DNA of 64,000 bases from NCBI RefSeq assembly GCF_001955655.1, contig NZ_MSPW01000004.1:186001-250000 (forward strand), given 5' to 3'. The translations under genes and the position numbers were made by a program. Within the stretch, counting starts at the first letter, position 1, and each line of letters begins with the position of its first letter. The DNA is from Viridibacillus arenosi (GTDB taxonomy: Bacteria > Bacillota > Bacilli > Bacillales_A > Planococcaceae). Below, piece by piece: positions 1 to 64,000 of this stretch. The notes beneath the pieces were generated by a model, which made no database searches, had not been told where the DNA came from, and saw only the letters and a program-made list of their open reading frames with translations.

Positions 1-1
1 T

Positions 2-526
2 TTAGAAAACTTAGGTGTACCAGTAGAAGAAATAATACAAAGAGTTGAAGATGTATTAAAACTAGTGAACATTGAACATTTAAGAGAAAAAAATCCATTT
101 GAATTATCTGGAGGACAAAGGCAACGTGTTGCGTTAGCCGCCATTATTGTAATGGATCCAGACATTTTGGTAATCGATGAACCGACATCTCAGTTAGATC
201 CCATTGGTACTGAAGACATTTTTAATGTTATTCGTATCATGAAAGAACGAGGTAAAACGGTATTACTTGTAGAGCACAAAATGGATTTAATTGCAGAGTA
301 TGCCGATAATATATTAGTACTCCATGAAGGATCACTTGTTATGCAGGGACCTGTAAGAGAGGTTTTTTCAGATTCCAAGTATTCAACATATAATATTCAA
401 TACCCATACGTTACTGAAGTGGCTTTAAATCTTAAAGAGATGGGTGTTCCATTAAAATTTATCCCTATTCAAAATGAAGAACTACCGAAATCTTTAGAGA
501 TAGAGTGGGAGGAAAATAATGACTAA
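2..526 (+). CDS. ECF-type ABC transporter ATP-binding protein, 5' end outside window
   Basis: The frame is open from the window edge, so the start codon and Walker A are missing; about 174 residues are visible. They contain a canonical ABC signature LSGGQRQRV (near visible residue 35), Walker B ILVIDEPTS, a D-loop QLDP and the switch histidine in LLVEHKM. This is the conserved core of EcfA/CbiO-type ATPases that power uptake of vitamins or other small solutes at the cytoplasmic face of the membrane. The stop codon overlaps the next ATPase gene by 8 bp, so the two are translationally coupled and probably form a heterodimer. The substrate cannot be read from this part; the ribokinase further down suggests a pentose or nucleoside. 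Confidence 0.9.
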   Translation, partial: LENLGVPVEEIIQRVEDVLKLVNIEHLREKNPFELSGGQRQRVALAAIIVMDPDILVIDEPTSQLDPIGTEDIFNVIRIMKERGKTVLLVEHKMDLIAEYADNILVLHEGSLVMQGPVREVFSDSKYSTYNIQYPYVTEVALNLKEMGVPLKFIPIQNEELPKSLEIEWEENND

Positions 527-1331
527 TATAAAAATAAGTAATGTAAGTTATTCATATCCAGATGGAACTCTAGCTTTAGAAGATTTTTATTTGTCTATAT
601 TAAGTGGAGAGCGTATTGCTATTATTGGACAAAACGGTGCAGGGAAAACAACAGCTGTAAAATTAATGAATGGATTATTAAAGCCAACTAAAGGAAATGT
701 TTTAGTCGACGATATGGATACAAATGAATACAAAACAGCGCAAATTTCTAGAAAAGTAGGTTATGTTTTTCAAAATCCTGATGATCAAATTTTTCATAAT
801 AACATAGAATCAGAAGTACGTTTTGGACCTAAAAATATGGGCTTTCCTGAAGAGAAAGTAGACAAACTAACGGATTGGGCAATGGATTTATGCGGTGTGA
901 AAAAATTTAATGATGAGAATCCATATAATTTACCTTATTCTGTCCGCAAGTTTGTAACAATTGCATCTGTTTTAGCAATGGATTCGGATGTTATTATTTT
1001 AGATGAACCCACTGCAGGCCAAGATAAGGTTGGTTTAGAACGTTTGGTACACATTTTAGAAGTACTTGAAGAAAAGGGAAAAACGGTTATTACAATTACA
1101 CATGATATGGAGTTTGTAAGTGAATATTTTGATAGAATTGTTGTTATGGCGAATCGTAAAATAGTTGTAGACGATAATGTAAATCAAATTTTTTATAACC
1201 CTGATGTTCTAGAAATGAGTATGTTAAAGCCTCCTGCCGTAACAAAAATGGCTAAATTATTATCCTTATCGGATGGTATAACTACGCAGGCCCAGCTTCT
1301 AGCTGCCATTTCCGAAAAAGTTAAGCCATAA
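519..1331 (+). CDS. ECF-type ABC transporter ATP-binding protein with degenerate signature motif
   Basis: A 270-residue ATPase with Walker A GQNGAGKTT (residues ~37-45), Q-loop VFQNPDDQIF, Walker B DVIILDEPTAGQD and switch His in TITHDM. The position that should read LSGGQ reads LPYSVRK, so the ABC signature is degenerate, whereas the partner encoded just upstream has a perfect one. That asymmetry is known for heterodimeric ABC ATPases, where only one composite ATP site is fully catalytic. The rest is intact, so I do not read it as a pseudogene. The start ATG has the ribosome binding site GGGAGGAAA inside the end of the previous gene. It probably works with the previous ATPase and a membrane component located before the window. 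Confidence 0.9.
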   Translation: MTNIKISNVSYSYPDGTLALEDFYLSILSGERIAIIGQNGAGKTTAVKLMNGLLKPTKGNVLVDDMDTNEYKTAQISRKVGYVFQNPDDQIFHNNIESEVRFGPKNMGFPEEKVDKLTDWAMDLCGVKKFNDENPYNLPYSVRKFVTIASVLAMDSDVIILDEPTAGQDKVGLERLVHILEVLEEKGKTVITITHDMEFVSEYFDRIVVMANRKIVVDDNVNQIFYNPDVLEMSMLKPPAVTKMAKLLSLSDGITTQAQLLAAISEKVKP

Positions 1332-1344
1332 AGGAGCAAGTTAA

Positions 1345-2241
1345 ATGAAGACTAAAAAAATAATAGTAGCAGGTAGTATTAATATTGACCTTGTATATGA
1401 AGTACCTCATATAGTAAAAGAAGGTGAAACAATTCACAGTACGAAACATGATCTGTATTTTGGGGGGAAAGGAGCTAACCAGGCAGTTACTGCAGGGCAG
1501 CTAGGTGCAGACGTCCAATTTATCGGGAGTGTTGGAGCCGATGACCATGGCATTCGTGCGAAAGAGAATATGGAGAGAAAAGGTGTTAAAACTGAAGCGA
1601 TTTCTTCTCAAGGCGCAACAGGCCAAGCAATCATTCAGCTTTCTGATGTTGGTGAAAATTCGATTGTTCTATTCCCAGGAGCCAATTTCCTTGTAACACC
1701 TGAGCAGATCCAAGAATCAGAAGCTGCTTTTAAAACAAGTGATATATTGCTATTACAGTTGGAGATACCTATTGAAGCAGTAGAAAAGGCTGCAGAGCTT
1801 GCATATGCAAATGGGGCGAAAATCATCTTAAATCCAGCACCTGCACGAAATATTCCAGATTCACTGTTACAGAAAGTATCAATATTAACACCTAATGAAA
1901 CAGAACTTGAATTGTTAACAGGAATTTCAGCAGATTCGGAAGAAAACTTGCAAAAGGCATGTTCTATAATGATAGGAAAAGGAGTACAAGCAGTAGTCGT
2001 AACGCTTGGAAGTAAAGGTGCGTTTTATATGACTTCCGAAGAAAGTGGATTCATAGCAGCTGAAATGGCAAAAGCAGTGGATACAACAGGAGCAGGGGAT
2101 TCTTTTAACGGAGCTTTAGCGGTTGCATTATGTCATGGAGATTTGCTTACAGATGCTATTGCATACGCTTCAAAAGTAGCGGCATTTGTAGTTACTGAAA
2201 TGGGTGCTCAACCAGATATCCCAAGTACTTTATGTAGATAA
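1345..2241 (+). CDS. rbsK: Ribokinase (PfkB family sugar kinase)
   Basis: A 298-residue PfkB-family kinase that phosphorylates ribose at C5 with ATP in the cytoplasm. Family hallmarks are visible: N-terminal GSINIDLVYEVP, the first PfkB signature GGKGANQAVTAGQLGA near residues 40-55, and the second signature DTTGAGDSFNGALA near residue 250 with the catalytic Asp of the GAGD anion hole. Length is normal for RbsK (about 290-310). It lies 13 bp after the second ATPase with a good site AAGGAGCAAG, so it is the last gene of the transporter operon and probably traps the imported sugar or a nucleoside-derived ribose. Other PfkB sugars are possible; the RbsK assignment rests on the overall motif set. 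Confidence 0.85.
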   Translation: MKTKKIIVAGSINIDLVYEVPHIVKEGETIHSTKHDLYFGGKGANQAVTAGQLGADVQFIGSVGADDHGIRAKENMERKGVKTEAISSQGATGQAIIQLSDVGENSIVLFPGANFLVTPEQIQESEAAFKTSDILLLQLEIPIEAVEKAAELAYANGAKIILNPAPARNIPDSLLQKVSILTPNETELELLTGISADSEENLQKACSIMIGKGVQAVVVTLGSKGAFYMTSEESGFIAAEMAKAVDTTGAGDSFNGALAVALCHGDLLTDAIAYASKVAAFVVTEMGAQPDIPSTLCR

Positions 2242-2255
2242 TTAATTTTAAAGAT

Positions 2256-2302
2256 AAAAGCCTTACCTAAAGTATAGATAAATACTTTAAGTAAGGCTTT
2301 TT
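2256..2302. terminator. Bidirectional intrinsic terminator
   Basis: AAAAGCCTTAC at 2256-2266 pairs with GTAAGGCTTTT at 2291-2301, with further inner pairing of AAAGTAT and ATACTTT. T-runs on one side and A-runs on the other allow it to end the ribokinase operon and the small gene on the opposite strand. Confidence 0.85.
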
Positions 2303-2326
2303 AATACTTTAATAAAATATTCGATC

Positions 2327-2575
2327 TTACGTTTCTATATCCTCTTTCGAGCGTGCGTATCTCCGTTTAGTAGAAGAGGTTGATTTTGTTCCATGATGAT
2401 TGTCTTCATCCTTCACTTTATCATTCAATTCTTCAACAGGAATGGCGTCAACTGTTTGCATATCTTCATGCAAATCGAACAAGCTAATGGAATCTGTATC
2501 GACAACATCAGGATTATCTAGATAGGGCAAATCAGTGAAAATCTTTTTATCAGCTGGAATTTCAGGTCTCTCCAT
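2327..2575 (-). CDS. Small acidic hypothetical protein
   Basis: An 82-residue protein rich in Asp and Glu with a basic C-terminal patch (KRRYARSKED). It has no transmembrane segment, signal peptide or motif I recognise. The start ATG follows a good ribosome binding site, AAGGGAGTGTGACTAA, and the gene sits between a terminator and mntH on the same strand, 48 bp downstream of mntH, so it may be co-transcribed with it. The composition suggests a disordered or small soluble protein. No function is proposed. Confidence 0.6.
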   Translation of the reverse strand: MERPEIPADKKIFTDLPYLDNPDVVDTDSISLFDLHEDMQTVDAIPVEELNDKVKDEDNHHGTKSTSSTKRRYARSKEDIET

Positions 2576-2623
2576 TTAGTCACACTCCCTTGTATATAGA
2601 AGTGTGCTCGAACTTGTTTATGA

Positions 2624-3913
2624 TTATGCACCGAATGCCATTTGATAAAGTAAATATAAATTTAAGGAAATTACGATTGCAGCAACTATCCAGCCAACAA
2701 TTGTAGTAATTTTATAATTTACAAGCTCGCCCATGATTCTTCTATTACTTGTAAAGATGATAAGGGGAACGAGTGCAAATGCGATACCAAATGATAATAT
2801 GACTTGGCTTAATACCAATGCATAAGTTGCATTAACACCAAATGCAATAATAGCAAGAGGAGGCAACATCGTAATTGCTCGTCGTAAATAAATTGGGATT
2901 TTTCTTCGTATAAACCCTTGCATTACGATATCTCCAGCCATCGTACCAACTGAAGAACTTGCTAGACCAGCAATCAATAATCCGAGTCCAAAAGAAATAC
3001 CAGCCATCGGTCCTATATATTGTGTTAAACCTTCAAATGCCACATCTAAATCTTCAACAGCAATACCTTTGTTAAAGAACACGGCAGCTGCAACAATTAA
3101 CATACTCATATTAATTGCTCCTGCAATTATCATAGCAATGACAATATCAATTAATTCAAAATGGAAAATTTTTCGTTTTTCTTCATTGGTACGGCCAATA
3201 ACACGACTTTGTGTTAATGAAGAATGTAAATAAATTGCATGAGGCATTACAGTTGCTCCTAAAATACCTGTTGCAAGTAAGATGGAATCTACACCCTCAA
3301 ATCGTGGTGTGAAAATACCTGAAATGACACCACCCACATCTGGCTTCGCCATAAATGTTTGAAAGGCAAATGCTGCAACGACTATTAAAACCATTCCAGA
3401 TATGCCTGCTTCAAATGCACGATATCCACGACGTTGTAATTCTAATATAGCAAATGAACCGGCTGCTGTAATAAGTGCTGCAGGTAACATAGGAATACCG
3501 AATATTAAATATAACCCTAGAGCAGCGCCTATAAATTCGGCTAAATCGGTTGCCATAATGACTAGTTCAGCTTGTATCCATAAAAATATTGATGTTTTTT
3601 TAGAAAAGTTTTCACGAGCAACTTCCGGTAAGTTTTTTCCTGTAGCAATCCCTAATTTTGCAGAAAGAGATTGGATGAGGACGGCCATTAAGTTTGAAAC
3701 TGCGATTACCCATAATAGTAAATAGCCATATTCAGAGCCGGCAGTGATATTTGTTGCAAAATTTCCTGGATCTATATAAGCGACAGCAGCGATAAAGGCT
3801 GGACCAAGGAAAGGTAAAATGCGTCTGAAGCCTTTCACATCGCCTCTTAATACATCCTCTGCTCTAGGTGCTTCGAAGCGTTTGTAGACATTTTTCTCTC
3901 TAGTCTTCGTCAT
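2624..3913 (-). CDS. mntH: Divalent metal cation transporter MntH (NRAMP)
   Basis: A proton-coupled Mn2+/Fe2+ importer of the NRAMP family, 429 residues with about 11 hydrophobic segments. The metal-binding motif of TM1 is visible as AYIDPGNFATN (the conserved DPGN), and TM6 carries the family's MPHAIYLHSSL (conserved MPH). I place the start at the ATG at 3913, preceded by GGGAGTG, rather than at an in-frame TTG 18 bp upstream. A 22-bp palindrome immediately upstream looks like an MntR operator, which fits manganese repression. Neighbouring genes are also metal-related (FhuF-like reductase and a Fur-controlled promoter). Confidence 0.93.
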   Translation of the reverse strand: MTKTREKNVYKRFEAPRAEDVLRGDVKGFRRILPFLGPAFIAAVAYIDPGNFATNITAGSEYGYLLLWVIAVSNLMAVLIQSLSAKLGIATGKNLPEVARENFSKKTSIFLWIQAELVIMATDLAEFIGAALGLYLIFGIPMLPAALITAAGSFAILELQRRGYRAFEAGISGMVLIVVAAFAFQTFMAKPDVGGVISGIFTPRFEGVDSILLATGILGATVMPHAIYLHSSLTQSRVIGRTNEEKRKIFHFELIDIVIAMIIAGAINMSMLIVAAAVFFNKGIAVEDLDVAFEGLTQYIGPMAGISFGLGLLIAGLASSSVGTMAGDIVMQGFIRRKIPIYLRRAITMLPPLAIIAFGVNATYALVLSQVILSFGIAFALVPLIIFTSNRRIMGELVNYKITTIVGWIVAAIVISLNLYLLYQMAFGA

Positions 3914-3949
3914 AGTTTCCCACACTCCCAAAAATGTTGTATGAACAAT

Positions 3950-3971
3950 AAAGTTTCCCGGAGGAAACTTT
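3950..3971 (-). promoter_or_regulatory. Putative MntR operator upstream of mntH
   Basis: Perfect inverted repeat AAAGTTTCC-CGGA-GGAAACTTT, 37 bp upstream of the mntH ATG. Its sequence and position fit DtxR/MntR-family operators known in Bacillales, which repress mntH when manganese is plentiful. Assignment to MntR is by family knowledge and gene context. Confidence 0.65.
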
Positions 3972-4077
3972 AAGTGTTTAAATTATAATCCTCAATTTGG
4001 AAATTGTAAAGAAAAATTTACGATTATCCGAATAAAAAAATCATTAAATTTTCAGTCTTCTTATAGATGGGGAAAAC

Positions 4078-4788
4078 TTACTTTAAAGGGCAGAAGCCAC
4101 ATTGTAACCATCCTGGTACGTCTTTTGAGAAACAACATGTTTTACGAACAGGGATATTGACTAATTTAGATGGATGTTGACCACCAGTATACTTTGCAAA
4201 TTGAGAGCGCTTTAAGAACTTAGACCATACTTTATCATCCTCTAAAATGTCTAAATCAATACGTGCCTGATCTTCAGTTGCAGGATTAGACAGTAGGGTA
4301 TGGAAATGCCATAACATATAGCCGAAAATGTTTTCCCACAGCATTAATGGAGAAACAGATGTAATTTTTCGTAATTGCTGAATAATTTCCTGACACTGTG
4401 TGAGCAAAATATGTGCAATTACTTCTTCGCGTTCTGAATCATCAACAATGCGCCAATCGTTTTCTTTAATAAAAATGCAAAGCGCTGTTCTCCCAAATTC
4501 TTCACGTGCTCCAAAATGGATTGAAGAAACATCGCTATCCCAAACTTCGTCATATGTACTAAGCATGTAAAACTGCATAGCGATGAACATGCCATAGCGT
4601 TTTGTGAAATATGAAATCGCAGTAGTTTCTGATGTTACACCACTTATGGCATACATAAGATTCATAAAATCAGGAAGAAATGAATCGTCTTGCAATTGAT
4701 CTAGCCGGAAGAGAACTGTTGATGGCTCGTCCGTATATACGCTGTATGCATTTAGTTGTTGTCTTTGATCCTTTGATAAAGTACCCAT
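4078..4788 (-). CDS. FhuF-like siderophore-iron reductase
   Basis: A 236-residue soluble protein. Its last 20 residues contain CC-x10-C-x2-C (CCFSKDVPGWLQ, then CGFC), the four-cysteine [2Fe-2S] motif that defines the FhuF/siderophore-ferric reductase family; these proteins release iron from ferric siderophores in the cytoplasm. The rest of the chain is weakly conserved in that family, and I see no other motif. The start ATG follows AAGGGGTGA. A perfect Fur palindrome lies about 140 bp upstream, with a possible minus-strand promoter overlapping it (TTGTAA, 16 bp, TATGAT), so iron repression is likely. No siderophore uptake genes are adjacent. Confidence 0.75.
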   Translation of the reverse strand: MGTLSKDQRQQLNAYSVYTDEPSTVLFRLDQLQDDSFLPDFMNLMYAISGVTSETTAISYFTKRYGMFIAMQFYMLSTYDEVWDSDVSSIHFGAREEFGRTALCIFIKENDWRIVDDSEREEVIAHILLTQCQEIIQQLRKITSVSPLMLWENIFGYMLWHFHTLLSNPATEDQARIDLDILEDDKVWSKFLKRSQFAKYTGGQHPSKLVNIPVRKTCCFSKDVPGWLQCGFCPLK

Positions 4789-4918
4789 TTAATCACCCCT
4801 TACAAACTACTATACAATAAAATTTTAAAGACCTATTGGATAAATATTTAGACTTTCGTAGAAAAAGAAAGTAAAAAAATCTAGAGAATAAAATATAAGT
4901 GAATTTTCTATAAAATGC

Positions 4919-4958
4919 TTGACTATTTATATGATAATGATTATCATTATCATATAAA
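4919..4958 (+). promoter_or_regulatory. Fur box overlapping a sigma-A promoter
   Basis: Positions 4926-4958 form a perfect inverted repeat with 16-bp arms around one central T; the core TGATAATGAT-T-ATCATTATCA matches the Fur consensus almost base for base. Within it lies a plus-strand promoter: TTGACT at 4919-4924, a 17-bp spacer and TATCAT at 4942-4947. Fur binding would cover the -10 region and the expected transcription start near 4954. The site may also control the FhuF-like gene on the other strand. Confidence 0.85.
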
Positions 4959-5121
4959 GAAAAACCTCCTTTACAACATAGCAAGTAGAGAAGGACTTTA
5001 ATTAGCTACTTTTCTCCAAAATTTAGCTAAACAATACAATGTGTTCTTAAACCCCCCTCAAAAGTTTAAGAATATATCGATAAAACTGGAACGGTAAGCC
5101 TTTAATGGCTTACCGTTTTTT
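4954..5121 (+). ncRNA. Candidate Fur-regulated small RNA
   Basis: The Fur-boxed promoter reads plus-strand into about 168 nt with no convincing ORF, ending at a strong terminator. The transcript would carry two C-rich, anti-Shine-Dalgarno-like stretches: ACCTCCTTTA near 4964-4973, and CCCCCTC displayed in the loop of a 9-bp hairpin (TTCTTAAAC 5044-5052 with GTTTAAGAA 5064-5072). Iron-sparing sRNAs of Firmicutes (FsrA of B. subtilis, IsrR of S. aureus) share this design: Fur control, C-rich unpaired segments that bind ribosome binding sites, and a terminator. Sequence homology to either is not claimed. Expression is not proven. Confidence 0.6.
5090..5121 (+). terminator. Intrinsic terminator of the candidate sRNA
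   Basis: AACGGTAAGCC (5090-5100) pairs perfectly with GGCTTACCGTT (5107-5117) around a 6-nt loop and is followed by a T-run. No protein gene precedes it on the plus strand for over 2.8 kb, which is what makes it stand out. Confidence 0.9.
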
Positions 5122-5807
5122 GTTTTTCTTAACACTTTCGTATAGAAAAGTAGAAAGTAATTAAGAGTGAGAAATGATTTCTAAAATGAAATTAAAACCT
5201 CCTTTAACAAGCTAATAATCATTCCGAAAGATTTTTCTGAAAAGTAAAAAACAGTAATTATTATAGGTGTTTTGAGATGTTATTAATATGAAAAATACAC
5301 TATAAAATTATATTGAAATACTTTTATTCAAAATAAATATATTGATTATTGTAATGATTATGAATTTTGATAAACGAAAGTTTCGGTGTATGAATTATTT
5401 TTACTGTATATCTTCATTTTTCCATATTAATTCCTAATTAATGAAAATAAATAAAATATACCAATTTAAAAAAGTCTATAAACCTATAATAAAGCCCTTA
5501 TAATGTAAAATTTATGATTAATAAGTTCTGTTGTTCTTCTGAAGTGAGATGATTAGAATTGAATATGTGACATTTTTCGAAACTTTTTTATTAAGACATT
5601 TTTGTGAACTTATCGATTTCTCTCCAAACAGATGGTTTCTTAATAATCTGTTTGAAGAATAATCGACAACTGTTTTTACATAACGTATTTTATTAATTAA
5701 GTTAGGAAAATATTATTTTCAAAAAGTAGTCTTGGGGTAACGGTTGCTTTTTTATGAGTACTTAATGACAAATTTAGTACGAATAAAGTATTAAGGGAGG
5801 TTCCTAT
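5122..5807. other. AT-rich intergenic region before the gluconate dehydrogenase operon
   Basis: About 690 bp without a convincing gene on either strand. It holds a second copy of the 13-mer AAAACCTCCTTTA (5194-5206, first copy 4961-4973) and a 9-bp inverted repeat CAAACAGAT / ATCTGTTTG at 5625-5633 and 5646-5654 that lacks a T-run and could be an operator or an mRNA hairpin. The promoter of the following operon must lie here, but I cannot single out hexamers with confidence. Confidence 0.5.
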
Positions 5808-6548
5808 ATGAGTAAGAAAGATTTATCAAGACGTGATTTCTTAAAAACAACAGGTATTGCAACTGGAACATTAGTAGGTGGCGGCTTAATTGGTGGATTA
5901 ATCGGATTTGGTTCGAACAAGAATAATTCATCAAACAGCGATAAAAACGCATCTAAAGATCAGGCTGCAAATACGAACAGTAAAGGTAAAATGTTCTTTA
6001 CTACTGATAAAGAATTCGAAATTTTATCAAATGCAACAGAACGTATTTTCCCTAAAGATGACTTAGGTGCAGGTGCGATTGATCTTGGTGTTCCATATTT
6101 TATCGATCATCAATTAGCAGGTAACTATGGCAGTAACTCTAGAGAGTATATGCAAGGACCTTTCTATGCTGGTGAAGCTACTCAAGGTTACCAATCACGT
6201 TTAACAAGAGCAGAGATATTCAAACAAGGTGTTGGTAAACTTGAAGCGGAAGCTCAAAAACGCTTTAAAAATGGATTCTCATCACTTGATGATAAGCAAA
6301 TGGATGAAATTCTAACTGCTTTCCAAAAAGGTGAAGTAGCAATGTCTGGAGTAACTTCTGCATTTTTCTTTACATTACTGCGTTCAGCAACAATTGAAGG
6401 AGCATATGCTGATCCAATGTACGGCGGTAACTTGAACATGGAAGGATGGAAAATGAAAGGCTTCCCAGGTCACCAAATGTCATATATCAATGTAATTGAA
6501 GAAGATAAATTCCAAAAAATTGCACCTAAACCATTAGGTCAACATTAA
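5808..6548 (+). CDS. Gluconate 2-dehydrogenase subunit 3 family protein, Tat substrate
   Basis: A 246-residue protein with a twin-arginine signal at the N-terminus: SRRDFLKTTG at residues 7-16, followed by a Gly-rich hydrophobic stretch (GTLVGGGLIGGLIGFG). The mature part (MFFTTDKEFEILSNATERIFPKDD, seen as separate conserved blocks) is typical of the small gamma subunit of membrane-bound gluconate or other sugar/alcohol dehydrogenases. This subunit is thought to carry the flavoprotein, which has no signal of its own, through the Tat pore. It is the first gene of an operon with the GMC flavoprotein, tatA and tatC; spacing to the next gene is 17 bp. The ribosome binding site AAGGGAGG is strong. 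Confidence 0.85.
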   Translation: MSKKDLSRRDFLKTTGIATGTLVGGGLIGGLIGFGSNKNNSSNSDKNASKDQAANTNSKGKMFFTTDKEFEILSNATERIFPKDDLGAGAIDLGVPYFIDHQLAGNYGSNSREYMQGPFYAGEATQGYQSRLTRAEIFKQGVGKLEAEAQKRFKNGFSSLDDKQMDEILTAFQKGEVAMSGVTSAFFFTLLRSATIEGAYADPMYGGNLNMEGWKMKGFPGHQMSYINVIEEDKFQKIAPKPLGQH

Positions 6549-6565
6549 TACAGGAGGTTAGAAAA

Positions 6566-8278
6566 ATGACTAAAACTATGCCCAAAGTAGACGTTGTAAC
6601 AGTAGGGGTAGGTTGGACAGGCGGTATCGTCGCAGCTGAAAGCGCGAAAGCCGGTTTGAAAGTCGTAGGTTTGGAACGTGGTGCTAAACGTGGAACAGAA
6701 GATTTCATGAACGTACATGATGAATATCGTTACGCAATACGTTATGAATTAATGCAAAACCTATCAAAAGAAACTGTAACTTTCCGTAATAATCGTAAAC
6801 AAAGAGCACTACCAATGCGCCAATTAGGTTCATTTTTATTAGGTGAAGGTCTTGGTGGTTCTGGTACTCACTGGAACGGTCAAACATATCGTTTCTTGCC
6901 ATATGACTTTGAAATGAAGACAATGACTGAAAAAAAATATGGTAAAGACAAATTAGGCTCAGATTATTTAATCCAAAACTGGGGAATGACTTATGATGAG
7001 TTAGAACCTTATTTTGATAAGTATGAAAAAACAGCTGGTATATCAGGTGAAGATAAAAACCCATTCTGGGGTAAACGTTCAAGCGAATATCCAACACCTC
7101 CAATGAAGAAAACCCCACTACTGCAAAAATTCGAGAAAGCAGCTGATAAATTAGGCTACCATCCATACATGGTTCCTTCTGCAAACTTATCAGAAGCTTA
7201 TAAAAACCCAGATGGCGAACAAATTAATGCTTGTCAATACTGTGGCTTCTGTGAACGTTTTGGTTGTGAATACGGTGCAAAAGCTTCTCCAGAAGTAACA
7301 GTTATCCCAACTGCTAAAAAGACTGGTAACTATGAAGTGCGTTGTAATTCAAACGTTATCGAAGTATTAACAAAAGGTGGAAAAGCTACTGGCGTTAAAT
7401 ATATTGATACAATTTCTGGTGAAGAATTTATCCAACCAGCTGATGTAGTTGTTTTAACAAGCTTCATGATGAACAACGCAAAATTACTAATGGTATCTAA
7501 CATAGGTGAAATGTATGACCCTGCAACTGGTAAAGGTACACTCGGTCGTAACTATTGCTATCAAATCATGCCAGGTGCAACAGGTTTCTTCGATGAACAA
7601 TTCAATACATTTATGGGTGCAGGTGCTCTTGGTATGTGTATCGATGACTTTAATGGTGATAGCTTTGACCATAGTGATTTAGACTTTATCCATGGTGCTA
7701 ACATTGCACTTATGCAATTAGGTAACCGTCCAATTGGTAATAACCCAGTACCATCTGATACACCAACATGGGGAGCAGAGTTTAAAAAACAATCTATTAT
7801 GAACTACACGCGTTCATTAAGTCTTGGCGGTCAAGGTGCATCTATTCCACATAAGGAAAACTTCTTAACTTTAGATAGTACTTATAAAGATGCATATGGA
7901 CAACCACTATTACAATTAAACTATGATTTCACTAAACAAGATATTGCTTTACACAAATTTATCTCTGATAAATCAGCAGGTATTTTAAAAGAAATGGGCG
8001 CTAAAAAGGTTGAAGCACGTGCTCCAATCGATCACTACAACATCGTACCTTACCAATCTACACATAACACAGGTGGTACGGTTATGAGTTTAACTCCTGA
8101 AGAAGGTGTTGTTAATAAATACTTACAACATTGGGATTGTGAAAATCTATTTGCAGTAGGTGCAGGTAGCTTCTCTAATAACAGTGGTTACAACCCAACT
8201 GCTACAGTAGGTGCGCTAGCTTACCGCTGTGCAGAAGGTGTCATTAAATACAGCAAAAAAGGCGGCTCTTTAGTCTAA
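6566..8278 (+). CDS. GMC-family FAD oxidoreductase (gluconate 2-dehydrogenase-like large subunit)
   Basis: A 570-residue flavoprotein. The N-terminal dinucleotide fold has VGVGWTGG (residues ~12-19) for FAD, followed by LERGAKRG; a GLGGSGTHWNG motif near residue 105 is a second FAD contact of GMC enzymes. The C-terminal block has the catalytic His in STHNTGGTVM and Asn in GYNPTATVGAL. A cysteine-rich stretch CQYCGFCERFGCEYGAKAS (near residue 220) is typical of the sugar dehydrogenase subgroup. It oxidises an alcohol or sugar acid such as gluconate outside the membrane after co-export with the Tat-signal subunit encoded just before it. No cytochrome c subunit is encoded nearby, so the electron acceptor is open. 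Confidence 0.85.
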   Translation: MTKTMPKVDVVTVGVGWTGGIVAAESAKAGLKVVGLERGAKRGTEDFMNVHDEYRYAIRYELMQNLSKETVTFRNNRKQRALPMRQLGSFLLGEGLGGSGTHWNGQTYRFLPYDFEMKTMTEKKYGKDKLGSDYLIQNWGMTYDELEPYFDKYEKTAGISGEDKNPFWGKRSSEYPTPPMKKTPLLQKFEKAADKLGYHPYMVPSANLSEAYKNPDGEQINACQYCGFCERFGCEYGAKASPEVTVIPTAKKTGNYEVRCNSNVIEVLTKGGKATGVKYIDTISGEEFIQPADVVVLTSFMMNNAKLLMVSNIGEMYDPATGKGTLGRNYCYQIMPGATGFFDEQFNTFMGAGALGMCIDDFNGDSFDHSDLDFIHGANIALMQLGNRPIGNNPVPSDTPTWGAEFKKQSIMNYTRSLSLGGQGASIPHKENFLTLDSTYKDAYGQPLLQLNYDFTKQDIALHKFISDKSAGILKEMGAKKVEARAPIDHYNIVPYQSTHNTGGTVMSLTPEEGVVNKYLQHWDCENLFAVGAGSFSNNSGYNPTATVGALAYRCAEGVIKYSKKGGSLV

Positions 8279-8298
8279 TTATAAAGGAGGAATAAAGC

Positions 8299-8502
8299 AT
8301 GGGATTTAGTTCAATAGGTGTACCAGGATTAATTATTATTTTAGTTATCGTTTTAATCGTATTCGGTCCAAAAAAATTACCTGAAATCGGTTCAGCAGTA
8401 GGGAAAACTTTTGCAGAGTTCAAAAAGTCTACTAAAGGCTTAATGGATGACGATGAAGATGTTAAAAAAGAAAAAACAACAACTGATAAAAAAGAAATTT
8501 AA
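8299..8502 (+). CDS. tatA: Sec-independent translocase protein TatA
   Basis: A 67-residue protein with one N-terminal transmembrane helix (residues ~8-22, [13 protein letters not shown]), the hallmark hinge [10 protein letters not shown], an amphipathic helix ([13 protein letters not shown]) and a charged C-terminal tail. This is the pore-forming subunit of the twin-arginine pathway. It sits 20 bp after the GMC flavoprotein with a strong AAAGGAGGAATAA site and 15 bp before tatC. Bacillales commonly use a minimal TatA-TatC system without TatB, and none is seen here. The operon position ties this pair to export of the dehydrogenase encoded upstream. Confidence 0.95.
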
Positions 8503-8517
8503 GTAGAGGGTGTTCGT

Positions 8518-9396
8518 ATGGATCCGTATGAAGAAAATGGAAAAAAGGTACTTAGCCCTTTGGATTTAATCAGTTCGGATGAAAATGAAACTCCAGAAAC
8601 AACAGAAGATGCTTCTGTTGAAAATCGAGAGCCATCTCCTACTCCACCAGAGGAAAATGAGGAGGAAAAAGGAAGTTTGGTTAACGAATCTCTTGTTGCT
8701 CATTTAGCTGACTTACGAAAACAAATCATAAAAGGTGTTACTATTTTTGTCATATTCTTCATCATTGTATTTGCTACGGTGAATAAATGGCTTCCGTATG
8801 TAACACGTGGACATGATTTAGTCATTTTAGGTCCGTTAGAAGTGGTTAAATTCTATATGTCTGTTTCTACCACAATTGCACTTGGTCTTTCACTACCATT
8901 CTTAATGCATTTTATTTGGCAGTTTGTTAAACCAGGATTAAAAGAAAATGAAAGCCGCTTTTTAGGATTATATTCTCCTGTAATGTTGTTACTATTTTTA
9001 GTAGGGGTTTCATTTGGTTATTTCATTATTAACCCGCTTAGCTATCAATTTCTTATTGGTATAGGTGAATCAAACTTTAATGTGATGATATCAGCTAGTG
9101 AATATATTCACTATCTCATCATGACGACTGTTCCAATAGGTTTACTATTTGAACTGCCGATTATAGCTATGTTTTTATCAACGATTGGTATTTTGACTGC
9201 ATATACAATGAAAAGTATTAGAAAATGGTCATATGTATTTATGGCAGTATTTTCTGCACTTATTACACCACCAGATTTTATGAGTCAATTACTTGTTCTC
9301 ATACCGATGATTTTACTTTATGAAATCAGCATTCATTTAGTAAAAAGAATCGAAGATAAAAAAGCTCTAAAAGCCAGTTTAGAGAATGTAGATTAA
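8518..9396 (+). CDS. tatC: Sec-independent translocase protein TatC with acidic N-terminal extension
   Basis: A 292-residue membrane protein with six predicted helices; it recognises twin-arginine signals. The conserved TatC start HLADLRKQI appears only at residue ~62, and the family's LTPPD-type motif is visible as LITPPD near residue 247. The roughly 60 residues in front are very acidic and Pro-rich (for example PSPTPPEENEEEK) and are not part of the usual TatC core. An alternative internal start is unlikely because no Met with a good site stands just before HLADLRK. It is the last gene of the operon, followed by a strong terminator. Confidence 0.93.
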   Translation: MDPYEENGKKVLSPLDLISSDENETPETTEDASVENREPSPTPPEENEEEKGSLVNESLVAHLADLRKQIIKGVTIFVIFFIIVFATVNKWLPYVTRGHDLVILGPLEVVKFYMSVSTTIALGLSLPFLMHFIWQFVKPGLKENESRFLGLYSPVMLLLFLVGVSFGYFIINPLSYQFLIGIGESNFNVMISASEYIHYLIMTTVPIGLLFELPIIAMFLSTIGILTAYTMKSIRKWSYVFMAVFSALITPPDFMSQLLVLIPMILLYEISIHLVKRIEDKKALKASLENVD

Positions 9397-9420
9397 TGAT
9401 AGTCTATTTGTCTGAGTATT

Positions 9421-9478
9421 AAAAAGTCCTCTATGAAATAATTGCAAATTGCAGTTATTATCATAGAGGACTTTTTTT
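9421..9478. terminator. Intrinsic terminator after tatC
   Basis: AAAAAGTCCTCTATGA (9421-9436) pairs with TCATAGAGGACTTTTT (9461-9476), a 16-bp stem ending in a T-run; it can also stop transcription from the convergent tetR-like gene. Confidence 0.9.
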
Positions 9479-9537
9479 ATTGAATAAATTATTAATAGCA
9501 TTAAATTAAAACAATTCCGTAGTTGAATATACAATCA

Positions 9538-10119
9538 TCACTTAAGTAATGTGAGCGTCGCTGCTATTGCATTGTCGACAAATGAACGTTGTGGGCGAGA
9601 TTTCAACATAACTGTTAGACCGATTAACGCTACAATCAGTGCCTGTGCCAAAGGCTTTGCATCTGTGTTGGCTTCCAGCTCACCTGATTGGATTCCCCGC
9701 TCGATCGTCTCCTGAAAAATGACGGCTAGATACATTTGATGTTCTCTGGTTAAGATTTCAAATTTCTCATCATGAGGTGCTAGTTCAACCATTGTATTGA
9801 TACAAAAACAACCTTTACTAAGATCTTCTGCGTATTCTTCAATGACGACATCTGCAAAGAAAATAGAAAATGCCTCTTTTACAGAGGAGTGACTTTGAAG
9901 CCTAGTTCGTATATCAGAGGCCCGAGACATTGTATATCTGCGAAGTGCGGCTTCAAATAATTCTTTCTTATCTCCAAAAGTCGAATAAATACTAGGGCGT
10001 TGAATACCCATTCTAGAAGTAAGATCACTTAATGAGGTAGCCTCATATCCCTTCTCCCAAAATAACTGCATTGCTGCATCTAAAACTTGATCCTCATCAA
10101 ATTCACGGGTTCTTGCCAT
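9538..10119 (-). CDS. TetR/AcrR family transcriptional repressor
   Basis: A 193-residue regulator. The N-terminal ~50 residues form the TetR helix-turn-helix (ATSLSDLTSRMGIQRPSIYSTFGDKKELF), and the remaining alpha-helical part is the ligand and dimer domain, variable as usual. It is transcribed divergently from an MFS exporter, an LLM oxidoreductase and an esterase, the classic arrangement for a local repressor. Two related operator-like sequences in the 275-bp divergent region (10198-10213 and 10343-10358) support self-control and control of the exporter operon. A KGCFCINTMVELAP block is typical of the subgroup that controls small-molecule efflux or detoxification. The start follows GAGGTGAATTCTTA. 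Confidence 0.88.
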   Translation of the reverse strand: MARTREFDEDQVLDAAMQLFWEKGYEATSLSDLTSRMGIQRPSIYSTFGDKKELFEAALRRYTMSRASDIRTRLQSHSSVKEAFSIFFADVVIEEYAEDLSKGCFCINTMVELAPHDEKFEILTREHQMYLAVIFQETIERGIQSGELEANTDAKPLAQALIVALIGLTVMLKSRPQRSFVDNAIAATLTLLK

Positions 10120-10197
10120 TAAGAATTCACCTCTTCAAGCTTTGATTTTATTAATTGCTTAGGATGTATGTGTAGGTAATTACAATTGCTATTTTCA

Positions 10198-10213
10198 ATA
10201 CCAATCAGTATGT
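10198..10213. promoter_or_regulatory. Operator-like site A for the TetR-family repressor
   Basis: ATACCAATCAGTATGT, an imperfect inverted repeat, shares ACC-N4-GTATGT spacing with the more perfect site at 10343-10358. It lies about 80 bp upstream of the tetR-like start, where an autoregulatory site would be expected. Confidence 0.4.
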
Positions 10214-10296
10214 AATTATTATATTATTAGCCATTCAACATGTCAAACCACTCCCCATTTATTTAATGTAATATTAACTTTAATGCAAATAAGTTG

Positions 10297-10326
10297 TTGA
10301 CATAATGAATGTGGTTAAGATATATT
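10297..10326 (+). promoter_or_regulatory. Sigma-A promoter of the MFS operon
   Basis: TTGACA at 10297-10302 and TATATT at 10321-10326 with an 18-bp spacer, reading toward the MFS gene; the operator-like palindrome follows just downstream of the expected start site. Confidence 0.6.
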
Positions 10327-10342
10327 TACCAGTAATTATATT

Positions 10343-10358
10343 GTACCGAACGGTATGT
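10343..10358. promoter_or_regulatory. Operator-like site B for the TetR-family repressor
   Basis: GTACCGAACGGTATGT contains the perfect palindrome TACCG-AA-CGGTA, the ACCG-N2-CGGT layout common to TetR-family operators. It lies immediately downstream of the promoter at 10297-10326, where a bound repressor would block transcription of the exporter operon. Confidence 0.55.
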
Positions 10359-10394
10359 TATAATCAAAAATCCAATATGATTGGGGGTTAAGGT

Positions 10395-11654
10395 GTGTGC
10401 GAAACAGAGACGAATCTAGAAAATGATCCACTCTACACCAAGATAAGTGATAAATATTCCATAACGAAACCTAATTTGAATCAACAGCCATCAATGTCTC
10501 GCGCGTTGGCATTATTGTTTGCGATTGCCTGTGGAATGTCTGTTGCCAATATTTATTTTGCACAGCCGTTGCTTGATCAACTATCTAATGAGTTTGGTAT
10601 TGACCATTCCATTATTGGTGTCGTTATTACCATCACACAGATTTTTTATGGATTGGGCTTACTACTACTCGTACCGCTTGGAGATTTACTAAACCAGCGA
10701 CGTCTAATTGTCGGCCAGATGCTATTATCTATAACAGCTCTGGTTATAGTTGGTACTGCCTTCTCTAGCATGGTACTTTTCGCAGGTATGGCTTTGGTGG
10801 GTCTGCTTGCAGTTGTGACACAGACTCTCATGGCGTTTGCAGCGACCATCGCTTCCCCTATAGAACGAGGTCGTGTCGTTGGCATTGTAACAAGTGGGAT
10901 AGTCATTGGCATACTTCTCGCACGGACTTTTGCTGGTATATTAACAGATCTTGCGGGTTGGCGTTCCGTATATCTAGTTTCTGCTGCGCTCATGCTTTTG
11001 ATGGTTTGTATGTTTTTAAAGTTGTTGCCCAATGTTGAGCGCGAGGTAAAATCACTATCCTATTCTCAGTTGATTAGATCGGTGCTTGTTTTGTTTATTC
11101 AAGAACGAACATTACGCGTTCGCTCCGTTCTAGCCATGCTGATTTTTGCTGATTTCAGTATTTTATGGACTTCACTAGTCCTGCCACTAAGCACACCTCC
11201 ATTTGCTCTATCTCATAGTGCAATTGGTGCATTCGGTCTTGTAGGTGTGGCTGGAGCATTGGCTGCGGCACGAGCAGGGAAATTGGCCGATCAAGGTTAC
11301 GGACAACGAACGACAGGTATTGCTTTAGCTTTATTATTGATTTCATGGTTGTTCATCAGTTATATAGAGCAGTCATTAATCGCATTAGTGATAGGTATAG
11401 TTCTACTTGATTTGGCCGTACAGGCAATACATGTTACAAATCAAACCATGATCCTTCCATTGCGTACAGAAGCACGGAGTCGACTTACTGCTGGGTATAT
11501 GGTGTTTTATTCTATCGGCAGTGCTGGTGGTTCCATTGCTTCGACTCAAATATACGCACACTTTGGCTGGGGAGGGGTTTCCTTACTCGGAGCCTCTGTC
11601 AGTGCTTTCGCTCTTCTTTTTTGGGCTATGACCAGCCGAGTTAAGACTTCATGA
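10395..11654 (+). CDS. MFS transporter (putative efflux pump)
   Basis: A 419-residue major facilitator protein with about 12 hydrophobic helices; the first ~33 residues are hydrophilic. Motif A-like PLGDLLNQRRLIVGQ follows TM2. The start chosen is GTG at 10395 behind GGGGGTTAAG; an in-frame ATG at residue 33 (MSRALAL) would remove the hydrophilic tail and remains possible. It heads a three-gene unit with an LLM oxidoreductase and an esterase, divergent from a TetR repressor, so it probably exports a compound that also induces the unit. Base use is richer in G+C than that of the flanking genes, which suggests the module was acquired. Confidence 0.88.
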   Translation: MCETETNLENDPLYTKISDKYSITKPNLNQQPSMSRALALLFAIACGMSVANIYFAQPLLDQLSNEFGIDHSIIGVVITITQIFYGLGLLLLVPLGDLLNQRRLIVGQMLLSITALVIVGTAFSSMVLFAGMALVGLLAVVTQTLMAFAATIASPIERGRVVGIVTSGIVIGILLARTFAGILTDLAGWRSVYLVSAALMLLMVCMFLKLLPNVEREVKSLSYSQLIRSVLVLFIQERTLRVRSVLAMLIFADFSILWTSLVLPLSTPPFALSHSAIGAFGLVGVAGALAAARAGKLADQGYGQRTTGIALALLLISWLFISYIEQSLIALVIGIVLLDLAVQAIHVTNQTMILPLRTEARSRLTAGYMVFYSIGSAGGSIASTQIYAHFGWGGVSLLGASVSAFALLFWAMTSRVKTS

Positions 11655-11754
11655 AATAAACATGTGTTAGCCAATATGAATAACACATTACTACCATAAA
11701 GGAAATGACTAATTTTTTAGGCTTAAAATCTAATTAAACTAGGAGAGATAACAA

Positions 11755-12831
11755 ATGGAAATAGGTATTACGTCTTTTGTAGAAACGAAACCAGATGTTC
11801 ATAGTGGCGAAGTGATAAGTCACGCACAGCGATTGCGTGAAGTTGTCGAAGAAATCGTTCTTGCTGATCAAGTAGGACTTGATGTGTTTGGCGTTGGTGA
11901 GCACCATAGGAAGGATTATGCAGCATCCTCTCCAGCGATGGTTCTGTCAGCGGCGGCACCACAAACGGAAAAGATACGGCTCACGAGTGCAGTAACCGTG
12001 CTTTCTTCAGCAGATCCTGTGCGCGTTTTTCAGGATTTTTCTACACTGGATGGCATTTCAAATGGACGCGCAGAGATTATGGCGGGTCGTGGTTCCTTTA
12101 TTGAATCCTTTCCATTGTTTGGCTATAACTTGAATGACTATGATGAACTGTTTGAAGAACATTTGGAATTACTGCTCAAAATACGTCAGTCCGAAAAAGT
12201 GACTTGGGAAGGCGGACATCGACCAGCAATCAATAATTTAGGTGTGTATCCAAGACCTGTTCAAAATTCTCTACCGATTTGGGTTGGTAGCGGTGGAAAT
12301 GAGGAGTCTGCTATCCGTGCCGGTCTTCTGGGATTACCACTTATGCTGGCGATTATTGGTGGTAGCCCAATGCAATTTGCACGAATCGTAAAGCTATATA
12401 AGAAAGCGGCGGCTCACGCTGGTCATGATGTATCAAAACTTCAGGTGGGATCTCATTCGATAGGATTTGTTGGAGAGAATACGGAATTGGCAGCAGATAC
12501 ATTTTTCCCATCCACTCAGGCAGGCATGAATAAACTTGGCAAAGAGCGGGGCTGGCCTTATTATGATCGTTCCAGCTTTGATGCTGCACGCAGTTTTGAA
12601 GGGGCATTGTATGTTGGTGATCCAGATACAGTCGCCGAAAAAATCATCCATCTTCGTAAGCATGTAGGGATTACACGCTTTATGATGTATGTTCCGTTAA
12701 GTACAATGCCACATAATCAAGTCATGCGTGCCATAGAATTGCTTGGAACAGAAGTTGCCCCTCGTGTACGGGAGGAAATTGCCAAATGGGAAGCTGAAGG
12801 AGAACAGGAGACACATCCAGTCCGTGAATAA
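11755..12831 (+). CDS. LLM class flavin-dependent oxidoreductase (luciferase-like)
   Basis: A 358-residue member of the bacterial luciferase-like monooxygenase family, which use reduced flavin (FMNH2 or F420-type) to oxidise organic substrates. Visible family blocks: GLDVFGVGEHHRKDYAASSP (near residue 43), the LTSAVTVLSSADPVRVFQDF strand, NGRAEIMAGRGSF, and PIWVGSGGNEESAIRAG. Length is normal. It begins 100 bp after the MFS gene with site AGGAGAG. The neighbouring esterase and exporter suggest detoxification or breakdown of a xenobiotic, but the substrate cannot be inferred. Confidence 0.85.
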   Translation: MEIGITSFVETKPDVHSGEVISHAQRLREVVEEIVLADQVGLDVFGVGEHHRKDYAASSPAMVLSAAAPQTEKIRLTSAVTVLSSADPVRVFQDFSTLDGISNGRAEIMAGRGSFIESFPLFGYNLNDYDELFEEHLELLLKIRQSEKVTWEGGHRPAINNLGVYPRPVQNSLPIWVGSGGNEESAIRAGLLGLPLMLAIIGGSPMQFARIVKLYKKAAAHAGHDVSKLQVGSHSIGFVGENTELAADTFFPSTQAGMNKLGKERGWPYYDRSSFDAARSFEGALYVGDPDTVAEKIIHLRKHVGITRFMMYVPLSTMPHNQVMRAIELLGTEVAPRVREEIAKWEAEGEQETHPVRE

Positions 12832-12879
12832 TTCAATAAGGAATGATTGAAGTCTCATTATCTAACTGGAGGAATTTAT

Positions 12880-13818
12880 ATGAAAATTGACAGTAGAGTA
12901 TTACCAGAATTAAAACAGGCTTTCTCACAATTTCCAGGCTTTCAATTAGCGGAGAATTTAGAGTCGAGTCGAAGTTTCTTGTCGAATCCACATTTGGAAA
13001 AATCAAAACTTGTACTCATGACCAATCGAACGATTCCTGGCGCTGCGGGCGAGATGTTAGTTAAAATTTACGAACCCGTTGAGAAAAATCTTGATAAACT
13101 TCCAGCTATGCTGTGGATTCACGGTGGCGGATACGTAATGGGACACCCCGATATGGACGATGTTTTGTGTGAACGCTTTGTTCAGACTGCTAAATGCGTT
13201 GTTGTGTCTGTCGATTATCGACTTGCTCCCGAACATCAATATCCAGCGGCTATCGAAGATTGTTATGCAGGATTGGTTTGGATGACAAATGAGGCAGACT
13301 CGCTTGGCATTGATGTGAATCGAGTTGCGATCGCCGGTGCAAGTGGAGGAGGCGGACTAACAGCAGCGCTTGCGATAATGGCTCGTGATAAAGGAGGTCC
13401 ATCCATTATATTCCAGATGCCGCTGTATCCGATGCTTGACAACCGCAACATAACACCATCAAGCTATGAGATTACAGAAGACCACGCAACATGGAATAGA
13501 GCAAACAATTCAACGGCTTGGAGTATGTACTTGGGCAAGGAGAACGATTCCAACGAGGTATCTCCCTACGCTGTACCTTCGAGAGCAGACAACTTAGCGG
13601 GGCTACCGCCAACTTATACATGTGTAGGTCAACTCGATTTATTCCGAGATGAAACCATTGAATATGTAACACGACTAGCACAAGCAGGAGTAGACGTTGA
13701 ATTTCAACTCTACCCTGGCTGCTTCCATTGCTTTGAGGTATTTGTGCCTGAAGCCGAAGTGAGTCAGCGTGCCAGTCAGAACTATTTGGACGCGATGGCA
13801 CGGGCACTTCATCCATAA
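12880..13818 (+). CDS. Alpha/beta hydrolase (HSL-family esterase)
   Basis: A 312-residue esterase. It shows the oxyanion motif HGGGYVMG (near residue 82), the nucleophile elbow GASGGGG typical of the GDSAGG class (Ser near residue 151), and downstream acid/base residues in LDLFRDE and the catalytic His in GCFHCFE. The start chosen is ATG 12880, directly behind GGAGG, not the in-frame ATG at 12847 that lacks a site. It hydrolyses small ester or lactone substrates in the cytoplasm. It closes the MFS-LLM-esterase unit, 48 bp after the oxidoreductase. Confidence 0.87.
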   Translation: MKIDSRVLPELKQAFSQFPGFQLAENLESSRSFLSNPHLEKSKLVLMTNRTIPGAAGEMLVKIYEPVEKNLDKLPAMLWIHGGGYVMGHPDMDDVLCERFVQTAKCVVVSVDYRLAPEHQYPAAIEDCYAGLVWMTNEADSLGIDVNRVAIAGASGGGGLTAALAIMARDKGGPSIIFQMPLYPMLDNRNITPSSYEITEDHATWNRANNSTAWSMYLGKENDSNEVSPYAVPSRADNLAGLPPTYTCVGQLDLFRDETIEYVTRLAQAGVDVEFQLYPGCFHCFEVFVPEAEVSQRASQNYLDAMARALHP

Positions 13819-13987
13819 TTTATCTATCTGACTGTGGATGATTCTGCTTATAATCGTAAAATGGAGATTATAAGCATTATTTACACTTTTATTAGTAAGT
13901 TTAGGAATTTATTTATCAATTCTTTTCAATTTAAAAAGTATTAAGAAAGTAATTTCTATTGTTATATTAAATTGTATTGGGATTGAG

Positions 13988-14170
13988 ATGTTACACCTTT
14001 TATTTGAAGATCTTGGTTTGGTTATAGGAGGCTTTAATATTCTTACAATTATTTATTTGTGGCTTAATATTTTTGGAGGGATTCTTGGACTTTTGTTAGC
14101 AGGATTAACAATAAAAATTATTAATTCATATAAATATACAAATAAAATTAAAGCGAAATTATTAAACTAA
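13988..14170 (+). CDS. Small membrane protein, possibly truncated BofA-like
   Basis: A 60-residue hydrophobic protein with two likely membrane segments and a basic tail. The frame stays open for 114 bp upstream of this ATG and encodes a further hydrophobic helix without a usual start codon, so the true start or a lost N-terminus is uncertain. The pattern FNILTIIYLWLNIFGGILG loosely recalls the C-terminal half of the pro-sigma-K processing inhibitor BofA, but I would not rely on it. The ribosome binding site is weak. It is followed by a shared terminator. Confidence 0.35.
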   Translation: MLHLLFEDLGLVIGGFNILTIIYLWLNIFGGILGLLLAGLTIKIINSYKYTNKIKAKLLN

Positions 14171-14194
14171 CGGGGTGCTTTAGTTTAAAAAAGG

Positions 14195-14239
14195 AAAGAG
14201 CGTTACATATTAGTCATATAAAATATGTAACGCTCTTTT
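14195..14239. terminator. Bidirectional intrinsic terminator
   Basis: AAAGAGCGTTACATAT (14195-14210) pairs perfectly with ATATGTAACGCTCTTT (14223-14238). It separates the small plus-strand ORF from the convergent EamA-type gene. Confidence 0.9.
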
Positions 14240-14249
14240 ATTTATCTTT

Positions 14250-15221
14250 TTAATTTAGTTCTTGATAATTTCGGACAGTGGGCATTTGTTTTTTCTTCAT
14301 CAACATTGTGTAATAGCTATGTAAGAACATTCCAATGATGATAATAGCTAAGCCGAATAGGGCGAGTGGCTCTGGTAAAGGAATACCTAAGATAATCATC
14401 TCTCCTACAATAACGAATAGTATTTCAGTCGATTGTGTTGCTTCAACGGCTGCAAGTTTTCCTTGGTTATTACGGACGCGATCTGTTGCGATAAAGAAAA
14501 GAATAGTCGCAATAACACCTGAGCTAATCCCAACAAGAAGTGAATTAATTACTTGGCTAGCAGAAGGCAACCCGACTGTTATTAGAGCAATAACAGCTAA
14601 TATAATCCAAGCAGGAAGGGAAGCGATGGTCATGCCGAGAACCCTTTGGAAGGTATCTAAACGACCATCACACACATCCATCATCTTACGATTTCCAAGT
14701 GGATAAGCAAACGCTGCAACAATAACCGGCAAGATGCCTAACATTAAGCTTTCAATAGAAACTGTTTTAGCACTAGGGATTTGAATTAATATAATCCCAA
14801 CTAAAATAATGCACGATATAAGCAATGACACGATAGGAATCTTCTGTCGTATTGTTTTCTCACCAAGTCGTATGAAGAAAAGAGGTGCTAATAATACTCC
14901 TGCAACAATTGTAAATTGCCATGTTCCCGATACGAGCCAACCAGGTCCATAAGCAGCCGCGAATGTTAACGGTGCATAAAATAGGACAAAGCCAACAAAG
15001 CTCCATAATAGCCAAACTTTAGGTCGTTTTTTCATTTCCTTTGTCATTGGTTGTACGCCTTTACGGTACATAACAATAACGAGTAAAAAGGGAATCATGA
15101 AAAAGTAACGTAATGATGAGCTCCATAGCCAGCTACCGCCATCTAACTCCATTACTCGATTTAATATAAAAGTTACAGCAAAAAATAATGACGCTAAAAC
15201 ACCTAAAGCAATTTCTTTCAA
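14250..15221 (-). CDS. Multidrug resistance efflux transporter family protein (EamA/EmrE-like)
   Basis: A 323-residue drug/metabolite transporter with about ten hydrophobic helices in two halves. N-terminal MKEIALGVLASLFFAVTF and the conserved block GSWLWSSSLRYFF match the Bacillales 'multidrug resistance efflux transporter' subfamily of the DMT group. The start is a TTG at 15221 behind GTAGGTGATATT; no better ATG is near the first helix. The gene follows pepT on the same strand after only 25 bp, so the two are probably co-transcribed. Its substrate is unknown. Confidence 0.8.
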   Translation of the reverse strand: MKEIALGVLASLFFAVTFILNRVMELDGGSWLWSSSLRYFFMIPFLLVIVMYRKGVQPMTKEMKKRPKVWLLWSFVGFVLFYAPLTFAAAYGPGWLVSGTWQFTIVAGVLLAPLFFIRLGEKTIRQKIPIVSLLISCIILVGIILIQIPSAKTVSIESLMLGILPVIVAAFAYPLGNRKMMDVCDGRLDTFQRVLGMTIASLPAWIILAVIALITVGLPSASQVINSLLVGISSGVIATILFFIATDRVRNNQGKLAAVEATQSTEILFVIVGEMIILGIPLPEPLALFGLAIIIIGMFLHSYYTMLMKKKQMPTVRNYQELN

Positions 15222-15246
15222 AATATCACCTACCTATAAATACGCT

Positions 15247-16473
15247 TTATGCTCGTTGCTCAAATAATTGGACAATTTCGATGATAACTTCAGTAGCTTT
15301 AACCATCGTCTCAGCAGAAACATACTCGAATCGTCCATGCATATTCTCGCCGCCAGCGAAGATATTCGGAGTAGGCATTCCCATATACGAGAGTTGGGAC
15401 CCATCTGTACCACCACGAACTGGCAAAATTAAAGGTTTGATATTTAGGTTTTCCATTGCTTTAAAGGCTACATCAACAATATCTTTTTGTGGTTCAATTT
15501 TTTCAGCCATATTATAGTATTGATCTGCTATTTCAACTGTAATGGCATCTTCACCGAACTCAGCTTTAATTTTGGCTTCAACTTCTTTAAATAATTGTTT
15601 TCTTGATTCAAATTCTTCACGGTCAAAGTATCGAATGATATAAGAAAGTCTTGCTTCTTCGATATGGGCGTTGAAGTTCATTAGATGAATGAATCCTTCA
15701 TGACCAGATGTTTTTTCGGGTACTTCATCTGCAGGCATATAAGATTGGAATTTAATAGCCATTGTAATAGCGTTGACCATTTTATCTTTGGCAGAGCCTG
15801 GGTGTACACTTACGCCGAAAGTTTTAACTTTTACTCCAGCTGCGTTGAAGCTCTCATATTGTAATTCACCTAAAGGACCACCATCCATTGTATAAGCGAA
15901 ATCAGCATTAAATGCTTCAACATCAAATTTATGTGGCCCACGGCCGATTTCTTCATCAGGTGTGAAGGCAACTCGGATTTTACCGTGTTTAATATCTGGA
16001 TTAGAAATTAAATATTCCATAGCTGTCATGATTTCAACAATACCTGCTTTATCATCAGCACCAAGTAAAGTAGTACCATCAGTAGTAATCAATGTTTGCC
16101 CTACATAATTGGCAAGCTCTGGTGAATTTTTCGGAGATAGAACTGTATTTTCATTTAATTGAATATCTCCACCATCGTAATTGTCATGACGCTGTGGTTT
16201 AACATTTGTACCAGTATAGTCTGTAGTAGTATCAACGTGCGCTAGAAAACCAATTGTTGGTAATTGTTTATCTGAATTAGCTGGTAGTGTAGCAAATAGG
16301 TAGCCATTTTCATCAAGAGAGATTTCAGTCATACCGATTTCGGCTAATTCTTTCTCAAGTACATGTAGTAAATCCCATTGTTTTTCAGTTGATGGAGTTG
16401 TTTCGCTTTCAGCATCAGATTGTGTATCAATTTGTGCATAACGTACTAGTCTTTCAATCACTGTTTCTTTCAT
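15247..16473 (-). CDS. pepT: Peptidase T (tripeptide aminopeptidase)
   Basis: A 408-residue zinc metallopeptidase of family M20B that removes the N-terminal residue of tripeptides in the cytoplasm. Visible: N-terminal [14 protein letters not shown], the metal-binding LAHVDTT (His and Asp, near residue 79-81), LLGADDKAG with the bridging Asp, and the catalytic Glu pair in TPDEEIGRG; a late conserved block is [15 protein letters not shown] with APNIF-like TPNIFAGG. Length matches PepT (about 408-410). The start follows GGGGGATATTCCAAT. An EamA-type transporter gene follows directly. Confidence 0.95.
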
Positions 16474-16508
16474 ATTGGAATATCCCCCTTATTGTAAAAG
16501 CATTGTCA

Positions 16509-17159
16509 CTATTCTAACACTTTCTTTCGGATGACGGAATAATAAGAAATACTAATAGCAAACAATAGCTGTGCACCGTAATAGCTCACCATAATAAGTG
16601 CATGAGAAAAAGGTACATCAGTAATGAACATATTAATCGATAATATTGAATCTGAGAAAATAAATGATAGTGCCCCTATTGTAGCAAGCTTCGAGTTTGT
16701 CTGAATAGCTGTCCATCCCATTGTTAAAATAACAGTGATATATGCGATAACAGCAACACCTAATATGATGTCTCCAGATTTAAAGACAGTCCCAGCAATC
16801 CAAATAACCATAAACCCTCCATAAAGTAATAAAAGGGTAGCTGCAGGTCTAGCAATTATTTTTTCTTTAAGTTGTACAAATGCAACGATGTAGCAAATGT
16901 GACCGATTAAAAAACTAGTTAAACCAAATAAAAACCATTGGAGTGTTGCGTCACCAATCATACAAAAGAGTAATCCAAGTAGTAACCATTTTTTATAACT
17001 TGTATTAGGCGATGCTTTTTGAAACGAAGCTAACCAAATAATTAGAAGCATTGGAACTACTTTAAAGCTTAGTTTCACTGTAACAGGCTCAGCAGGTATA
17101 AAGAAAATATAAATGATGCCTAATAGAATGATTAAGCTAATGAGAATTTTTTGTTTCAT
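16509..17159 (-). CDS. Lysoplasmalogenase family protein (YhhN)
   Basis: A 216-residue membrane protein with about eight hydrophobic segments. The block LLGLLFCMIGDATLQW and the later LSFIFSDSILSINMF, with conserved Gly-Asp and Ser-Asp pairs, mark the YhhN family (TMEM86-like lysoplasmalogenases). I use the ATG at 17159, seven bases after GGGAGGTGAG, rather than the ATG 18 bp upstream, which lies inside the ribosome binding region. Family members cleave the vinyl ether bond of lysoplasmalogens; the bacterial role is poorly defined. It is 35 bp upstream of pepT on the same strand. Confidence 0.75.
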   Translation of the reverse strand: MKQKILISLIILLGIIYIFFIPAEPVTVKLSFKVVPMLLIIWLASFQKASPNTSYKKWLLLGLLFCMIGDATLQWFLFGLTSFLIGHICYIVAFVQLKEKIIARPAATLLLLYGGFMVIWIAGTVFKSGDIILGVAVIAYITVILTMGWTAIQTNSKLATIGALSFIFSDSILSINMFITDVPFSHALIMVSYYGAQLLFAISISYYSVIRKKVLE

Positions 17160-17283
17160 ATTCTCACCTCCCTTCATTAAAGAGTATTCTTGCTTAAAAT
17201 AAATAAAACCTTTCTAATATAAAATATAACTGAAACTTTCTGAAGATTGTATCGTAAAATAGATATGTGAAAGGATGATCAAA

Positions 17284-18969
17284 ATGATTGCTACATTAAT
17301 AATGTCGGCGATAGTTGCAGCAGTAGCTGGACTATTAATCGTTCCGATAACAAGTAAAACAAAAGATGGGGATTTGAAAGCTAAATTCAAAATCCAATTC
17401 TTTATTTCCGTATTCATAGTTGCATTTATAGCGACAGCAACAATTTACTATGTTCTAATAATTGATCAAAATTGGACGCTTTTATGGCCAGTGATAATTG
17501 TTTTAACAGCGCTTGGAGCTTGGTCTGCAAGTGGGATGGAACGTAATTTAAAAGGTATTCTGTTTTTAGGAAGCTTAGGTTTTGGTGTATATATTTTAGC
17601 AGCGCCATTATTTAATGCGAATGAAAAATACACATCAGCTGAAATGACACAAAAAGTGGAACTGAAGGCATTTGATGAAACAAAAACACCTGCAAGCGTA
17701 CCGCCAAAATTTGCTCGTAATAAAATGAAAAAGGCTTTTAGCCAAGTACCAAATACAAGCTACTATGAATTAGGTAGTTTGCAAATTCAGAAGGTTAACG
17801 GCGAATTTGTGTATATTGCGCCTGTTGAATTCTCAGGCTTCTTTAAATGGACGAAAGGGAAAGTAACACCAGGTTATTTTAAAATGAGTGCTACAGATTC
17901 TTCAGATAATCCAAAGTTCATCAAATCAGAAATGAAATATACAACCTCTTCATTTTTAAACAATAATGTTGAGCGTCATATTCGTTTAGAAAATCCAACG
18001 AAAATTTTCTACGGTGAGCCTCAACTTGAAGTTGATGATAATGGTAAACCATATTATATTCGTTCATATGGGAAATTCATCACAGCGCGTAACGGCTTTG
18101 ATGCAGAAGGTATTGTTATGGTCGATGCAAAAACAGGTAAATCTCAGACATTTGCTTTAAAAGATGTTCCAACATTTATCGACGGTGCAGTTTCACCGGA
18201 AGCAGTTAGCCTTCAAAATAGCTATTTTGGTAACTATGTTCACGGTTTCTGGAATAGTAAATTTGGAAAAAAAGATGTGAAATTACCTTCGGATGAAGGA
18301 ACGGAAGCTAATGTTAGCCCAATCTTTGATGAAAATGGTGATATGTACTACTTCACAGATTTTACAAGTCCTAAAGAAGGTGTCGATTCAATGCTCGGTT
18401 ATTCATTAACAAATGGCCGCACTGGAGAGGCAACGTATTACACGGGCAACCAAGAGGAAGCGTACATGGATTCTCAAGGAGCATTACAAATAATCGAAAA
18501 GAAATTTATCGAGAAAAAGTGGCATGGTCAAATGCCAATCATCTACAACTTCTATGGTGAAGCAAGCTGGTTAACACCAGTGCTCGATTCAAACGGTTTC
18601 TTACAAAATTATTTCATCGTCTCAGCTGCTAATCCTGAGCTTTCAGTTTCAGGAGCTACTCCAAATGAGGCATTAAGACAATATAAAGCTATCCTAAGTC
18701 GTGGAGGCAGTTCTGTAAATGGTAGCTCTAAACAAGAGCAAGCAACCATTAAAGGGAAAATTGTCCGCGTTTATAAAGAGAAAAGTGGCGACTTCACAAC
18801 AGTATCGTTTATGTTAGATAACAAAGACAACTATAGCGTGAGCTCAGAAGTTGTACCATTAGCTATTTATCTACAAGAAGGTGACACAGTCGAAGTGAAA
18901 TATATCAACTCAGGCGAAGTTTTCCTACCTGTAAAAGAGCTAGTAATCGAAGGTTTAGTCAAAGAATAA
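17284..18969 (+). CDS. Membrane-anchored protein of unknown function with large external domain
   Basis: A 561-residue protein I cannot assign. The first ~115 residues hold three or four transmembrane helices (IATLIMSAIVAAVAGLLIV, then IQFFISVFIVAFIATA, LLWPVIIVLTALGAW and ILFLGSLGFGVYIL). The remaining ~440 residues are polar, rich in aromatic and Asp/Gly turns (FDENGDMYYFTDF, VMVDAKTGKSQTF) and look like beta-rich repeats outside the membrane. The C-terminal ~70 residues (ATIKGKIVRVYKEKSGDF, then QEGDTVEVKYI) resemble an OB-type barrel. I start at ATG 17284, which has AAAGGATG at the right distance. It stands alone between two terminators. Confidence 0.75.
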   Translation: MIATLIMSAIVAAVAGLLIVPITSKTKDGDLKAKFKIQFFISVFIVAFIATATIYYVLIIDQNWTLLWPVIIVLTALGAWSASGMERNLKGILFLGSLGFGVYILAAPLFNANEKYTSAEMTQKVELKAFDETKTPASVPPKFARNKMKKAFSQVPNTSYYELGSLQIQKVNGEFVYIAPVEFSGFFKWTKGKVTPGYFKMSATDSSDNPKFIKSEMKYTTSSFLNNNVERHIRLENPTKIFYGEPQLEVDDNGKPYYIRSYGKFITARNGFDAEGIVMVDAKTGKSQTFALKDVPTFIDGAVSPEAVSLQNSYFGNYVHGFWNSKFGKKDVKLPSDEGTEANVSPIFDENGDMYYFTDFTSPKEGVDSMLGYSLTNGRTGEATYYTGNQEEAYMDSQGALQIIEKKFIEKKWHGQMPIIYNFYGEASWLTPVLDSNGFLQNYFIVSAANPELSVSGATPNEALRQYKAILSRGGSSVNGSSKQEQATIKGKIVRVYKEKSGDFTTVSFMLDNKDNYSVSSEVVPLAIYLQEGDTVEVKYINSGEVFLPVKELVIEGLVKE

Positions 18970-18981
18970 AATGAAATGCCT

Positions 18982-19010
18982 ACCTGTCACTAAATAGTGG
19001 CAGGTTTTTT
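18982..19010 (+). terminator. Intrinsic terminator
   Basis: ACCTGTCACT (18982-18991) pairs with AGTGGCAGGT (18996-19005, one G-U pair), then a T6 run. Confidence 0.85.
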
Positions 19011-19093
19011 AATGGGATTATGAATAGTAATTTAACAAAGTGAAAGAGAAGAGGCGTAGTAAAACAATTTATAATAGGTTGAACTCATGCAAA

Positions 19094-19130
19094 AAAACTC
19101 TAAAACTAGGTATCCCTAATTTTAGAGTTT
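19094..19130 (-). terminator. Intrinsic terminator of the nitroreductase gene
   Basis: AAAACTCTAAAA and TTTTAGAGTTTT form the stem around a short loop; on the minus strand it is followed by a T-run, just after the nitroreductase stop. Confidence 0.8.
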
Positions 19131-19136
19131 TCTTTA

Positions 19137-19868
19137 TTACTTCCAAGTGAAGCCTTTCTGTGCTAAAAATTCATTGATATGTGGTCGACGCTGTTCTATT
19201 AAGAAATCCGCCATTTGTTTTGTCCAATTGGCCATTTTACGATTAGACCCGCGGCTTGCATAGTAGTCTTCCATTGTTGCATCATATTCATCTAACAATG
19301 TATCATATTGATCTACATCATAATTGTTTTCATGTAGTATAGCTTGAACTGGTAATCGAGGTTTTGTTTCATTACGCTTTGTAGGTACACCAATCGTCAT
19401 AGCAAATAACGGGAATACATATTCAGGAAGACCAAATAATTCACTAATTTCTTTTGGATTATTACGCGCTCCACCAATATAACAGATACCATAACCTTGG
19501 TCTTCAGCTGCAATAACGAAGTTTTGAGCGAAAAGAGCAACATCTGCTACACCTACAAGTACGTTCTCTGCAGAATCAGCAATAATTTCTACCCCATTTT
19601 TTTGGCCCGCAACTTGCAGTCGTTTAAAATCTACACAAAATAAAAACGAAGCACCCGCTGTTCCAAATTGGAATTCATTATTCGAAAGTTCTCCAAGTTT
19701 TTTCTTTTTATCTTCATCTGTAACCCAAATGACACTATATGCTTGTACAAAATGAGAGCTCGCTGCCATTTGTGCTGTTTCAATTAAATCGACAACTACT
19801 TCTTTAGAAATAAGTTCTCCTGTATATTTACGCACAGAAGCGTGACTACGTAGTAATTCTCTTGCCAT
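19137..19868 (-). CDS. Oxygen-insensitive NADPH nitroreductase / flavin reductase (NfsA-NfrA type)
   Basis: A 243-residue FMN enzyme of the nitroreductase family, NfsA/FRP branch. Hallmarks: N-terminal RSHASVRKYTGE (conserved R-S-x-R), AQMAASSHFVQAYSVI, DVALFAQNFVIAAEDQGYG and GGARNNPKEIS, followed by PLFAMTIGVPT. The enzyme transfers hydride from NADPH to nitro, azo or quinone substrates, or to free flavin. I choose the ATG at 19868, which has AAAGGGG at proper spacing, over a TTG 21 bp upstream. It is monocistronic, with its own terminator. Confidence 0.87.
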   Translation of the reverse strand: MARELLRSHASVRKYTGELISKEVVVDLIETAQMAASSHFVQAYSVIWVTDEDKKKKLGELSNNEFQFGTAGASFLFCVDFKRLQVAGQKNGVEIIADSAENVLVGVADVALFAQNFVIAAEDQGYGICYIGGARNNPKEISELFGLPEYVFPLFAMTIGVPTKRNETKPRLPVQAILHENNYDVDQYDTLLDEYDATMEDYYASRGSNRKMANWTKQMADFLIEQRRPHINEFLAQKGFTWK

Positions 19869-20009
19869 TATCCGAAACCCCTTTGCCAAATAATATATAT
19901 TTACTTACTATCTTTAGGCTAACATATTTTAAAGTCTACTTAAATTAAATTCATCTATCTAAAAATTGTATCTATTAAATTTAATGTTCAGAAAAAACAA
20001 ATAAAAGTA

Positions 20010-20039
20010 TTGACATTAGTTTGATTTATCTTCTATACT
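20010..20039 (+). promoter_or_regulatory. Sigma-A promoter of the S-box transcript
   Basis: TTGACA at 20010-20015, an 18-bp spacer and TATACT at 20034-20039, placing the start of transcription about 25 bp before the riboswitch. Confidence 0.7.
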
Positions 20040-20069
20040 TGTCAACAAGATGGAACTGAATCAAATACT

Positions 20070-20180
20070 CTTATCAAGAGCGGCGGAGGGATAGGCCCTG
20101 CGATGCCCAGCAACCGGTGAGTGACGAACTCACAATGGTGCTAATTCCTACAGATTTTTAATCGGATCTGACAGATAAGG
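20070..20180 (+). ncRNA. SAM-I (S-box) riboswitch aptamer
   Basis: Shows the S-box consensus: CTTATCAAGAG, GGCGGAGGGA, the GGCCCTGCGATGCCC segment, GCAACC, a variable stem GTGAGTGACGAACTCAC, GGTGCTAATTCC and closing GATAAG at the 3' side of P1. SAM binding stabilises P1 and favours the downstream terminator, switching off sulfur amino acid synthesis. It lies between a promoter and the O-acetylhomoserine sulfhydrylase gene. Confidence 0.95.
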
Positions 20181-20200
20181 GGAGGAAAAATTGCTTATGC

Positions 20201-20228
20201 AACCCTCTTCTTAGCGAAGAGGGTTTTT
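20201..20228 (+). terminator. Expression-platform terminator of the SAM riboswitch
   Basis: CCCTCTTC pairs with GAAGAGGG around TTAGC (20203-20223), followed by T5. Located just after the aptamer and about 65 bp before the controlled gene. Confidence 0.9.
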
Positions 20229-20294
20229 ATTTTTCCAAAAAATCCTCCTCACACCTCCGATTTGCCATCTCAAAAATACATTTAGGAGGAATGA

Positions 20295-21593
20295 ATGATG
20301 ACAAATTTACGTCCAGAAACTTTATTATTACACGGTGGCCAAGTAGCAGATCCAACAACAGGTGCTCGTGCTGTACCAATTTATCGTACAACTGCTTATG
20401 CTTTTAATAGTACGGAGCATGCTCAAAAACTATTTGCACTTGAAGAACCCGGTAATATTTATTCTCGTATTATGAACCCAACTGTCGATGTATTTGAAAA
20501 ACGTGTTGCACTATTAGAAGGTGGAACAGCGGCAGTAGCACTATCTTCAGGAATGGCTGCTATTTCATTTTCAATTTTAAATATTGCACGCGCAGGCGAT
20601 CATATTGTTGCTTCAGGTAGTTTATATGGCGGTACATATAATTTGTTAGCCAATACTTTACCACGCTATGGTATTACAGCCTCATTTGTAGATGAAAGAG
20701 ATCCAGAAAACTTCCGTACAGCGATTCAAGAAAACACAAAAGCGATTTATGTGGAAACAATAGGTAATCCAAGTTTAACTGTAGTGGATATTGAAGCTTT
20801 GGCAAATATCGCACATGAAAATGAGATTCCACTAATTGTTGATAATACATTCCCATCACCATATGGTTCAAATCCAATAGAGTTCGGTGCTGATATTGTA
20901 GTGCACTCTGCAACAAAATGGATTGGTGGCCACGGTACAGTAATCGGTGGTGTCGCTGTCGATGCTGGTAAATTTGATTGGACGCAAGGGAAATTCCCTG
21001 ACTATACAGAACCAGATGCATCTTACCATGGTATTCGCTACGGTGTTGATGCTGCAAGTGCTGCATTCGCAACTCGATTACGCGTTCAATTGCTACGTGA
21101 TTTTGGTCCAACATTAAGTCCTGACAATGCATTCCAGTTAATTCAAGGTCTTGAAACATTACATTTACGTGTACCACGACATAATGAGAATGCTAAAAAA
21201 GTAGCTGAATACTTGCGTGGTCATGAAAATGTTGAGTGGGTTAGTTTCAATGGATTTGAAGACAGTGCAACTCACGAAAATGCGAAAAAGTATTTAAAAA
21301 ATGGCTTCGGATCAGTATTAACATTCGGTATTAAAGGTGGCCGTGAAGCTGGTCGCCAGTTAATTGATAACATTGAGTTATTCTCGCATGTAGCAAATGT
21401 AGGTGATGCGCGTTCATTAATTATCCATCCAGCATCTACAACACACCAACAGTTAAGTGCAGTAGAATTAGTATTAGCGGGTGTTTCTGAAGAGCTTGTA
21501 CGATTATCAATTGGTTTAGAAGCAATTGAGGATATTATAGAAGCACTAGATAACGCCTTCGCAAAAGTAACAGAAGCTGTTGTAACAAAGTAA
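20295..21593 (+). CDS. metY: O-acetylhomoserine aminocarboxypropyltransferase / cysteine synthase (sulfhydrylase)
   Basis: A 432-residue PLP enzyme of the Cys/Met metabolism family. It joins sulfide (or methanethiol) to O-acetylhomoserine to give homocysteine (or methionine). Visible: N-terminal PETLLLHGGQ, IYSRIMNPTVDVFE, the PLP contact SSGMAAISFSI, VETIGNPSLTVVDIE, and the Schiff-base lysine in VHSATKWIGGHG (Lys208). The length of about 430, with the insertion after residue 225, is typical of MetY/Met17 rather than the ~380-residue cystathionine synthases. The S-box riboswitch upstream confirms a methionine role. Two ATG codons stand at the start; the first is listed. Confidence 0.93.
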   Translation: MMTNLRPETLLLHGGQVADPTTGARAVPIYRTTAYAFNSTEHAQKLFALEEPGNIYSRIMNPTVDVFEKRVALLEGGTAAVALSSGMAAISFSILNIARAGDHIVASGSLYGGTYNLLANTLPRYGITASFVDERDPENFRTAIQENTKAIYVETIGNPSLTVVDIEALANIAHENEIPLIVDNTFPSPYGSNPIEFGADIVVHSATKWIGGHGTVIGGVAVDAGKFDWTQGKFPDYTEPDASYHGIRYGVDAASAAFATRLRVQLLRDFGPTLSPDNAFQLIQGLETLHLRVPRHNENAKKVAEYLRGHENVEWVSFNGFEDSATHENAKKYLKNGFGSVLTFGIKGGREAGRQLIDNIELFSHVANVGDARSLIIHPASTTHQQLSAVELVLAGVSEELVRLSIGLEAIEDIIEALDNAFAKVTEAVVTK

Positions 21594-21622
21594 GTATTTA
21601 TTAATGAAGAAAAGGCTAGTTC

Positions 21623-21658
21623 AAGGGATGACGAGGGGCATTATGTCGTCCTTTTTTC
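21623..21658 (+). terminator. Intrinsic terminator after metY
   Basis: AAGGGATGAC (21623-21632) pairs with GTCGTCCTTT (21645-21654) with two G-U pairs, then a T-run. Confidence 0.75.
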
Positions 21659-21660
21659 TT

Positions 21661-22142
21661 TTCAAATCGTTATTTTTAAACTAGTAACATTTAATCTGAA
21701 ATTCCAAAATACAGTTAAAGTGTGGTTATTCTCGGCTTGTATGACCTTCTGAGAAAAACAATTGTCCTTTCGGGAAAGATTTTTCTTGTAATCTGTTCAT
21801 TTATAGTCTAGAATCATCAATAAGTAAAAAAATTGAAGTACAGTGTATTAGTAATTGATAAAATTGCTAAACGCTATTTGAAAAACTATTCGTAAGGGGA
21901 TTATGGGGGATATACGCTGTAAAGGGGTTAAATACAGTTGTACAGCAACATAATTAGTAAATATCTTTTCTCTGAATTATTTGGAAGTCAATATCATATG
22001 GTGTTGTGCTAGAAAACAAACAGAATTGGAACTACAAAATGATGTTTAACATCTGGCTTTGAAGTCATCAATACTAGATGGAGTTTGAACACAATTTGGA
22101 GATTGAATGTAAGATTGCAATTTTATTTTTGGAGGCGATCGT
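21661..22142. other. Intergenic region before homoserine dehydrogenase
   Basis: About 480 bp without a convincing ORF. I looked for T-box features (the AGGGTGGNACCGCG block) and for a second S-box and found neither. A short inverted repeat GCTGTA / TACAGC (21916-21921, 21941-21946) is present. The hom promoter must lie here. Confidence 0.4.
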
Positions 22143-23126
22143 ATGGCGGCAGTAAAAGTAGCGATTCTAGGATTTGGTACTGTAGGGCAAGGTATTTATC
22201 ATATCATTAATGAAAAGCGTGAACAGTTTAAAGAGACATTAGGAGTAGATATTGAAATCGCTAAAATTTTAGTACGTGACGTAACTAAACCACGTTCAAA
22301 TGCACCACAAGATTTAATAACAGATAACTTTGAAGATATTTTAGCTATTCCAGATTTACAAGTTGTATTTGAAGCAATAGTTGGGGAAGAACCAGCATTT
22401 AAATATTCAGCACTTGCAATCGAAAATGGTTGTAACGTAATTACTGCTAACAAAGTAATGTTCTCTAAACATGGTTTAGCTTTGCAAGAAAAAGCGAAGC
22501 AATATGGCGTACAAGTGGGCTACGAAGCAACAACTGCTGGTGGCGTTCCTGTTATTAAAACGATGCAAAATATCTTACGTGTAAATGATGTACACCATAT
22601 TCAAGGAATCTTGAATGGTACATCAAACTACATCTTAACTCAAATGCGTAGTGAAGGATTAGCGTTCGATGATGTATTAAAAGATGCACAAAGCCTAGGT
22701 TACGCTGAAGCGGATCCTTATAACGATATTTCTGGTCAAGATGCATTCCGAAAACTTATGATTCTTAGTGCGTTAGCATTTGGTAAACAGCCAAGGTGGG
22801 AAGATGTTGATGTAATTGGTATTACAGAAATCACATCTGAGCAAGTAGATAAAGCTTCTGCTAAAGGTTTACGTTACCGTCATGTAGCAGATGTACAGTT
22901 AGGTGAAAACGGAGAGTTAATTGCTAAAGTAGGACCTGAACTAGTTGGTCCAGAACATCCACTTTACTCAATCGAGGGTGTTAATAATGCTGTTGCTCTT
23001 GATACAAACTACATTGGGACCCTAACTCTTGTAGGGCCAGGAGCAGGAATGTTCCCAACTGCAAGTGTGATGGTTGAAGATTACGCAGACATGTTAGCTA
23101 AACAAACAGCACCTGTTACAATCTAA
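22143..23126 (+). CDS. hom: Homoserine dehydrogenase, short form without ACT domain
   Basis: A 327-residue NAD(P)-dependent enzyme that reduces aspartate semialdehyde to homoserine. Visible: Rossmann motif GFGTVGQG (residues 10-17), VITANKVMFSKHG, YEATTAGGVPVIKTM, the substrate block ILNGTSNYILTQM and the active-site region GYAEADPYNDISGQDAFRKLMIL with catalytic Lys. The protein ends about where the catalytic domain ends in Bacillus Hom (about 430 residues), so the C-terminal regulatory ACT domain is absent; the sequence after the stop does not encode one in another frame. Being next to metY, it probably feeds methionine synthesis. The site GGAGGCGATC precedes the ATG. Confidence 0.92.
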   Translation: MAAVKVAILGFGTVGQGIYHIINEKREQFKETLGVDIEIAKILVRDVTKPRSNAPQDLITDNFEDILAIPDLQVVFEAIVGEEPAFKYSALAIENGCNVITANKVMFSKHGLALQEKAKQYGVQVGYEATTAGGVPVIKTMQNILRVNDVHHIQGILNGTSNYILTQMRSEGLAFDDVLKDAQSLGYAEADPYNDISGQDAFRKLMILSALAFGKQPRWEDVDVIGITEITSEQVDKASAKGLRYRHVADVQLGENGELIAKVGPELVGPEHPLYSIEGVNNAVALDTNYIGTLTLVGPGAGMFPTASVMVEDYADMLAKQTAPVTI

Positions 23127-23170
23127 ATATAAATTGGAGCTGCAATCAGTTGCTAGCTTCTACATATCGC

Positions 23171-23207
23171 AAACACCAGTGGCTATTGTAAAAGCCATTG
23201 GTGTTTT
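23171..23207 (+). terminator. Intrinsic terminator after hom
   Basis: AAACACCAGTGGCT pairs with AGCCATTGGTGTTT around ATTGTAAA, followed by a T-rich tract. Confidence 0.85.
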
Positions 23208-23233
23208 AATTTTCTTTCAATATAATGCAAAAC

Positions 23234-23259
23234 AAAAAGACAGCTCTTGGCTGTCTTTT
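23234..23259 (-). terminator. Intrinsic terminator of the small HTH gene
   Basis: AAAAGACAGC and GCTGTCTTTT form a 10-bp stem around TCTTG. On the minus strand it ends in a T-run directly at the stop codon of the HTH protein gene. Confidence 0.85.
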
Positions 23260-23488
23260 AGTCCTCATCTTTAATATCAATGTCTTCTGGAATCGGCGTG
23301 TTCTTCCAAATCTCAATTTCTTCTTTGATACGTTCAAGTTGTTCATGGAAACGCTCAAATTGGTCACTGCTGATTAAAAATTGTTCGCCATCGTGAACCG
23401 CATGAATGCGACCTTCTAGGATGTAACGCATCACTTGTTGCTCTGGCATTGAGATATCTTTCGCTGTATCTGTAACAGTTTTGTACAT
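23258..23488 (-). CDS. Small excisionase-type helix-turn-helix protein
   Basis: A 76-residue protein. The first ~45 residues (TVTDTAKDISMPEQQVMRYI, then EGRIHAVHDGEQFLIS) follow the winged-helix pattern of excisionase/MerR-like DNA-binding domains: a helix-turn-helix, a G-R-I turn and a wing ending in an I-S strand. The rest is a charged helix (ERFHEQLERIKEEIEIW) and an acidic tail. The role is unknown; such small proteins are common chromosomal genes in Bacillales and do not by themselves indicate a prophage. The site AAAGGAGGC precedes the ATG, and a terminator follows. Confidence 0.7.
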   Translation of the reverse strand: MYKTVTDTAKDISMPEQQVMRYILEGRIHAVHDGEQFLISSDQFERFHEQLERIKEEIEIWKNTPIPEDIDIKDED

Positions 23489-23595
23489 AGATCAATGCCT
23501 CCTTTTGCCTTCATTATAATAGAAGAAACCGTCTGCCTCAACTTTCAGAATTTATGGTATATTTATGAAAAGATACATAAGGAGTGAGCAGTTAA

Positions 23596-24480
23596 GTGAG
23601 TATATTACCCTATGCTTTTGTATTATTGGCAGCTGTTTTATGGGGGACAGTTGGTACTACACAGACATTTTTAACAGATGGTATTAATCCTCTTACTGTT
23701 GCTATGATGCGATCAGCAGTTGGTGGCGGCACTTTACTGATCATAGCTACTTTAATGAGAAAGATAAAATTTCGTCATTGGGCTTGGAAGTATACTTTTT
23801 TTGCAGCACTATCGATGGCTCTATTTCAACCGCTATTTTTTTCATCGGTACGTTTGACAGGTGTAGCCATTGGAACTGTCGTAACGATTGGAAGTTCGCC
23901 AGTATTTGCAGGTTTAATTGATTGGCTTTATTTCAAAAATAAGCCGACGCGCACATGGGGAGTAGCTACATTACTTGCTATAGTTGGATGTGTATTATTG
24001 TTTGTGAACAAAGGAGAGGCAACTATCAATCCGATTGGTATTGCCATGGCTCTATGTGCAGGAACAGCTTTTGCAATTTATACACATGTGAGCAAGGCAT
24101 TAATGGAAAAAGAAGAAGCGATGCCAGCAGTGGCTATGACATTCTCAATCAGTGCGTTATTATTGTGTCCAATCTCATTAATATATGGAATTGAATGGGT
24201 CGGACAAGGCGCAAACTGGCTACCATTAGCATTCATGGGCGTTTTCGGTACTAGTATCGCGTATTTGTTATTCTTAACGGGCTTGCAAAAAATATCATCA
24301 TCTTCAGCGGTGACACTGTCACTTGGAGAACCATTAACGGCTACTATACTCGGTGTATTTCTAGTAGGTGAGTATCTAAGTGTAACGTCATGGTTTGGTG
24401 TTGCGATGCTACTCGGTGGTATTTTAGTTATTACATTTGGTGGTCGTGTTAAAAAGGTTAATAAAATTTTAGCTACTTAG
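23596..24480 (+). CDS. EamA/DMT family transporter
   Basis: A 294-residue protein of ten transmembrane helices made of two EamA repeats: the first half holds LLAAVLWGTVGTTQTF and MMRSAVGGGTLL, the second GTSIAYLLFLTGLQKISSSSAVTLSLGEPLTA, the highly conserved EamA end signature (E-P near the penultimate helix). Family members export amino acids or other metabolites. The start is GTG at 23596 with GGAGTGAGC upstream. It is a single gene ending in its own terminator, and the substrate is unknown. Confidence 0.87.
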   Translation: MSILPYAFVLLAAVLWGTVGTTQTFLTDGINPLTVAMMRSAVGGGTLLIIATLMRKIKFRHWAWKYTFFAALSMALFQPLFFSSVRLTGVAIGTVVTIGSSPVFAGLIDWLYFKNKPTRTWGVATLLAIVGCVLLFVNKGEATINPIGIAMALCAGTAFAIYTHVSKALMEKEEAMPAVAMTFSISALLLCPISLIYGIEWVGQGANWLPLAFMGVFGTSIAYLLFLTGLQKISSSSAVTLSLGEPLTATILGVFLVGEYLSVTSWFGVAMLLGGILVITFGGRVKKVNKILAT

Positions 24481-24501
24481 TTAAGGCTAAGTAGCTTTTT
24501 T
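24470..24501 (+). terminator. Intrinsic terminator overlapping the EamA stop codon
   Basis: AGCTACTTAG (24471-24480, containing the stop codon) pairs with CTAAGTAGCT (24487-24496), then T6. Confidence 0.85.
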
Positions 24502-24598
24502 GTGGGGAAAATGAAGTATAGATATGAGTAGCATGAGCTATTTTCGGTATTATGGTAGCGGATTAGGACGTGAATATTCTGCTAAATAACAAAGGGCC

Positions 24599-24724
24599 GA
24601 GTTAGCGCAACAAACAATCGAGTTAATGCAACAAACAGCTGAGTTAGTGCAACAAACAATCGAGTTAGTGCAACAAACAATCGAGATAGTACAACAAACA
24701 ACTGAGTTAGTGCAACAAACAAGT
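24599..24724. repeat. 21-bp minisatellite, six units
   Basis: Six head-to-tail units of 21 bp with consensus GAGTTAGTGCAACAAACAATC; units 3 and 4 are identical and the others differ at one to five positions. The unit is a multiple of three, so both strands stay open and encode heptad repeats (ELVQQTI on plus, LFVALTQ on minus), but neither reading has a convincing ribosome binding site. There are no unique spacers, so it is not a CRISPR. Confidence 0.85.
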
Positions 24725-24741
24725 GTTTATCAAGATATCCA

Positions 24742-24848
24742 GCTTCAGGCGCTAGCTGCTCGGGTCGTTTCAGTCGGGCGCTCAAAGTCTAAGAGCGACT
24801 TTGGCTTCCGCCTTCTAACGACCTCGCAGCTGAACGAGCGCCTTCAGC
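24742..24848. repeat. Long imperfect hairpin element, possibly an interspersed repeat
   Basis: A 107-bp GC-rich patch in AT-rich surroundings. Its ends are imperfect inverted repeats: GCTTCAGGCGCT, AGCTGC and GGTCGTT on the left recur, reverse-complemented and in order, on the right (AACGACC, GCAGCT, AGCGCCTTCAGC). An inner stem AAAGTC / GACTTT sits at the centre. The design resembles small interspersed repeats or a MITE-like element; no target-site duplication is obvious. Confidence 0.55.
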
Positions 24849-24992
24849 ATTTAATATAAACCTTAAGAATTTCTTCATTTTTGTGATAAGGTGGTCTTAA
24901 GATTTGATGTGTATTATAAATGTTATAGAACTACGAGATTAATGAATGAGTAAAATATATCTTTGAATTTGTTGAGGGATGAGGTGCGAGAG

Positions 24993-25685
24993 ATGGCTGA
25001 GTATACGGTACTTGTGACGGATGATGACCAGGATATTCGTGATGGGATTGAGATTTATTTGAAAAATGAGGGCTACAACGTAATAAAGGCAGCGGACGGA
25101 CTTGAGGCGTTGGAGATACTTTCAGAAAATGAAGTACATTTAATAATTTTAGATATTATGATGCCTAAAATGGATGGGATAACTGCGACATTTAAAATTC
25201 GCGAGGAGCGTAACATTCCTATTATTATGTTGAGTGCAAAGGTGGAGGATTCGGATAAAATACATGGTTTGTCCGTCGGGGCCGATGATTATGTGACGAA
25301 GCCATTTCATCCGATGGAGCTTGTGGCGCGTGTGAAATCGCAAATGCGTCGTTATGTGAAACTTGGAACGTATAATGAGCAACAATCGAAAATTGCTGTG
25401 CAAGGTTTAGTGCTGGATCAGGAATCGAAAGAAGTAACACTTGATGGGGAGTCAGTAAAACTAACCCCAATTGAGTTTAAGATAACTGAACTATTAATGA
25501 CGAATGCCGGTCGTGTATTTTCGATTCAGGAAATTTACGAGCGCGTTTGGAACGAGCCTGCATACAATGCGGAAAACATAGTGGCCGTGCATATTCGGAA
25601 GATAAGAGAAAAAATTGAAGTGGATCCAAAAAATCCGCGTTTTTTAAAGGTGGTGTGGGGCATTGGCTACAAAATCGAGAAATAA
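24993..25685 (+). CDS. OmpR/PhoB-family response regulator
   Basis: A 230-residue two-component regulator. Receiver domain: acidic pair DDD (residues 8-10), phosphoacceptor Asp in IILDIMMPKMDG (near residue 53), conserved Lys in DDYVTKPFHP. The C-terminal winged helix shows VKLTPIEFKITELLM and VAVHIRKIREKIE, ending WGIGYKIEK. I start at ATG 24993 (site GAGGTG) rather than at the upstream TTG. It is followed by a possible tiny ORF and then its sensor kinase, so the pair is an operon. The receiver and kinase types recall VanR/VanS-like systems; the stimulus is unknown. Confidence 0.92.
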   Translation: MAEYTVLVTDDDQDIRDGIEIYLKNEGYNVIKAADGLEALEILSENEVHLIILDIMMPKMDGITATFKIREERNIPIIMLSAKVEDSDKIHGLSVGADDYVTKPFHPMELVARVKSQMRRYVKLGTYNEQQSKIAVQGLVLDQESKEVTLDGESVKLTPIEFKITELLMTNAGRVFSIQEIYERVWNEPAYNAENIVAVHIRKIREKIEVDPKNPRFLKVVWGIGYKIEK

Positions 25686-25836
25686 TAATGCGTTTTTATG
25701 GTCAATCCTTGCAATATTTATAGCAGTCATTAGCTTGACGTATTGCTTATCATTTATTTTAGATTTAGTAGATTTAAGCTTTGCAAGAACGACAAGAACA
25801 TTTGCTCAGCTAACAAGATGGATGGGAGGGGAGTAA
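25663..25836 (+). CDS. Possible small membrane protein between regulator and kinase
   Basis: A 57-codon frame starting with TTG inside the last codons of the response regulator gene and stopping 2 bp before the kinase ATG. It encodes MATKSRNNN, a strongly hydrophobic helix (FLWSILAIFIAVISLTYCL) and a basic tail ending RWMGGE. GGTGGTGTGGGG lies upstream, and its stop region overlaps the kinase ribosome binding site, so translational coupling is conceivable. It could equally be a relic of an older kinase N-terminus. Confidence 0.35.
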   Translation: MATKSRNNNAFLWSILAIFIAVISLTYCLSFILDLVDLSFARTTRTFAQLTRWMGGE

Positions 25837-25838
25837 TA

Positions 25839-28073
25839 ATGAAAAACAATTCTAGAAGGCTTTTTAGTTTGTTTCTACTAACAATTGTTGCGTTCAGTGT
25901 TTATTCATTAGTCCAGAAGGGTCAGGAGTATATAGGAAAGGATTATTTTGATTCTGAAACTTTCCAATCTAAGTTATATGAGTTTACAAACAATATCGGC
26001 CCTCTTTTGTTAAACCCTATTGATGCTGATGAGGCGAAAAAGGCAATTACTGTGACAGATAATGAAATCGAGGAACATCGCACAAGATATGGTAGTTTAA
26101 GCGAACAAATTGAGAATATTAATAGCCAATACGAAGACCGTATTTCTGCAGCAATCGATTCTAAGTCAACAAAAGTGAAAACAGCTTTGATTAAAGAACG
26201 CGATGCTAAAATAGATGATATTACGAAAAATTTTGAAGACGATGAGTATATTAAAGCTAAAATTATTGACAGTAAGAAAAGAGCCATAGATGATTACGTG
26301 GCAAATGTAAGTAATGAAAAAAGGGATTTATTGAATAACTATCGCTTTTTTGCTTTTAAATTTACTGATGTGGATACACAGAAAACAACTACATTTGGTG
26401 ATGTAGATAGTCCTGCTGCATTTAGTATTAAATATGGAAAAGGAAGAGAATTACTTAAGTCGAATAGTATCAATAGCAATTATTCAAATTATGATGGAAA
26501 TCCTTGGTATGATGATTCTGATATTGTATCGACAAGGCTAGAGCCAAGTGATATCGACCAAGCACTTATTGATAAAACGTACCAATACGAAGGGCTAATC
26601 ACAATTCCAAAGAATGCACTACAATATGCAGAATTTGCTACAGACTATAAAGCATTTAAAACAAATCAAATTTGGTACTCTATTATTTGGGGATTAGGTT
26701 TAATAAGCTTAATACTATTAATAGCTTCTTGGAAATCACATAAGAAAGCTATTCTAGAAAGTAATAATGCAACTCACTGGATTCACAAATGGTCGATTGA
26801 TGTACGAATTATAAGTCTACTTGTTACGATTTGGGCTCTGTTTATAGGTTTGTTATTAGTAGAAGATGGGATTGAATATAGTTATTATCGTATTAGCGTA
26901 TATCAGTTACTCAGATTTGGCTTTGCTTTTGTAATTTTATATTTAATTATTTGGATATTCCTTGCACAGTTAGTATCTGTTTTAGAAGATCTAAATAGCG
27001 AAGAGAAACTTATGAAAGCATATCAGAATAGTTTAGCAAGAAAAACTTTTGAGAAGTTACAGGATTTATTTTTAAATCGTAGCATCGGTTTCCAATCAGT
27101 TATTCTACTAGGGATTATTTTCTTAGGGGGATTAGGTCTTGCTGGAGCATTAGTGGCGTGGCACCTATTCCTCATATACATCCCGCTGTTTCTATTCATC
27201 CTACTACCAGCGACGCTTCTATTCTTAACACGAATGAGCTATTTAAATCGTATTATGAAAGAAACAGAGCAAATGGCTGCGGGTCGCTTGAGCAATGAAA
27301 TTAAAATACAAGGTAAGTCAGCACTTGCTTCACATGCCAAAAATTTGAATGATTTACGTGATGGTGTTCGCACGTCGATTTCTGAGCAGGCAAAAAGTGA
27401 GCGTCTAAAAACAGAACTAATTACTAATGTTAGTCATGATTTGCGTACACCATTAACATCGATTATTACGTACACTGATTTATTAAAAAAACCAAATGTC
27501 ACAGAAGAAGAACGCAATTCATATATTGCAATTTTAGATAAAAAATCACAGCGTTTAAAAACACTTATCGAAGATTTGTTTGAAGTATCGAAAATGGCTT
27601 CAGGCAACATTGAGCTTCATAAACAACGGGTCGATTTGAATCAGTTGTTACAACAAGCTCTAGCTGAACATGAAGAGGATATAACAAAATCCGCGTTAGA
27701 TTTCCGTGTGAATACGCCAGATGGGCCGTTACATGCGTACGTTGATGGTCAAAAGTGGTGGAGAGTACTGGATAATTTAATCGTCAACACATTGAAATAT
27801 GCACTGGAAGGTACACGTGTTTATGTGACACTTCGTCAGCACAATGGAGAAGCAGAATTTGTTATAAAAAATGTAACGAAATATGAGATTGGTGAAAATG
27901 TTGAGGAATTATATGAACGATTCAAGCGAGCAGATGCTTCTCGTCATACAGATGGATCAGGTCTTGGCTTAGCTATTGCACAATCGATTGTAGATTTACA
28001 CGGAGCTCGTATGAAAATTGAAGTAGATGGTGACTTATTTAAAGTTACAGTAAATGTAGTATCCGTTTATTAA
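25839..28073 (+). CDS. Sensor histidine kinase with large extracellular region
   Basis: A 744-residue membrane kinase. TM1 lies at residues ~8-24, followed by ~250 external residues with charged, coiled-coil-like stretches (EIEEHRTRYGSLSEQIENI), then about five more helices between ~275 and ~460, a HAMP-like linker (METEQMAAGRLSNEI-type), the H-box NVSHDLRTPLTSIITYT (phospho-His near residue 530), N-box DNLIVNTLKYA and G-box GSGLGLAIAQSIVDLHG. The start ATG at 25839 follows GGGAGGGGAG; an upstream in-frame ATG lacks a site. It pairs with the OmpR-type regulator just before it. The unusual multi-helix sensor part suggests a membrane or envelope signal. Confidence 0.9.
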   Translation: MKNNSRRLFSLFLLTIVAFSVYSLVQKGQEYIGKDYFDSETFQSKLYEFTNNIGPLLLNPIDADEAKKAITVTDNEIEEHRTRYGSLSEQIENINSQYEDRISAAIDSKSTKVKTALIKERDAKIDDITKNFEDDEYIKAKIIDSKKRAIDDYVANVSNEKRDLLNNYRFFAFKFTDVDTQKTTTFGDVDSPAAFSIKYGKGRELLKSNSINSNYSNYDGNPWYDDSDIVSTRLEPSDIDQALIDKTYQYEGLITIPKNALQYAEFATDYKAFKTNQIWYSIIWGLGLISLILLIASWKSHKKAILESNNATHWIHKWSIDVRIISLLVTIWALFIGLLLVEDGIEYSYYRISVYQLLRFGFAFVILYLIIWIFLAQLVSVLEDLNSEEKLMKAYQNSLARKTFEKLQDLFLNRSIGFQSVILLGIIFLGGLGLAGALVAWHLFLIYIPLFLFILLPATLLFLTRMSYLNRIMKETEQMAAGRLSNEIKIQGKSALASHAKNLNDLRDGVRTSISEQAKSERLKTELITNVSHDLRTPLTSIITYTDLLKKPNVTEEERNSYIAILDKKSQRLKTLIEDLFEVSKMASGNIELHKQRVDLNQLLQQALAEHEEDITKSALDFRVNTPDGPLHAYVDGQKWWRVLDNLIVNTLKYALEGTRVYVTLRQHNGEAEFVIKNVTKYEIGENVEELYERFKRADASRHTDGSGLGLAIAQSIVDLHGARMKIEVDGDLFKVTVNVVSVY

Positions 28074-28077
28074 TAAG

Positions 28078-28113
28078 AAAACCCAGATTGCAACGACGCA
28101 ATTTGGGTTTTTA
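28078..28113. terminator. Intrinsic terminator between convergent genes
   Basis: AAAACCCAGATTGC pairs with GCAATTTGGGTTTT around AACGAC; T-runs on both strands serve the kinase gene and the convergent HTH-TPR gene. Confidence 0.85.
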
Positions 28114-28116
28114 CTG

Positions 28117-29412
28117 TTATGTGAGGTCTTCCCACTTATTAATATACTTTAATTGATACATAGCTTCAGTTGATCTTTGGAAGTAGGAAGCAGCTTTTTT
28201 ATATTCATGATGCTCATAGAGAATATCGCCTAAAAGAATGGCGTATTTTTGGACGTTTTTAATGTCATTGATTTTTTGGAAATGATCAATTGCATTGGCG
28301 ATTAGCTTTTCGTCAAAGGAAATTAACTGATGTTTCATTTTAAAAATTTCAAAGTGATACAAATAGGTAGTTGTACTAGTGGTTAATTCATTCTCTTTAA
28401 TAAGGTCTAGCCCTTTTTCGCACCATATTCGCACATAATCTTCTTGTTTTAATTTTGAGTATTCTTTAATAATTGAATGGATAGTAATGAGAATACTATT
28501 AGGCTCTGTTTTAGCTTTATAACTTTTCTTGTAATAAGTAATAGCTTTTTTTGCATGGCCTTGTAGAGCAAAAATAAAGCCCATATTCTGCGACAGTAGA
28601 CTATCAAATTGGTGAAGCTGGTGCCTATGGCAGAAGAGAGAAGTATCTTCTAAAATTTGCTCGGCACTAGCATAGTGACCGTTTTGAATGAATGTTGCGG
28701 CAATTAATGTTTTACAATCGACAGAGCGGGCAAAGTACCCTAGTGATTCGTAAATAGCACTAGACTTCTTTGCGTAATTAAGCGCGTTTAAGTTTTGGTT
28801 TAAGGAATAATAATTTAAAGCTAATGTATAATAATAATCTGCTCTTTCCCAATCTTCTAACTGGATATTAGGTAGTAAATTTATAGATGATTCCAAATAG
28901 GAAAGTGCCTTTATATAATTGCTCTTTCTAAAATGATAAATATTGGCATTGACGTTATAGATAAAACTTTGGCGTTCATCTAAATTTTCTTCCATGGCAT
29001 AAAAGGCTGTTAAAAAGTGTTCTATTTCATTTAGAGGTTGCTTAGAGACTAAAAAAAGTCTAAACAAATACAGATTGTAGTAGTAAAAGTTTTTTGGTTC
29101 ATCAAACCTAATTTCAAAATTCATATAATGGTTAACTTTTTCCTTAGCAGCTTGCTCGTTACGAGTTAGTACTATAGATTTATAATTTTCATAGAGATTA
29201 TCCATAATTTGCTCTTCGTTTTCTTCTGAAAAGTAGTTTAAATCGAGCTGTAAGCGCTCAATTAAGCCATTCATTACTTCGGGAGAGGGAGATTTGTTAC
29301 CATTTTCAATCTTACTTAAATAAGATGTAGAACAAATATCTTCAGCAAGTACTTTTTGTTTCATGTTTTGTTTTATACGTTCGGATTTAATAATTCGCCC
29401 AATATTTTGCAT
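28117..29412 (-). CDS. XRE-type HTH regulator with TPR domain (RNPP/PlcR-like architecture)
   Basis: A 431-residue protein. Residues ~1-60 form an XRE helix-turn-helix (IGRIIKSERIKQNMKQKVLA, then STSYLSKIENGNKSPSPEVM); the remaining ~360 residues are helical tetratricopeptide repeats, such as DYYYTLALNYYSLNQNLNALNYAKKS. This is the architecture of peptide-sensing RNPP regulators (PlcR, NprR) and of peptide-independent relatives. No small peptide gene with a signal sequence follows it, so quorum sensing is not shown. I use the ATG at 29412, seven bases after GGAAGG. Its targets are unknown. Confidence 0.8.
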   Translation of the reverse strand: MQNIGRIIKSERIKQNMKQKVLAEDICSTSYLSKIENGNKSPSPEVMNGLIERLQLDLNYFSEENEEQIMDNLYENYKSIVLTRNEQAAKEKVNHYMNFEIRFDEPKNFYYYNLYLFRLFLVSKQPLNEIEHFLTAFYAMEENLDERQSFIYNVNANIYHFRKSNYIKALSYLESSINLLPNIQLEDWERADYYYTLALNYYSLNQNLNALNYAKKSSAIYESLGYFARSVDCKTLIAATFIQNGHYASAEQILEDTSLFCHRHQLHQFDSLLSQNMGFIFALQGHAKKAITYYKKSYKAKTEPNSILITIHSIIKEYSKLKQEDYVRIWCEKGLDLIKENELTTSTTTYLYHFEIFKMKHQLISFDEKLIANAIDHFQKINDIKNVQKYAILLGDILYEHHEYKKAASYFQRSTEAMYQLKYINKWEDLT

Positions 29413-29644
29413 ATATATACCTTCCATAAATTATACTATTTTGGATATTACACTAATAAAATAATTTTAGAATCGGTAAAAAGAGTGATTTTGTGTGACG
29501 AAAATTATGACTTGTAGAGACTATATTCATAAGCGTAGGAAAATTTAGATAATTCCATAAAAAACATAGTATTAAAATATCATATTCTTACTTATTTTCA
29601 CAAAACAGGGTATTTATTAGATGGATTATTGTGGCCAATATCAT

Positions 29645-30274
29645 TTACTTTACTAAATGATGTTGGAACGCGTATACGACTGCTTGAGTACGATCTTGTA
29701 CTTCAAGTTTAGCTAATATATTACTGACATGTGTTTTTACTGTTTTTATAGCAATGAAAAGTTCATTTGCAATATCTTGATTTGCCTTTCCTTGAGCAAT
29801 TAACAGAAGGATTTCGCGCTCACGTTCTGTTAAATCTTCATGAAGAGGACGATCGGTTTGACGTAAACGCTTCATCATTTTGCTCGTTACTTCAGGTTCT
29901 AAAACAGGGGTGCCACTTGCAGTTTGGCGGATGGCATCTGCGATTTGCTTTGCATTAGTAGTTTTGAGCAAGTAGCTAATGGCACCAGCTTCTAAAGCTG
30001 GGTATACTTTATCGTCATCTAAGAAGCTTGTCACTATCATGATTTTGGCTTGTGGCCACTCTTTAATAATTGCAGCAGTAGCTTCTGCACCTGTCATAAT
30101 GGGCATGACCATATCCATTAAAATAATATCAGGACGATGTTTTAACGACAGGTCAAACGCCTCTTGACCATTTGTAGCTTCTGCAACTACCTCCATATCA
30201 GGTTGTGCTTGAAGATAGGCTGATACACCAATCCGTACCATTTCGTGGTCATCCGCTAATAATATTCGAATCAT
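29645..30274 (-). CDS. liaR: LiaR-type response regulator (NarL/LuxR family)
   Basis: A 209-residue response regulator: receiver with DDHEMVR, phospho-Asp in DIILMDMVMP, Lys in YLLKTT, and a C-terminal LuxR helix-turn-helix LTEREREILLLIAQGKANQDIA, then IKTVKTHVSNILAKLEVQDRTQAV. This matches LiaR/VraR, the regulator of the cell-envelope antibiotic stress response. I choose ATG 30274, ten bases after AAGGAG; the ATG 9 bp upstream lies too close to that site. The gene overlaps the kinase gene and is the last of the liaI-like, pspA/liaH, liaF, liaS, liaR order. Confidence 0.88.
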   Translation of the reverse strand: MIRILLADDHEMVRIGVSAYLQAQPDMEVVAEATNGQEAFDLSLKHRPDIILMDMVMPIMTGAEATAAIIKEWPQAKIMIVTSFLDDDKVYPALEAGAISYLLKTTNAKQIADAIRQTASGTPVLEPEVTSKMMKRLRQTDRPLHEDLTEREREILLLIAQGKANQDIANELFIAIKTVKTHVSNILAKLEVQDRTQAVVYAFQHHLVK

Positions 30275-31307
30275 CTGGTTCATACTCCTTCTCTACTGGA
30301 ATCTTAACTTCTATTACTGTTCCTTGATTTGGAACGGAAACAATTTTACAAGTACCACCAATTTCGATGGCACGTTCTTCAATGTTTTTTAAACCGTATG
30401 AGCCGGCTTTCTCATCAAACTCTTGGAAGCCAACCCCATTGTCTTGTACACGAAAAATAGCAAGATTATCACGTTCTACTAGTAGAATGTCAACTTCAGT
30501 TGCTTTTGCATGTCGTAAAGTGTTGGATAGGGTTTCTTGAGCAATTCTAAATAAATGGTCTTCTGCACCTTTTTGTAAAGAAACTTCTTCTAAACGATGA
30601 TGTATGTTAAAGAAAACCTTTTGTTTTAATTCAAACAGTAAATCTTCAAGACCTTGAGCCAGTGATTTGTTATGCAGGGCGGCTGGTCGTAAATGTAATA
30701 ATAATGCGCGCATTTCAAGTTGAGCTTGTTGTACAATTGTCTCTGTTTGTTTTAATGGTTTTGTGAAATGTAATGGTAAATCTTCAGGTGCTGTTTCATT
30801 GACCGTTGATAACAACATAGAGGCTGCAAATAATTGTTGAGATACAGAATCATGCAATTCCCGAGCAAGTCTTTGTCTTTCTTGGATGATCCGCTCTTGA
30901 ATTAATTTATCTTCTGCCTCCGCACGTTCATTAGTAATACGCTGAAGACTTTTTCGTTGTGTAATAATTAGGTCTTCAACAGACACAATCGATTTACGAA
31001 TAATTTTAGATAAATATTTTGTTGAGACAGGTGTTTTCTTCTCCGTTTGTATTAAGGTTTGTAGTACATCTGCTAATTCTTTATCTTTACTTTGAGTCAA
31101 TGAAATTGACCAAATAGCAACACTAATACTGAATGCACCGAGTAGTGTTAAAATCCACAAACCAAGTGGTAATTCCAAGTAATATAACTTCCATAGAGGG
31201 GACCAAGTATCTATTTCAGGTAGCCCCCATAAAATGAAGAGAATAAAAAAAACAATCGCAATTTCGATAAGGAAAATGGATAGAAATCTTGGGAAAAGTG
31301 ATCTCAT
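30249..31307 (-). CDS. liaS: LiaS-type sensor histidine kinase
   Basis: A 352-residue kinase of the intramembrane-sensing type. Two helices at the N-terminus (residues ~9-28 and ~48-70) enclose a short external loop (PEIDTWSPLWKLYY); then a linker and coiled coil, the HisKA_3 motif ERQRLARELHDSVSQQLFA (phospho-His near residue 157), and HATPase with DNGVGFQEFDEKAGSYGLKNIEERA. This fits LiaS/VraS, which answers envelope damage with help from LiaF. It overlaps liaF by 4 bp upstream and liaR downstream. LiaS also acts as a phosphatase on LiaR in other species. Confidence 0.88.
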   Translation of the reverse strand: MRSLFPRFLSIFLIEIAIVFFILFILWGLPEIDTWSPLWKLYYLELPLGLWILTLLGAFSISVAIWSISLTQSKDKELADVLQTLIQTEKKTPVSTKYLSKIIRKSIVSVEDLIITQRKSLQRITNERAEAEDKLIQERIIQERQRLARELHDSVSQQLFAASMLLSTVNETAPEDLPLHFTKPLKQTETIVQQAQLEMRALLLHLRPAALHNKSLAQGLEDLLFELKQKVFFNIHHRLEEVSLQKGAEDHLFRIAQETLSNTLRHAKATEVDILLVERDNLAIFRVQDNGVGFQEFDEKAGSYGLKNIEERAIEIGGTCKIVSVPNQGTVIEVKIPVEKEYEPDDSNIISG

Positions 31308-32005
31308 TTACGAATCACCTCAACATCACCGAATAGAGTGGATACAGTAATAATCAGCTCAACAGTATGTTCAATCTCTTGATTATAGCCATCCTTCATC
31401 GAAATTGTTTTATTCCACAAACGTGGCATTCTGTTTCCGAAAAGCTGAACATCACCAACCATAGTATTAAAATGAATTCGAACGGGAACTTCATATGGTA
31501 CGGCAATTCTCACTTTTCCAAAGCCTTGACGGACTGATATAAGTGAAGTACCTTTCGGCAAAAGTGTTTGTGTTGTATCAATTGTTAAATCCCCAACGAT
31601 TCCTTGCACGTGTATATCTTGCCATTCATAAGCATTTGTTGGAGTCTTTTGAAAGGAAAATGCTTTATTTTGAATTATCGGTTGAGCTTCTACTGAATTA
31701 TAATCAAATTGCTTTGGTAGTGATATTGTGATGGGAGAGCCTTTTTTTAGCTGCCATAAAATATAAATAAGTGTTGCTACGACAAGTAAGCGTAAACTCC
31801 ACATAGAAAATAATGAAATGATACTAATAATGGTTCCCATCCAAAATAACCATTTTCGACGTTTACTAATACTCATATAAATCATTACGATGCCAAGAAG
31901 GGCGAAAATAATGCTGCCATTACCGAAAAACGTCACTTCGATAAAGACAAGCAATAGTGAAATGATAAGTAACATCGTCAGTTTATTTGTTGTAATTTGA
32001 TTCAT
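31304..32005 (-). CDS. liaF: LiaF-like regulator of the Lia two-component system
   Basis: A 233-residue protein with a hydrophobic N-terminal half of about four helices (LTMLLIISLLLVFIEVTFFG onward) and a C-terminal beta-rich domain (DIHVQGIVGDLTIDTTQTLLP, then GFGKVRIAVPYEVPVRIHFN), the LiaF/VraT C-terminal domain. LiaF represses LiaS in the absence of stress. The ATG at 32005 has AGAAGGAGGAACAAT; an ATG 24 bp upstream precedes that site and is less likely. It overlaps liaS and follows pspA after a hairpin that may reduce transcription. Confidence 0.82.
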   Translation of the reverse strand: MNQITTNKLTMLLIISLLLVFIEVTFFGNGSIIFALLGIVMIYMSISKRRKWLFWMGTIISIISLFSMWSLRLLVVATLIYILWQLKKGSPITISLPKQFDYNSVEAQPIIQNKAFSFQKTPTNAYEWQDIHVQGIVGDLTIDTTQTLLPKGTSLISVRQGFGKVRIAVPYEVPVRIHFNTMVGDVQLFGNRMPRLWNKTISMKDGYNQEIEHTVELIITVSTLFGDVEVIRK

Positions 32006-32053
32006 ATTGTTCCTCCTTCTTCGCATCATAATGTTTATTTAATAGAAAAACTC

Positions 32054-32085
32054 AAAGGAGAAGGGCATCTGCCTTTCTCCTTTTT
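32054..32085 (-). terminator. Hairpin between pspA/liaH and liaF, probable partial terminator
   Basis: AAAGGAGAAGGGCA pairs with TGCCTTTCTCCTTT (one G-U) around TC. On the minus strand it is followed by an interrupted T-run (GAGTTTTTC), suggesting incomplete termination after liaH, as described for the B. subtilis lia locus. Confidence 0.65.
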
Positions 32086-32116
32086 AGTATAACTGGCCTT
32101 CCAAAGAAGTCTAGTA

Positions 32117-32779
32117 TTAGCTTAATTTTTCTTCATTAATTGCAATCGGTTGTGGCGCATTTTTTTCTAACATTGCTAGTCGTTGCTCCATAGATGAGAT
32201 TTCGTGCTCTTGATCAATTTTTTGCCCTAGACGCTCAATATAAGCTTCCATAGATTCGAAAGTTTCTAAACGTTTACCGACTTGACCGTTTGTTTCTGGA
32301 TTTAGAACACGATCCATCTGATTATGGGCACGCGTGACATTTTCTTTCCCCATTAATTGGAGCTGACGGACTTTCATATCTTTAATTTTATGTTTCATTT
32401 CTTCGTATTTGCGTTCCAAGCCAAATAATTCTTCAGTTGCTTTGTTAATGCTGTCTTTTAATACGATTTGTCGGTTTGCATAAGCAGACATTTCTTGTTC
32501 TGCAAAGCCGATTAAATCTTCTTCGCCACTTAGCTTCGCCAGTTCGGCTTGCTTTTGGCGCTTATTGAACATTTCGATTGCTACTGCTAGTTCGTTTTCA
32601 AGTTCTTTTTTTAGAGATGCTTGGCGTTCTAACCATTTACCAGTTTGCTCTGTTTGCTTTTCTGCTTCACGGATATACTGATTTAGCATAGCAATAGGGT
32701 TTTTAGCTTCCTTTTTATCAAATACTGAATGTAAGTCGGCCTCAAGAGTATATTTTAAACGTTGTAGTAAGTTTGCCAT
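32117..32779 (-). CDS. PspA/IM30 family phage-shock protein (LiaH-like)
   Basis: A 220-residue, almost entirely alpha-helical coiled-coil protein: LLQRLKYTLEADLHSVFDKK (membrane-binding amphipathic start), NPIAMLNQYIREAEKQTEQ, and long heptad stretches to residue ~200. This is the PspA/IM30/LiaH family, which forms large rings or rods on stressed membranes. It is 14 bp after the LiaI-like membrane gene and upstream of liaF-liaS-liaR, matching the liaIH-FSR design, although the gene order and distance to B. subtilis liaH cannot be measured here. It is expected to be strongly induced by cell-wall antibiotics. Confidence 0.9.
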   Translation of the reverse strand: MANLLQRLKYTLEADLHSVFDKKEAKNPIAMLNQYIREAEKQTEQTGKWLERQASLKKELENELAVAIEMFNKRQKQAELAKLSGEEDLIGFAEQEMSAYANRQIVLKDSINKATEELFGLERKYEEMKHKIKDMKVRQLQLMGKENVTRAHNQMDRVLNPETNGQVGKRLETFESMEAYIERLGQKIDQEHEISSMEQRLAMLEKNAPQPIAINEEKLS

Positions 32780-32793
32780 TTTTAATTTCCTCC

Positions 32794-33144
32794 TTATTTC
32801 GTTAATTCATCCCATTGGTTTTCAAAATTTGTGAATGGATCATCTGTTTTTGCAGTGATGATTTGTGTTGTTTCTTTACCGTCCCATTTTCGAATAATAT
32901 ACCAAAGTGCAACGATTGCGATTAAACCGATAAAGCTAGGGATATTCGCTACAGCTGTTAGTAAACCTGCGATTGCAACAAGAGCCCAGATGATTTTTGC
33001 GAATGTTGATTCACTCTTTAAGTAGAAGTGAATACCTGCATATAGGATGGCTGCTGAAATAGCCAATCCTGCCATAGCTCCAAGTGAACATAAAATGGTG
33101 ATAGCGGCGATGACGCCGATGATAAATAACCCGACTTTTTTCAT
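32794..33144 (-). CDS. LiaI-like / lmo0954-type small membrane protein
   Basis: A 116-residue protein with three to four hydrophobic helices (VGLFIIGVIAAITILCSLG, AGLAISAAILYAGIHFYL, IIWALVAIAGLLTAVANI and IGLIAIVALWYII) and a polar C-terminal tail ending in FENQWDELTK. The lmo0954 family of flagellin-lysine-like length is found beside pspA in Listeria and Bacillales and plays the role of LiaI, the membrane anchor for the PspA/LiaH protein. It is the first gene of the operon, with a strong GGGAGGCAC site and a promoter with an operator-like region directly upstream. Confidence 0.78.
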   Translation of the reverse strand: MKKVGLFIIGVIAAITILCSLGAMAGLAISAAILYAGIHFYLKSESTFAKIIWALVAIAGLLTAVANIPSFIGLIAIVALWYIIRKWDGKETTQIITAKTDDPFTNFENQWDELTK

Positions 33145-33174
33145 AAGTTAGTGCCTCCCTTCGTTTGTACCTTT

Positions 33175-33244
33175 ATATTACGCTAGGATTGTTTTTGGAC
33201 AAACGGCCTTGAAATGCATTTTCAACTAAGACCAGAGACGTAGA
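33175..33244 (-). promoter_or_regulatory. Promoter and operator-like region of the lia/psp operon
   Basis: On the minus strand TTGTCC (33197-33202) and TAATAT (33175-33180) are separated by 16 bp, just upstream of the LiaI-like gene. Immediately upstream are a palindrome TTGAAA-TGCAT-TTTCAA (33209-33225) and TACGTCTCTGGTCTTA, an imperfect repeat in the place where LiaR binds in B. subtilis. Assignment to LiaR is by position. Confidence 0.5.
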
Positions 33245-33317
33245 AATTACTAGTTATGCTTCTAACAAGTCGTTTCTAGAGTGAAATGCTATACTAACAG
33301 GAATAAGGAGGGGTTTT

Positions 33318-34406
33318 ATGGGTAAAAGAATTGGGTTTGGCTTAATCGCGTTTCTACTATATAATTCAATAGTTTTTTATTTAGGCTGGAATGTCTATAC
33401 ATGGCTCCATGTGACTTTTTCTTTTGAGGGACCAGTCGTTTTTGGAGTGATTTGGGCAATAATGGCTTATAGCATTATGATTGAACGCATTCATCATAAA
33501 CTACGTATATTTAAAATTATTGGGAGCTATTGGATGATTGTTATTCAGTATGGTTTGTTGTTATTCCCAATCGCGAATTTACTTGTATGGCTTTTGCCAG
33601 GCACACTAAAATGGGTGGGTTATGTTGTTGCCGTATTATTACTCATCATTGTAGCTTTCGGTAGCTATATGGCGTACTCACCAGTTGTAAGAAATCTTAC
33701 GATTAAAATTCAAAAAGCTAATCCAGTACAAAAGCCATTAAGAATGGTTATAGGCTCAGACTTTCACTTAGGCATTTTATCGAATAAAACCCATTTAGAA
33801 CGTTTTGTGAAATTGTCTAATGAAGCAAAACCAGATGTTGTCTTTCTAGTTGGAGATTTAGTTGATGATGATCCCATTTGGTATGTGGAGTATGGGATGA
33901 GTGAAGTGATGAAGCAATTGAAAAGTACATATGGTGTATATGGCGTTTTAGGTAATCATGAATATTATGGACGTAAAATTCCATTATTTGTTCATGAAAT
34001 GGCTGAATCTGGCGTAAACATTTTACAAGATGAAACAATTCTAGTGGCAGATTCGTTTTATGTTACAGGAAGAGAAGACAAAACTAATGCGGATCGAGCT
34101 TCGCTAGAAACGTTAGCAACAACCGTTGATCACAAGTTACCTTGGATTGTAATGGACCATACGCCTACGGATATTGAAACACCAAGTAAGCTTGGTGTAG
34201 ATGTACATTTATCTGGACATACACATTTAGGACAAATGTGGCCGAATCAATACATTACACGAAAAACATTCGAACACGATTATGGTTATAAACTGAAGGT
34301 AGCAACGCATACAATCGTGTCATCAGGGTTCGGATTTTGGGGACCACCAATTCGGACGAATAGTCGTTCAGAAATGTGGGTTGTAGACGTAGAGTTTTGT
34401 AAGTGA
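33318..34406 (+). CDS. Membrane-anchored metallophosphoesterase
   Basis: A 362-residue protein: residues 1-~125 contain four hydrophobic helices, the rest is a calcineurin-like phosphoesterase with all metal motifs: SDFHLG (D-x-H, near residue 151), VGDLVDD (GD), GNHEYYG (GNH-E) and SGHTHLGQ (GH-x-H). Such YkuE/YpbG-like enzymes dephosphorylate lipids or nucleotides near the membrane. It is transcribed divergently from the lia/psp operon and lies 110 bp upstream of uppP. The position beside undecaprenyl phosphate recycling suggests an envelope role, which remains a guess. Confidence 0.88.
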   Translation: MGKRIGFGLIAFLLYNSIVFYLGWNVYTWLHVTFSFEGPVVFGVIWAIMAYSIMIERIHHKLRIFKIIGSYWMIVIQYGLLLFPIANLLVWLLPGTLKWVGYVVAVLLLIIVAFGSYMAYSPVVRNLTIKIQKANPVQKPLRMVIGSDFHLGILSNKTHLERFVKLSNEAKPDVVFLVGDLVDDDPIWYVEYGMSEVMKQLKSTYGVYGVLGNHEYYGRKIPLFVHEMAESGVNILQDETILVADSFYVTGREDKTNADRASLETLATTVDHKLPWIVMDHTPTDIETPSKLGVDVHLSGHTHLGQMWPNQYITRKTFEHDYGYKLKVATHTIVSSGFGFWGPPIRTNSRSEMWVVDVEFCK

Positions 34407-34515
34407 TTTTTAACATAATGGTAAAAGTTAAACGAGGTATATTGTGGTATGATAGTTTAGCTAGAAATGGCGTGAGGATTCGGCATTTCAATTATTAAAA
34501 GAATAAGGAGATACT

Positions 34516-35340
34516 ATGGACTTTATTGAATTATTAAAGGCTCTTATACTGGGCTTAGTAGAAGGTATGACGGAGTTTGCACCAGTGTCATCTACAGGAC
34601 ATATGATCATTGTAGATGATATGTGGTTAAAAACCGAAGAATTTTTAGGAATGTATTCTGCTAATACATTTAAAATCGTCGTACAGTTAGGCTCTATTTT
34701 AGCGGTCGTCGTAGTCATGTGGAAACGATTATTAAGTTTAGTAGGACTTTATAAAATTAAAGGTCAACCAGCAAATCGTAAATTTAACTTAATACATGTT
34801 ATTGTAGGAATGTTACCTGCAGTTATTTTAGGATTTGCGTTCAAAGATTATATCGATGACTATCTATTTGGAGTAAAACCGGTTATTTTCAGCTTAGTAG
34901 CTGGCGCGATTTTAATGATTGTTGCAGATAAATTCGGGCCGAAAAGACCGACAGTTACTACTTTAGATAAAATTTCATATGGTCAAGCATTAAAGATTGG
35001 TTTAGTACAATGTTTATCATTATGGCCAGGATTTTCACGCTCAGGTGCGACCATTTCAGGTGGGGTATTATTAGGGTTAGATCATAAAACGGCAGCGGAT
35101 TTTACATTTATCATGGCAGTGCCAATTATGGCAGGGGCTAGCTTAGTATCTGTTTTGAAAAACTGGGAGTACATGTCGATGGACCATATTGGATTTTACG
35201 CAGTAGGATTCGTTAGTGCCTTTGTTTTTGCACTATTATCGATTAAATTCTTCTTAAAACTTATCGACAAAATAAAATTAACACCATTTGCCATCTATCG
35301 AATTATTTTAGCGATTGTATTAGCAATTATCGTGTTTTAA
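34516..35340 (+). CDS. uppP: Undecaprenyl-diphosphatase (UppP/BacA)
   Basis: A 274-residue membrane enzyme with about eight helices that converts undecaprenyl pyrophosphate to the monophosphate carrier for cell-wall synthesis and gives bacitracin resistance. Motifs: EGMTEFAPVSSTGHMII (residues ~16-32, with the catalytic Glu pair and S-T-G-H) and PGFSRSGATISGGVLLG (near residue 172) with the essential Arg. Its location next to the lia/psp stress operon is fitting because bacitracin induces that response in B. subtilis, although it has its own ribosome binding site AAGGAGATACT and terminator. Confidence 0.95.
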   Translation: MDFIELLKALILGLVEGMTEFAPVSSTGHMIIVDDMWLKTEEFLGMYSANTFKIVVQLGSILAVVVVMWKRLLSLVGLYKIKGQPANRKFNLIHVIVGMLPAVILGFAFKDYIDDYLFGVKPVIFSLVAGAILMIVADKFGPKRPTVTTLDKISYGQALKIGLVQCLSLWPGFSRSGATISGGVLLGLDHKTAADFTFIMAVPIMAGASLVSVLKNWEYMSMDHIGFYAVGFVSAFVFALLSIKFFLKLIDKIKLTPFAIYRIILAIVLAIIVF

Positions 35341-35348
35341 TGAAAAGT

Positions 35349-35384
35349 GAGTCTACCTTTTAAAAAAGGTAGGCTCTTTTTATT
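35349..35384 (+). terminator. Intrinsic terminator after uppP
   Basis: AGTCTACCTTTT pairs with AAAAGGTAGGCT (35350-35375, one wobble), followed by T5. Confidence 0.85.
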
Positions 35385-35471
35385 TGGGAAATTTGTATAA
35401 CGTATAGTCCTTCTCATGGAATTTTCATAATGACATGATACTATGGAAATAAAAAACGGTTGGTGAGAATA

Positions 35472-36182
35472 ATGGCTGAGCGCATATTAATCATAGAAGA
35501 TGAGGAAAAAATTGCACGAGTGTTACAACTGGAATTAGAATTTGAAGGTTATGAAACGGGAATTGCCCATACAGGAACAGATGGACTTATTTTATACCGT
35601 GAACAGCAATGGGATCTCCTACTACTGGATATTATGCTTCCAGGTTTGAACGGGCTGGATGTATTGAAGCGAATTCGTGCAACAGAATTTAATACACCTG
35701 TTATTATGCTTACTGCAAAAGGTGATGTTGAAGATAAAGTGGCTGGACTGGATCTTGGCGCTAACGATTACATGACAAAACCTTTTGAAATAGATGAATT
35801 ACTAGCACGAATTCGAGCGGCACTCCGTTTTAAACCTCAGCAAATGGAAGTTACTGTAGAACAAGATGAGTTTTTCCATGAGTATGCAGACTTGTCTATA
35901 CATGAACAGACGCGTGAAGTAAAAAGAAATGGGAAATTAATTGATTTAACACCCAGGGAGTATGAATTACTACTCTATTTAATTAAAAATCCAAAACAAG
36001 TTCTTTCACGAGAGCAAATTTTAGATGCTGTATGGGGGTTTGATTATTACGGGGATACGAATGTCGTAGATGTTTATATTCGTTACATTCGTCAGAAGGT
36101 GGATAAAGGCAGTAAACAACCACTTATTCAAACAGTCCGTGGTGTCGGTTATGTATTAAAGGAGCAGGTGAATGAAGCTTAA
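35472..36182 (+). CDS. OmpR-family response regulator (ArlR-like)
   Basis: A 236-residue regulator with receiver (IEDEEKIARVL at the N-terminus, phospho-Asp in LLLLDIMLPGLNG near residue 53, Lys in NDYMTKPFEIDELLARI) and a winged-helix DNA-binding domain (LIDLTPREYELLLYL, then VVDVYIRYIRQKVDKG, ending VRGVGYVLKE). The sequence type resembles ArlR/CssR. I use ATG 35472 with GGTGAG just upstream rather than a TTG at 35460. The stop overlaps the kinase start by 11 bp, so the pair is coupled, and two PepSY genes follow. Confidence 0.9.
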   Translation: MAERILIIEDEEKIARVLQLELEFEGYETGIAHTGTDGLILYREQQWDLLLLDIMLPGLNGLDVLKRIRATEFNTPVIMLTAKGDVEDKVAGLDLGANDYMTKPFEIDELLARIRAALRFKPQQMEVTVEQDEFFHEYADLSIHEQTREVKRNGKLIDLTPREYELLLYLIKNPKQVLSREQILDAVWGFDYYGDTNVVDVYIRYIRQKVDKGSKQPLIQTVRGVGYVLKEQVNEA

Positions 36183-37530
36183 GACTAAAATTCATGTTTT
36201 CTCGTCGCTTGTTATGTTGATTATCCTTGTACTTACGATGGTTGGAATTTACTTCTTATATGAAAAAATGGCCTATGACACAGAGTATAATCAACTATTA
36301 TCTGAGTCAACAGAACTTGTAACGTCTATTAGCCAGACAAGTAAAGTAAATGACCCAGCTACTATATTACGCGCATATATCCCTCCAAGAGGTGCAATAA
36401 GAGCCGTTGATAATAATGGTAAATCACTCGTTACGGTACAATCTACTGAAGGTATTGAGGATTATCATCCCAATATTGATGGGCATAAACGATATTCAGT
36501 GGAAAAATACGAAGGTATCCCAGTGTTATCAATGAGTATGCCTGCAATTTGGGTTGACGGTTCTGTTGTACACATACAAATGCTACAGTCCATGAAGGAT
36601 GTAGCGCGAAATTTAGAGTTGTTACGTCTTGTCTTACTTGGTGTAACAATTATTGCGACAATTCCTATTGTGCTCTCAAGTATGACGCTAGGGCGTATCG
36701 TTACTAAACCAATTCATCGGCTAATTGCAACGATGCAGGAAAGCCAAAAGTCAGGAACCTTCGAAAAAATAAATGTAGAAAATGAAGGCAGAGATGAAAT
36801 GGCTGAAATGAGTCGTACATTTAATGAGATGATGTGCCAGTTGGAGCAAAACTTTCGTAAGCAAGAGCATTTCGTTTCGAATGCATCTCATGAATTAAAG
36901 ACACCTTTAACTGTAGTTGAGAGTTATGCTCGTCTATTGAAGAGACGTGGTTTTGATAATAAAGAAGTTGCAAATGAAGCGGTACAAGCAATTTTAAGTG
37001 AATCCATTCGTATGAATGAAATGATTCAACAAATGCTTGAATTAGCCAAAAATAAAGAACAATCACCATTATCCATTGAATCAGTTGATATTTATAAAGT
37101 ATTAGAGGATACATTACATCAAATGCATCAAGCTTATGGCAGAGAATTTAACTTACTAGGTAAAGGTCCAGTTATATCGAAAACGGATGAACAAAAAATT
37201 AAACAGCTATTCTTTATTTTCTTAGAAAATGCACGCCATTATAGTGAACGTGAAATTAATGTAAGCATAGCAAAAGAGGGATCGCAATTAGTCGTTCGCA
37301 TTCAAGATTTTGGTCAAGGCATTGCCCAAGAGAATATTCCACATTTATTTGATCGTTTTTATCGTGTTAGTGAGGATCGCAATCGCAAAACCGGTGGTAC
37401 GGGTTTAGGACTAGCTATTGCACATGAGCTTGCTGAGCGTTTAGCAATTAATATTACTGTATTAAGTACGCTAGGTGAAGGAACTACAATCGTCTTGCGA
37501 TTTGAAAATAGTAATGAGGGGGAACGATGA
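36172..37530 (+). CDS. Sensor histidine kinase (ArlS-like) with HAMP domain
   Basis: A 452-residue kinase: TM1 at residues ~10-30, an external sensor of ~115 residues, TM2 at ~152-172, HAMP (TLGRIVTKPIHRLIATMQES), H-box FVSNASHELKTPLTVVESYA (phospho-His near residue 241), N-box FIFLENARHYSE and G-boxes DFGQGIAQENIPHLFDRFYR and GTGLGLAIAHELAE. It is translationally coupled to the regulator before it, and its stop codon is 1 bp from the PepSY gene start. The signal is unknown; PepSY partners suggest an envelope or protease-related cue. Confidence 0.92.
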   Translation: MKLKTKIHVFSSLVMLIILVLTMVGIYFLYEKMAYDTEYNQLLSESTELVTSISQTSKVNDPATILRAYIPPRGAIRAVDNNGKSLVTVQSTEGIEDYHPNIDGHKRYSVEKYEGIPVLSMSMPAIWVDGSVVHIQMLQSMKDVARNLELLRLVLLGVTIIATIPIVLSSMTLGRIVTKPIHRLIATMQESQKSGTFEKINVENEGRDEMAEMSRTFNEMMCQLEQNFRKQEHFVSNASHELKTPLTVVESYARLLKRRGFDNKEVANEAVQAILSESIRMNEMIQQMLELAKNKEQSPLSIESVDIYKVLEDTLHQMHQAYGREFNLLGKGPVISKTDEQKIKQLFFIFLENARHYSEREINVSIAKEGSQLVVRIQDFGQGIAQENIPHLFDRFYRVSEDRNRKTGGTGLGLAIAHELAERLAINITVLSTLGEGTTIVLRFENSNEGER

Positions 37531-37531
37531 T

Positions 37532-38221
37532 ATGCGCATTCGCGAAAAGCTATCAATACTATTCATTGTGACACTCATCATTATTGCGACGATTCTTAGT
37601 ATCATGATTTGGAATAAACTAACGAAAGAAACACCTCTTACAACTGAGGAAATTTATAATAATATTGAAACGATGTATGGAGGGGAAATTATCTCTTTCC
37701 TTACTATAAACGATCAATATCGAGTGCAGCTTCAAAGAAATAGCAAGCTTTATCAACTCGAAGTTGATGCTGAATCAGGCAAAATCTTATTGATGAAGCA
37801 GAAAAAAACAGCTGTTAAAGAAAAAATAAAATATCTACCAGAAACTGAAATACGAAAAATTATAAAAGAACAATATGACGGGAATATAAAAAAAATCTCA
37901 CTCAATACAAATAAGGAAGACCCCGTATTCCAAATAGAAGTAGTAAATGGTAAAGAGCATATTAACTTATTAATAGATGCAATTAATGGGGAAGTTTTAT
38001 CAGAAATTCAAGCAGATGCAGAGCAAGATTCTTCACTTTTATCTAAGGAACAAGTGATTACTATTGCTAAGAAAAAACTGAATGGAACTGTAGAAGAAAT
38101 TTCTTTTTACGATACGAGTGATGGCGGATATTATTTAGTGGAGATTGAAGGTAACGACAAAGATGCAGTATTTCAAATCCATGCTATTTCCGGCAAAGTG
38201 TTATCCATTACGTGGGATTAA
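37532..38221 (+). CDS. Membrane-anchored protein with three PepSY-like repeats
   Basis: A 229-residue protein with one N-terminal transmembrane helix (KLSILFIVTLIIIATILSIMI) and an external part containing about three PepSY-type units, each ending in a D-A-x-x-G-x-(I/V)-L turn (DAESGKILLM, DAINGEVLSE, HAISGKVLSI). PepSY domains are proposed to modulate secreted proteases or act as extracytoplasmic ligands. The ATG at 37532 follows GAGGGGGAACG inside the kinase gene, so it is the third gene of the RR-kinase operon. The next gene is a secreted five-repeat PepSY protein. Confidence 0.82.
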   Translation: MRIREKLSILFIVTLIIIATILSIMIWNKLTKETPLTTEEIYNNIETMYGGEIISFLTINDQYRVQLQRNSKLYQLEVDAESGKILLMKQKKTAVKEKIKYLPETEIRKIIKEQYDGNIKKISLNTNKEDPVFQIEVVNGKEHINLLIDAINGEVLSEIQADAEQDSSLLSKEQVITIAKKKLNGTVEEISFYDTSDGGYYLVEIEGNDKDAVFQIHAISGKVLSITWD

Positions 38222-38312
38222 TAATTTCTCATCAAATTCTAATCTTATTCTCCTTATTCTTTCATTTTCATTGTGTAAAGTATAAGTATCAACAAAGAGG
38301 AGGAACTTAATT

Positions 38313-39491
38313 ATGAAAAAAATGATTACAGCATTAGCAATTACGGGGTCACTTGCAGTATCTGGAGTAGTTGCGGCAGCGGGCATTCAAACTAACTCAG
38401 GTAAAATTTTATCGTCAGAAGAAATTACGAAAAAAGCACTTAGCTACGTAAAAGGTACAGTATACAAAGTAGAGTTGGACAAAGAAAAAGGTGTTCAAGT
38501 ATATGAAATTGATGTGCGAGGCAAAAGTAAAGAATACGAATTAACATTAGATGCTAAAACGGGAAAGTTACTAGAGAAGAAAACAGAGACTACAAAAGTT
38601 TCTAATTCAGTAAATAATAAAAAAGTAATTGGTTTAGCAAAAGCGAAAGAAATAGCATTGAAATCGGTTAAGGGCTCTGTAAAAAAAGCGAAGTTAGATC
38701 GTGAAGATGGTATTTACGAAATTGAAATCATTAGAGCTGGATATGAATACGATTTTGATATCAATGCGTACACAGGGAAAATTGTGAAAAAAGAAAAAGA
38801 GAGAATTTCAAAAAAAGTAGTAACTGGAAAAGTGATTGGTTTAGAGAAAGCGAAGCAAATAGCTTTAAATAATGTTGGTGGTACTGTACAAAAAGCCAAA
38901 CTAGATAAAAGTGATGGCGTATACGAAATCGAAATTATTAATGGTACAACAGAATATGATTTTGAAATCGATGCAAAAACAGGGAAAATCCTTAAAAAAG
39001 AATCAGAAGTAGCTGACGATGTAATCACAACTACTAAACCAAATACTCCTAACACTGGCGATTCAGCAAATCCTTCAACACCTGCAAAAGTAATAGGCAT
39101 TACAAAAGCCAAAGAAATTGCTTTACAAAATGTTAATGGTACAGTAAAAAAAGCAGGATATGACCGTGAAGATGGCGTATATGAATTTGAGATTTTAACT
39201 GCTGATTATGAATATGATATCGATGTCGATGCAGTAACTGGGAAAGCTATGATTACAGATAAAGAAAGAATTACAAAAGTACCAAATCCAACAACAACTT
39301 TCATCGGTGAGCAAAAAGCTTCTCAAATTGCTTTAACAAAAGCAAAAGGAACAATTACTAAAATTGAATTAGATGAAGAAGATGGCGTTTATGAAATTGA
39401 AGTAAAAGATGGCATGTATGAATACGAATTAGAAATTGACGCTAAGACTGGTGCCATTCTTGATTTCGAAAAAGAGTATGAAGACGACTAA
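38313..39491 (+). CDS. Secreted protein with five PepSY repeats
   Basis: A 392-residue protein with a Sec signal peptide (MKKMITALAITGSLAVSGVV, cleavage likely after AAA near residue 24). Five repeats of ~60 residues follow; each starts with an I-G/S-x-x-K-A-x-x-I-A-L helix and ends with an E-(Y/F)-x-(Y/F)-D/E-(I/L)-D-A-x-T-G-K turn. A Thr/Pro-rich linker (TTTKPNTPNTG) separates repeats 3 and 4. It carries no anchor, so it is released or wall-associated. Direct repeats upstream and its place after the kinase operon suggest it is a target of that two-component system. The ribosome binding site GAGGAGG is strong. Confidence 0.85.
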   Translation: MKKMITALAITGSLAVSGVVAAAGIQTNSGKILSSEEITKKALSYVKGTVYKVELDKEKGVQVYEIDVRGKSKEYELTLDAKTGKLLEKKTETTKVSNSVNNKKVIGLAKAKEIALKSVKGSVKKAKLDREDGIYEIEIIRAGYEYDFDINAYTGKIVKKEKERISKKVVTGKVIGLEKAKQIALNNVGGTVQKAKLDKSDGVYEIEIINGTTEYDFEIDAKTGKILKKESEVADDVITTTKPNTPNTGDSANPSTPAKVIGITKAKEIALQNVNGTVKKAGYDREDGVYEFEILTADYEYDIDVDAVTGKAMITDKERITKVPNPTTTFIGEQKASQIALTKAKGTITKIELDEEDGVYEIEVKDGMYEYELEIDAKTGAILDFEKEYEDD

Positions 39492-39514
39492 TCTTTAATA
39501 AAATAGTTCTTTGG

Positions 39515-39546
39515 CTACCTAAAATATAATTTTGGGTAGTTTTTTA
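39515..39546 (+). terminator. Intrinsic terminator after the PepSY gene
   Basis: CTACCTAAAA pairs with TTTTGGGTAG (one wobble) around TATAAT-type loop, then T6. Confidence 0.8.
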
Positions 39547-39736
39547 TTATTTTCATACTTAAAAACAATCCTAACCTACTGTTTTGTAAAAATAAAATAG
39601 ACTTTATAGGAAATTATAAAACATTTTTCGTAGGTCTTTTGCTTTCATTTACTTTAATTTTACGATTCTACTTGTCTGATAGGAACACAATATGTTAGAT
39701 TAGATTAATCAATAAAACACAATATATAGTATGTGA

Positions 39737-39897
39737 GCGAAAAAAGGTACCATATACGGTTTGAAAGGGAATTCGGAAGAGAAACCGAAGCTGTCCCCGC
39801 AACTGTGAATGCGGACAACTGTCAATTAACCACTGAGCAATGCTTGGGAAGGATGACAATTGGATGATGCATGAGCCAGTAGACCTGCCTTTTTCGC
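39737..39897 (+). ncRNA. Cobalamin riboswitch aptamer
   Basis: Shows the cobalamin core AACCGAAGCTGTCCCCGCAA plus CTGTGAATGCGG, and the 3' B12-box GAGCCAGTAGACCTGCC. The outer P1 stem is GCGAAAAAAGG (39737-39747) with CCTTTTTCGC (39888-39897). It precedes class I ribonucleotide reductase genes by about 190 nt, so adenosylcobalamin should turn off this B12-independent enzyme. Confidence 0.95.
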
Positions 39898-39957
39898 ATG
39901 ACGACACTTTCTTCGGGGGTTGAGGAGTTGAAGCGAGAGACTTTACATTGAACAATT

Positions 39958-39984
39958 TACTTTTGATTACAAAAGTATTTTTTT
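39958..39984 (+). terminator. First terminator downstream of the cobalamin riboswitch
   Basis: TACTTTTG (39958-39965) pairs with CAAAAGTA (39970-39977) around ATTA, followed by T7. A weak AT stem but with a very good T-run. Confidence 0.65.
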
Positions 39985-40020
39985 GTTGTGATTTCGCCTG
40001 CTTCCAATTTTAAAACCTAG

Positions 40021-40060
40021 AGCGATGGCTCTGCCGAAGAAGGCAGATTCATCGCTTTTT
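40021..40060 (+). terminator. Second terminator downstream of the cobalamin riboswitch
   Basis: AGCGATG (40021-40027) pairs with CATCGCT (40050-40056), and inside it TCTGCC pairs with GGCAGA; then T5. It ends 27 bp before the reductase ATG. Confidence 0.85.
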
Positions 40061-40086
40061 ATATTTGTAAAAAAGGAGACGACAAT

Positions 40087-42312
40087 ATGGTCCAATTAAT
40101 GACATATGAAAGAGCAATATTATTATCTCAATTAGAGGAAGAGTTTGGTAGAGAAGAAATTAGCCAGCTTATTAGAAAGTCTGAACGCTGGGAAAATAAG
40201 AATCCAGAAGGAACTGACGCTGAATGGACAAAGGCGATGAGCTTAGAAGCGTTAAGCTTTTTAGATGAAGAAGACACATATTGGACATTCGTTGCAGCTC
40301 GCTTATTATTGGCGGGTGTTTATAGAGAAGCATCTACAGTACGCCAATTAGAAGTAGGACAGGTATACACAGCATTTGCTATACAAGTTGAGAAGCTTGT
40401 CGAAAAAGGTTTATATGATCCAGCTTTAACAAAATCATATACAAAACAGGAACTTGAAGAAATTGGTCTAATGCTTGAACCTAAACGAGATGAAATCTTT
40501 ACATATATCGGATTGAAAACATTATTGGACCGTTATGTTACGCGAGATTATGACAAAACACCAATTGAATTGCCCCAAGAGCGTTGGATGATTATAGCGA
40601 TGACACTTATGCAAAATGAAAAAACAGATCGCCTTGCGAAAATTAAAGAGTCTTACTGGGCAATGAGTAATTTATATATGACGACTGCTACTCCTACATT
40701 ATCAAATGCAGGTAAAACGCATGGTCAATTATCAAGTTGCTTTATCGATACAGTAGATGACAGTTTACAAAGTATTTATGATTCAAATACTGATGTTGCG
40801 ACACTTTCGAAATTTGGCGGTGGTATCGGTGTCTATATGGGGAAAGTACGTAGTCGTGGATCATCTATTCGTGGCTTCAAAGGAGCTTCAAGTGGTGTTG
40901 TTCCTTGGATTAAACAATTGAATAATACAGCAGTATCAGTAGATCAATTAGGTCAACGCCAAGGCGCGATTGCTATTTATCTTGATATTTGGCATAAAGA
41001 TATATTCCCATTCCTTGATTTGAAATTAAATAACGGTGATGAACGTATGCGCGCACATGATATTTTCACAGGCGTTAGTTTACCTGATATTTTCATGGAG
41101 GCTGTTGAAGCACGTGAAGATTGGTACTTATTTGACCCGCATGAAATTCGCGAAGTAATGGGCTTTAATCTAGAAGATTACTATGACGAAAAACGTGGAC
41201 AAGGATCATTCCGAGAGAAATACGAAGCTTGCTTAGCGAACCCAATATTAACGCGTGAAGCTGTACCAGCAATTGATATCATGAAACGTATTATGCGTAG
41301 CCAATTAGAAACTGGTGTGCCGTTCATGTTCTACCGTGATGAAGTAAACCGTAAAAACCCAAATAAGCATGAAGGTATGATTTACTCAAGTAATTTATGT
41401 ACGGAAATTTTCCAAAACATGAGCGCTACTAAGTTCGAATCAATTACATTAGAAGATGATGTTATTGTAACGCGCCGCAAACCTGGAGATTTCGTTGTAT
41501 GTAACTTATCATCTATCAATCTTGGACGAGCTGTACCTGCTGAAGCTTTAGAAAGATTAATCCCAATTCAAGTGCGTATGTTAGATAATGTTATCGACTT
41601 AAATCGTATTCCTGTTCCTCAGGCAGAACGTACAAATGCACGTTATCGTGGTATTGGTCTTGGTACATTCGGTTGGCATCACTTATTGGCACTGAAGAGT
41701 ATTGCATGGGAATCTGAAGAGTCTGTAGAATTTGCGGACAAGCTTTACGAGCAAATTGCTTATTTAACAATACAAGCATCAATGGAATTAGCAAAAGAAA
41801 AAGGTCAATATCCATTATTTGAAGGTTCGGACTGGCAAACAGGAGAATACTTCACAAAGCGCCAATATAAAGGCGAAAAGTGGGCTACATTACAACAAGC
41901 AGTTGCTGAAAATGGTATGCGTAACGGCTATGTAATGGCTATTGCGCCGAACTCATCAACATCAATTATTGCAGGAAGTACGGCGAGTATCGATCCAATT
42001 TTCCAAAAATCGTATTCTGAAGAGAAAAAGGATTATAAGATCCCGGTAACTGTTCCTGATTTGAACCAAGAAACAACTTGGTATTACAAATCTGCTTACT
42101 TTATTGATCAAAATTGGACTTTAAAACAAAACGCAGCACGTGCTCGTCATATTGACCAAGGTATTTCGTTGAATATATATGTACAAAACACGGTAAAGGC
42201 TAAAGAATTATTAGAATTGCACTTAAATGCTTGGAAACTAGGCATTAAAACGACATACTACGTTCGCTCAACGTCGGTTGAATTATTAGAATGTGAATCA
42301 TGTGCAAGCTAG
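40087..42312 (+). CDS. Class I ribonucleoside-diphosphate reductase, large subunit
   Basis: A 741-residue catalytic subunit that reduces ribonucleotides to deoxyribonucleotides. Visible active-site parts: QLSSCFIDTVDD (reducible Cys), the N-x-C-x-E radical site as SSNLCTEI, the PNSSTS-type phosphate loop in APNSSTSIIAGSTASIDP, and the C-terminal thiol shuttle ECESCAS. No typical N-terminal ATP-cone is seen, so overall activity may not be dATP-inhibited in the usual way. It is 12 bp upstream of the small subunit and is controlled by a cobalamin riboswitch; no nrdI is adjacent, which speaks against a standard class Ib operon. The site AAAGGAGACGAC is strong. Confidence 0.92.
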   Translation: MVQLMTYERAILLSQLEEEFGREEISQLIRKSERWENKNPEGTDAEWTKAMSLEALSFLDEEDTYWTFVAARLLLAGVYREASTVRQLEVGQVYTAFAIQVEKLVEKGLYDPALTKSYTKQELEEIGLMLEPKRDEIFTYIGLKTLLDRYVTRDYDKTPIELPQERWMIIAMTLMQNEKTDRLAKIKESYWAMSNLYMTTATPTLSNAGKTHGQLSSCFIDTVDDSLQSIYDSNTDVATLSKFGGGIGVYMGKVRSRGSSIRGFKGASSGVVPWIKQLNNTAVSVDQLGQRQGAIAIYLDIWHKDIFPFLDLKLNNGDERMRAHDIFTGVSLPDIFMEAVEAREDWYLFDPHEIREVMGFNLEDYYDEKRGQGSFREKYEACLANPILTREAVPAIDIMKRIMRSQLETGVPFMFYRDEVNRKNPNKHEGMIYSSNLCTEIFQNMSATKFESITLEDDVIVTRRKPGDFVVCNLSSINLGRAVPAEALERLIPIQVRMLDNVIDLNRIPVPQAERTNARYRGIGLGTFGWHHLLALKSIAWESEESVEFADKLYEQIAYLTIQASMELAKEKGQYPLFEGSDWQTGEYFTKRQYKGEKWATLQQAVAENGMRNGYVMAIAPNSSTSIIAGSTASIDPIFQKSYSEEKKDYKIPVTVPDLNQETTWYYKSAYFIDQNWTLKQNAARARHIDQGISLNIYVQNTVKAKELLELHLNAWKLGIKTTYYVRSTSVELLECESCAS

Positions 42313-42324
42313 GAGGAACTAACG

Positions 42325-43365
42325 ATGACAAAACTAGAAAAACGAAAATTAATGGATAAAACAGCTCCAAACCGTTCGACAGGTATTGTAAACGGGAGCT
42401 CTTCAAATATATTAAACTGGGATGATGTTCGTTTTAGCTGGGCATATCCAAAATATAAAAAGATGCTAGGTAACTTTTGGACTCCTTTCGAAATCAATAT
42501 GGGGAACGACATTAAAGAGTTCCCAACATTAACAGCGAATGAAAAAGAAGCATTTATGAAAACAATTGGATTACTTGCAATGTTAGACAGCGTTCAAACA
42601 GACTATGCAGGAAAAGTGGCAGATTATTTAACAGATTCTAGCTTAAATGCTTTAATGATTATCCTTGCACAGCAGGAAGTAATTCATAATCATTCTTATT
42701 CATATATTCTTTCAAGTTTAGTATCAAAAGATGAGCAAGATAAAGTATTTGATTTCTGGCGTACAGAACCAGTCCTTGAAAAACGAAATGACTTTGTTAT
42801 TAAAGGATATAAAACATTTTCTGAAGAGCCTAATATCGACCATATGTTAAATTCCATCGTCTATGACGTCATTTTAGAAGGTTTATTCTTCTATTCTGGC
42901 TTTGCATTCTTCTATCATTTAGCACGAAACCAAAAGATGGTAGCAACGAGTACGATGATTAATTATATAAACCGTGACGAACAACTTCATGTTGACCTAT
43001 TCGTTAAAATCTATAAAGAATTGTTGGAAGAATATCCTGAATACGATACGCCAGAGCGTGCTAAGCAAGTGGAAGATATTTTCCGTGAAGCAGCTGCACT
43101 TGAAATTGAATGGGCACATGAAGTCATTGGAGACAAAATTGATGGCTTAGATGTAGATGATGTAGAAGATTATATTTATTTTTATACGAATGTACGCTGT
43201 TCACAATTAGGCTATGAAAGACCTTTCGAAGGCTACCGCAAAAATCCAATGAAATGGATCAAAGCTTATGAAGATGTTGATTTAGGGAAAACTGACTTCT
43301 TCGAACAACGTTCTCGTCAATATGTGAAGGTAAATGTTCAAGATAATGGTTTTGATGAACTATAA
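42325..43365 (+). CDS. Class I ribonucleoside-diphosphate reductase, small (radical) subunit
   Basis: A 346-residue ferritin-like protein that holds the dimetal-tyrosyl cofactor. Ligands can be read: Asp in LLAMLDSVQ, Glu118 and His121 in EVIHNHSY with the radical tyrosine Tyr125, Glu in ILEGLFFYSGF, and Glu and His in NRDEQLHVDL. All ligands and the tyrosine match active class I enzymes; this is not a Tyr-less Ic protein. The C-terminal FDEL tail would dock to the large subunit. It follows the large subunit gene with AGGAGGAACTAACG and ends at a terminator. Confidence 0.93.
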   Translation: MTKLEKRKLMDKTAPNRSTGIVNGSSSNILNWDDVRFSWAYPKYKKMLGNFWTPFEINMGNDIKEFPTLTANEKEAFMKTIGLLAMLDSVQTDYAGKVADYLTDSSLNALMIILAQQEVIHNHSYSYILSSLVSKDEQDKVFDFWRTEPVLEKRNDFVIKGYKTFSEEPNIDHMLNSIVYDVILEGLFFYSGFAFFYHLARNQKMVATSTMINYINRDEQLHVDLFVKIYKELLEEYPEYDTPERAKQVEDIFREAAALEIEWAHEVIGDKIDGLDVDDVEDYIYFYTNVRCSQLGYERPFEGYRKNPMKWIKAYEDVDLGKTDFFEQRSRQYVKVNVQDNGFDEL

Positions 43366-43387
43366 AAAGTGAAATAATAATATGAAG

Positions 43388-43417
43388 ATGGGCGCTTTAG
43401 ACAGCGCTCATTTTTTT
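43388..43417 (+). terminator. Intrinsic terminator after the reductase operon
   Basis: ATGGGCGCT pairs with AGCGCTCAT (one wobble) around TTAGAC, then T7. Confidence 0.88.
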
Positions 43418-43558
43418 GTTGTACACATAGTCTTTAGACCTATATATAATTATGATAGAAAAAACTTATTAAATAAATATCGTAATAATAGATATAAAGG
43501 TGTGTTTTTTGATATAGTTTAGTAAAAAGTATAGATATTTTAGGGGTGGGCTAAGTTT

Positions 43559-44854
43559 ATGTTGTCGTTCAAACGTAATAAGGTAAATAAGATGATTCTT
43601 CCGGAAGTGGACATAACGAAAACTGGGGTTTTTATAAGCGATCAGGAACGTCTACACCAAATAGATTTATTAAACTTAACAAATGAAGATTTACGTATCG
43701 CACGTCAATTGAAACCTACAGTGGAGAAACATATAGTCGAAGTTGTAGAGCAATTCTATGCATCAATTGAAACCGTCGCTTCTATGAAGGAACTTATTCA
43801 GCAACATAGCTCTGGTGAAAGGTTACGTCAAACATTACGACAACATGTAATTGAAATGTTCGATGGGATTATTGATGATACATTTATCGAAAAACGCACT
43901 CGTGTAGCGAAAGTGCATGTTCGAATTGGATTATATCCAAAATGGTATTTAGCTGCATTCCAAAAATTAGAACATAATTTAATCGAGAAAATATATGGCT
44001 TAGAGTTGGAGACTACCTTAGAACGTAATGTTATTGATTCTGTGAAAAAATTAATTAGCTTTGAACAACAAATCGTCCTTGAAGAATACGATCAATTTTC
44101 AAATCAATTATTAGAACAACAACAAGAAAAAACGCGTATGTATGTAAAAAATGTTATGGGTAGTATTTCTAGTAACTTAGAATCGCATTCTTTACATACT
44201 TCAGAGTCTGTTGAGACATTAATTGCAAGTACTAGTGAAGTGAATAAACATGTGAAGAGCAGTATTCAAGATGCAAAAGGTACTCGAGAAGCATCCGAAA
44301 AAGGATACGAGCAAATGCTTCTACTAAAAAAACATACAAATGAAATTAATGAAAAAACGAATGAAATGTCAAAAATGATTCATGCGCTAGACGCATCTTC
44401 ATCTGAAATTCAAGCAGTAATCGAGATTGTAAAAAATATTGCAGGACAAACAAATTTGCTGGCATTAAATTCAGCTATTGAAGCTGCTAGAGCTGGTGAG
44501 CATGGTAAAGGATTTGCTGTTGTGGCTGATGAAGTACGTAAACTTGCAGATCAAACGAAGAAATCTGTCGAACAAATTGCAAGTTTAATCGGTGTATCCA
44601 GTGGTGTAACCAGTCAAGTAGTTACAGCTATTCAAGATATACAAAACCTTGTAACTAATGGTATTGAAGAAAATGAAAGATCGATGCAAGAATTTGAGAA
44701 CATCGGTAAGGCTGTAAATATAACCATCCAAGATTTTCAAGAGGTAGAACAACGAATGGATATTCTATCGAATGTCGTAACAACTATAGGTGAAACTTCA
44801 GAACAATTAAAACAAGCTGCTACAGAATTAGAAACAACGGTGAGAAAGTTTTAA
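43559..44854 (+). CDS. hemAT: Heme-based aerotaxis transducer HemAT
   Basis: A 431-residue soluble chemoreceptor. Residues ~1-180 are a protoglobin domain with the proximal heme ligand His120 in [14 protein letters not shown]; the rest is a methyl-accepting signalling domain with the invariant hairpin tip [38 protein letters not shown] (shown as its known family core in parts: [16 protein letters not shown]). No transmembrane helix is present, as in B. subtilis HemAT, which senses oxygen and drives aerotaxis through CheA. It is monocistronic, with a weaker site GGGGTGGGC. No chemotaxis genes are nearby. Confidence 0.93.
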
Positions 44855-44979
44855 TGAATATTACTGTATTAATAGAAATGTTAAATTTATCTATTAAGAT
44901 AGTTTTTTTATGCTTTTTAATCGGAGCACTTTGAGAATATGATAAGCTTTCACTAAGTTCTTTAAAGGAGGCAATTTAG

Positions 44980-45942
44980 ATGAAACCGTTAGTTTGGATT
45001 ACTAGACAATTACCAGAGGAGAGCATATCACCACTCCGTGAAATAGCTGAAGTGAAGATGTGGTCATCTGCGGATCAACCGATGCCCGCTGAAGAATTGA
45101 AACAAGCAGCTGGTGAAGCGGATGCAATGTGGGTCATGATATCTGATCAAATAACGCGTGAAGTTATTGAAGTGGCGCCAAAGTTAAAAATAATCGCTAA
45201 CCTAGCAGTTGGCTATAATAATATTGATATTAAAGCTGCAAAGGAAAAAGGTGTTATTGTAACGAATACACCCGATGTCTTAACAGGAACTACAGCGGAT
45301 TTAGCATTTGCTCTAATGCTAGCAACAGCTCGTAGAATCCCAGAAGCAGAGCGTGAAGTACGAAATGGTAAATGGACAGGTTGGTCTGTTAACCAATTAA
45401 CAGGGATGGACATTCATGGTGCAACTTTAGGTGTCGTAGGAATGGGGCGTATCGGAGAGGCGGTAGCAAGACGCGGAATGGGTTTTGATATGAGAATTTT
45501 ATATCATAATCGTACAAGAAAGCCTGAAGCTGAAGAGAAGTATGGTTTTGAGTATGCGGAGCTAGATACATTACTGAAAGAATCGGATTTTGTTGTGCTA
45601 TTAACTCCGTTAACACCTGAAACAAAGGGCTTAATCGGTAAAAGTGAAATAGCATTGATGAAAAACAGCGCAATTCTTATTAATGTTGCACGTGGTGGAG
45701 TTGTAGATGAGCAAGCGTTATATGAGGCGTTATTAAATAAAGAAATTTGGGCAGCAGGACTTGATGTTTTTGAAACAGAGCCTGTCCCAACTGATCATCC
45801 TTTATTAACATTACCAAATGTTGTAGTGCTTCCTCATATAGGTAGTGCTTCAATTCGTACTAGAAATAATATGATGGCAAAAAATACAGAGTCAATTGCA
45901 GCCTGTTTACAAGGAAAAGAAATAAAGAATCCAGTGAAATAA
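44980..45942 (+). CDS. D-2-hydroxyacid dehydrogenase (glyoxylate/hydroxypyruvate reductase type)
   Basis: A 320-residue NAD(P)-dependent dehydrogenase. The cofactor fold shows VGMGRIGEAVARR (near residue 153), the catalytic triad lies in NVARGGVVDE (Arg), GLDVFETEPVP (Glu) and LPHIGSAS (His). The N-terminal NLAVGYNNIDIKAAKEKGV and TDLAFALM-type block fit the glyoxylate/hydroxypyruvate/gluconate reductase branch (GyaR/YvcT-like) rather than lactate or phosphoglycerate dehydrogenases, since no ACT domain follows. It is monocistronic with a strong AAAGGAGGC site. It may share substrates with the gluconate pathway, but there is no direct link. Confidence 0.88.
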   Translation: MKPLVWITRQLPEESISPLREIAEVKMWSSADQPMPAEELKQAAGEADAMWVMISDQITREVIEVAPKLKIIANLAVGYNNIDIKAAKEKGVIVTNTPDVLTGTTADLAFALMLATARRIPEAEREVRNGKWTGWSVNQLTGMDIHGATLGVVGMGRIGEAVARRGMGFDMRILYHNRTRKPEAEEKYGFEYAELDTLLKESDFVVLLTPLTPETKGLIGKSEIALMKNSAILINVARGGVVDEQALYEALLNKEIWAAGLDVFETEPVPTDHPLLTLPNVVVLPHIGSASIRTRNNMMAKNTESIAACLQGKEIKNPVK

Positions 45943-45947
45943 AGCAA

Positions 45948-45990
45948 AAATGTGCCTAGAAGGATATTGGAATCCTCGGCACATTTTTTT
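45948..45990. terminator. Intrinsic terminator between convergent genes
   Basis: AATGTGCC pairs with GGCACATT, with inner GGAT / ATCC pairing; T7 on plus. It also lies at the end of the convergent MFS gene. Confidence 0.85.
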
Positions 45991-46001
45991 GCGAAAAACA
46001 T

Positions 46002-47201
46002 CTAACTAAAATTGTTAATCTTTCTTTGCATCAGTACTAAGAAGAATAAAATCGGTAAAATAAATACCACAGTAGATGCGATACCACTAGCGATTGTTGT
46101 ATAAAGTGCTAATAGTCCAATAATAGGTCCCCCAGCAATTTGTCCAATAGCATCAAGTTGTCCGAACATAGATAAAGCAGTTGCTCGACCCTTTGCTTCC
46201 AATCTTTCATTCGTCATTACACTCATTAACGGATAGTTAACATCACGTAGCGTACCTGCTATCCAGAAAGTTATAAGAGCCAGCAAAAAGTTTGAACTAA
46301 AGGCAAATGCAAGCATTGCAAAAATTAATAAACCATTGCTAATCAAAAGAATTACAGGGTAATTTTTATTAAAACGACGCTCTACAAATCTTAAAACAAC
46401 AATGTTTAATAAAAATGCTACTGCATAGAAAGCACCAAACCAGTAGATAGATTCAGCCTCAGGTATATGGAAGTCTTCAATAAAATGAGCACCCCATAGT
46501 CGATCGAATCCTTCACTCGCCAATCCCAAAAGTATAGTTATAATCGCGATACTCACGAGCATTGTATTTCCTTTAATTTGACGCGCACCATGTCGAATTG
46601 TTGTTATTAGATGATGTATGGCGGAAATATCTTTTTTTCGTGAGATTTTGACGAACTTTGTCTCCGGCATTGTGAATAATGCACCAAAAGCTAGTAGTAC
46701 TAATAAAATTCCAGCAATAATTATTGTTACTTGCACTGAAAATAAAGTAGCAATACAAACACTAAGCAAAATACCAAAAAATCGACCTAAAGATCTAAAT
46801 TGAGCGCCCTTAAGAAATACTGAATCTAAATTTCTACCTTCTAATTCATCAGCAATCCAAGCCTCTTCAGCACCGCTAATAAATGTCCAGCCTAACCCCC
46901 ACAAACCCGAAGCGATGGCAATTGACCAAAATGCTGGGAAAATTCCTTCAAGTAAGTGTGCTATGCCAATTATAAAAGTCCCGATGAATAGAGAACGTTT
47001 TCGTCCAAAATGATCGGCAACTAAACCAGTAGGCATTTCACAAAGAAATACAGCTACCTCCATAATCGTTCCAATAAGTACTAGCTGTAATGGATTTAAT
47101 CCTGCATTTATAACGTAATAAATTGCGTTCAGTGTGAATACCATTTGTATAAGCAATGAGCGTGAACTAGTGATTGCATAATAAGTATTTTGTATTTTCA
47201 T
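46002..47201 (-). CDS. MFS transporter (drug exporter-like)
   Basis: A 399-residue protein with twelve hydrophobic helices. Motif A after TM2 reads GLVADHFGRKRSLFIG, and GLGWTFISGAEEAWIADE after TM4 is typical of a Bacillales family annotated as tetracycline-like or macrolide-like exporters. The gene is preceded by a 17-codon leader ORF and hairpins able to mask its ribosome binding site (GGAGGG, 7 bp before the ATG), a layout known from drug-inducible exporters and methylases. This suggests a resistance function, but the substrate is unknown. Confidence 0.88.
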   Translation of the reverse strand: MKIQNTYYAITSSRSLLIQMVFTLNAIYYVINAGLNPLQLVLIGTIMEVAVFLCEMPTGLVADHFGRKRSLFIGTFIIGIAHLLEGIFPAFWSIAIASGLWGLGWTFISGAEEAWIADELEGRNLDSVFLKGAQFRSLGRFFGILLSVCIATLFSVQVTIIIAGILLVLLAFGALFTMPETKFVKISRKKDISAIHHLITTIRHGARQIKGNTMLVSIAIITILLGLASEGFDRLWGAHFIEDFHIPEAESIYWFGAFYAVAFLLNIVVLRFVERRFNKNYPVILLISNGLLIFAMLAFAFSSNFLLALITFWIAGTLRDVNYPLMSVMTNERLEAKGRATALSMFGQLDAIGQIAGGPIIGLLALYTTIASGIASTVVFILPILFFLVLMQRKINNFS

Positions 47202-47207
47202 TTTTTT

Positions 47208-47250
47208 CCCTCCGCGTTAGTAAAATAACGGAGGCCAAACTCTCGTTATT
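47208..47250 (-). promoter_or_regulatory. Hairpins masking the MFS ribosome binding site
   Basis: On the minus strand CCTCCGTTA can pair with TAACGCGGAGG, which contains the ribosome binding site of the MFS gene (plus coordinates 47209-47234), or alternatively with TAACGAGAG just after the leader stop (47240-47249). The two pairings exclude each other. The leader ORF itself contains CGGAGG, which can also bind the same CCTCCG. Confidence 0.6.
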
Positions 47251-47302
47251 AAGACAGCATGCCCTCCGAGTTGTCTTTGAAAGTCATTAAAGTGCTTTTC
47301 AT
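47249..47302 (-). CDS. Leader peptide MKSTLMTFKDNSEGMLS upstream of MFS gene
   Basis: A 17-codon ORF with a very good ribosome binding site (AAGGAGTG, 8-9 bp before ATG), ending 47 bp before the MFS start codon. It is too short to be a functional protein and overlaps sequences that pair with the MFS leader hairpins. The likely role is to sense ribosome stalling by an antibiotic and alter the downstream fold. Confidence 0.6.
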   Translation of the reverse strand: MKSTLMTFKDNSEGMLS

Positions 47303-47462
47303 ATTCGTTCACTCCTTTTTTGAAATTATTGTAAGTTTATCATAAGGGAAAGAGGAAAAGAAGAATTTTTAAATAGAGTAATAGAAGTGAAGAGTGACTA
47401 ATAGATTATTAGGTACAGTATTGATGGAGAGCTGTAATATGGTAAAAAACACTGCGTTAAAG

Positions 47463-47491
47463 AAAAAACCTACTCTTAGAAAGAGTAGGTT
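47463..47491 (-). terminator. Intrinsic terminator of the AIM24-family gene
   Basis: AACCTACTCTT pairs perfectly with AAGAGTAGGTT around AGA; on the minus strand a T-run follows. It lies about 110 bp after the AIM24 gene. Confidence 0.8.
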
Positions 47492-47597
47492 GAGTTATAA
47501 GAATTGGATACGAGTAATAAAGATGGACGAGCGCTTAAAGTAAAATGTCGACTCTAGCTTCTGTCCTGCAAAGTGTTTCGTAATTAGTTTGCCGTCC

Positions 47598-48386
47598 TTA
47601 TTTGTTGAAAATATCAAATAGGCCGCCGATTCCGCCTTCGCCTACGGATTTGTTACCTGGTACTTGAGGCGCTGCTGCGAATACACGACTCGCTAAACGG
47701 CTGAATGGAAGTGATTGGATCCATACTGTTCCTGGTCCTCGTAGAGTAGCGAAGAATAGACCTTCGCCACCAAATAGGGCAGTTTTTACACCTTTGACCA
47801 TTTCAATATTGTAATCAACGTCTGCTGTCATAGCTACAAGACAACCTGTATCTACACGTAATGTCTCACCGACTTGTAGATTCTTTTGAATAATTGTACC
47901 GCCTGCGTGAACGAACGCCATGCCATCACCTTCTAGTTTTTGCATGATGAAACCTTCACCACCGAAAAATCCCGTTCCTAATTTACGTTGGAATTCGATG
48001 CCGATCGAAACCCCCTTAGCAGCTGCTAAGAATGCGTCTTTTTGGCAAATGATTTTTCCGTTATATCTACTTAGATCCATAGGAATGATTTTCCCAGGGT
48101 AGGGAGAAGCAAAAGAAACATGTTTTTTTCCATAACCTTCATTTGTGAATGTTGTGATGAATAAACTTTCACCTGTTACAAGTCTTTTACCAGCGCCCAT
48201 TAATTTACCCATGAAACCGCCACCGCCGCTTGAAGTATCACCAAAAACAGTTTCCATGCGAATGCCGTCTTCCATCATCATTAATGCACCAGCTTCTGCA
48301 ATGACTGTTTCTTGTGGATCTAATTCTACCTCTACAAACTGCATGTCATCGCCGAATAATTTGTAATCAATTTCATGATTATTCAT
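47598..48386 (-). CDS. AIM24 / TIGR00266 family protein
   Basis: A 262-residue beta-rich protein of the AIM24 (TIGR00266) family, present widely in bacteria. Characteristic are the repeated GGG and FFGGEGF-type turns ([55 protein letters not shown]) and the ending [10 protein letters not shown]. The fold is similar to tryptophan RNA-binding TRAP-like proteins; the function is not settled. The ATG at 48386 is preceded by TTGGGAGGAAAAAAG; a TTG within that region was not used. It is monocistronic. Confidence 0.85.
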
Positions 48387-48537
48387 CTTTTTTCCTCCCA
48401 ATTGTTATAGCCTAGTATTTAATATTAATACGATTTGAGATTTTAAAAGGTTTCGTCAATTTTCAGGAAAAAATAAATTGACTGCAATTTTAATAAAAAT
48501 AAAGGATATTTAGGTATTTTGTAGAAAATATATACAG

Positions 48538-48551
48538 AGAAAGCGTTTTCA
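48538..48551 (+). promoter_or_regulatory. CRE site (CcpA operator) before the aldehyde dehydrogenase gene
   Basis: AGAAAGCGTTTTCA matches the catabolite-responsive element TGWAARCGYTWNCA at all but the first base. It lies 20 bp before the GTG start, where CcpA would block transcription when preferred sugars are present. Confidence 0.6.
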
Positions 48552-48570
48552 TTTAAAAGGGGGAGTAGCA

Positions 48571-50049
48571 GTGAAGTTGCAAAATTTTATCGGAGGTCAA
48601 TGGGGAACCTCTGAAGATTTGAAATTCGTACCCGTTATTAATCCTGCAAATGGTGAGGAATTAGCTCAAGTACCTATGTCTTCAACAGGAGCTGTGGAGC
48701 AAGCAGTAGCTGTTGCAAAAAAGGCACAAAAAAGTTGGGCACTAGTACCAGCACCAAAACGCGCAGATTATTTGTATGCAATTGGCTTAAGAATGAAAGA
48801 AAAGAAAGAACATTTAGCTCAGGTACTTACGAAAGAGATGGGAAAAGTTATTGAAGAAGGTCGAGGCGAGGTACAAGAGGGCATTGATATGGCATTTTAT
48901 ATGGCTGGAGAAGGGCGACGTTTGTTTGGGGAAACAACTCCGTCAGAGTTAGCCAATAAATTTGCTATGAGTGTCCGTGCTCCAATTGGTGTCGTCGGAC
49001 TAATTACACCTTGGAATTTCCCTGTAGCAATCGCAACTTGGAAATCCTTCCCTGCAATTGTTGCTGGGAACACATTCATTTGGAAACCTGCTACAGAAAC
49101 GCCGATGATGGCTTATGAAATGGCGAAAATTTTTGAAGAAGTAGGTTTACCAGAAGGCGTCGCTAATGTTGTCTTTGGTTCAGGTTCAGAAGTAGGAACA
49201 GCATTAATCGAGCATCCAGATGTCAAAGTCATTTCGTTCACAGGTTCAACTGCTACAGGTAGCAAGGTAGCAGAGTTGGGCGGCCGTCATTTAAAGAAAG
49301 TTTCTTTAGAAATGGGTGGCAAAAATGCAGTGATAGTAATGGATGATGCTGATTTAGAACTCGCTGTTGAAGGTATTTTGTGGAGTGCATTTGGTACAGC
49401 GGGTCAACGTTGTACGGCATGTAGTCGAGTAATTGTGCATAAAGATGTAAAAGCAGAGCTGGAAGAACGCCTCCTAACAGCTATGCAACTATTAACAATA
49501 GGTGATGGTTTAGATGAGTCGGTAAAAATTGGTCCTGTTATTAATAAAACTGCATTACACAAGATTAATAGCTATGTAGAAATAGGCCGTCAGGAAGGTG
49601 CGAAGTTACTTGCAGGAGGCAATATACTAACGGGATCTCCTTTCGATCAAGGTTTTTATTACGCACCAACATTATTTACCGATGTGAAATGGGATGCTCG
49701 TATTGCACAAGAAGAGATTTTCGGACCAGTTGTCTCATTGATAGAAGTAGAAAGTTTAGAAGAAGCTATTGAAGTTAATAACAGTGTGCAGTTTGGACTT
49801 TCAAGTTCTATCTTTACACAGGATATTAATCGAGCATTCCAAGCGCAGCGTGATTTAGATACGGGTATTGTATACGTCAATGCTGGTACAACTGGAGCAG
49901 AAATTCATCTACCGTTTGGTGGCACAAAAGGAACAGGAAATGGTCATCGTGATTCTGGTGTTGCAGCACTGGATGTCTATACGGAATGGAAGAGTATTTA
50001 CATTGATTACAGTGGCAAGTTGCAACGGGCACAAATTGATACGGAATAA
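48571..50049 (+). CDS. Aldehyde dehydrogenase, probable 2-aminoadipate 6-semialdehyde dehydrogenase
   Basis: A 492-residue NAD(P)-dependent aldehyde dehydrogenase. Visible: [17 protein letters not shown], the cofactor contact [11 protein letters not shown], the general base Glu in LEMGGKNA and the catalytic Cys in [12 protein letters not shown]. The start GTG at 48571 has GGGGGAG upstream. It is 23 bp upstream of a lysine 6-dehydrogenase gene, whose product is 2-aminoadipate 6-semialdehyde (allysine), so oxidation of that aldehyde to 2-aminoadipate is the natural guess. The specificity itself cannot be read from the motifs. A CRE site suggests carbon catabolite repression. Confidence 0.85.
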
Positions 50050-50072
50050 TAACAAAGAAAGGGGACATTCAG

Positions 50073-51245
50073 ATGAAAGTAGCAGTATTAGGTGCAGGTT
50101 TAATGGGGAAAGAGGTTGCGCGTGATTTAGTTAAAAGTGACAAAGTTGAAAAAGTGTACTTAGCAGACTTAGATGTCGGTCAAACAACATTATTCGCTGA
50201 GTTATTGAAGTCAGATAAATTAGAAGTGCTACATCTAGATGCCAACGATGATGCGGAGTTAAAATGGATTATGGCAAAAGCAGATGTTGTGATTAACGCT
50301 CTATTTTATACATTTAACGAAAAAGTTGCACGTATGGCAATTGAAGTGGGTGTGCATTCAGTCGATCTTGGTGGTCACATTGGCGGTGCAACAAATGCTG
50401 TTTTAGAGCTATCTGAGGATGCTAAGGAAAAAGGCGTTACATTAATTCCTGACCTAGGTGTTGCACCTGGAATGATCAATATTTTAACGGGCTATGGTGC
50501 ATCAAAATTAAATAGCGTCAAATCGATTAAAATCTTTGTTGGAGGAATTCCGGTAGAAAAAGAACCACCGTTGGATTATAACATTGTGTTTTCTCTAGAA
50601 GGGGTATTCGATCACTATACTGATTCTTCTCATGTTATTCGTGGTGGGAAATTGCAGGAAATTGCTTCATTGTCAGAGATTGAAAAGGTTTATTTTGATG
50701 GCTTTACCGGGCTAGAGGCTTTCCATACTTCAGGTGGATTATCTACTTTAGCACAGACCTTCCCAAATGTGAACACGTTGGAATATAAAACAATTCGCTA
50801 TCAAGGTCATGCAGAAAAATTCCAGTTACTTGTAGATCTAGGTTTAACAAATAAAGAGACAACGGTTAATCTAGATGGTCAAGTTATCAAAGCGCGTGAT
50901 GTTTTACGTGAAGTGCTACAAACTAAAATGTCCCTTGGTAATAAATCAGATGCGGTATTATTACGGGTGATTGTTTCAGGCGAAAAAAGTGAGGAACTAG
51001 TTTCGTACGAATACGAATTGATTATTAAGAAAGACAAAGAAACCAATGAAACAGCAATGGCTCTAGCAACTGCAAATACAATTTCAGTAGTTGCTCAGTT
51101 AGTAGGCGATGGTACGATTTCAAAACGTGGAGTATATCCACCAGAGAAAGTAGTTCCAGGTGAAAAATACATGGAAGAAATGAAAAAACGTGGAGTATCC
51201 ATTAAAGAAACTATGCATCGTTCAACTAATATTGTAAAAGGATAG
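50073..51245 (+). CDS. L-lysine 6-dehydrogenase
   Basis: A 390-residue enzyme of the saccharopine dehydrogenase/lysine 6-dehydrogenase family. The Rossmann start is [16 protein letters not shown]; further blocks [64 protein letters not shown] and [17 protein letters not shown] agree with the Geobacillus lysine 6-dehydrogenase as I remember it. The enzyme oxidatively deaminates the epsilon-amino group of lysine with NAD+, giving allysine, which cyclises to piperideine-6-carboxylate. Together with the aldehyde dehydrogenase just upstream it would form 2-aminoadipate. The start follows AAAGGGGACATTC. Confidence 0.85.
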
Positions 51246-51430
51246 AAGAGGACTATGGAGATGGTTTTTATAACATAAACAAAGTCTAACGAGTAATCTC
51301 GTAAAGTAATTTATAAAATCGATGATTAATAGTTTGAATATTTGTAATTCATAGACGATAATATGTATTAAGGGTAAGTGTTGAAGGTAGCCCTAAAATA
51401 TAAATAGTAAAGTGCTTGAGTTTACAAATA

Positions 51431-51541
51431 TGACTGCCTAATCTGTTAAAAGCCAAAACCAGGTTTTTCGTCGCAGATATAAGCCAGTTCAATTTGACTC
51501 ACAGATATCTATCTGTAGTCTTTTTGAATTGGCTTTTTTTA
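51431..51541 (+). ncRNA. Structured leader RNA, copy 1 (before aminotransferase)
   Basis: First of two copies (other: 58020-58128). Conserved elements: TAATCTGTT, AAGCC, CC-N-GGTTTT, CAGATA, then AGCCAGTTCAATTTGAC. An upstream stem ATCTG/CAGAT encloses a smaller AAGCC/GGTTT hairpin; a terminator follows at 51482-51540: AGCCAGTTCAA with TTGAATTGGCT, inner GACT/AGTC and ACAGAT/ATCTGT, then T7. The inner stem of copy 2 differs in sequence but still pairs. I do not recognise the element as a known riboswitch, T-box or RAT site. Confidence 0.7.
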
Positions 51542-51664
51542 TGCAGTTAAGAAGGGAGGTTAACATTCCTTTAGCAAAAACAAGACATCATTCAGTACAT
51601 CATGTGTAGTTTACGGTTATGCCATCACTTCAATAAAAGATATTTAAAAACAGGAGGAATACAG

Positions 51665-53017
51665 ATGACAACTTTAAACGAATGGGACAAAAAGCATTTT
51701 ATTCATCCAACCTCATCAATTCAAGAGCAACAAGCGAATGGACCAAAAGTGATTTTCGATAAGGGTGAAGGGATATATCTAACAAGTAAAGATGGTACGA
51801 GATATATAGATGCTATGTCGTCGCTTTGGAATGTTAACATTGGGCACGGTCGCAAAGAAATAGCAGAAGCGGCAAAAGACCAGATGGAACAATTAGCATA
51901 CAGTTCATGTTTTTCGAATTTTAGTAATGAGCCAGCAATTCGTCTAGCAAAGAAAATTGCTGATTTAGCTCCACCTAGTTTAAATGCGGTGTTCTTTACA
52001 TCAGGTGGTTCAGAGTCAAATGACTCAGCGATAAAAATTGTACGTCATTATTGGCGTATTCAAGGTCAACCCGAGCGAAATAAAATCGTTGCATTACGAC
52101 GAGGATATCATGGCGTCTCAGCAGGCGCTACAAGTGCAACAGGTATACCTGAGTTTTGGGACATGGCAGGAAGTTTGATGCAAGGATTTATACATGCAAA
52201 ATCTCCATATGAAATTGGTACTGAGTCATCGATTCAATCCATTCGCGAAGTAATTGAAGCTGAAGGACCAGAAAAGATTGCGGCATTCATGGCAGAACCT
52301 GTCCAAGGGGCAGGTGGAGTATTGATCCCACCGAAGGATTACTACAAGGAAGTACGTAAGATATGCAATGAATATGGCATTTTATATATAGCAGATGAGG
52401 TTATTACAGGATTTGGACGCACAGGGAAAATGTTCGGTGTTGAAAATTATGGAGTAGAGCCGGATGTATTATCATTTGCAAAAGGTGTAACAAGTGGCTA
52501 TTTTCCGCTAGGTGGTGTCATTGTTTCCGACCACGTGCATAATGTGCTGAAGGAAAAATCAGAAGGAGTATTATTCCATGGTTTTACCTATAGTGGTCAT
52601 CCAACAGGTGCGGCTGTAGCACTAAGAAACCTTGAAATTTTAGAACGTGAAAATCTAGTAGATAACTCCTCTAAAATGGGTGGAGAATTACAAAAAGGAT
52701 TTAAATCCATTAAAGGGGAATCAACGATTGTAGGTGATATTCGTACGTTAGGTTTACTCGGAGCGATGGAATTTGTACAAGATCCATTAACGAATAAACG
52801 CTTCCCTGCCGAGTTGAAAGTGGCTCCAAGAATTATTGCGGCCTTACATGAACGTGGTGTTATATGTCGTGCAGTTACTTATGACAATACAGATATCGTA
52901 TGTTTCTCACCACCATTGATTATTACAAAAACACAGATAGATGACCTAATTGCTATACTACGTGAAGCTGTACTAAGTGTTCAACAAGAGGTTGAAGAGC
53001 AGCTAGCAGCACTTTAA
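51665..53017 (+). CDS. Class III (omega) aminotransferase
   Basis: A 450-residue PLP enzyme. Family marks: MSSLWNVNIGHGRKEI, the phosphate-binding FFTSGGSESNDSAIK, RRGYHGVSAGATS, EPVQGAGGV, ADEVITGFGRTG and the Schiff-base lysine K273 in LSFAKGVTSGYFPLG. It belongs to the beta-alanine/omega-amino acid:pyruvate group; a precise substrate cannot be deduced. In this region plausible substrates are 2-aminoadipate, lysine or 5-aminovalerate. I use the ATG at 51665 directly behind CAGGAGGAATACAG. The gene is preceded by a structured leader with a terminator and followed by a permease gene. Confidence 0.88.
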   Translation: MTTLNEWDKKHFIHPTSSIQEQQANGPKVIFDKGEGIYLTSKDGTRYIDAMSSLWNVNIGHGRKEIAEAAKDQMEQLAYSSCFSNFSNEPAIRLAKKIADLAPPSLNAVFFTSGGSESNDSAIKIVRHYWRIQGQPERNKIVALRRGYHGVSAGATSATGIPEFWDMAGSLMQGFIHAKSPYEIGTESSIQSIREVIEAEGPEKIAAFMAEPVQGAGGVLIPPKDYYKEVRKICNEYGILYIADEVITGFGRTGKMFGVENYGVEPDVLSFAKGVTSGYFPLGGVIVSDHVHNVLKEKSEGVLFHGFTYSGHPTGAAVALRNLEILERENLVDNSSKMGGELQKGFKSIKGESTIVGDIRTLGLLGAMEFVQDPLTNKRFPAELKVAPRIIAALHERGVICRAVTYDNTDIVCFSPPLIITKTQIDDLIAILREAVLSVQQEVEEQLAAL

Positions 53018-53070
53018 AAACTAATGAAAAATTATTCAAGGCTAGATAGATCGAGAGTAATTCCATTAAT

Positions 53071-53097
53071 AGAGTCTATTGTATTTCAATAGACTCT
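53071..53097 (+). other. Hairpin before the permease gene
   Basis: AGAGTCTATTG and CAATAGACTCT form a perfect 11-bp stem around TATTT. No T-run follows, and the permease ribosome binding site begins within 5 nt, so it may stabilise or process the aminotransferase-permease mRNA rather than terminate it. Confidence 0.5.
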
Positions 53098-53113
53098 TAT
53101 CCGGGGGTGTAAG

Positions 53114-54583
53114 ATGGAAGATCAAAAGCTATTGAAAATTTTAGGGAATAGAGACGTTATGGCACTTGCTTTTGGAGCAATGATTGGTTGGGGTTGGGTG
53201 GTAACAGCTGGTTTATGGATTACAGAAGCAGGTTCACTAGGTGCAATCATAGCATTTTTAATAGGCGGTTTACTTGTTATTTTTATAGGTTTAACATACG
53301 CAGAGTTGTCCTCGGCTATGCCGTTATCTGGTGGAGAACTATTCTTCACATATAGGGCGACTGGACGGCTCACCTCGTTTATAGCAACATGGGCAATGAT
53401 TCTTGGATATGTTTCAGTTGTAGCTTTTGAAGCTGTAGCTTTACCGACTGTTTTTGAATATGTCGTTCCTGGCTATAGCGTCGGTTACATGTATACAATT
53501 GCAGGTTGGGATGTAAATTTCACATGGGTAGCCGTAGGAATTCTTGGGTCGATTATTATTGCATGGATTAACTATAGGGGAATGAAGATTACAAGTGTTG
53601 TGATGTCAATTTTGACATTACTCATATTAATCTCAGGTGTATTGCTTGTTACGGGAAGTTCTATTGCAGGAAGCCCAGAGCATATGCAACCTTTATTTGA
53701 AAAAGGATGGGGTGGCATCATGGCTGTATTGATTATGACGCCATTCATGTTTGTTGGATTCGATGTGATACCTCAAGCAGCAGAAGAAATTAATCTGCCA
53801 CGTAAGCGAATTGGACAACTGCTAATCATTTCGGTGTTTTTAGCTATTACTTGGTATGTAGCAATTATCTTCGGCGTTTCATACGTGTTGACACCATCAG
53901 AAATTGCTAGTTCATCACTTGTCACAGCAGATGCGATGGCAAAAGCATTTGGTGGTAGTAAGATGATGGGGAATGTTTTAGTACTAGGTGGAATCGGTGG
54001 GATATTAACGAGCTGGATTGGCTTCTATGTTGGCGGTAGTCGGGCCATTTTTGCATTGGCGAGAGCGGGAATGCTACCTAAGGCATTAGGCGAGCTACAT
54101 CCTAAATATAGAACGCCACATAAAGCAATTTTACTCATTGCAGTTTTGACTACTTTAGCACCATTATTCGGTCGCCCAGCACTTGTCTGGTTAGTAGATG
54201 CAGGAGGGTTTGCTCTTGTTATTGCATGGGTTTTAGTAGCAATTGCCTTTATTATTTTGCGCAAAAGAGAGCCTGATTTAAAAAGACCGTTTATATTGCC
54301 AGGGGGTACATTAATTGGTTGGTTAGCTGTTCTAATGTCAATTGGCGTATGTATTTTATATCTACCAGGTATGCCTTCCGCGTTAGTTTGGCCGTATGAG
54401 TGGGTAATCATATTAGCTTGGGCTCTGTTTGGGACAGTGTTATACAAAATCTCTATGGCCAAATATGGCGCTAAAAATGCCAACAAACTAATGGACCAGG
54501 AAATAGAACGTGTGTTATCCGAAGAAGATATTGAAGAAACTTCATCACGAAAAGATGTGAATGGAGTTTTGGAGAGAGTTTAA
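53114..54583 (+). CDS. APC family amino acid permease
   Basis: A 489-residue transporter with about twelve helices. The TM1 substrate loop GAMIGWGWVVTAG and the following TYAELSSAMPLSGGELFFTYRA belong to the amino acid-polyamine-organocation superfamily; FVGFDVIPQAAEEINLPRKRIG is the typical cytoplasmic consensus after TM6. The C-terminal ~40 residues are charged. It lies 96 bp after the aminotransferase gene on the same transcript, so it probably imports that enzyme's substrate, an amino acid or diamine; lysine would fit the locus. The site is GGGGGTGTAAG. Confidence 0.88.
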   Translation: MEDQKLLKILGNRDVMALAFGAMIGWGWVVTAGLWITEAGSLGAIIAFLIGGLLVIFIGLTYAELSSAMPLSGGELFFTYRATGRLTSFIATWAMILGYVSVVAFEAVALPTVFEYVVPGYSVGYMYTIAGWDVNFTWVAVGILGSIIIAWINYRGMKITSVVMSILTLLILISGVLLVTGSSIAGSPEHMQPLFEKGWGGIMAVLIMTPFMFVGFDVIPQAAEEINLPRKRIGQLLIISVFLAITWYVAIIFGVSYVLTPSEIASSSLVTADAMAKAFGGSKMMGNVLVLGGIGGILTSWIGFYVGGSRAIFALARAGMLPKALGELHPKYRTPHKAILLIAVLTTLAPLFGRPALVWLVDAGGFALVIAWVLVAIAFIILRKREPDLKRPFILPGGTLIGWLAVLMSIGVCILYLPGMPSALVWPYEWVIILAWALFGTVLYKISMAKYGAKNANKLMDQEIERVLSEEDIEETSSRKDVNGVLERV

Positions 54584-54615
54584 TATTCATATGAATAAAA
54601 ATGAGACTTGAGCAT

Positions 54616-54689
54616 AAAAAAGACCTCTTGTTATGAAGTATCCCAAGCACGCCAGTGAAAAGGATAGCTATATCATGAACAGGAGGCCT
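54616..54689 (-). terminator. Large inverted repeat, probable terminator of the pcp operon
   Basis: AAGACCTCTTGTTATGA and TCATGAACAGGAGGCCT form an imperfect stem with a 36-nt middle part. On the minus strand it ends GGTCTTTTTT after pcp. The long, imperfect arms are unusual for a plain terminator and could derive from a small repeat. Confidence 0.55.
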
Positions 54690-54748
54690 ATCATAAATTA
54701 TAAGAAAAACAAGGGAATCGCTCAATATTTTAAAATCAAACGGTACAA

Positions 54749-55396
54749 TTAATGGGTCGTCCCACCTACTATATGAATATCCGAATCGTATTTAGCAGCT
54801 GTGACAGCTGCTATTTTTACGCCATTAACAATTGTCTCAAGACTTAAGCTAGGTGCTTCTTTATTAATGGTTTGCTCCGGAATGAAAGGAATATGGATAA
54901 ATCCACCCCGAATGCTTGATGAGGTTCGGGCGATATAGTCCATTAATCCATAAAAGATATGGTTGCATACAAATGTTCCAGCGGTATGGGATACCGATGC
55001 AGGAATATTGCTCTCCTTCATGTTTTCGACGATTCTCTTGATGGGGATTGTAGACCAATAGGCTACCGGACCTTTGTCTACAATCGGCTCATCAATGGGC
55101 TGGTTTCCCTGATTGTCTGGGATTCTAGCATCATCCAAATTGATTGCCACTCGTTCAGGTGTGATGTGAAGCCGACCCCCGGCTTGTCCTATACAGATAA
55201 CGATGTCAGGATTATGCTGTTGAACAAGAGTCTCCAAAACTGCAACTGATTTCCCGAACACAGTTGGAATTTGTTCAGCAACTAGAGTCACATCATCAAT
55301 AACTTCTCCATGTAACTGTTTTACTGCTTCCCAGGAAGGGTTTATTCTTTCTCCCCCAAAAGGCTCAAAGCCGGTTAACAACACTTTTTTCTTCAT
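54749..55396 (-). CDS. pcp: Pyroglutamyl-peptidase I
   Basis: A 215-residue cysteine peptidase (C15) that removes N-terminal 5-oxoproline from peptides. Motifs: LLTGFEPFGGERINPSWEAV at the start (LTGFxPF), catalytic Glu in GQAGGRLHITPERVAIN, and catalytic Cys in SHTAGTFVCNHIFYGLMD, with the late His in HIPFIPEQ. Length is normal. It is the last gene of a minus-strand operon DUF969-DUF979-pcp, an arrangement I know from other Firmicutes that suggests transport and release of pyroglutamate-containing compounds. The start follows AGGAGGGATCGGC. Confidence 0.93.
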   Translation of the reverse strand: MKKKVLLTGFEPFGGERINPSWEAVKQLHGEVIDDVTLVAEQIPTVFGKSVAVLETLVQQHNPDIVICIGQAGGRLHITPERVAINLDDARIPDNQGNQPIDEPIVDKGPVAYWSTIPIKRIVENMKESNIPASVSHTAGTFVCNHIFYGLMDYIARTSSSIRGGFIHIPFIPEQTINKEAPSLSLETIVNGVKIAAVTAAKYDSDIHIVGGTTH

Positions 55397-55407
55397 GCCG
55401 ATCCCTC

Positions 55408-56370
55408 CTATATTCCTAATGAGACAAGAAAATACATAAGTACGATATTGAAAACTAATACTGCTAAAGCTGTTGGGACTTGAACTTTTATGACATGGTT
55501 TTTATCTTTCAAGTCCAACAAGGCTGCCGGTACAATATTAAAGTTAGCGGCCATTGGTGTCATTAATGTTCCACAATAACCAGCAAACATAGATATGGCA
55601 GCTATATGATTTGGATTAGCGTCAAATTGTTTAATCAGAAAAGGAATGGCAATACCTGCAGCCATAATCGGGAAAGCAGCAAAGGCATTCCCCATGATCA
55701 TAGTGAATAGAGCCATGCCAAGACAGAAAATGACCACAATCCAAAATAGCGAACCTTCTGGGATGATCGCTGTTACAGCGTCGGAAACGACTGTACCAAC
55801 CCCTGCATTTGTGTAAATAGTTCCTAATGTTGCAAGTAACTGTGGCAGCAATACAGCCCAACCAATAGATTCTAGCAGACGACGTGATTCTTTCACAGCT
55901 CCTGTAGGTGTTCCGCGTGTCATCCACATTGCAACGATAATGGCAGTCAAACACGCCAGACCTAAAGCAACCATCGTTACATTAGATGGATCAAGCAATG
56001 CCTTTCCTCCAATTTTAACACCATCTAGCAGCTTAGAACCAGCCAAGGTTAAAATAGGAATCAAGATAGCGGGTAGGAAAAGGCGACCGCCAAGGCGTTT
56101 TCTTCGCTCTTCCTTAATAGTAATGCTTTCTTCAACATGTTCACCTTTCTTTAACCCACCACTTGCAATGATTAAAACCATAAGAATAACCATAAGCCCA
56201 ATGTAAAAAGGAGGAATAATTTGGCCGAACATTAATGTAACTGAATAAATCAAGTAAAAGCATCCCGAAGATAACCGCCGGCTGTTTGTCCGATCAGTGA
56301 AAATATATAGGGAGCAGCCTAGAACAATGATGCCCATTAATACGTAAATCATTTCAACTGAGAATATCAT
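55408..56370 (-). CDS. DUF979 family membrane protein
   Basis: A 320-residue protein with about nine hydrophobic helices, including MIYVLMGIIVLGCSLYIF at the start, VTMVALGLACLTAIIVAMWMT, and the conserved GNAFAAFPIMAAGIAIPFLI and FAGYCGTLMTPMAANFNIVPAALLDL blocks that mark DUF979. These proteins look like one half of a two-protein carrier, with the DUF969 protein as the other half; the shared operon with pcp suggests a peptide or 5-oxoproline substrate. Transport has not been assigned for the family as far as I know. It ends 11 bp before the pcp start. Confidence 0.85.
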   Translation of the reverse strand: MIFSVEMIYVLMGIIVLGCSLYIFTDRTNSRRLSSGCFYLIYSVTLMFGQIIPPFYIGLMVILMVLIIASGGLKKGEHVEESITIKEERRKRLGGRLFLPAILIPILTLAGSKLLDGVKIGGKALLDPSNVTMVALGLACLTAIIVAMWMTRGTPTGAVKESRRLLESIGWAVLLPQLLATLGTIYTNAGVGTVVSDAVTAIIPEGSLFWIVVIFCLGMALFTMIMGNAFAAFPIMAAGIAIPFLIKQFDANPNHIAAISMFAGYCGTLMTPMAANFNIVPAALLDLKDKNHVIKVQVPTALAVLVFNIVLMYFLVSLGI

Positions 56371-56405
56371 AATAGACTCTCACTTTCTCTTTAGATTGTT
56401 TTGCG

Positions 56406-57080
56406 TTATTTACCATTATTACCCAAACGTTTATCCAGCCTTTTATCAAACATACGAAGACGAATGGCGTGTACGATAAAAGCAAAGATGGCAGTAGGAA
56501 TTCCCCATAACGCCATTGATATTGGATCGGCAGGTATATTATTCTGTTCAAAAAATCCGTTCATCAAAAGAATTGCACCAACCGCCACGAAAATATCTTC
56601 ACCGAAAAACAAACCGATATTATCGGTTGCAGCTGCGTGTGCACGGATTTCCTGTTGCTCTTTCTCAGGTAGTTTTCCATATTTCGATAGAGCAGCGCCT
56701 TCTGCCATTGGAGCAATCAGCGGACGTACAGTCTGCGGATGTCCCCCAAGACTGTTTAAACCAAGAGCAGCTCCGGCTTCCCTAATCAATAAATACATAG
56801 TCAATACCCGACCAACAGTGATGGCTTTAATTTTTGATACAATCTTTGCAGCTTGTTGCTGTAGACCATTTTTTTCAAGCAGCCCAATAACAGGAAGCGT
56901 GACTATGAGAATAGACATGTACCTGTTAGTTGTAAATGCTTCTCCAAATTGCGTAATAATACTGGTAATGGGAATACCGGCAATCATCCCCGTAACGAGT
57001 GCTGAAATAGTTACTACAACTGCTGAATTGATTCTAAGTACAAATCCAATCATGATTAAAAGAACACCAATTAGAACCAT
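56406..57080 (-). CDS. DUF969 family membrane protein
   Basis: A 224-residue membrane protein with five or six helices. The block LLIREAGAALGLNSLGGHPQTVRPLIAPMAEGAAL is the DUF969 hallmark (seen as AGAALGLNSLGGHPQTVRPL in its core), followed by IRAHAAATDNIGLFFGEDIFVAVGAIL. I start at ATG 57080 behind AAAGGGGATATGT; an ATG 36 bp upstream would add a basic tail and lacks a good site. It is the first gene of the operon with DUF979 and pcp. The pair probably forms a carrier; see DUF979. Confidence 0.85.
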   Translation of the reverse strand: MVLIGVLLIMIGFVLRINSAVVVTISALVTGMIAGIPITSIITQFGEAFTTNRYMSILIVTLPVIGLLEKNGLQQQAAKIVSKIKAITVGRVLTMYLLIREAGAALGLNSLGGHPQTVRPLIAPMAEGAALSKYGKLPEKEQQEIRAHAAATDNIGLFFGEDIFVAVGAILLMNGFFEQNNIPADPISMALWGIPTAIFAFIVHAIRLRMFDKRLDKRLGNNGK

Positions 57081-57329
57081 ACATATCCCCTTTCTTCTTA
57101 TTAAATTATTCTTCAATAATATAAACTAAATGTTATTGTATATCAAAGTAAGAATTTTTTAAATATTTTTTTCGATCCAAGTGCCTAATTATGTAATATC
57201 CAAAGTCTTTTATAAGGCGCGGGTATGAAATAAAATCACGATTTTTGGCATTTTTATAATGAAGGAAACTTATCGAAGAATAAGATTACGGAATTGTAGG
57301 TTGGAATGATGACGTAGGAGGTGAAGGAA

Positions 57330-57353
57330 ATGAATGGATTATTAGAATCCTAA
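57330..57353 (+). CDS. Seven-residue leader peptide MNGLLES before the DUF3870 gene
   Basis: A tiny ORF with one of the best ribosome binding sites in the window (TAGGAGGTGA, 6 bp before ATG). Its stop codon directly abuts a perfect hairpin and a terminator. It carries two adjacent Leu codons but no run of a single amino acid, so classic attenuation by one tRNA is not obvious. Confidence 0.45.
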   Translation: MNGLLES

Positions 57354-57354
57354 T

Positions 57355-57427
57355 ATTAATCAATTGGCATTGATTAATCTATTAATAGAATTGGCACTGT
57401 TCTAAATTGGATAGTGCTTCTTTTTTT
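57355..57427 (+). terminator. Tandem hairpins with terminator in the DUF3870 leader
   Basis: Hairpin 1: TTAATCAAT-TGGC-ATTGATTAA (57356-57377), perfect. Hairpin 2: GCACTGT with ATAGTGC (57394-57417), then TTCTTTTTTT. It stands about 140 bp before the DUF3870 gene, right after the leader peptide, and no longer gene ends here on the plus strand. Confidence 0.7.
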
Positions 57428-57568
57428 ACTCTGGAAAATTGCCATTTTTGTTGGTAATAGGGCATTTGCGTTTATTGAAAAGACTTTCAAATTAACAATA
57501 AGTATTGTATGATTTTTATATAAATTGGAAATTTTTATAAATAAATGTGCTGAAGGAGTTGAACCATT

Positions 57569-57883
57569 ATGAACACAATTTTTATAGCAGGACATGCGAG
57601 GCTGCCATCTGGTATGGCCGCACAAAACATTTATGAGACTCTAACAATCACTGCGGAAATTGATAAGAAATATGGGGTAATCGTTGCAGCAAGTTGTACG
57701 TTAGCAACGCAGCATGGGAAATCATTTGTTGAGCAATTGCTAAGAGGGCATAGTTTGCAAGATGGTATTACACAACCGGTCGAAGCCGTGAAAGTCCATT
57801 ACTTAGGTAAAGCAGGAAACGCATTAATGTCGGCATTGAAAGATTTATATAAACAATATGAATCTTACAAATCGTCAAAATAA
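57569..57883 (+). CDS. DUF3870 domain-containing protein
   Basis: A 104-residue protein: IAGHARLPSGMAAQNIYETL at the start, GVIVAASCTLATQHGKSFVEQLLRG in the middle and AVKVHYLGKAGNALMSALKDLYKQY at the end match DUF3870, a small alpha/beta family of unknown function (blocks given in parts: GHARLPSGMAAQNIYETL). In my recollection it is often found beside CoA-transferase and acyl-CoA dehydrogenase genes, as here, which suggests a supporting role in CoA-ester breakdown. AAGGAGTTGAACC precedes the ATG. The 137 bp between it and the CoA-transferase leader hold no other gene. Confidence 0.8.
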   Translation: MNTIFIAGHARLPSGMAAQNIYETLTITAEIDKKYGVIVAASCTLATQHGKSFVEQLLRGHSLQDGITQPVEAVKVHYLGKAGNALMSALKDLYKQYESYKSSK

Positions 57884-58019
57884 TTCAGAATTTTCAGGTA
57901 GTTATAAATTTACAAAAAAAGAATAGTATAGTAAAGTAAAGTTAAAGATAATAAATCATGCAAAAACGTTCAAATCGTTCATTACGCGTGATGAGGTAAC
58001 AAGGGTAATAGTAAGCCAA

Positions 58020-58128
58020 TACTGTCTAATCTGTTTGAAGCCTAGCCGGGTTTTATGACACAGATAAGAGCCAGTTCAATTTGACACTCAGTATATTCAC
58101 TGGAGTCTTTTTGAATTGGCTTTTTTAT
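58020..58128 (+). ncRNA. Structured leader RNA, copy 2 (before CoA-transferase)
   Basis: Second copy of the leader at 51431-51541. Identical blocks include TAATCTGTT, AAGCC, GGTTTT, CAGATA, AGCCAGTTCAATTTGAC and GTCTTTTTGAATTGGC. The terminator lies at 58069-58127. In place of the ACAGAT/ATCTGT inner stem of copy 1 it has CAGT/ACTG, a different sequence with kept pairing. It ends 25 bp before the CoA-transferase ATG. Confidence 0.7.
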
Positions 58129-58152
58129 TGACCTATGAAAAGAGGTGACAGG

Positions 58153-59322
58153 ATGTCTGGTGCTTTAGAAAATATTCGTATAATCGATTTATCTCGAGTA
58201 CTTGCAGGACCATACTGCACAATGATTTTAGGTGATTTAGGAGCTGAGGTCATTAAAGTAGAGGCCCTTGATAGTGGTGATGAGACGCGAAAATGGGGTC
58301 CTCCATTCCAAGATGATGTAAGTGCTTATTATTTAACAGCAAATCGTAATAAAAAAGCTATCACTCTCAATTTGAAGGAAGATGAGGGACGCGAAGTTAT
58401 TAAAAGGTTAGTACAAGATAGCGATGTCATCATTAATAACTTTAAAACCGGTACTATGGAGCGCTTTGGTTTAGGGTACGAAACATTAGTTGAGATCAAC
58501 CCGGGTATTGTCTATTGCTCTATTACTGGCTTTGGTGAGACAGGACCAGATCGCTATTTACCGGGATATGATTTTATTATTCAAGGTATGAGTGGCCTTA
58601 TGAGCATTACAGGGACAGCAGAATCTGGCCCACAAAAAACGGGCGTAGCAATCACTGATGTACTTACGGGAATGTACGCATGTATTGGTATTCAATCTGC
58701 ATTACTAGAACGTAGTCGCTCAGGAATCGGTCAAAAAGTTGATATCGCATTATATGATGCGGCTGTGAGCGCATTAGTCAATGTGGGAAGCAGTTATTTA
58801 ATGTCAGGCAATATTCCAACTGGACTTGGAAATGCGCATGCCAATATCGTACCATACCAGACATTTAAAACGGCCGATAGTGAAATGGTCATAGCAGTTG
58901 GAAATGATCATCAGTTTGCAACGCTTTGTGAAGTGTTGAAGGTACCTCAATATGCACAGGATTCACGTTTTCTTACTAATCCAGATCGCGTAAAGAAACG
59001 TGATGTGCTGATACCTTTATTGCAAACAGCTTTTTTACAAGAGTCTACAGCACATTGGTATGAAGCATGCAGAAAAAAGAACATACCAGCTGGTCCGATT
59101 CAAAATATACAAGAGGTTGAACAAGATAAGCAGTTACAGGCACGTAATATGTTCATCACTTATGATCACCCTACAATAGGTCCAATCAAAATGATCGGGA
59201 GCCCGTTGAAATTATCAAGAACACCTGTGACAGTCAGACATCATCCACCAAATATAGGAGAGCACAACGATGAAATTTTACAGCCTTTGTATGAAAAAAT
59301 GACACATAAGGGAGAGAATTAA
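58153..59322 (+). CDS. CaiB/BaiF family (type III) CoA-transferase
   Basis: A 389-residue CoA-transferase. The N-terminal block IRIIDLSRVLAGPYCTMILG and GAEVIKVEALDSGDETRKWGPP, with the catalytic Asp expected in the D-x-x-P/G-Y-D-F region (GYDFIIQGMSGLMSITG), is diagnostic of the family, which includes succinyl-CoA:glutarate CoA-transferases. I use ATG 58153, close behind AGAGGTGACAGG. It is followed within 1 bp by an acyl-CoA dehydrogenase gene. In a locus with lysine 6-dehydrogenase, activation of glutarate to glutaryl-CoA is a plausible reaction, but specificity is inferred from context only. Confidence 0.87.
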   Translation: MSGALENIRIIDLSRVLAGPYCTMILGDLGAEVIKVEALDSGDETRKWGPPFQDDVSAYYLTANRNKKAITLNLKEDEGREVIKRLVQDSDVIINNFKTGTMERFGLGYETLVEINPGIVYCSITGFGETGPDRYLPGYDFIIQGMSGLMSITGTAESGPQKTGVAITDVLTGMYACIGIQSALLERSRSGIGQKVDIALYDAAVSALVNVGSSYLMSGNIPTGLGNAHANIVPYQTFKTADSEMVIAVGNDHQFATLCEVLKVPQYAQDSRFLTNPDRVKKRDVLIPLLQTAFLQESTAHWYEACRKKNIPAGPIQNIQEVEQDKQLQARNMFITYDHPTIGPIKMIGSPLKLSRTPVTVRHHPPNIGEHNDEILQPLYEKMTHKGEN

Positions 59323-59323
59323 T

Positions 59324-60535
59324 ATGAATTTTGAATTTACCGAAGAGCAAAAAATGTTGAGAAATACAGTACGTGCTTTTGTTGATAAAGAAATCATGCC
59401 TCATATTACTGAATGGGATAGTCAAGGTAAGTTCGATCCAGAAATTTTTTCTAAGTTATCAGATGTAGGTTTAATGGGTGTGTGTATTCCAGAAGCTTAT
59501 GGTGGTAGTGGAATGGACTATAATTCATTAGCCATTGTTTGCGAGGAATTAGAGCGCGGTGATACAGCGTTCCGTACAGCTGTGTCTGTCCATACGGGAC
59601 TAAATAGTATGACTCTATTGCAATGGGGCAATGAAGAACAAAAGAAAAAGTACCTCATCCCTCAAGCTAAGGGGGCAAAGTTAGGCGCTTTCGGCTTAAC
59701 TGAACCTGGAGCAGGATCTGATGTGGCCGCTATGTCTACACATGCAGTACTTGATGGTGATCACTATATTTTAAATGGTCAAAAAACGTGGATTTCTTTA
59801 TGTGATGTTGCCGATTATTTCATCGTATTTGCATACACAGGAGATCGTTCATTAAAACATAAAGGAATTTCCGCCTTTATAGTAGATCGTACGTGGGAAG
59901 GCTTTTCTTCGAAAGCAATAAAAGGGAAGTATGGCATACGTGCTGGTAATACGGGTGAACTTTTCTTCGAAGATGTCAAAGTCCCAAAAGAAAATTTATT
60001 AGGTGAAGAAGGCGAAGGATTTAAAATTGCGATGGCAGCTTTAGATAATGGTCGTTTTACTGTAGCAGCAGGAGCAGTTGGTTTATCAATGGCATGTATT
60101 GAAGAAAGCGTAAAATACTGCCATCAACGTTACACATTCGGCAAACCAATAGGACAGCACCAGCTTGTAAAACAAATGATTGCGAAAATGGAAGCAGGCT
60201 ATCAGATGAGTCGTTTGTTAGTCTATCGTGTAGGAGAATTAAAAAATCAAGGCGTACGTAATACACGCGAAACGTCATTAGCAAAGTGGCAGGCATGTGA
60301 TTTCGCCAACAAAGCAGCAGATGATGCAGTGCAAATACATGGTGCTTACGGATATTCAGATGAATACCCAGTAGCTCGTTTCCTTCGCAACTCAAAAGCA
60401 CCTGTAATTTATGAAGGAACACGTGAAATCCATACGTTAATGCAAGCAGATTATGTATTGGGGGAACGTGAAGATAAACCATTGAATCATATGTTACCTA
60501 AATGGCCATTTGAAATTGACCATCAATTATGTTAG
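59324..60535 (+). CDS. Acyl-CoA dehydrogenase (possible glutaryl-CoA dehydrogenase)
   Basis: A 403-residue FAD enzyme. Visible: FTEEQKMLRNTVRAFVDKEI, the FAD/substrate block FGLTEPGAGSDVAAMST, KTWISLCDVADYFIVFA, the R-Y-x-F-G-K-P-I motif in HQRYTFGKPIGQHQ, QIHGAYGYSDEYPVARFLRN and the catalytic base Glu in VIYEGTREIHTLMQADYVLG (given as YEGTREIH). It oxidises the alpha-beta bond of a CoA ester and passes electrons to ETF. The CoA-transferase partner and lysine context favour glutaryl-CoA, which would be decarboxylated to crotonyl-CoA, yet short-chain substrates cannot be ruled out. Confidence 0.87.
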   Translation: MNFEFTEEQKMLRNTVRAFVDKEIMPHITEWDSQGKFDPEIFSKLSDVGLMGVCIPEAYGGSGMDYNSLAIVCEELERGDTAFRTAVSVHTGLNSMTLLQWGNEEQKKKYLIPQAKGAKLGAFGLTEPGAGSDVAAMSTHAVLDGDHYILNGQKTWISLCDVADYFIVFAYTGDRSLKHKGISAFIVDRTWEGFSSKAIKGKYGIRAGNTGELFFEDVKVPKENLLGEEGEGFKIAMAALDNGRFTVAAGAVGLSMACIEESVKYCHQRYTFGKPIGQHQLVKQMIAKMEAGYQMSRLLVYRVGELKNQGVRNTRETSLAKWQACDFANKAADDAVQIHGAYGYSDEYPVARFLRNSKAPVIYEGTREIHTLMQADYVLGEREDKPLNHMLPKWPFEIDHQLC

Positions 60536-60572
60536 ACTATTCATAATTATTTGAAACGGAGGTGAGGAAAGA

Positions 60573-60704
60573 ATGAGAAATGCTGTGGATGCATATGTTT
60601 ATACTTTGGAATTTTTGCCAATTACATGTGCGATTTCTTTCGATTTTGCGGTCAACGGGATAAGTGCGCCCTTTTTTCAACAAAATCAAATGATCCACAG
60701 CTGA
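60573..60704 (+). CDS. 43-codon upstream ORF in the ABC-F leader
   Basis: An ORF with the strong site GGAGGTGAGG, 8 bp before the ATG, encoding a 43-residue peptide (MRNAVDAYVYTLEFLP at its start). It is followed by a terminator and then the ABC-F gene. Its beginning (GCTGTGGAT, 60582-60590) and end (ATCCACAGC, 60693-60701) are perfect 9-bp complements, so the ORF lies inside a long-range helix. The expected role is a ribosome-sensing leader rather than a functional protein. Confidence 0.6.
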   Translation: MRNAVDAYVYTLEFLPITCAISFDFAVNGISAPFFQQNQMIHS

Positions 60705-60738
60705 TTAGCCATTCTTTCCAAGCCGAATTTTAAGGCGT

Positions 60739-60770
60739 AAAAGACTGTCTGTTAATCAGGCAGTCTTTTT
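60739..60770 (+). terminator. Leader terminator (attenuator) before the ABC-F gene
   Basis: AAAAGACTGTCTG pairs with CAGGCAGTCTTTT (one wobble) around TTAAT, then T-run. CTGATTA at the end of the upstream ORF (60701-60707) can instead pair with TAATCAG (60753-60759) in the loop and 3' arm, giving an antiterminator. Confidence 0.75.
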
Positions 60771-60826
60771 GTTTTGGCAAAAATCGGGTGCTTTCAGCTG
60801 TGTCAAACGGAAGGAAGTAATCAATC

Positions 60827-62692
60827 ATGATTTGTACAGTTCAACATATAAGCAAAATGCTCGGTGGGAATAGTATTTTTGAAGACTTAGTATTAGATAT
60901 TAAAACAGGAGACCGTTTAGGAATCGTTGGACGTAATGGTTCTGGAAAGACAACTTTATTTAAACTGATTGCAGGAGTAGAATCGCCAGACCAAGGGAAA
61001 ATTCATTTTAAGAAAGGGACTAAAATTGGGTATTTAGCTCAAATTCCATTATTTTCAGAAGAAATTACAGGTCAGGACATATTAGCCCAAGCATTTAATC
61101 ATTTACTTGTTTTACAGAGTCAAATGCAAGAGCTTGAAAATAGTATGGCCAATGCAACATCGGAGCAATTAGAAAGATGCTTAGTTCAATATGGAGATGT
61201 GCAAGAACGCTTCACACTAGCAGATGGTTATAGTATGCAAGCACAAATTGAGATGGTCATTAATGGACTTCAATTAAATGATTTTGTAGAACAGCCCTTT
61301 AACAGTCTTAGTGGTGGGGAAAAGACGAAAATTATGCTTGGTCAATTGCTTTTGACGAAGCCAGATTTACTACTATTAGATGAACCGACGAATCATTTGG
61401 ATTTGTTTGCTGTAGAATGGTTAGAGCAATATTTAGTCGACTACACAGGGACAGTTGTGATAATATCGCATGATCGCTATTTTTTAGATAAAGTTGTGAC
61501 GAAAATTGTAGATTTAGAGCAAGGTGAGCTGCAAGTTTATCATTGTAGTTATTCAGACTTTTGTGTTGAAAAGGAAGCGCGTCTTATGCGGGAGTTTCAA
61601 CAATACGAAGAACAACAAAAGAAGATGAAGAAGATGCGTGAAGCAATCAAACGTATGAGACAATGGGCGAATGAAGCCACTCCACCGAATGAGGCAATGC
61701 ATCGACGTGCGCGTAATATGGAGCGAGCTCTAGAACGTATTGAAAAACTTCGCAAGCCAATTATTGATCCTAAAAAAATGAATCTATCGTTTGAAGCGGC
61801 GCCTCGCAGTGGGAAGGAAGTTGCCATACTAGAAAATGTCACAAAAGCTTTTGGAGATAAAGTATTACTCAGAAATGTAAATTTACAACTTCTATGGCAA
61901 GAACATATGGCAATCGTAGGGCGCAATGGTACAGGAAAATCTACTATCTTGAATATGTTACTGAATAAGACAACGATAGACACGGGAACATGTAAGTTAG
62001 GTAGCCAAGTGAAAATTGGCTATCTATCACAGCATTTTCAAATTGATAAGCCTAAAGCGCGTCTCATTGATGTTTTCCGTGATGAAGTTTCTGTCACTGA
62101 AGTTGATGCTCGTCATATTTTAGCTAAATTTATGTTTTACGGAGCAGATGTTTTTAAGAGAATTGCAGATTTAAGTGGTGGTGAACGTATGCGACTTAGA
62201 TTGGCACAGCTCATGCATCAAGACGTCAATTTACTGATCTTAGATGAACCGACAAATCATTTAGATATAGAATCAAGGGAAGTACTAGAAGACGCGTTAG
62301 AAGACTTTAAAGGTACTATTTTAGCTATTTCTCATGATCGCTTCTTTTTAAATAAATTGTTTACAAGAACAGTGTGGCTTGAGAATCGGAAGTTAATAAC
62401 ATATGAGGGTCCGTACGACTGGGCACGACAAAAGTTTAATGAGAAACAAGCTCTTAACTCACCACAGTCTATAAAACAAGAGAAAAAAACATCTCCAAAA
62501 GTAAAAGTAATAAAAAATGATACAAATAAAGAACAAGAAATTGCAAAGATTGAAGCTACTATAAAACAACTGAATCAGAAAATTCATCAAGAGCAGGATT
62601 GGAGTTTATATGAACAACTAATAGCTGAGAAAGAAAGAGCAGAGCAGCAACTAGAAGTTTTATTGGAGCAATGGATGGAAGAATTAGAATGA
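60827..62692 (+). CDS. ABC-F family ATPase, putative ribosome protection factor
   Basis: A 621-residue soluble protein with two ABC domains and no membrane part. First: Walker A GRNGSGKTT (near residue 37), signature LSGGEKTK, Walker B LLLLDEPTNHLD. Second: GRNGTGKST, LSGGERMRLRLAQ, LLILDEPTNHLDIES. The linker of ~90 residues between them is helical and highly charged (EEQQKKMKKMREAIKRMRQW), as in ABC-F proteins that reach into the ribosome, and a coiled-coil tail (residues ~555-620) follows. ABC-F members either give antibiotic resistance (Vga, Lsa, VmlR) or are housekeeping factors; the drug-sensor-like leader favours the former. Confidence 0.9.
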   Translation: MICTVQHISKMLGGNSIFEDLVLDIKTGDRLGIVGRNGSGKTTLFKLIAGVESPDQGKIHFKKGTKIGYLAQIPLFSEEITGQDILAQAFNHLLVLQSQMQELENSMANATSEQLERCLVQYGDVQERFTLADGYSMQAQIEMVINGLQLNDFVEQPFNSLSGGEKTKIMLGQLLLTKPDLLLLDEPTNHLDLFAVEWLEQYLVDYTGTVVIISHDRYFLDKVVTKIVDLEQGELQVYHCSYSDFCVEKEARLMREFQQYEEQQKKMKKMREAIKRMRQWANEATPPNEAMHRRARNMERALERIEKLRKPIIDPKKMNLSFEAAPRSGKEVAILENVTKAFGDKVLLRNVNLQLLWQEHMAIVGRNGTGKSTILNMLLNKTTIDTGTCKLGSQVKIGYLSQHFQIDKPKARLIDVFRDEVSVTEVDARHILAKFMFYGADVFKRIADLSGGERMRLRLAQLMHQDVNLLILDEPTNHLDIESREVLEDALEDFKGTILAISHDRFFLNKLFTRTVWLENRKLITYEGPYDWARQKFNEKQALNSPQSIKQEKKTSPKVKVIKNDTNKEQEIAKIEATIKQLNQKIHQEQDWSLYEQLIAEKERAEQQLEVLLEQWMEELE

Positions 62693-62701
62693 GCATAAAA
62701 A

Positions 62702-62734
62702 TAGCCCTTGATTACATAATGTAATCGAGGGCTA
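62702..62734. terminator. Bidirectional intrinsic terminator
   Basis: TAGCCCTTGATTACAT pairs with ATGTAATCGAGGGCTA around one base (about 15 bp with one G-U-type pair), flanked by A-run on the left (T-run for the minus gene). Confidence 0.85.
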
Positions 62735-62759
62735 AAATCATTAGTCTTGGGCTATACAA

Positions 62760-64000
62760 TTATCTTCTTAACTCAGATATGGTTACAAATTCATAACCTT
62801 GTTTTTGTAAGTAAGCTAAAACAGAGTCTAAACCTTGAGCTGTTGTAGGTTGAATATCATGCATTAAAATAATAGCGCCATCATGACTATACTGTTTGAC
62901 CATAGTCAATAGTGTTTTAGGATTACGATGTTTCCAATCAAGTGTATCAACATCCCATAAGATAACTGGTAGTTTATTTTGTGAACGCACTCTCTCGTTG
63001 ATTGAACCATAAGGTGGACGGAATAACGTTGGTTTTTCTCCCGTAGCTCTTTTAATTTCCTCATTGGTGCGGTTGATTTCAGCTTTAATCTTCTTATTTG
63101 AAAGAGTGACTAAATTTGTATGTGAAAATGAGTGATTGCCAATTTCATGTCCAGCACTCGCAACTTTTTTAGCAAGCTTTTGATTGTACATTGCTTGGCT
63201 TCCAAGCATGAAGAACGTTGCCTTTGCATTGTATTTCTTAAGCGTTTTTAAGATTTTCGGTGTTACTTTTGCGTTAGGCCCATCATCAAATGTTAATGCA
63301 ATTTGTTTCTTTCTTGTACCATCTGGATTTATTCCTGCCATTTTGAACGGTTTAGCCAGTATACTATTTACAGAAGAAAGTGGTATCTTAATCTTAGAGA
63401 TAGCATTACTATTATCGGACAGTTTCGCTCCGTCAAAATAAATGTATAAAGAGCTATCAGTTAAAGAAAAATGCTTATAATTTGAATACGTAGGTGCTAT
63501 AGCATTTTTTAACTTTGTTGTATTGATATATGTTTTAAACTGGTCATCACTTTTTATCTGTTTTTCAACAAAAGGTATAAGTTTTGACAGATTATTTTCG
63601 TTTTTAATAACGTTGTTTAAAAACAACTGTTTCTTATTTTTTTTATCATACATAAAGGTTTGGATTGTTTTTTCTTTACTTCCTGTGCCTTTATATGTAT
63701 TTTGAGTTAAAACAAACGAGTAGTAATTCTTTTTATGATACAAAGTTTTAAATGTTATTGTTAACTTACCAACTTTATTTGCATCATTTTGGAGTACTTC
63801 CTCCATGCTAGCTAAGTAGGTATCGCGCGTCTTATAAACGGCATCTTTCATAACTTTGTTGAATTCTTTATCTTCAGTTTGAGGATATTCAATTGAATAG
63901 GGCATACGATGGTCTTCTGAAATAATAGAGGCAATTTTTATACCGGTATATTTCGAATCCTTTGTTTGATGCTCAGGTGGTGCTGCTAAAGCGACCCCAT
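62760..64000 (-). CDS. PdaC-like polysaccharide deacetylase, 5' end outside window
   Basis: The frame stays open to the window edge, so the N-terminus (probably a signal peptide or anchor) is missing; about 413 residues are visible. The N-terminal ~200 visible residues (YPQTEDKEFNKVMKDAVYKT, then LSKLIPFVEKQIK) look like the DUF4163/RsiV-like external domains found in B. subtilis PdaC. The C-terminal ~200 are a NodB deacetylase: metal Asp pair in ALTFDDGPNAKVT, HSFSH, RPPYG, and DWKHRN and ILMHDIQPTT. It removes acetyl groups from peptidoglycan sugars outside the cell, giving lysozyme resistance. An internal ATG at 63905 is not the true start. Confidence 0.88.
   Translation of the reverse strand, partial: GVALAAPPEHQTKDSKYTGIKIASIISEDHRMPYSIEYPQTEDKEFNKVMKDAVYKTRDTYLASMEEVLQNDANKVGKLTITFKTLYHKKNYYSFVLTQNTYKGTGSKEKTIQTFMYDKKNKKQLFLNNVIKNENNLSKLIPFVEKQIKSDDQFKTYINTTKLKNAIAPTYSNYKHFSLTDSSLYIYFDGAKLSDNSNAISKIKIPLSSVNSILAKPFKMAGINPDGTRKKQIALTFDDGPNAKVTPKILKTLKKYNAKATFFMLGSQAMYNQKLAKKVASAGHEIGNHSFSHTNLVTLSNKKIKAEINRTNEEIKRATGEKPTLFRPPYGSINERVRSQNKLPVILWDVDTLDWKHRNPKTLLTMVKQYSHDGAIILMHDIQPTTAQGLDSVLAYLQKQGYEFVTISELRR

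Follow-up and report, generated by a model that had tools for sequence, protein, structure and literature searches.

A 64,000-nucleotide stretch of the Viridibacillus arenosi genome (hereafter the window) contains two similar leaders, one ahead of a class III aminotransferase gene and one ahead of a CaiB-type CoA-transferase gene, and raises the question of whether both are copies of one regulatory RNA and, if so, what that RNA controls and senses. On the basis of folding and alignment, each leader consists of a putative antiterminator hairpin with three stems (P0, P1, and P2) followed by an intrinsic terminator, all on the + strand. In copy 1, the hairpin spans 51432..51490, with P0 formed by 51433-51436 and 51485-51488, P1 by 51441-51446 and 51473-51478, and P2 by 51448-51454 and 51462-51468. 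The copy 1 terminator spans 51481..51540 (stem 51481-51535, the remainder being the U run), and the 3′ strand of P0 sits within its 5′ arm. The copy 2 hairpin spans 58020..58077, with P0 formed by 58021-58024 and 58072-58075, P1 by 58029-58034 and 58060-58065, and P2 by 58036-58043 and 58048-58055, and its terminator spans 58066..58126 (stem 58066-58124, then the U run).

The two copies, about 6.5 to 6.6 kb apart, had a mean column identity of 88% over 107 alignment columns, and a 28-nt core pattern allowing up to 3 mismatches matched twice in the window versus a mean of 0.00 times in 100 shuffles. Moreover, hairpin and terminator together folded at −37.5 kcal/mol in copy 1 (z of −7.5 versus shuffles) and at −36.6 kcal/mol in copy 2 (z of −5.0). 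A prior sequence-only reading had proposed that the inner terminator stem changed from ACAGAT/ATCTGT in one copy to CAGT/ACTG in the other while pairing was kept, and both stems were seen in the folds. We conclude from the identity, the shuffles, and the folds that, as that reading had it, the same leader element is present at both positions. A promoter-like sequence, TTTACA-17-TAAAGT, was found by pattern ahead of copy 2 (57909..57937, + strand) but is weak on its own, because shuffles yield 1.3 such sites in the same region.

Genes on the + strand surround both copies. Upstream of copy 1 lie genes for an aldehyde dehydrogenase (48571-50049) and a saccharopine-dehydrogenase-like protein (50073-51245), and downstream lie those for the class III aminotransferase (PF00202; 51665..53017) and an APC-type amino acid permease (53114..54583). 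Directly upstream of copy 2 is a gene for a pathway-linked DUF3870 protein (57569..57883), and downstream are genes for the CaiB-type CoA-transferase (58153..59322) and an acyl-CoA dehydrogenase (59324..60535). The top NCBIfam model for CaiB was succinate-glutarate CoA-transferase, at 434 bits and below the cut-off of 750. For the acyl-CoA dehydrogenase, the top model was acryloyl-CoA reductase (395 bits, below the cut-off of 640) and the second was glutaryl-CoA dehydrogenase (364 bits, below the cut-off of 470); we call the enzyme glutaryl-CoA dehydrogenase-like (GCDH-like) from its context.

A family of leader elements beyond the window

No Rfam 15 family reached its gathering score over either copy in the window or in 20 loci with further copies, and the element thus lies outside Rfam, in keeping with the failure of the sequence-only reading to match it to a known class. 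A permissive search of copy 1 gave 9 matches, all far below gathering, the best at 19.7 bits against a cut-off of 74, and the lysine riboswitch was absent from the matches in the window, in the permissive search of copy 1, and in the 20 other loci. Elsewhere in the window, Rfam detected a cobalamin riboswitch (39728-39906) and a SAM riboswitch (20068-20181). DNA similar to the element was not found in the plasmid collection. The open-access journal literature, covered mostly through titles and abstracts, yielded no description of an RNA of glutarate genes, and term searches in the main text of RNA-discovery papers and of an orphan-riboswitch review returned no mention of glutarate genes.

Covariance models were used to search for further copies. 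A model built from 5 copies in three genomes of the window's genus (R1) matched 49 of 261 genomes of the window's family at an E value of ≤0.1, with 46 matches below 1e-7. A second model built from 49 copies (R2) matched 47 of the 261 at ≤0.01 (40 at ≤1e-7), six of them weakly. One of these six (G053; locus L228, E value of 1.2e-5) was checked and proved to be a plain terminator lacking ACTG, which indicates the false-positive level of the model. Across the class, R2 matched 26 of 398 genomes at ≤1e-4, distributed over 8 families, with nine inside the window's family and 17 outside it; antisense matches stemmed from the palindromic terminator. Separately, an exact-pattern scan returned 23 loci in records of Planococcus, Sporosarcina, Viridibacillus, Virgibacillus, Lentibacillus, Oceanobacillus, and Compostibacillus, together with a Bacillales MAG and one record titled Roseburia. 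The search that the sequence-only reading had called for thus found additional copies in both samples, and these carry compensatory changes (see below). Of the three outcomes that would have spoken against that reading, two, an Rfam match and a lack of such copies, were therefore not observed.

For analysis of neighbors and folding, a set of 87 copies was defined. The set excludes seven weak sense matches from the R1 stage (L080-L086, 26-35 bits), which by eye did not have ACTG...CCAGT in place; antisense matches over terminators; L060, identical in sequence to L059; L145, at a slice end; nine exact-pattern loci judged to duplicate ones already counted; weak R2 matches in G102, G105, G213, G235, and G242; and others in G205, G186, and G177. 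The neighbor table holds thirteen rows outside the 87, of which two are repeats (L226 of L172 and L229:3634 of L163), one is doubtful (L229:2485), and the remaining ten are loci chosen for the presence of CaiB or GlaH. One locus in G002 (L038:9691-9804) holds that genome's sole element, a hybrid-like one with a 5′ part like that of copy 1 and a terminator like that of copy 2, and the intervening aminotransferase, permease, and DUF3870 genes are missing, as if both copies had recombined.

Stems, terminator, and upstream hairpin

The core of the element is a hairpin of about 60 nt, P0-P1-P2, that ends inside the intrinsic terminator. In an alignment of 85 members (A11), its length was 57-62 nt in 84 members and 44 nt in one. 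P1 had two-sided changes at 6 of 6 pairs, with 96.3% of cells paired, including CG to UA in 15 sequences, UA to CG in 6, and GC to AU in 11; such compensatory changes, which the sequence-only reading had expected of further copies, support a conserved structure, as in riboswitches. The P1 covariation score was 0.316 versus 0.209 in shuffles. Neither this score nor the fraction of cells paired was reached by any of 500 shuffles, the pair-type count was matched by 4 and the two-sided-pair count by 14 of the 500, and slid versions of P1 scored at most 0.079. P0 (ACUG/CAGU) is nearly invariant, its columns being paired in 82, 85, 85, and 84 of the 85 members; it therefore hardly covaries and may be conserved as sequence. 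RNAalifold predicted P0 and P1 unaided. P2 is mostly a hairpin but a variable one, and is absent in L049:9355. The shortest member (L049:9359-9402), at 44 nt and upstream of a hydantoinase A gene, has lost P2, leaving a simple loop closed by P1.

Ordinary terminators that resemble each other by descent and regulate nothing could in principle account for such leaders, as strong terminators end both window copies and the elements of one genome have a common origin. P1, however, lies outside the terminator and covaries across families, the distance between ACUG and CAGU is kept (57-62 nt for the element in 84 of 85 members), and the elements precede catabolic genes. We therefore regard plain terminators as a very improbable explanation.

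The 5′ ACUG of the hairpin can pair with the CAGU in the 5′ arm of the terminator (GCCAGUU...AACUGGC), and with CAGU common to both, the P0 and terminator pairings are mutually exclusive. Thus, a predicted antiterminator and a terminator that exclude each other stand before the first gene, an arrangement typical of antitermination leaders. The sequence-only reading had also suggested an antiterminator, in which AAAAGCCA pairs with the 3′ arm of the terminator. A candidate antiterminator does exist, but its strands are different, namely, ACUG at the 5′ side of the hairpin and CAGU of the terminator 5′ arm. As a general mechanism, the AAAAGCCA pairing was rejected for lack of conservation: AAGCCA occurred within the 5′ 40 nt of only 4 of 85 members, and AAGCCA or AAAGCC occurred within 14 nt upstream of P0 in 15 of the 87 copies.

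To approximate the nascent RNA, transcripts were cut 8 nt past CAGU and folded to minimum energy. Three CUG/CAG pairs of P0 formed in 77 of the 87 copies, including both window copies, and P0 was absent in ten (L038, L059, L065, L068, L070, L071, L072, L073, L162, and L168). At full length, the terminator won in the examples displayed; the penalty for forcing P0 was 10-11 kcal/mol for both window copies and, for most others, about 7-18 kcal/mol. These energies are rough: of 86 rows, 5 showed no penalty and 2 a penalty of 0.3 kcal/mol, partly because some terminators had been included incompletely. Since the terminator wins energetically at full length, the default state in this fold model is probably termination, and some factor would have to hold P0.

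We propose that, when no signal is present, the long terminator would form and transcription would halt ahead of the first gene. In the presence of an inducing signal, the nascent P0-P1-P2 hairpin would be held, P0 would trap part of the terminator 5′ arm so that the terminator could not close, and RNA polymerase would read on. From the genes and the fold energies, we infer that the switch works in the ON direction, such that the leader would be a cis-acting ON switch for glutarate catabolism and its feeder genes.

Many leaders carry a second hairpin just past promoter-like boxes. Ahead of copy 2, this hairpin ("domain 1") occupies 57955..57992 on the + strand, with the outer stem ATCATG...CGTGAT; none of that type was seen ahead of window copy 1 or several other copies, and the upstream hairpin is therefore optional. 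Thirty-two aligned examples (A12) had two-sided changes at 5 of 10 pairs with 98.8% of cells paired, a count that leans towards structure because the picking pattern already required part of the outer stem. Leaders of GlaH genes have hairpins of different sequence at about the same place. The upstream hairpin, as at 57955-57992 and L047:7707-7745, usually holds a short open reading frame, which could encode a leader peptide or simply result from the length of the hairpin.

One way in which the fold could be set is by leader-peptide attenuation, with ribosomes stalling on or released from that frame (MLKRSNVHxA-like). Consistent with a peptide, an ATG or GTG frame of at least 6 codons was found in 29 of the 32 hairpins, many starting M-x-K-R. 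The frame is missing from the other 3, however, and many leaders, window copy 1 included, have no visible upstream hairpin in which a peptide could be encoded. Moreover, stem covariation (5 of 10 pairs) accounts for much of the sequence conservation, hairpin length sets the frame, and no clear ribosome site was seen by eye upstream of the hairpin. We consider attenuation by a leader peptide quite unlikely.

Six copies from Planococcus-group genomes (L065, L068, L071, L072, L073, and L075) lie directly before GCDH, with no CaiB, in genomes that do not encode DUF3870. In all six, the upstream hairpin no longer fits the selection pattern, and five of the six also lack P0 in the nascent fold. These features are consistent with decay that followed the loss of either CaiB or DUF3870, two events that are indistinguishable here.

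Downstream genes and the probable inducing signal

Genes within 1.6 kb behind each of the 87 copies were compared with reference proteins that had been picked after the neighbors were viewed; in two rows, those of the TRAP receptor (L054) and of one GlaH (L041), the match is of a protein to itself. A listed gene was found for 84 copies and none for 3. The nearest was a CaiB CoA-transferase gene in 53 cases, a glutarate hydroxylase (GlaH) gene in 10, a class III aminotransferase gene in 9, a glutaryl-CoA dehydrogenase gene in 7, an APC permease gene in 3, and a TAXI-TRAP receptor gene and a hydantoinase A gene in 1 each. TAXI, DctM, DASS, and hydantoinase proteins were likewise identified. A clear element at one site in G470 (L172 and L226) has no co-oriented recognized gene downstream and is followed by a convergent ArgJ-family gene. 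A 335-amino-acid MreB-like gene lying upstream in Virgibacillus relatives was judged from its sequence to be a housekeeping neighbor.

The association was also examined from the side of the genes. The CaiB leaders of five f11 genomes, examined deliberately, had the element in 5 of 5 cases at an E value of 2.3e-4 or better. The E value for the element in G322 (L238) was 3e-6. In G186, both GlaH (426 bits, cut-off of 333) and LhgO (600 bits, cut-off of 299) were above curated cut-offs, as was GlaH of G177. Among 15 GlaH genes above the cut-off, 13 had an element in front. A tandem GlaH pair in G388 (L239; G388:C14:63200-64200) had none and was instead preceded by TTGGCATGAATTTTGC, which resembles a sigma-54 promoter, a possible alternative control of the same gene. 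GlaH was absent from 32 of 44 carriers, including the window's own genome. Conversely, G551 (97% complete) had two GlaH genes with elements but no CaiB homologue at an E value of ≤1e-30, and G294 and G390 had only distant CaiB homologues of near 30% identity.

According to two reports (PMC6265302 and PMC6667623) and to what is generally known of these enzymes, CaiB forms glutaryl-CoA from glutarate and GlaH hydroxylates glutarate. The CoA-transferase and GlaH are unrelated enzymes with glutarate as their common substrate; their common product is the general metabolite succinate. Because both enzymes consume glutarate and 32 of 44 carriers do without GlaH, we infer from the gene set that the signal is glutarate. 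Glutaryl-CoA is disfavored, as the elements of G551 stand before GlaH in a genome with no CaiB homologue at that threshold, and L-2-hydroxyglutarate is disfavored by the carriers that lack GlaH. The lysine/glutarate-type gene set announced by the sequence-only reading is therefore upheld as a lysine/5-aminovalerate/glutarate-type set, but it points to glutarate rather than to lysine, 2-aminoadipate, or a CoA ester.

A compound upstream of glutarate (5-aminovalerate, glutarate semialdehyde, or lysine) could be the signal instead, as the element also precedes aminotransferase (9 of 87), APC permease (3), and hydantoinase (1) genes, whose products would, on our reading of the pathway, act ahead of glutarate. 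In most copies, however, the gene that follows encodes an enzyme with glutarate as its substrate (CoA-transferase in 53 of 87 and GlaH in 10). Furthermore, in a Pseudomonas davT alr double mutant, glutarate is reported to have induced gcdH but lysine and 5-aminovalerate did not (PMC6667623). An upstream compound is therefore an unlikely signal, and glutarate remains the favored one. With a single RNA preceding two glutarate routes that are unrelated to each other, the signal can be predicted beforehand, and one experiment would suffice to test it.

As a comparative fact, a real and widespread RNA of apparent cis-regulatory type lies outside Rfam and combines terminator/antiterminator anatomy with a glutarate gene set. 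Genome comparison shows, at the level of sequence, a family with P1 covariation, near-fixed spacing, predicted exclusive pairing of P0 and terminator, and shared downstream genes. We conclude that the element is likely a cis-acting transcription-antitermination leader RNA, belonging to no Rfam 15 family, that turns on glutarate catabolism and feeder genes.

Possible sensors and resemblance to known systems

One way in which P0 could be held is by direct binding of glutarate to the RNA, at the P0-P1 junction or the P1-P2 internal loop, which we give close to an even chance. The fuller reading, a glutarate riboswitch of the class Bacilli that binds the C5 dicarboxylate and turns on both the CoA-transferase/dehydrogenase and the GlaH/LhgO routes, is put forward tentatively. 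Alternatively, a glutarate-sensing RNA-binding protein could bind the P0-P1-P2 hairpin, with DUF3870 as the obvious candidate, or else another protein. Direct sensing is slightly favored, and a protein is nearly as likely.

DUF3870 is strongly linked to the element or its pathway. Its gene was directly before the element in 28 of 55 tabulated rows. Within the family, 33 of 41 carriers encode it, compared with 33 of the 220 other genomes (Fisher P value of 3e-16, with related genomes counted separately); so do all 17 carriers from other families, which brings the total to 50 of 58. It was found in none of 14 control genomes, B. subtilis among them. The order of DUF3870, terminator, and operon recalls that of hutP, in which a small gene, a terminator, and an operon follow one another. 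P2 and the P2 loops are highly variable, which is unusual for an aptamer, and variable loop sequences on preserved stems are found at many protein sites.

Other observations argue against a protein. Of the 58 carriers, 8 have no DUF3870, each of them called 100% complete; two of the 8 (G002 and G082) retain the element and the CoA-transferase, and in six the element is not followed by CaiB. As an obligatory, universal partner, DUF3870 is therefore unsupported, although it may be a partner in the rest. It also occurs in operons with no recognized element. Behind DUF3870 in several such operons (L087, L091, L092, L106, and L114) lies a short terminator whose arms are CCAGTT/AACTGG-like, a similarity that may reflect distant kinship with the element or chance alone. 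The predicted DUF3870 model (pLDDT of 93) resembled IscU-like and molybdenum-oxidase-domain folds with a best Z of 8.6, near the level that the tool calls common. Foldseek with this model gave no match at an E value of ≤0.001, and HutP was not among the best 50 matches listed; nor was HutP among the matches listed in a second structure comparison, which carries no weight as proof. The DUF3870 sequence profile found nothing below an E value of 0.12 among solved structures, and relatives were not found in viral contigs. RAT/CAT, HutP-leader, and ANTAR systems would each have their protein in every user genome, but among 34 carriers, CAT_RBD (PF03123) was found in 16, HutP (PF09021) in 3, and ANTAR (PF03861) in 8. 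Each is missing from over half of the carriers, and none is therefore a general partner. Should the RNA prove to bind glutarate directly, it would rank among the uncommon instances of small-dianion recognition by RNA and could be used as a genetic glutarate sensor in bioproduction.

Several known systems resemble the element in part. The RAT hairpin is bound by LicT and SacY, antiterminators of the BglG type with a CAT domain, and like the element, it is an internal-loop hairpin that overlaps and excludes the 5′ arm of a terminator ahead of catabolic genes. Here, however, the genes concern a C5 dicarboxylate rather than sugar, and CAT_RBD is far from universal among carriers. HutP binds its own leader, in which a small gene is followed by a terminator and then by a degradation operon induced by its substrate. 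The order of genes is alike, but HutP itself is rare among carriers and the adjoining protein is DUF3870, which is sometimes absent. Lysine and glycine riboswitches and T-boxes are likewise leader RNAs with exclusive folds upstream of metabolic genes, from which the element differs in its lack of an Rfam gathering match (window and 20 loci), its small hairpin core, and its candidate ligand.

Two comparisons concern dicarboxylates. The first is with fcbT1-I and fcbT1-II, described as candidate structured RNAs that precede the gene of a TRAP-type dicarboxylate transporter (PMC6429828); these are similar to the element as candidate RNAs near dicarboxylate-transport genes and are set apart by gene context. 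CsiR and GcdR, with glutarate as the effector, control CsiD/GlaH and GcdH in E. coli and Pseudomonas (PMC6265302 and PMC6667623). The same kinds of enzyme are controlled, but CsiR and GcdR are proteins that bind DNA at promoters, whereas the element, an RNA, would act after initiation. If borne out, the element would be an RNA-level counterpart in Bacilli to the DNA-binding CsiR and GcdR of Proteobacteria.
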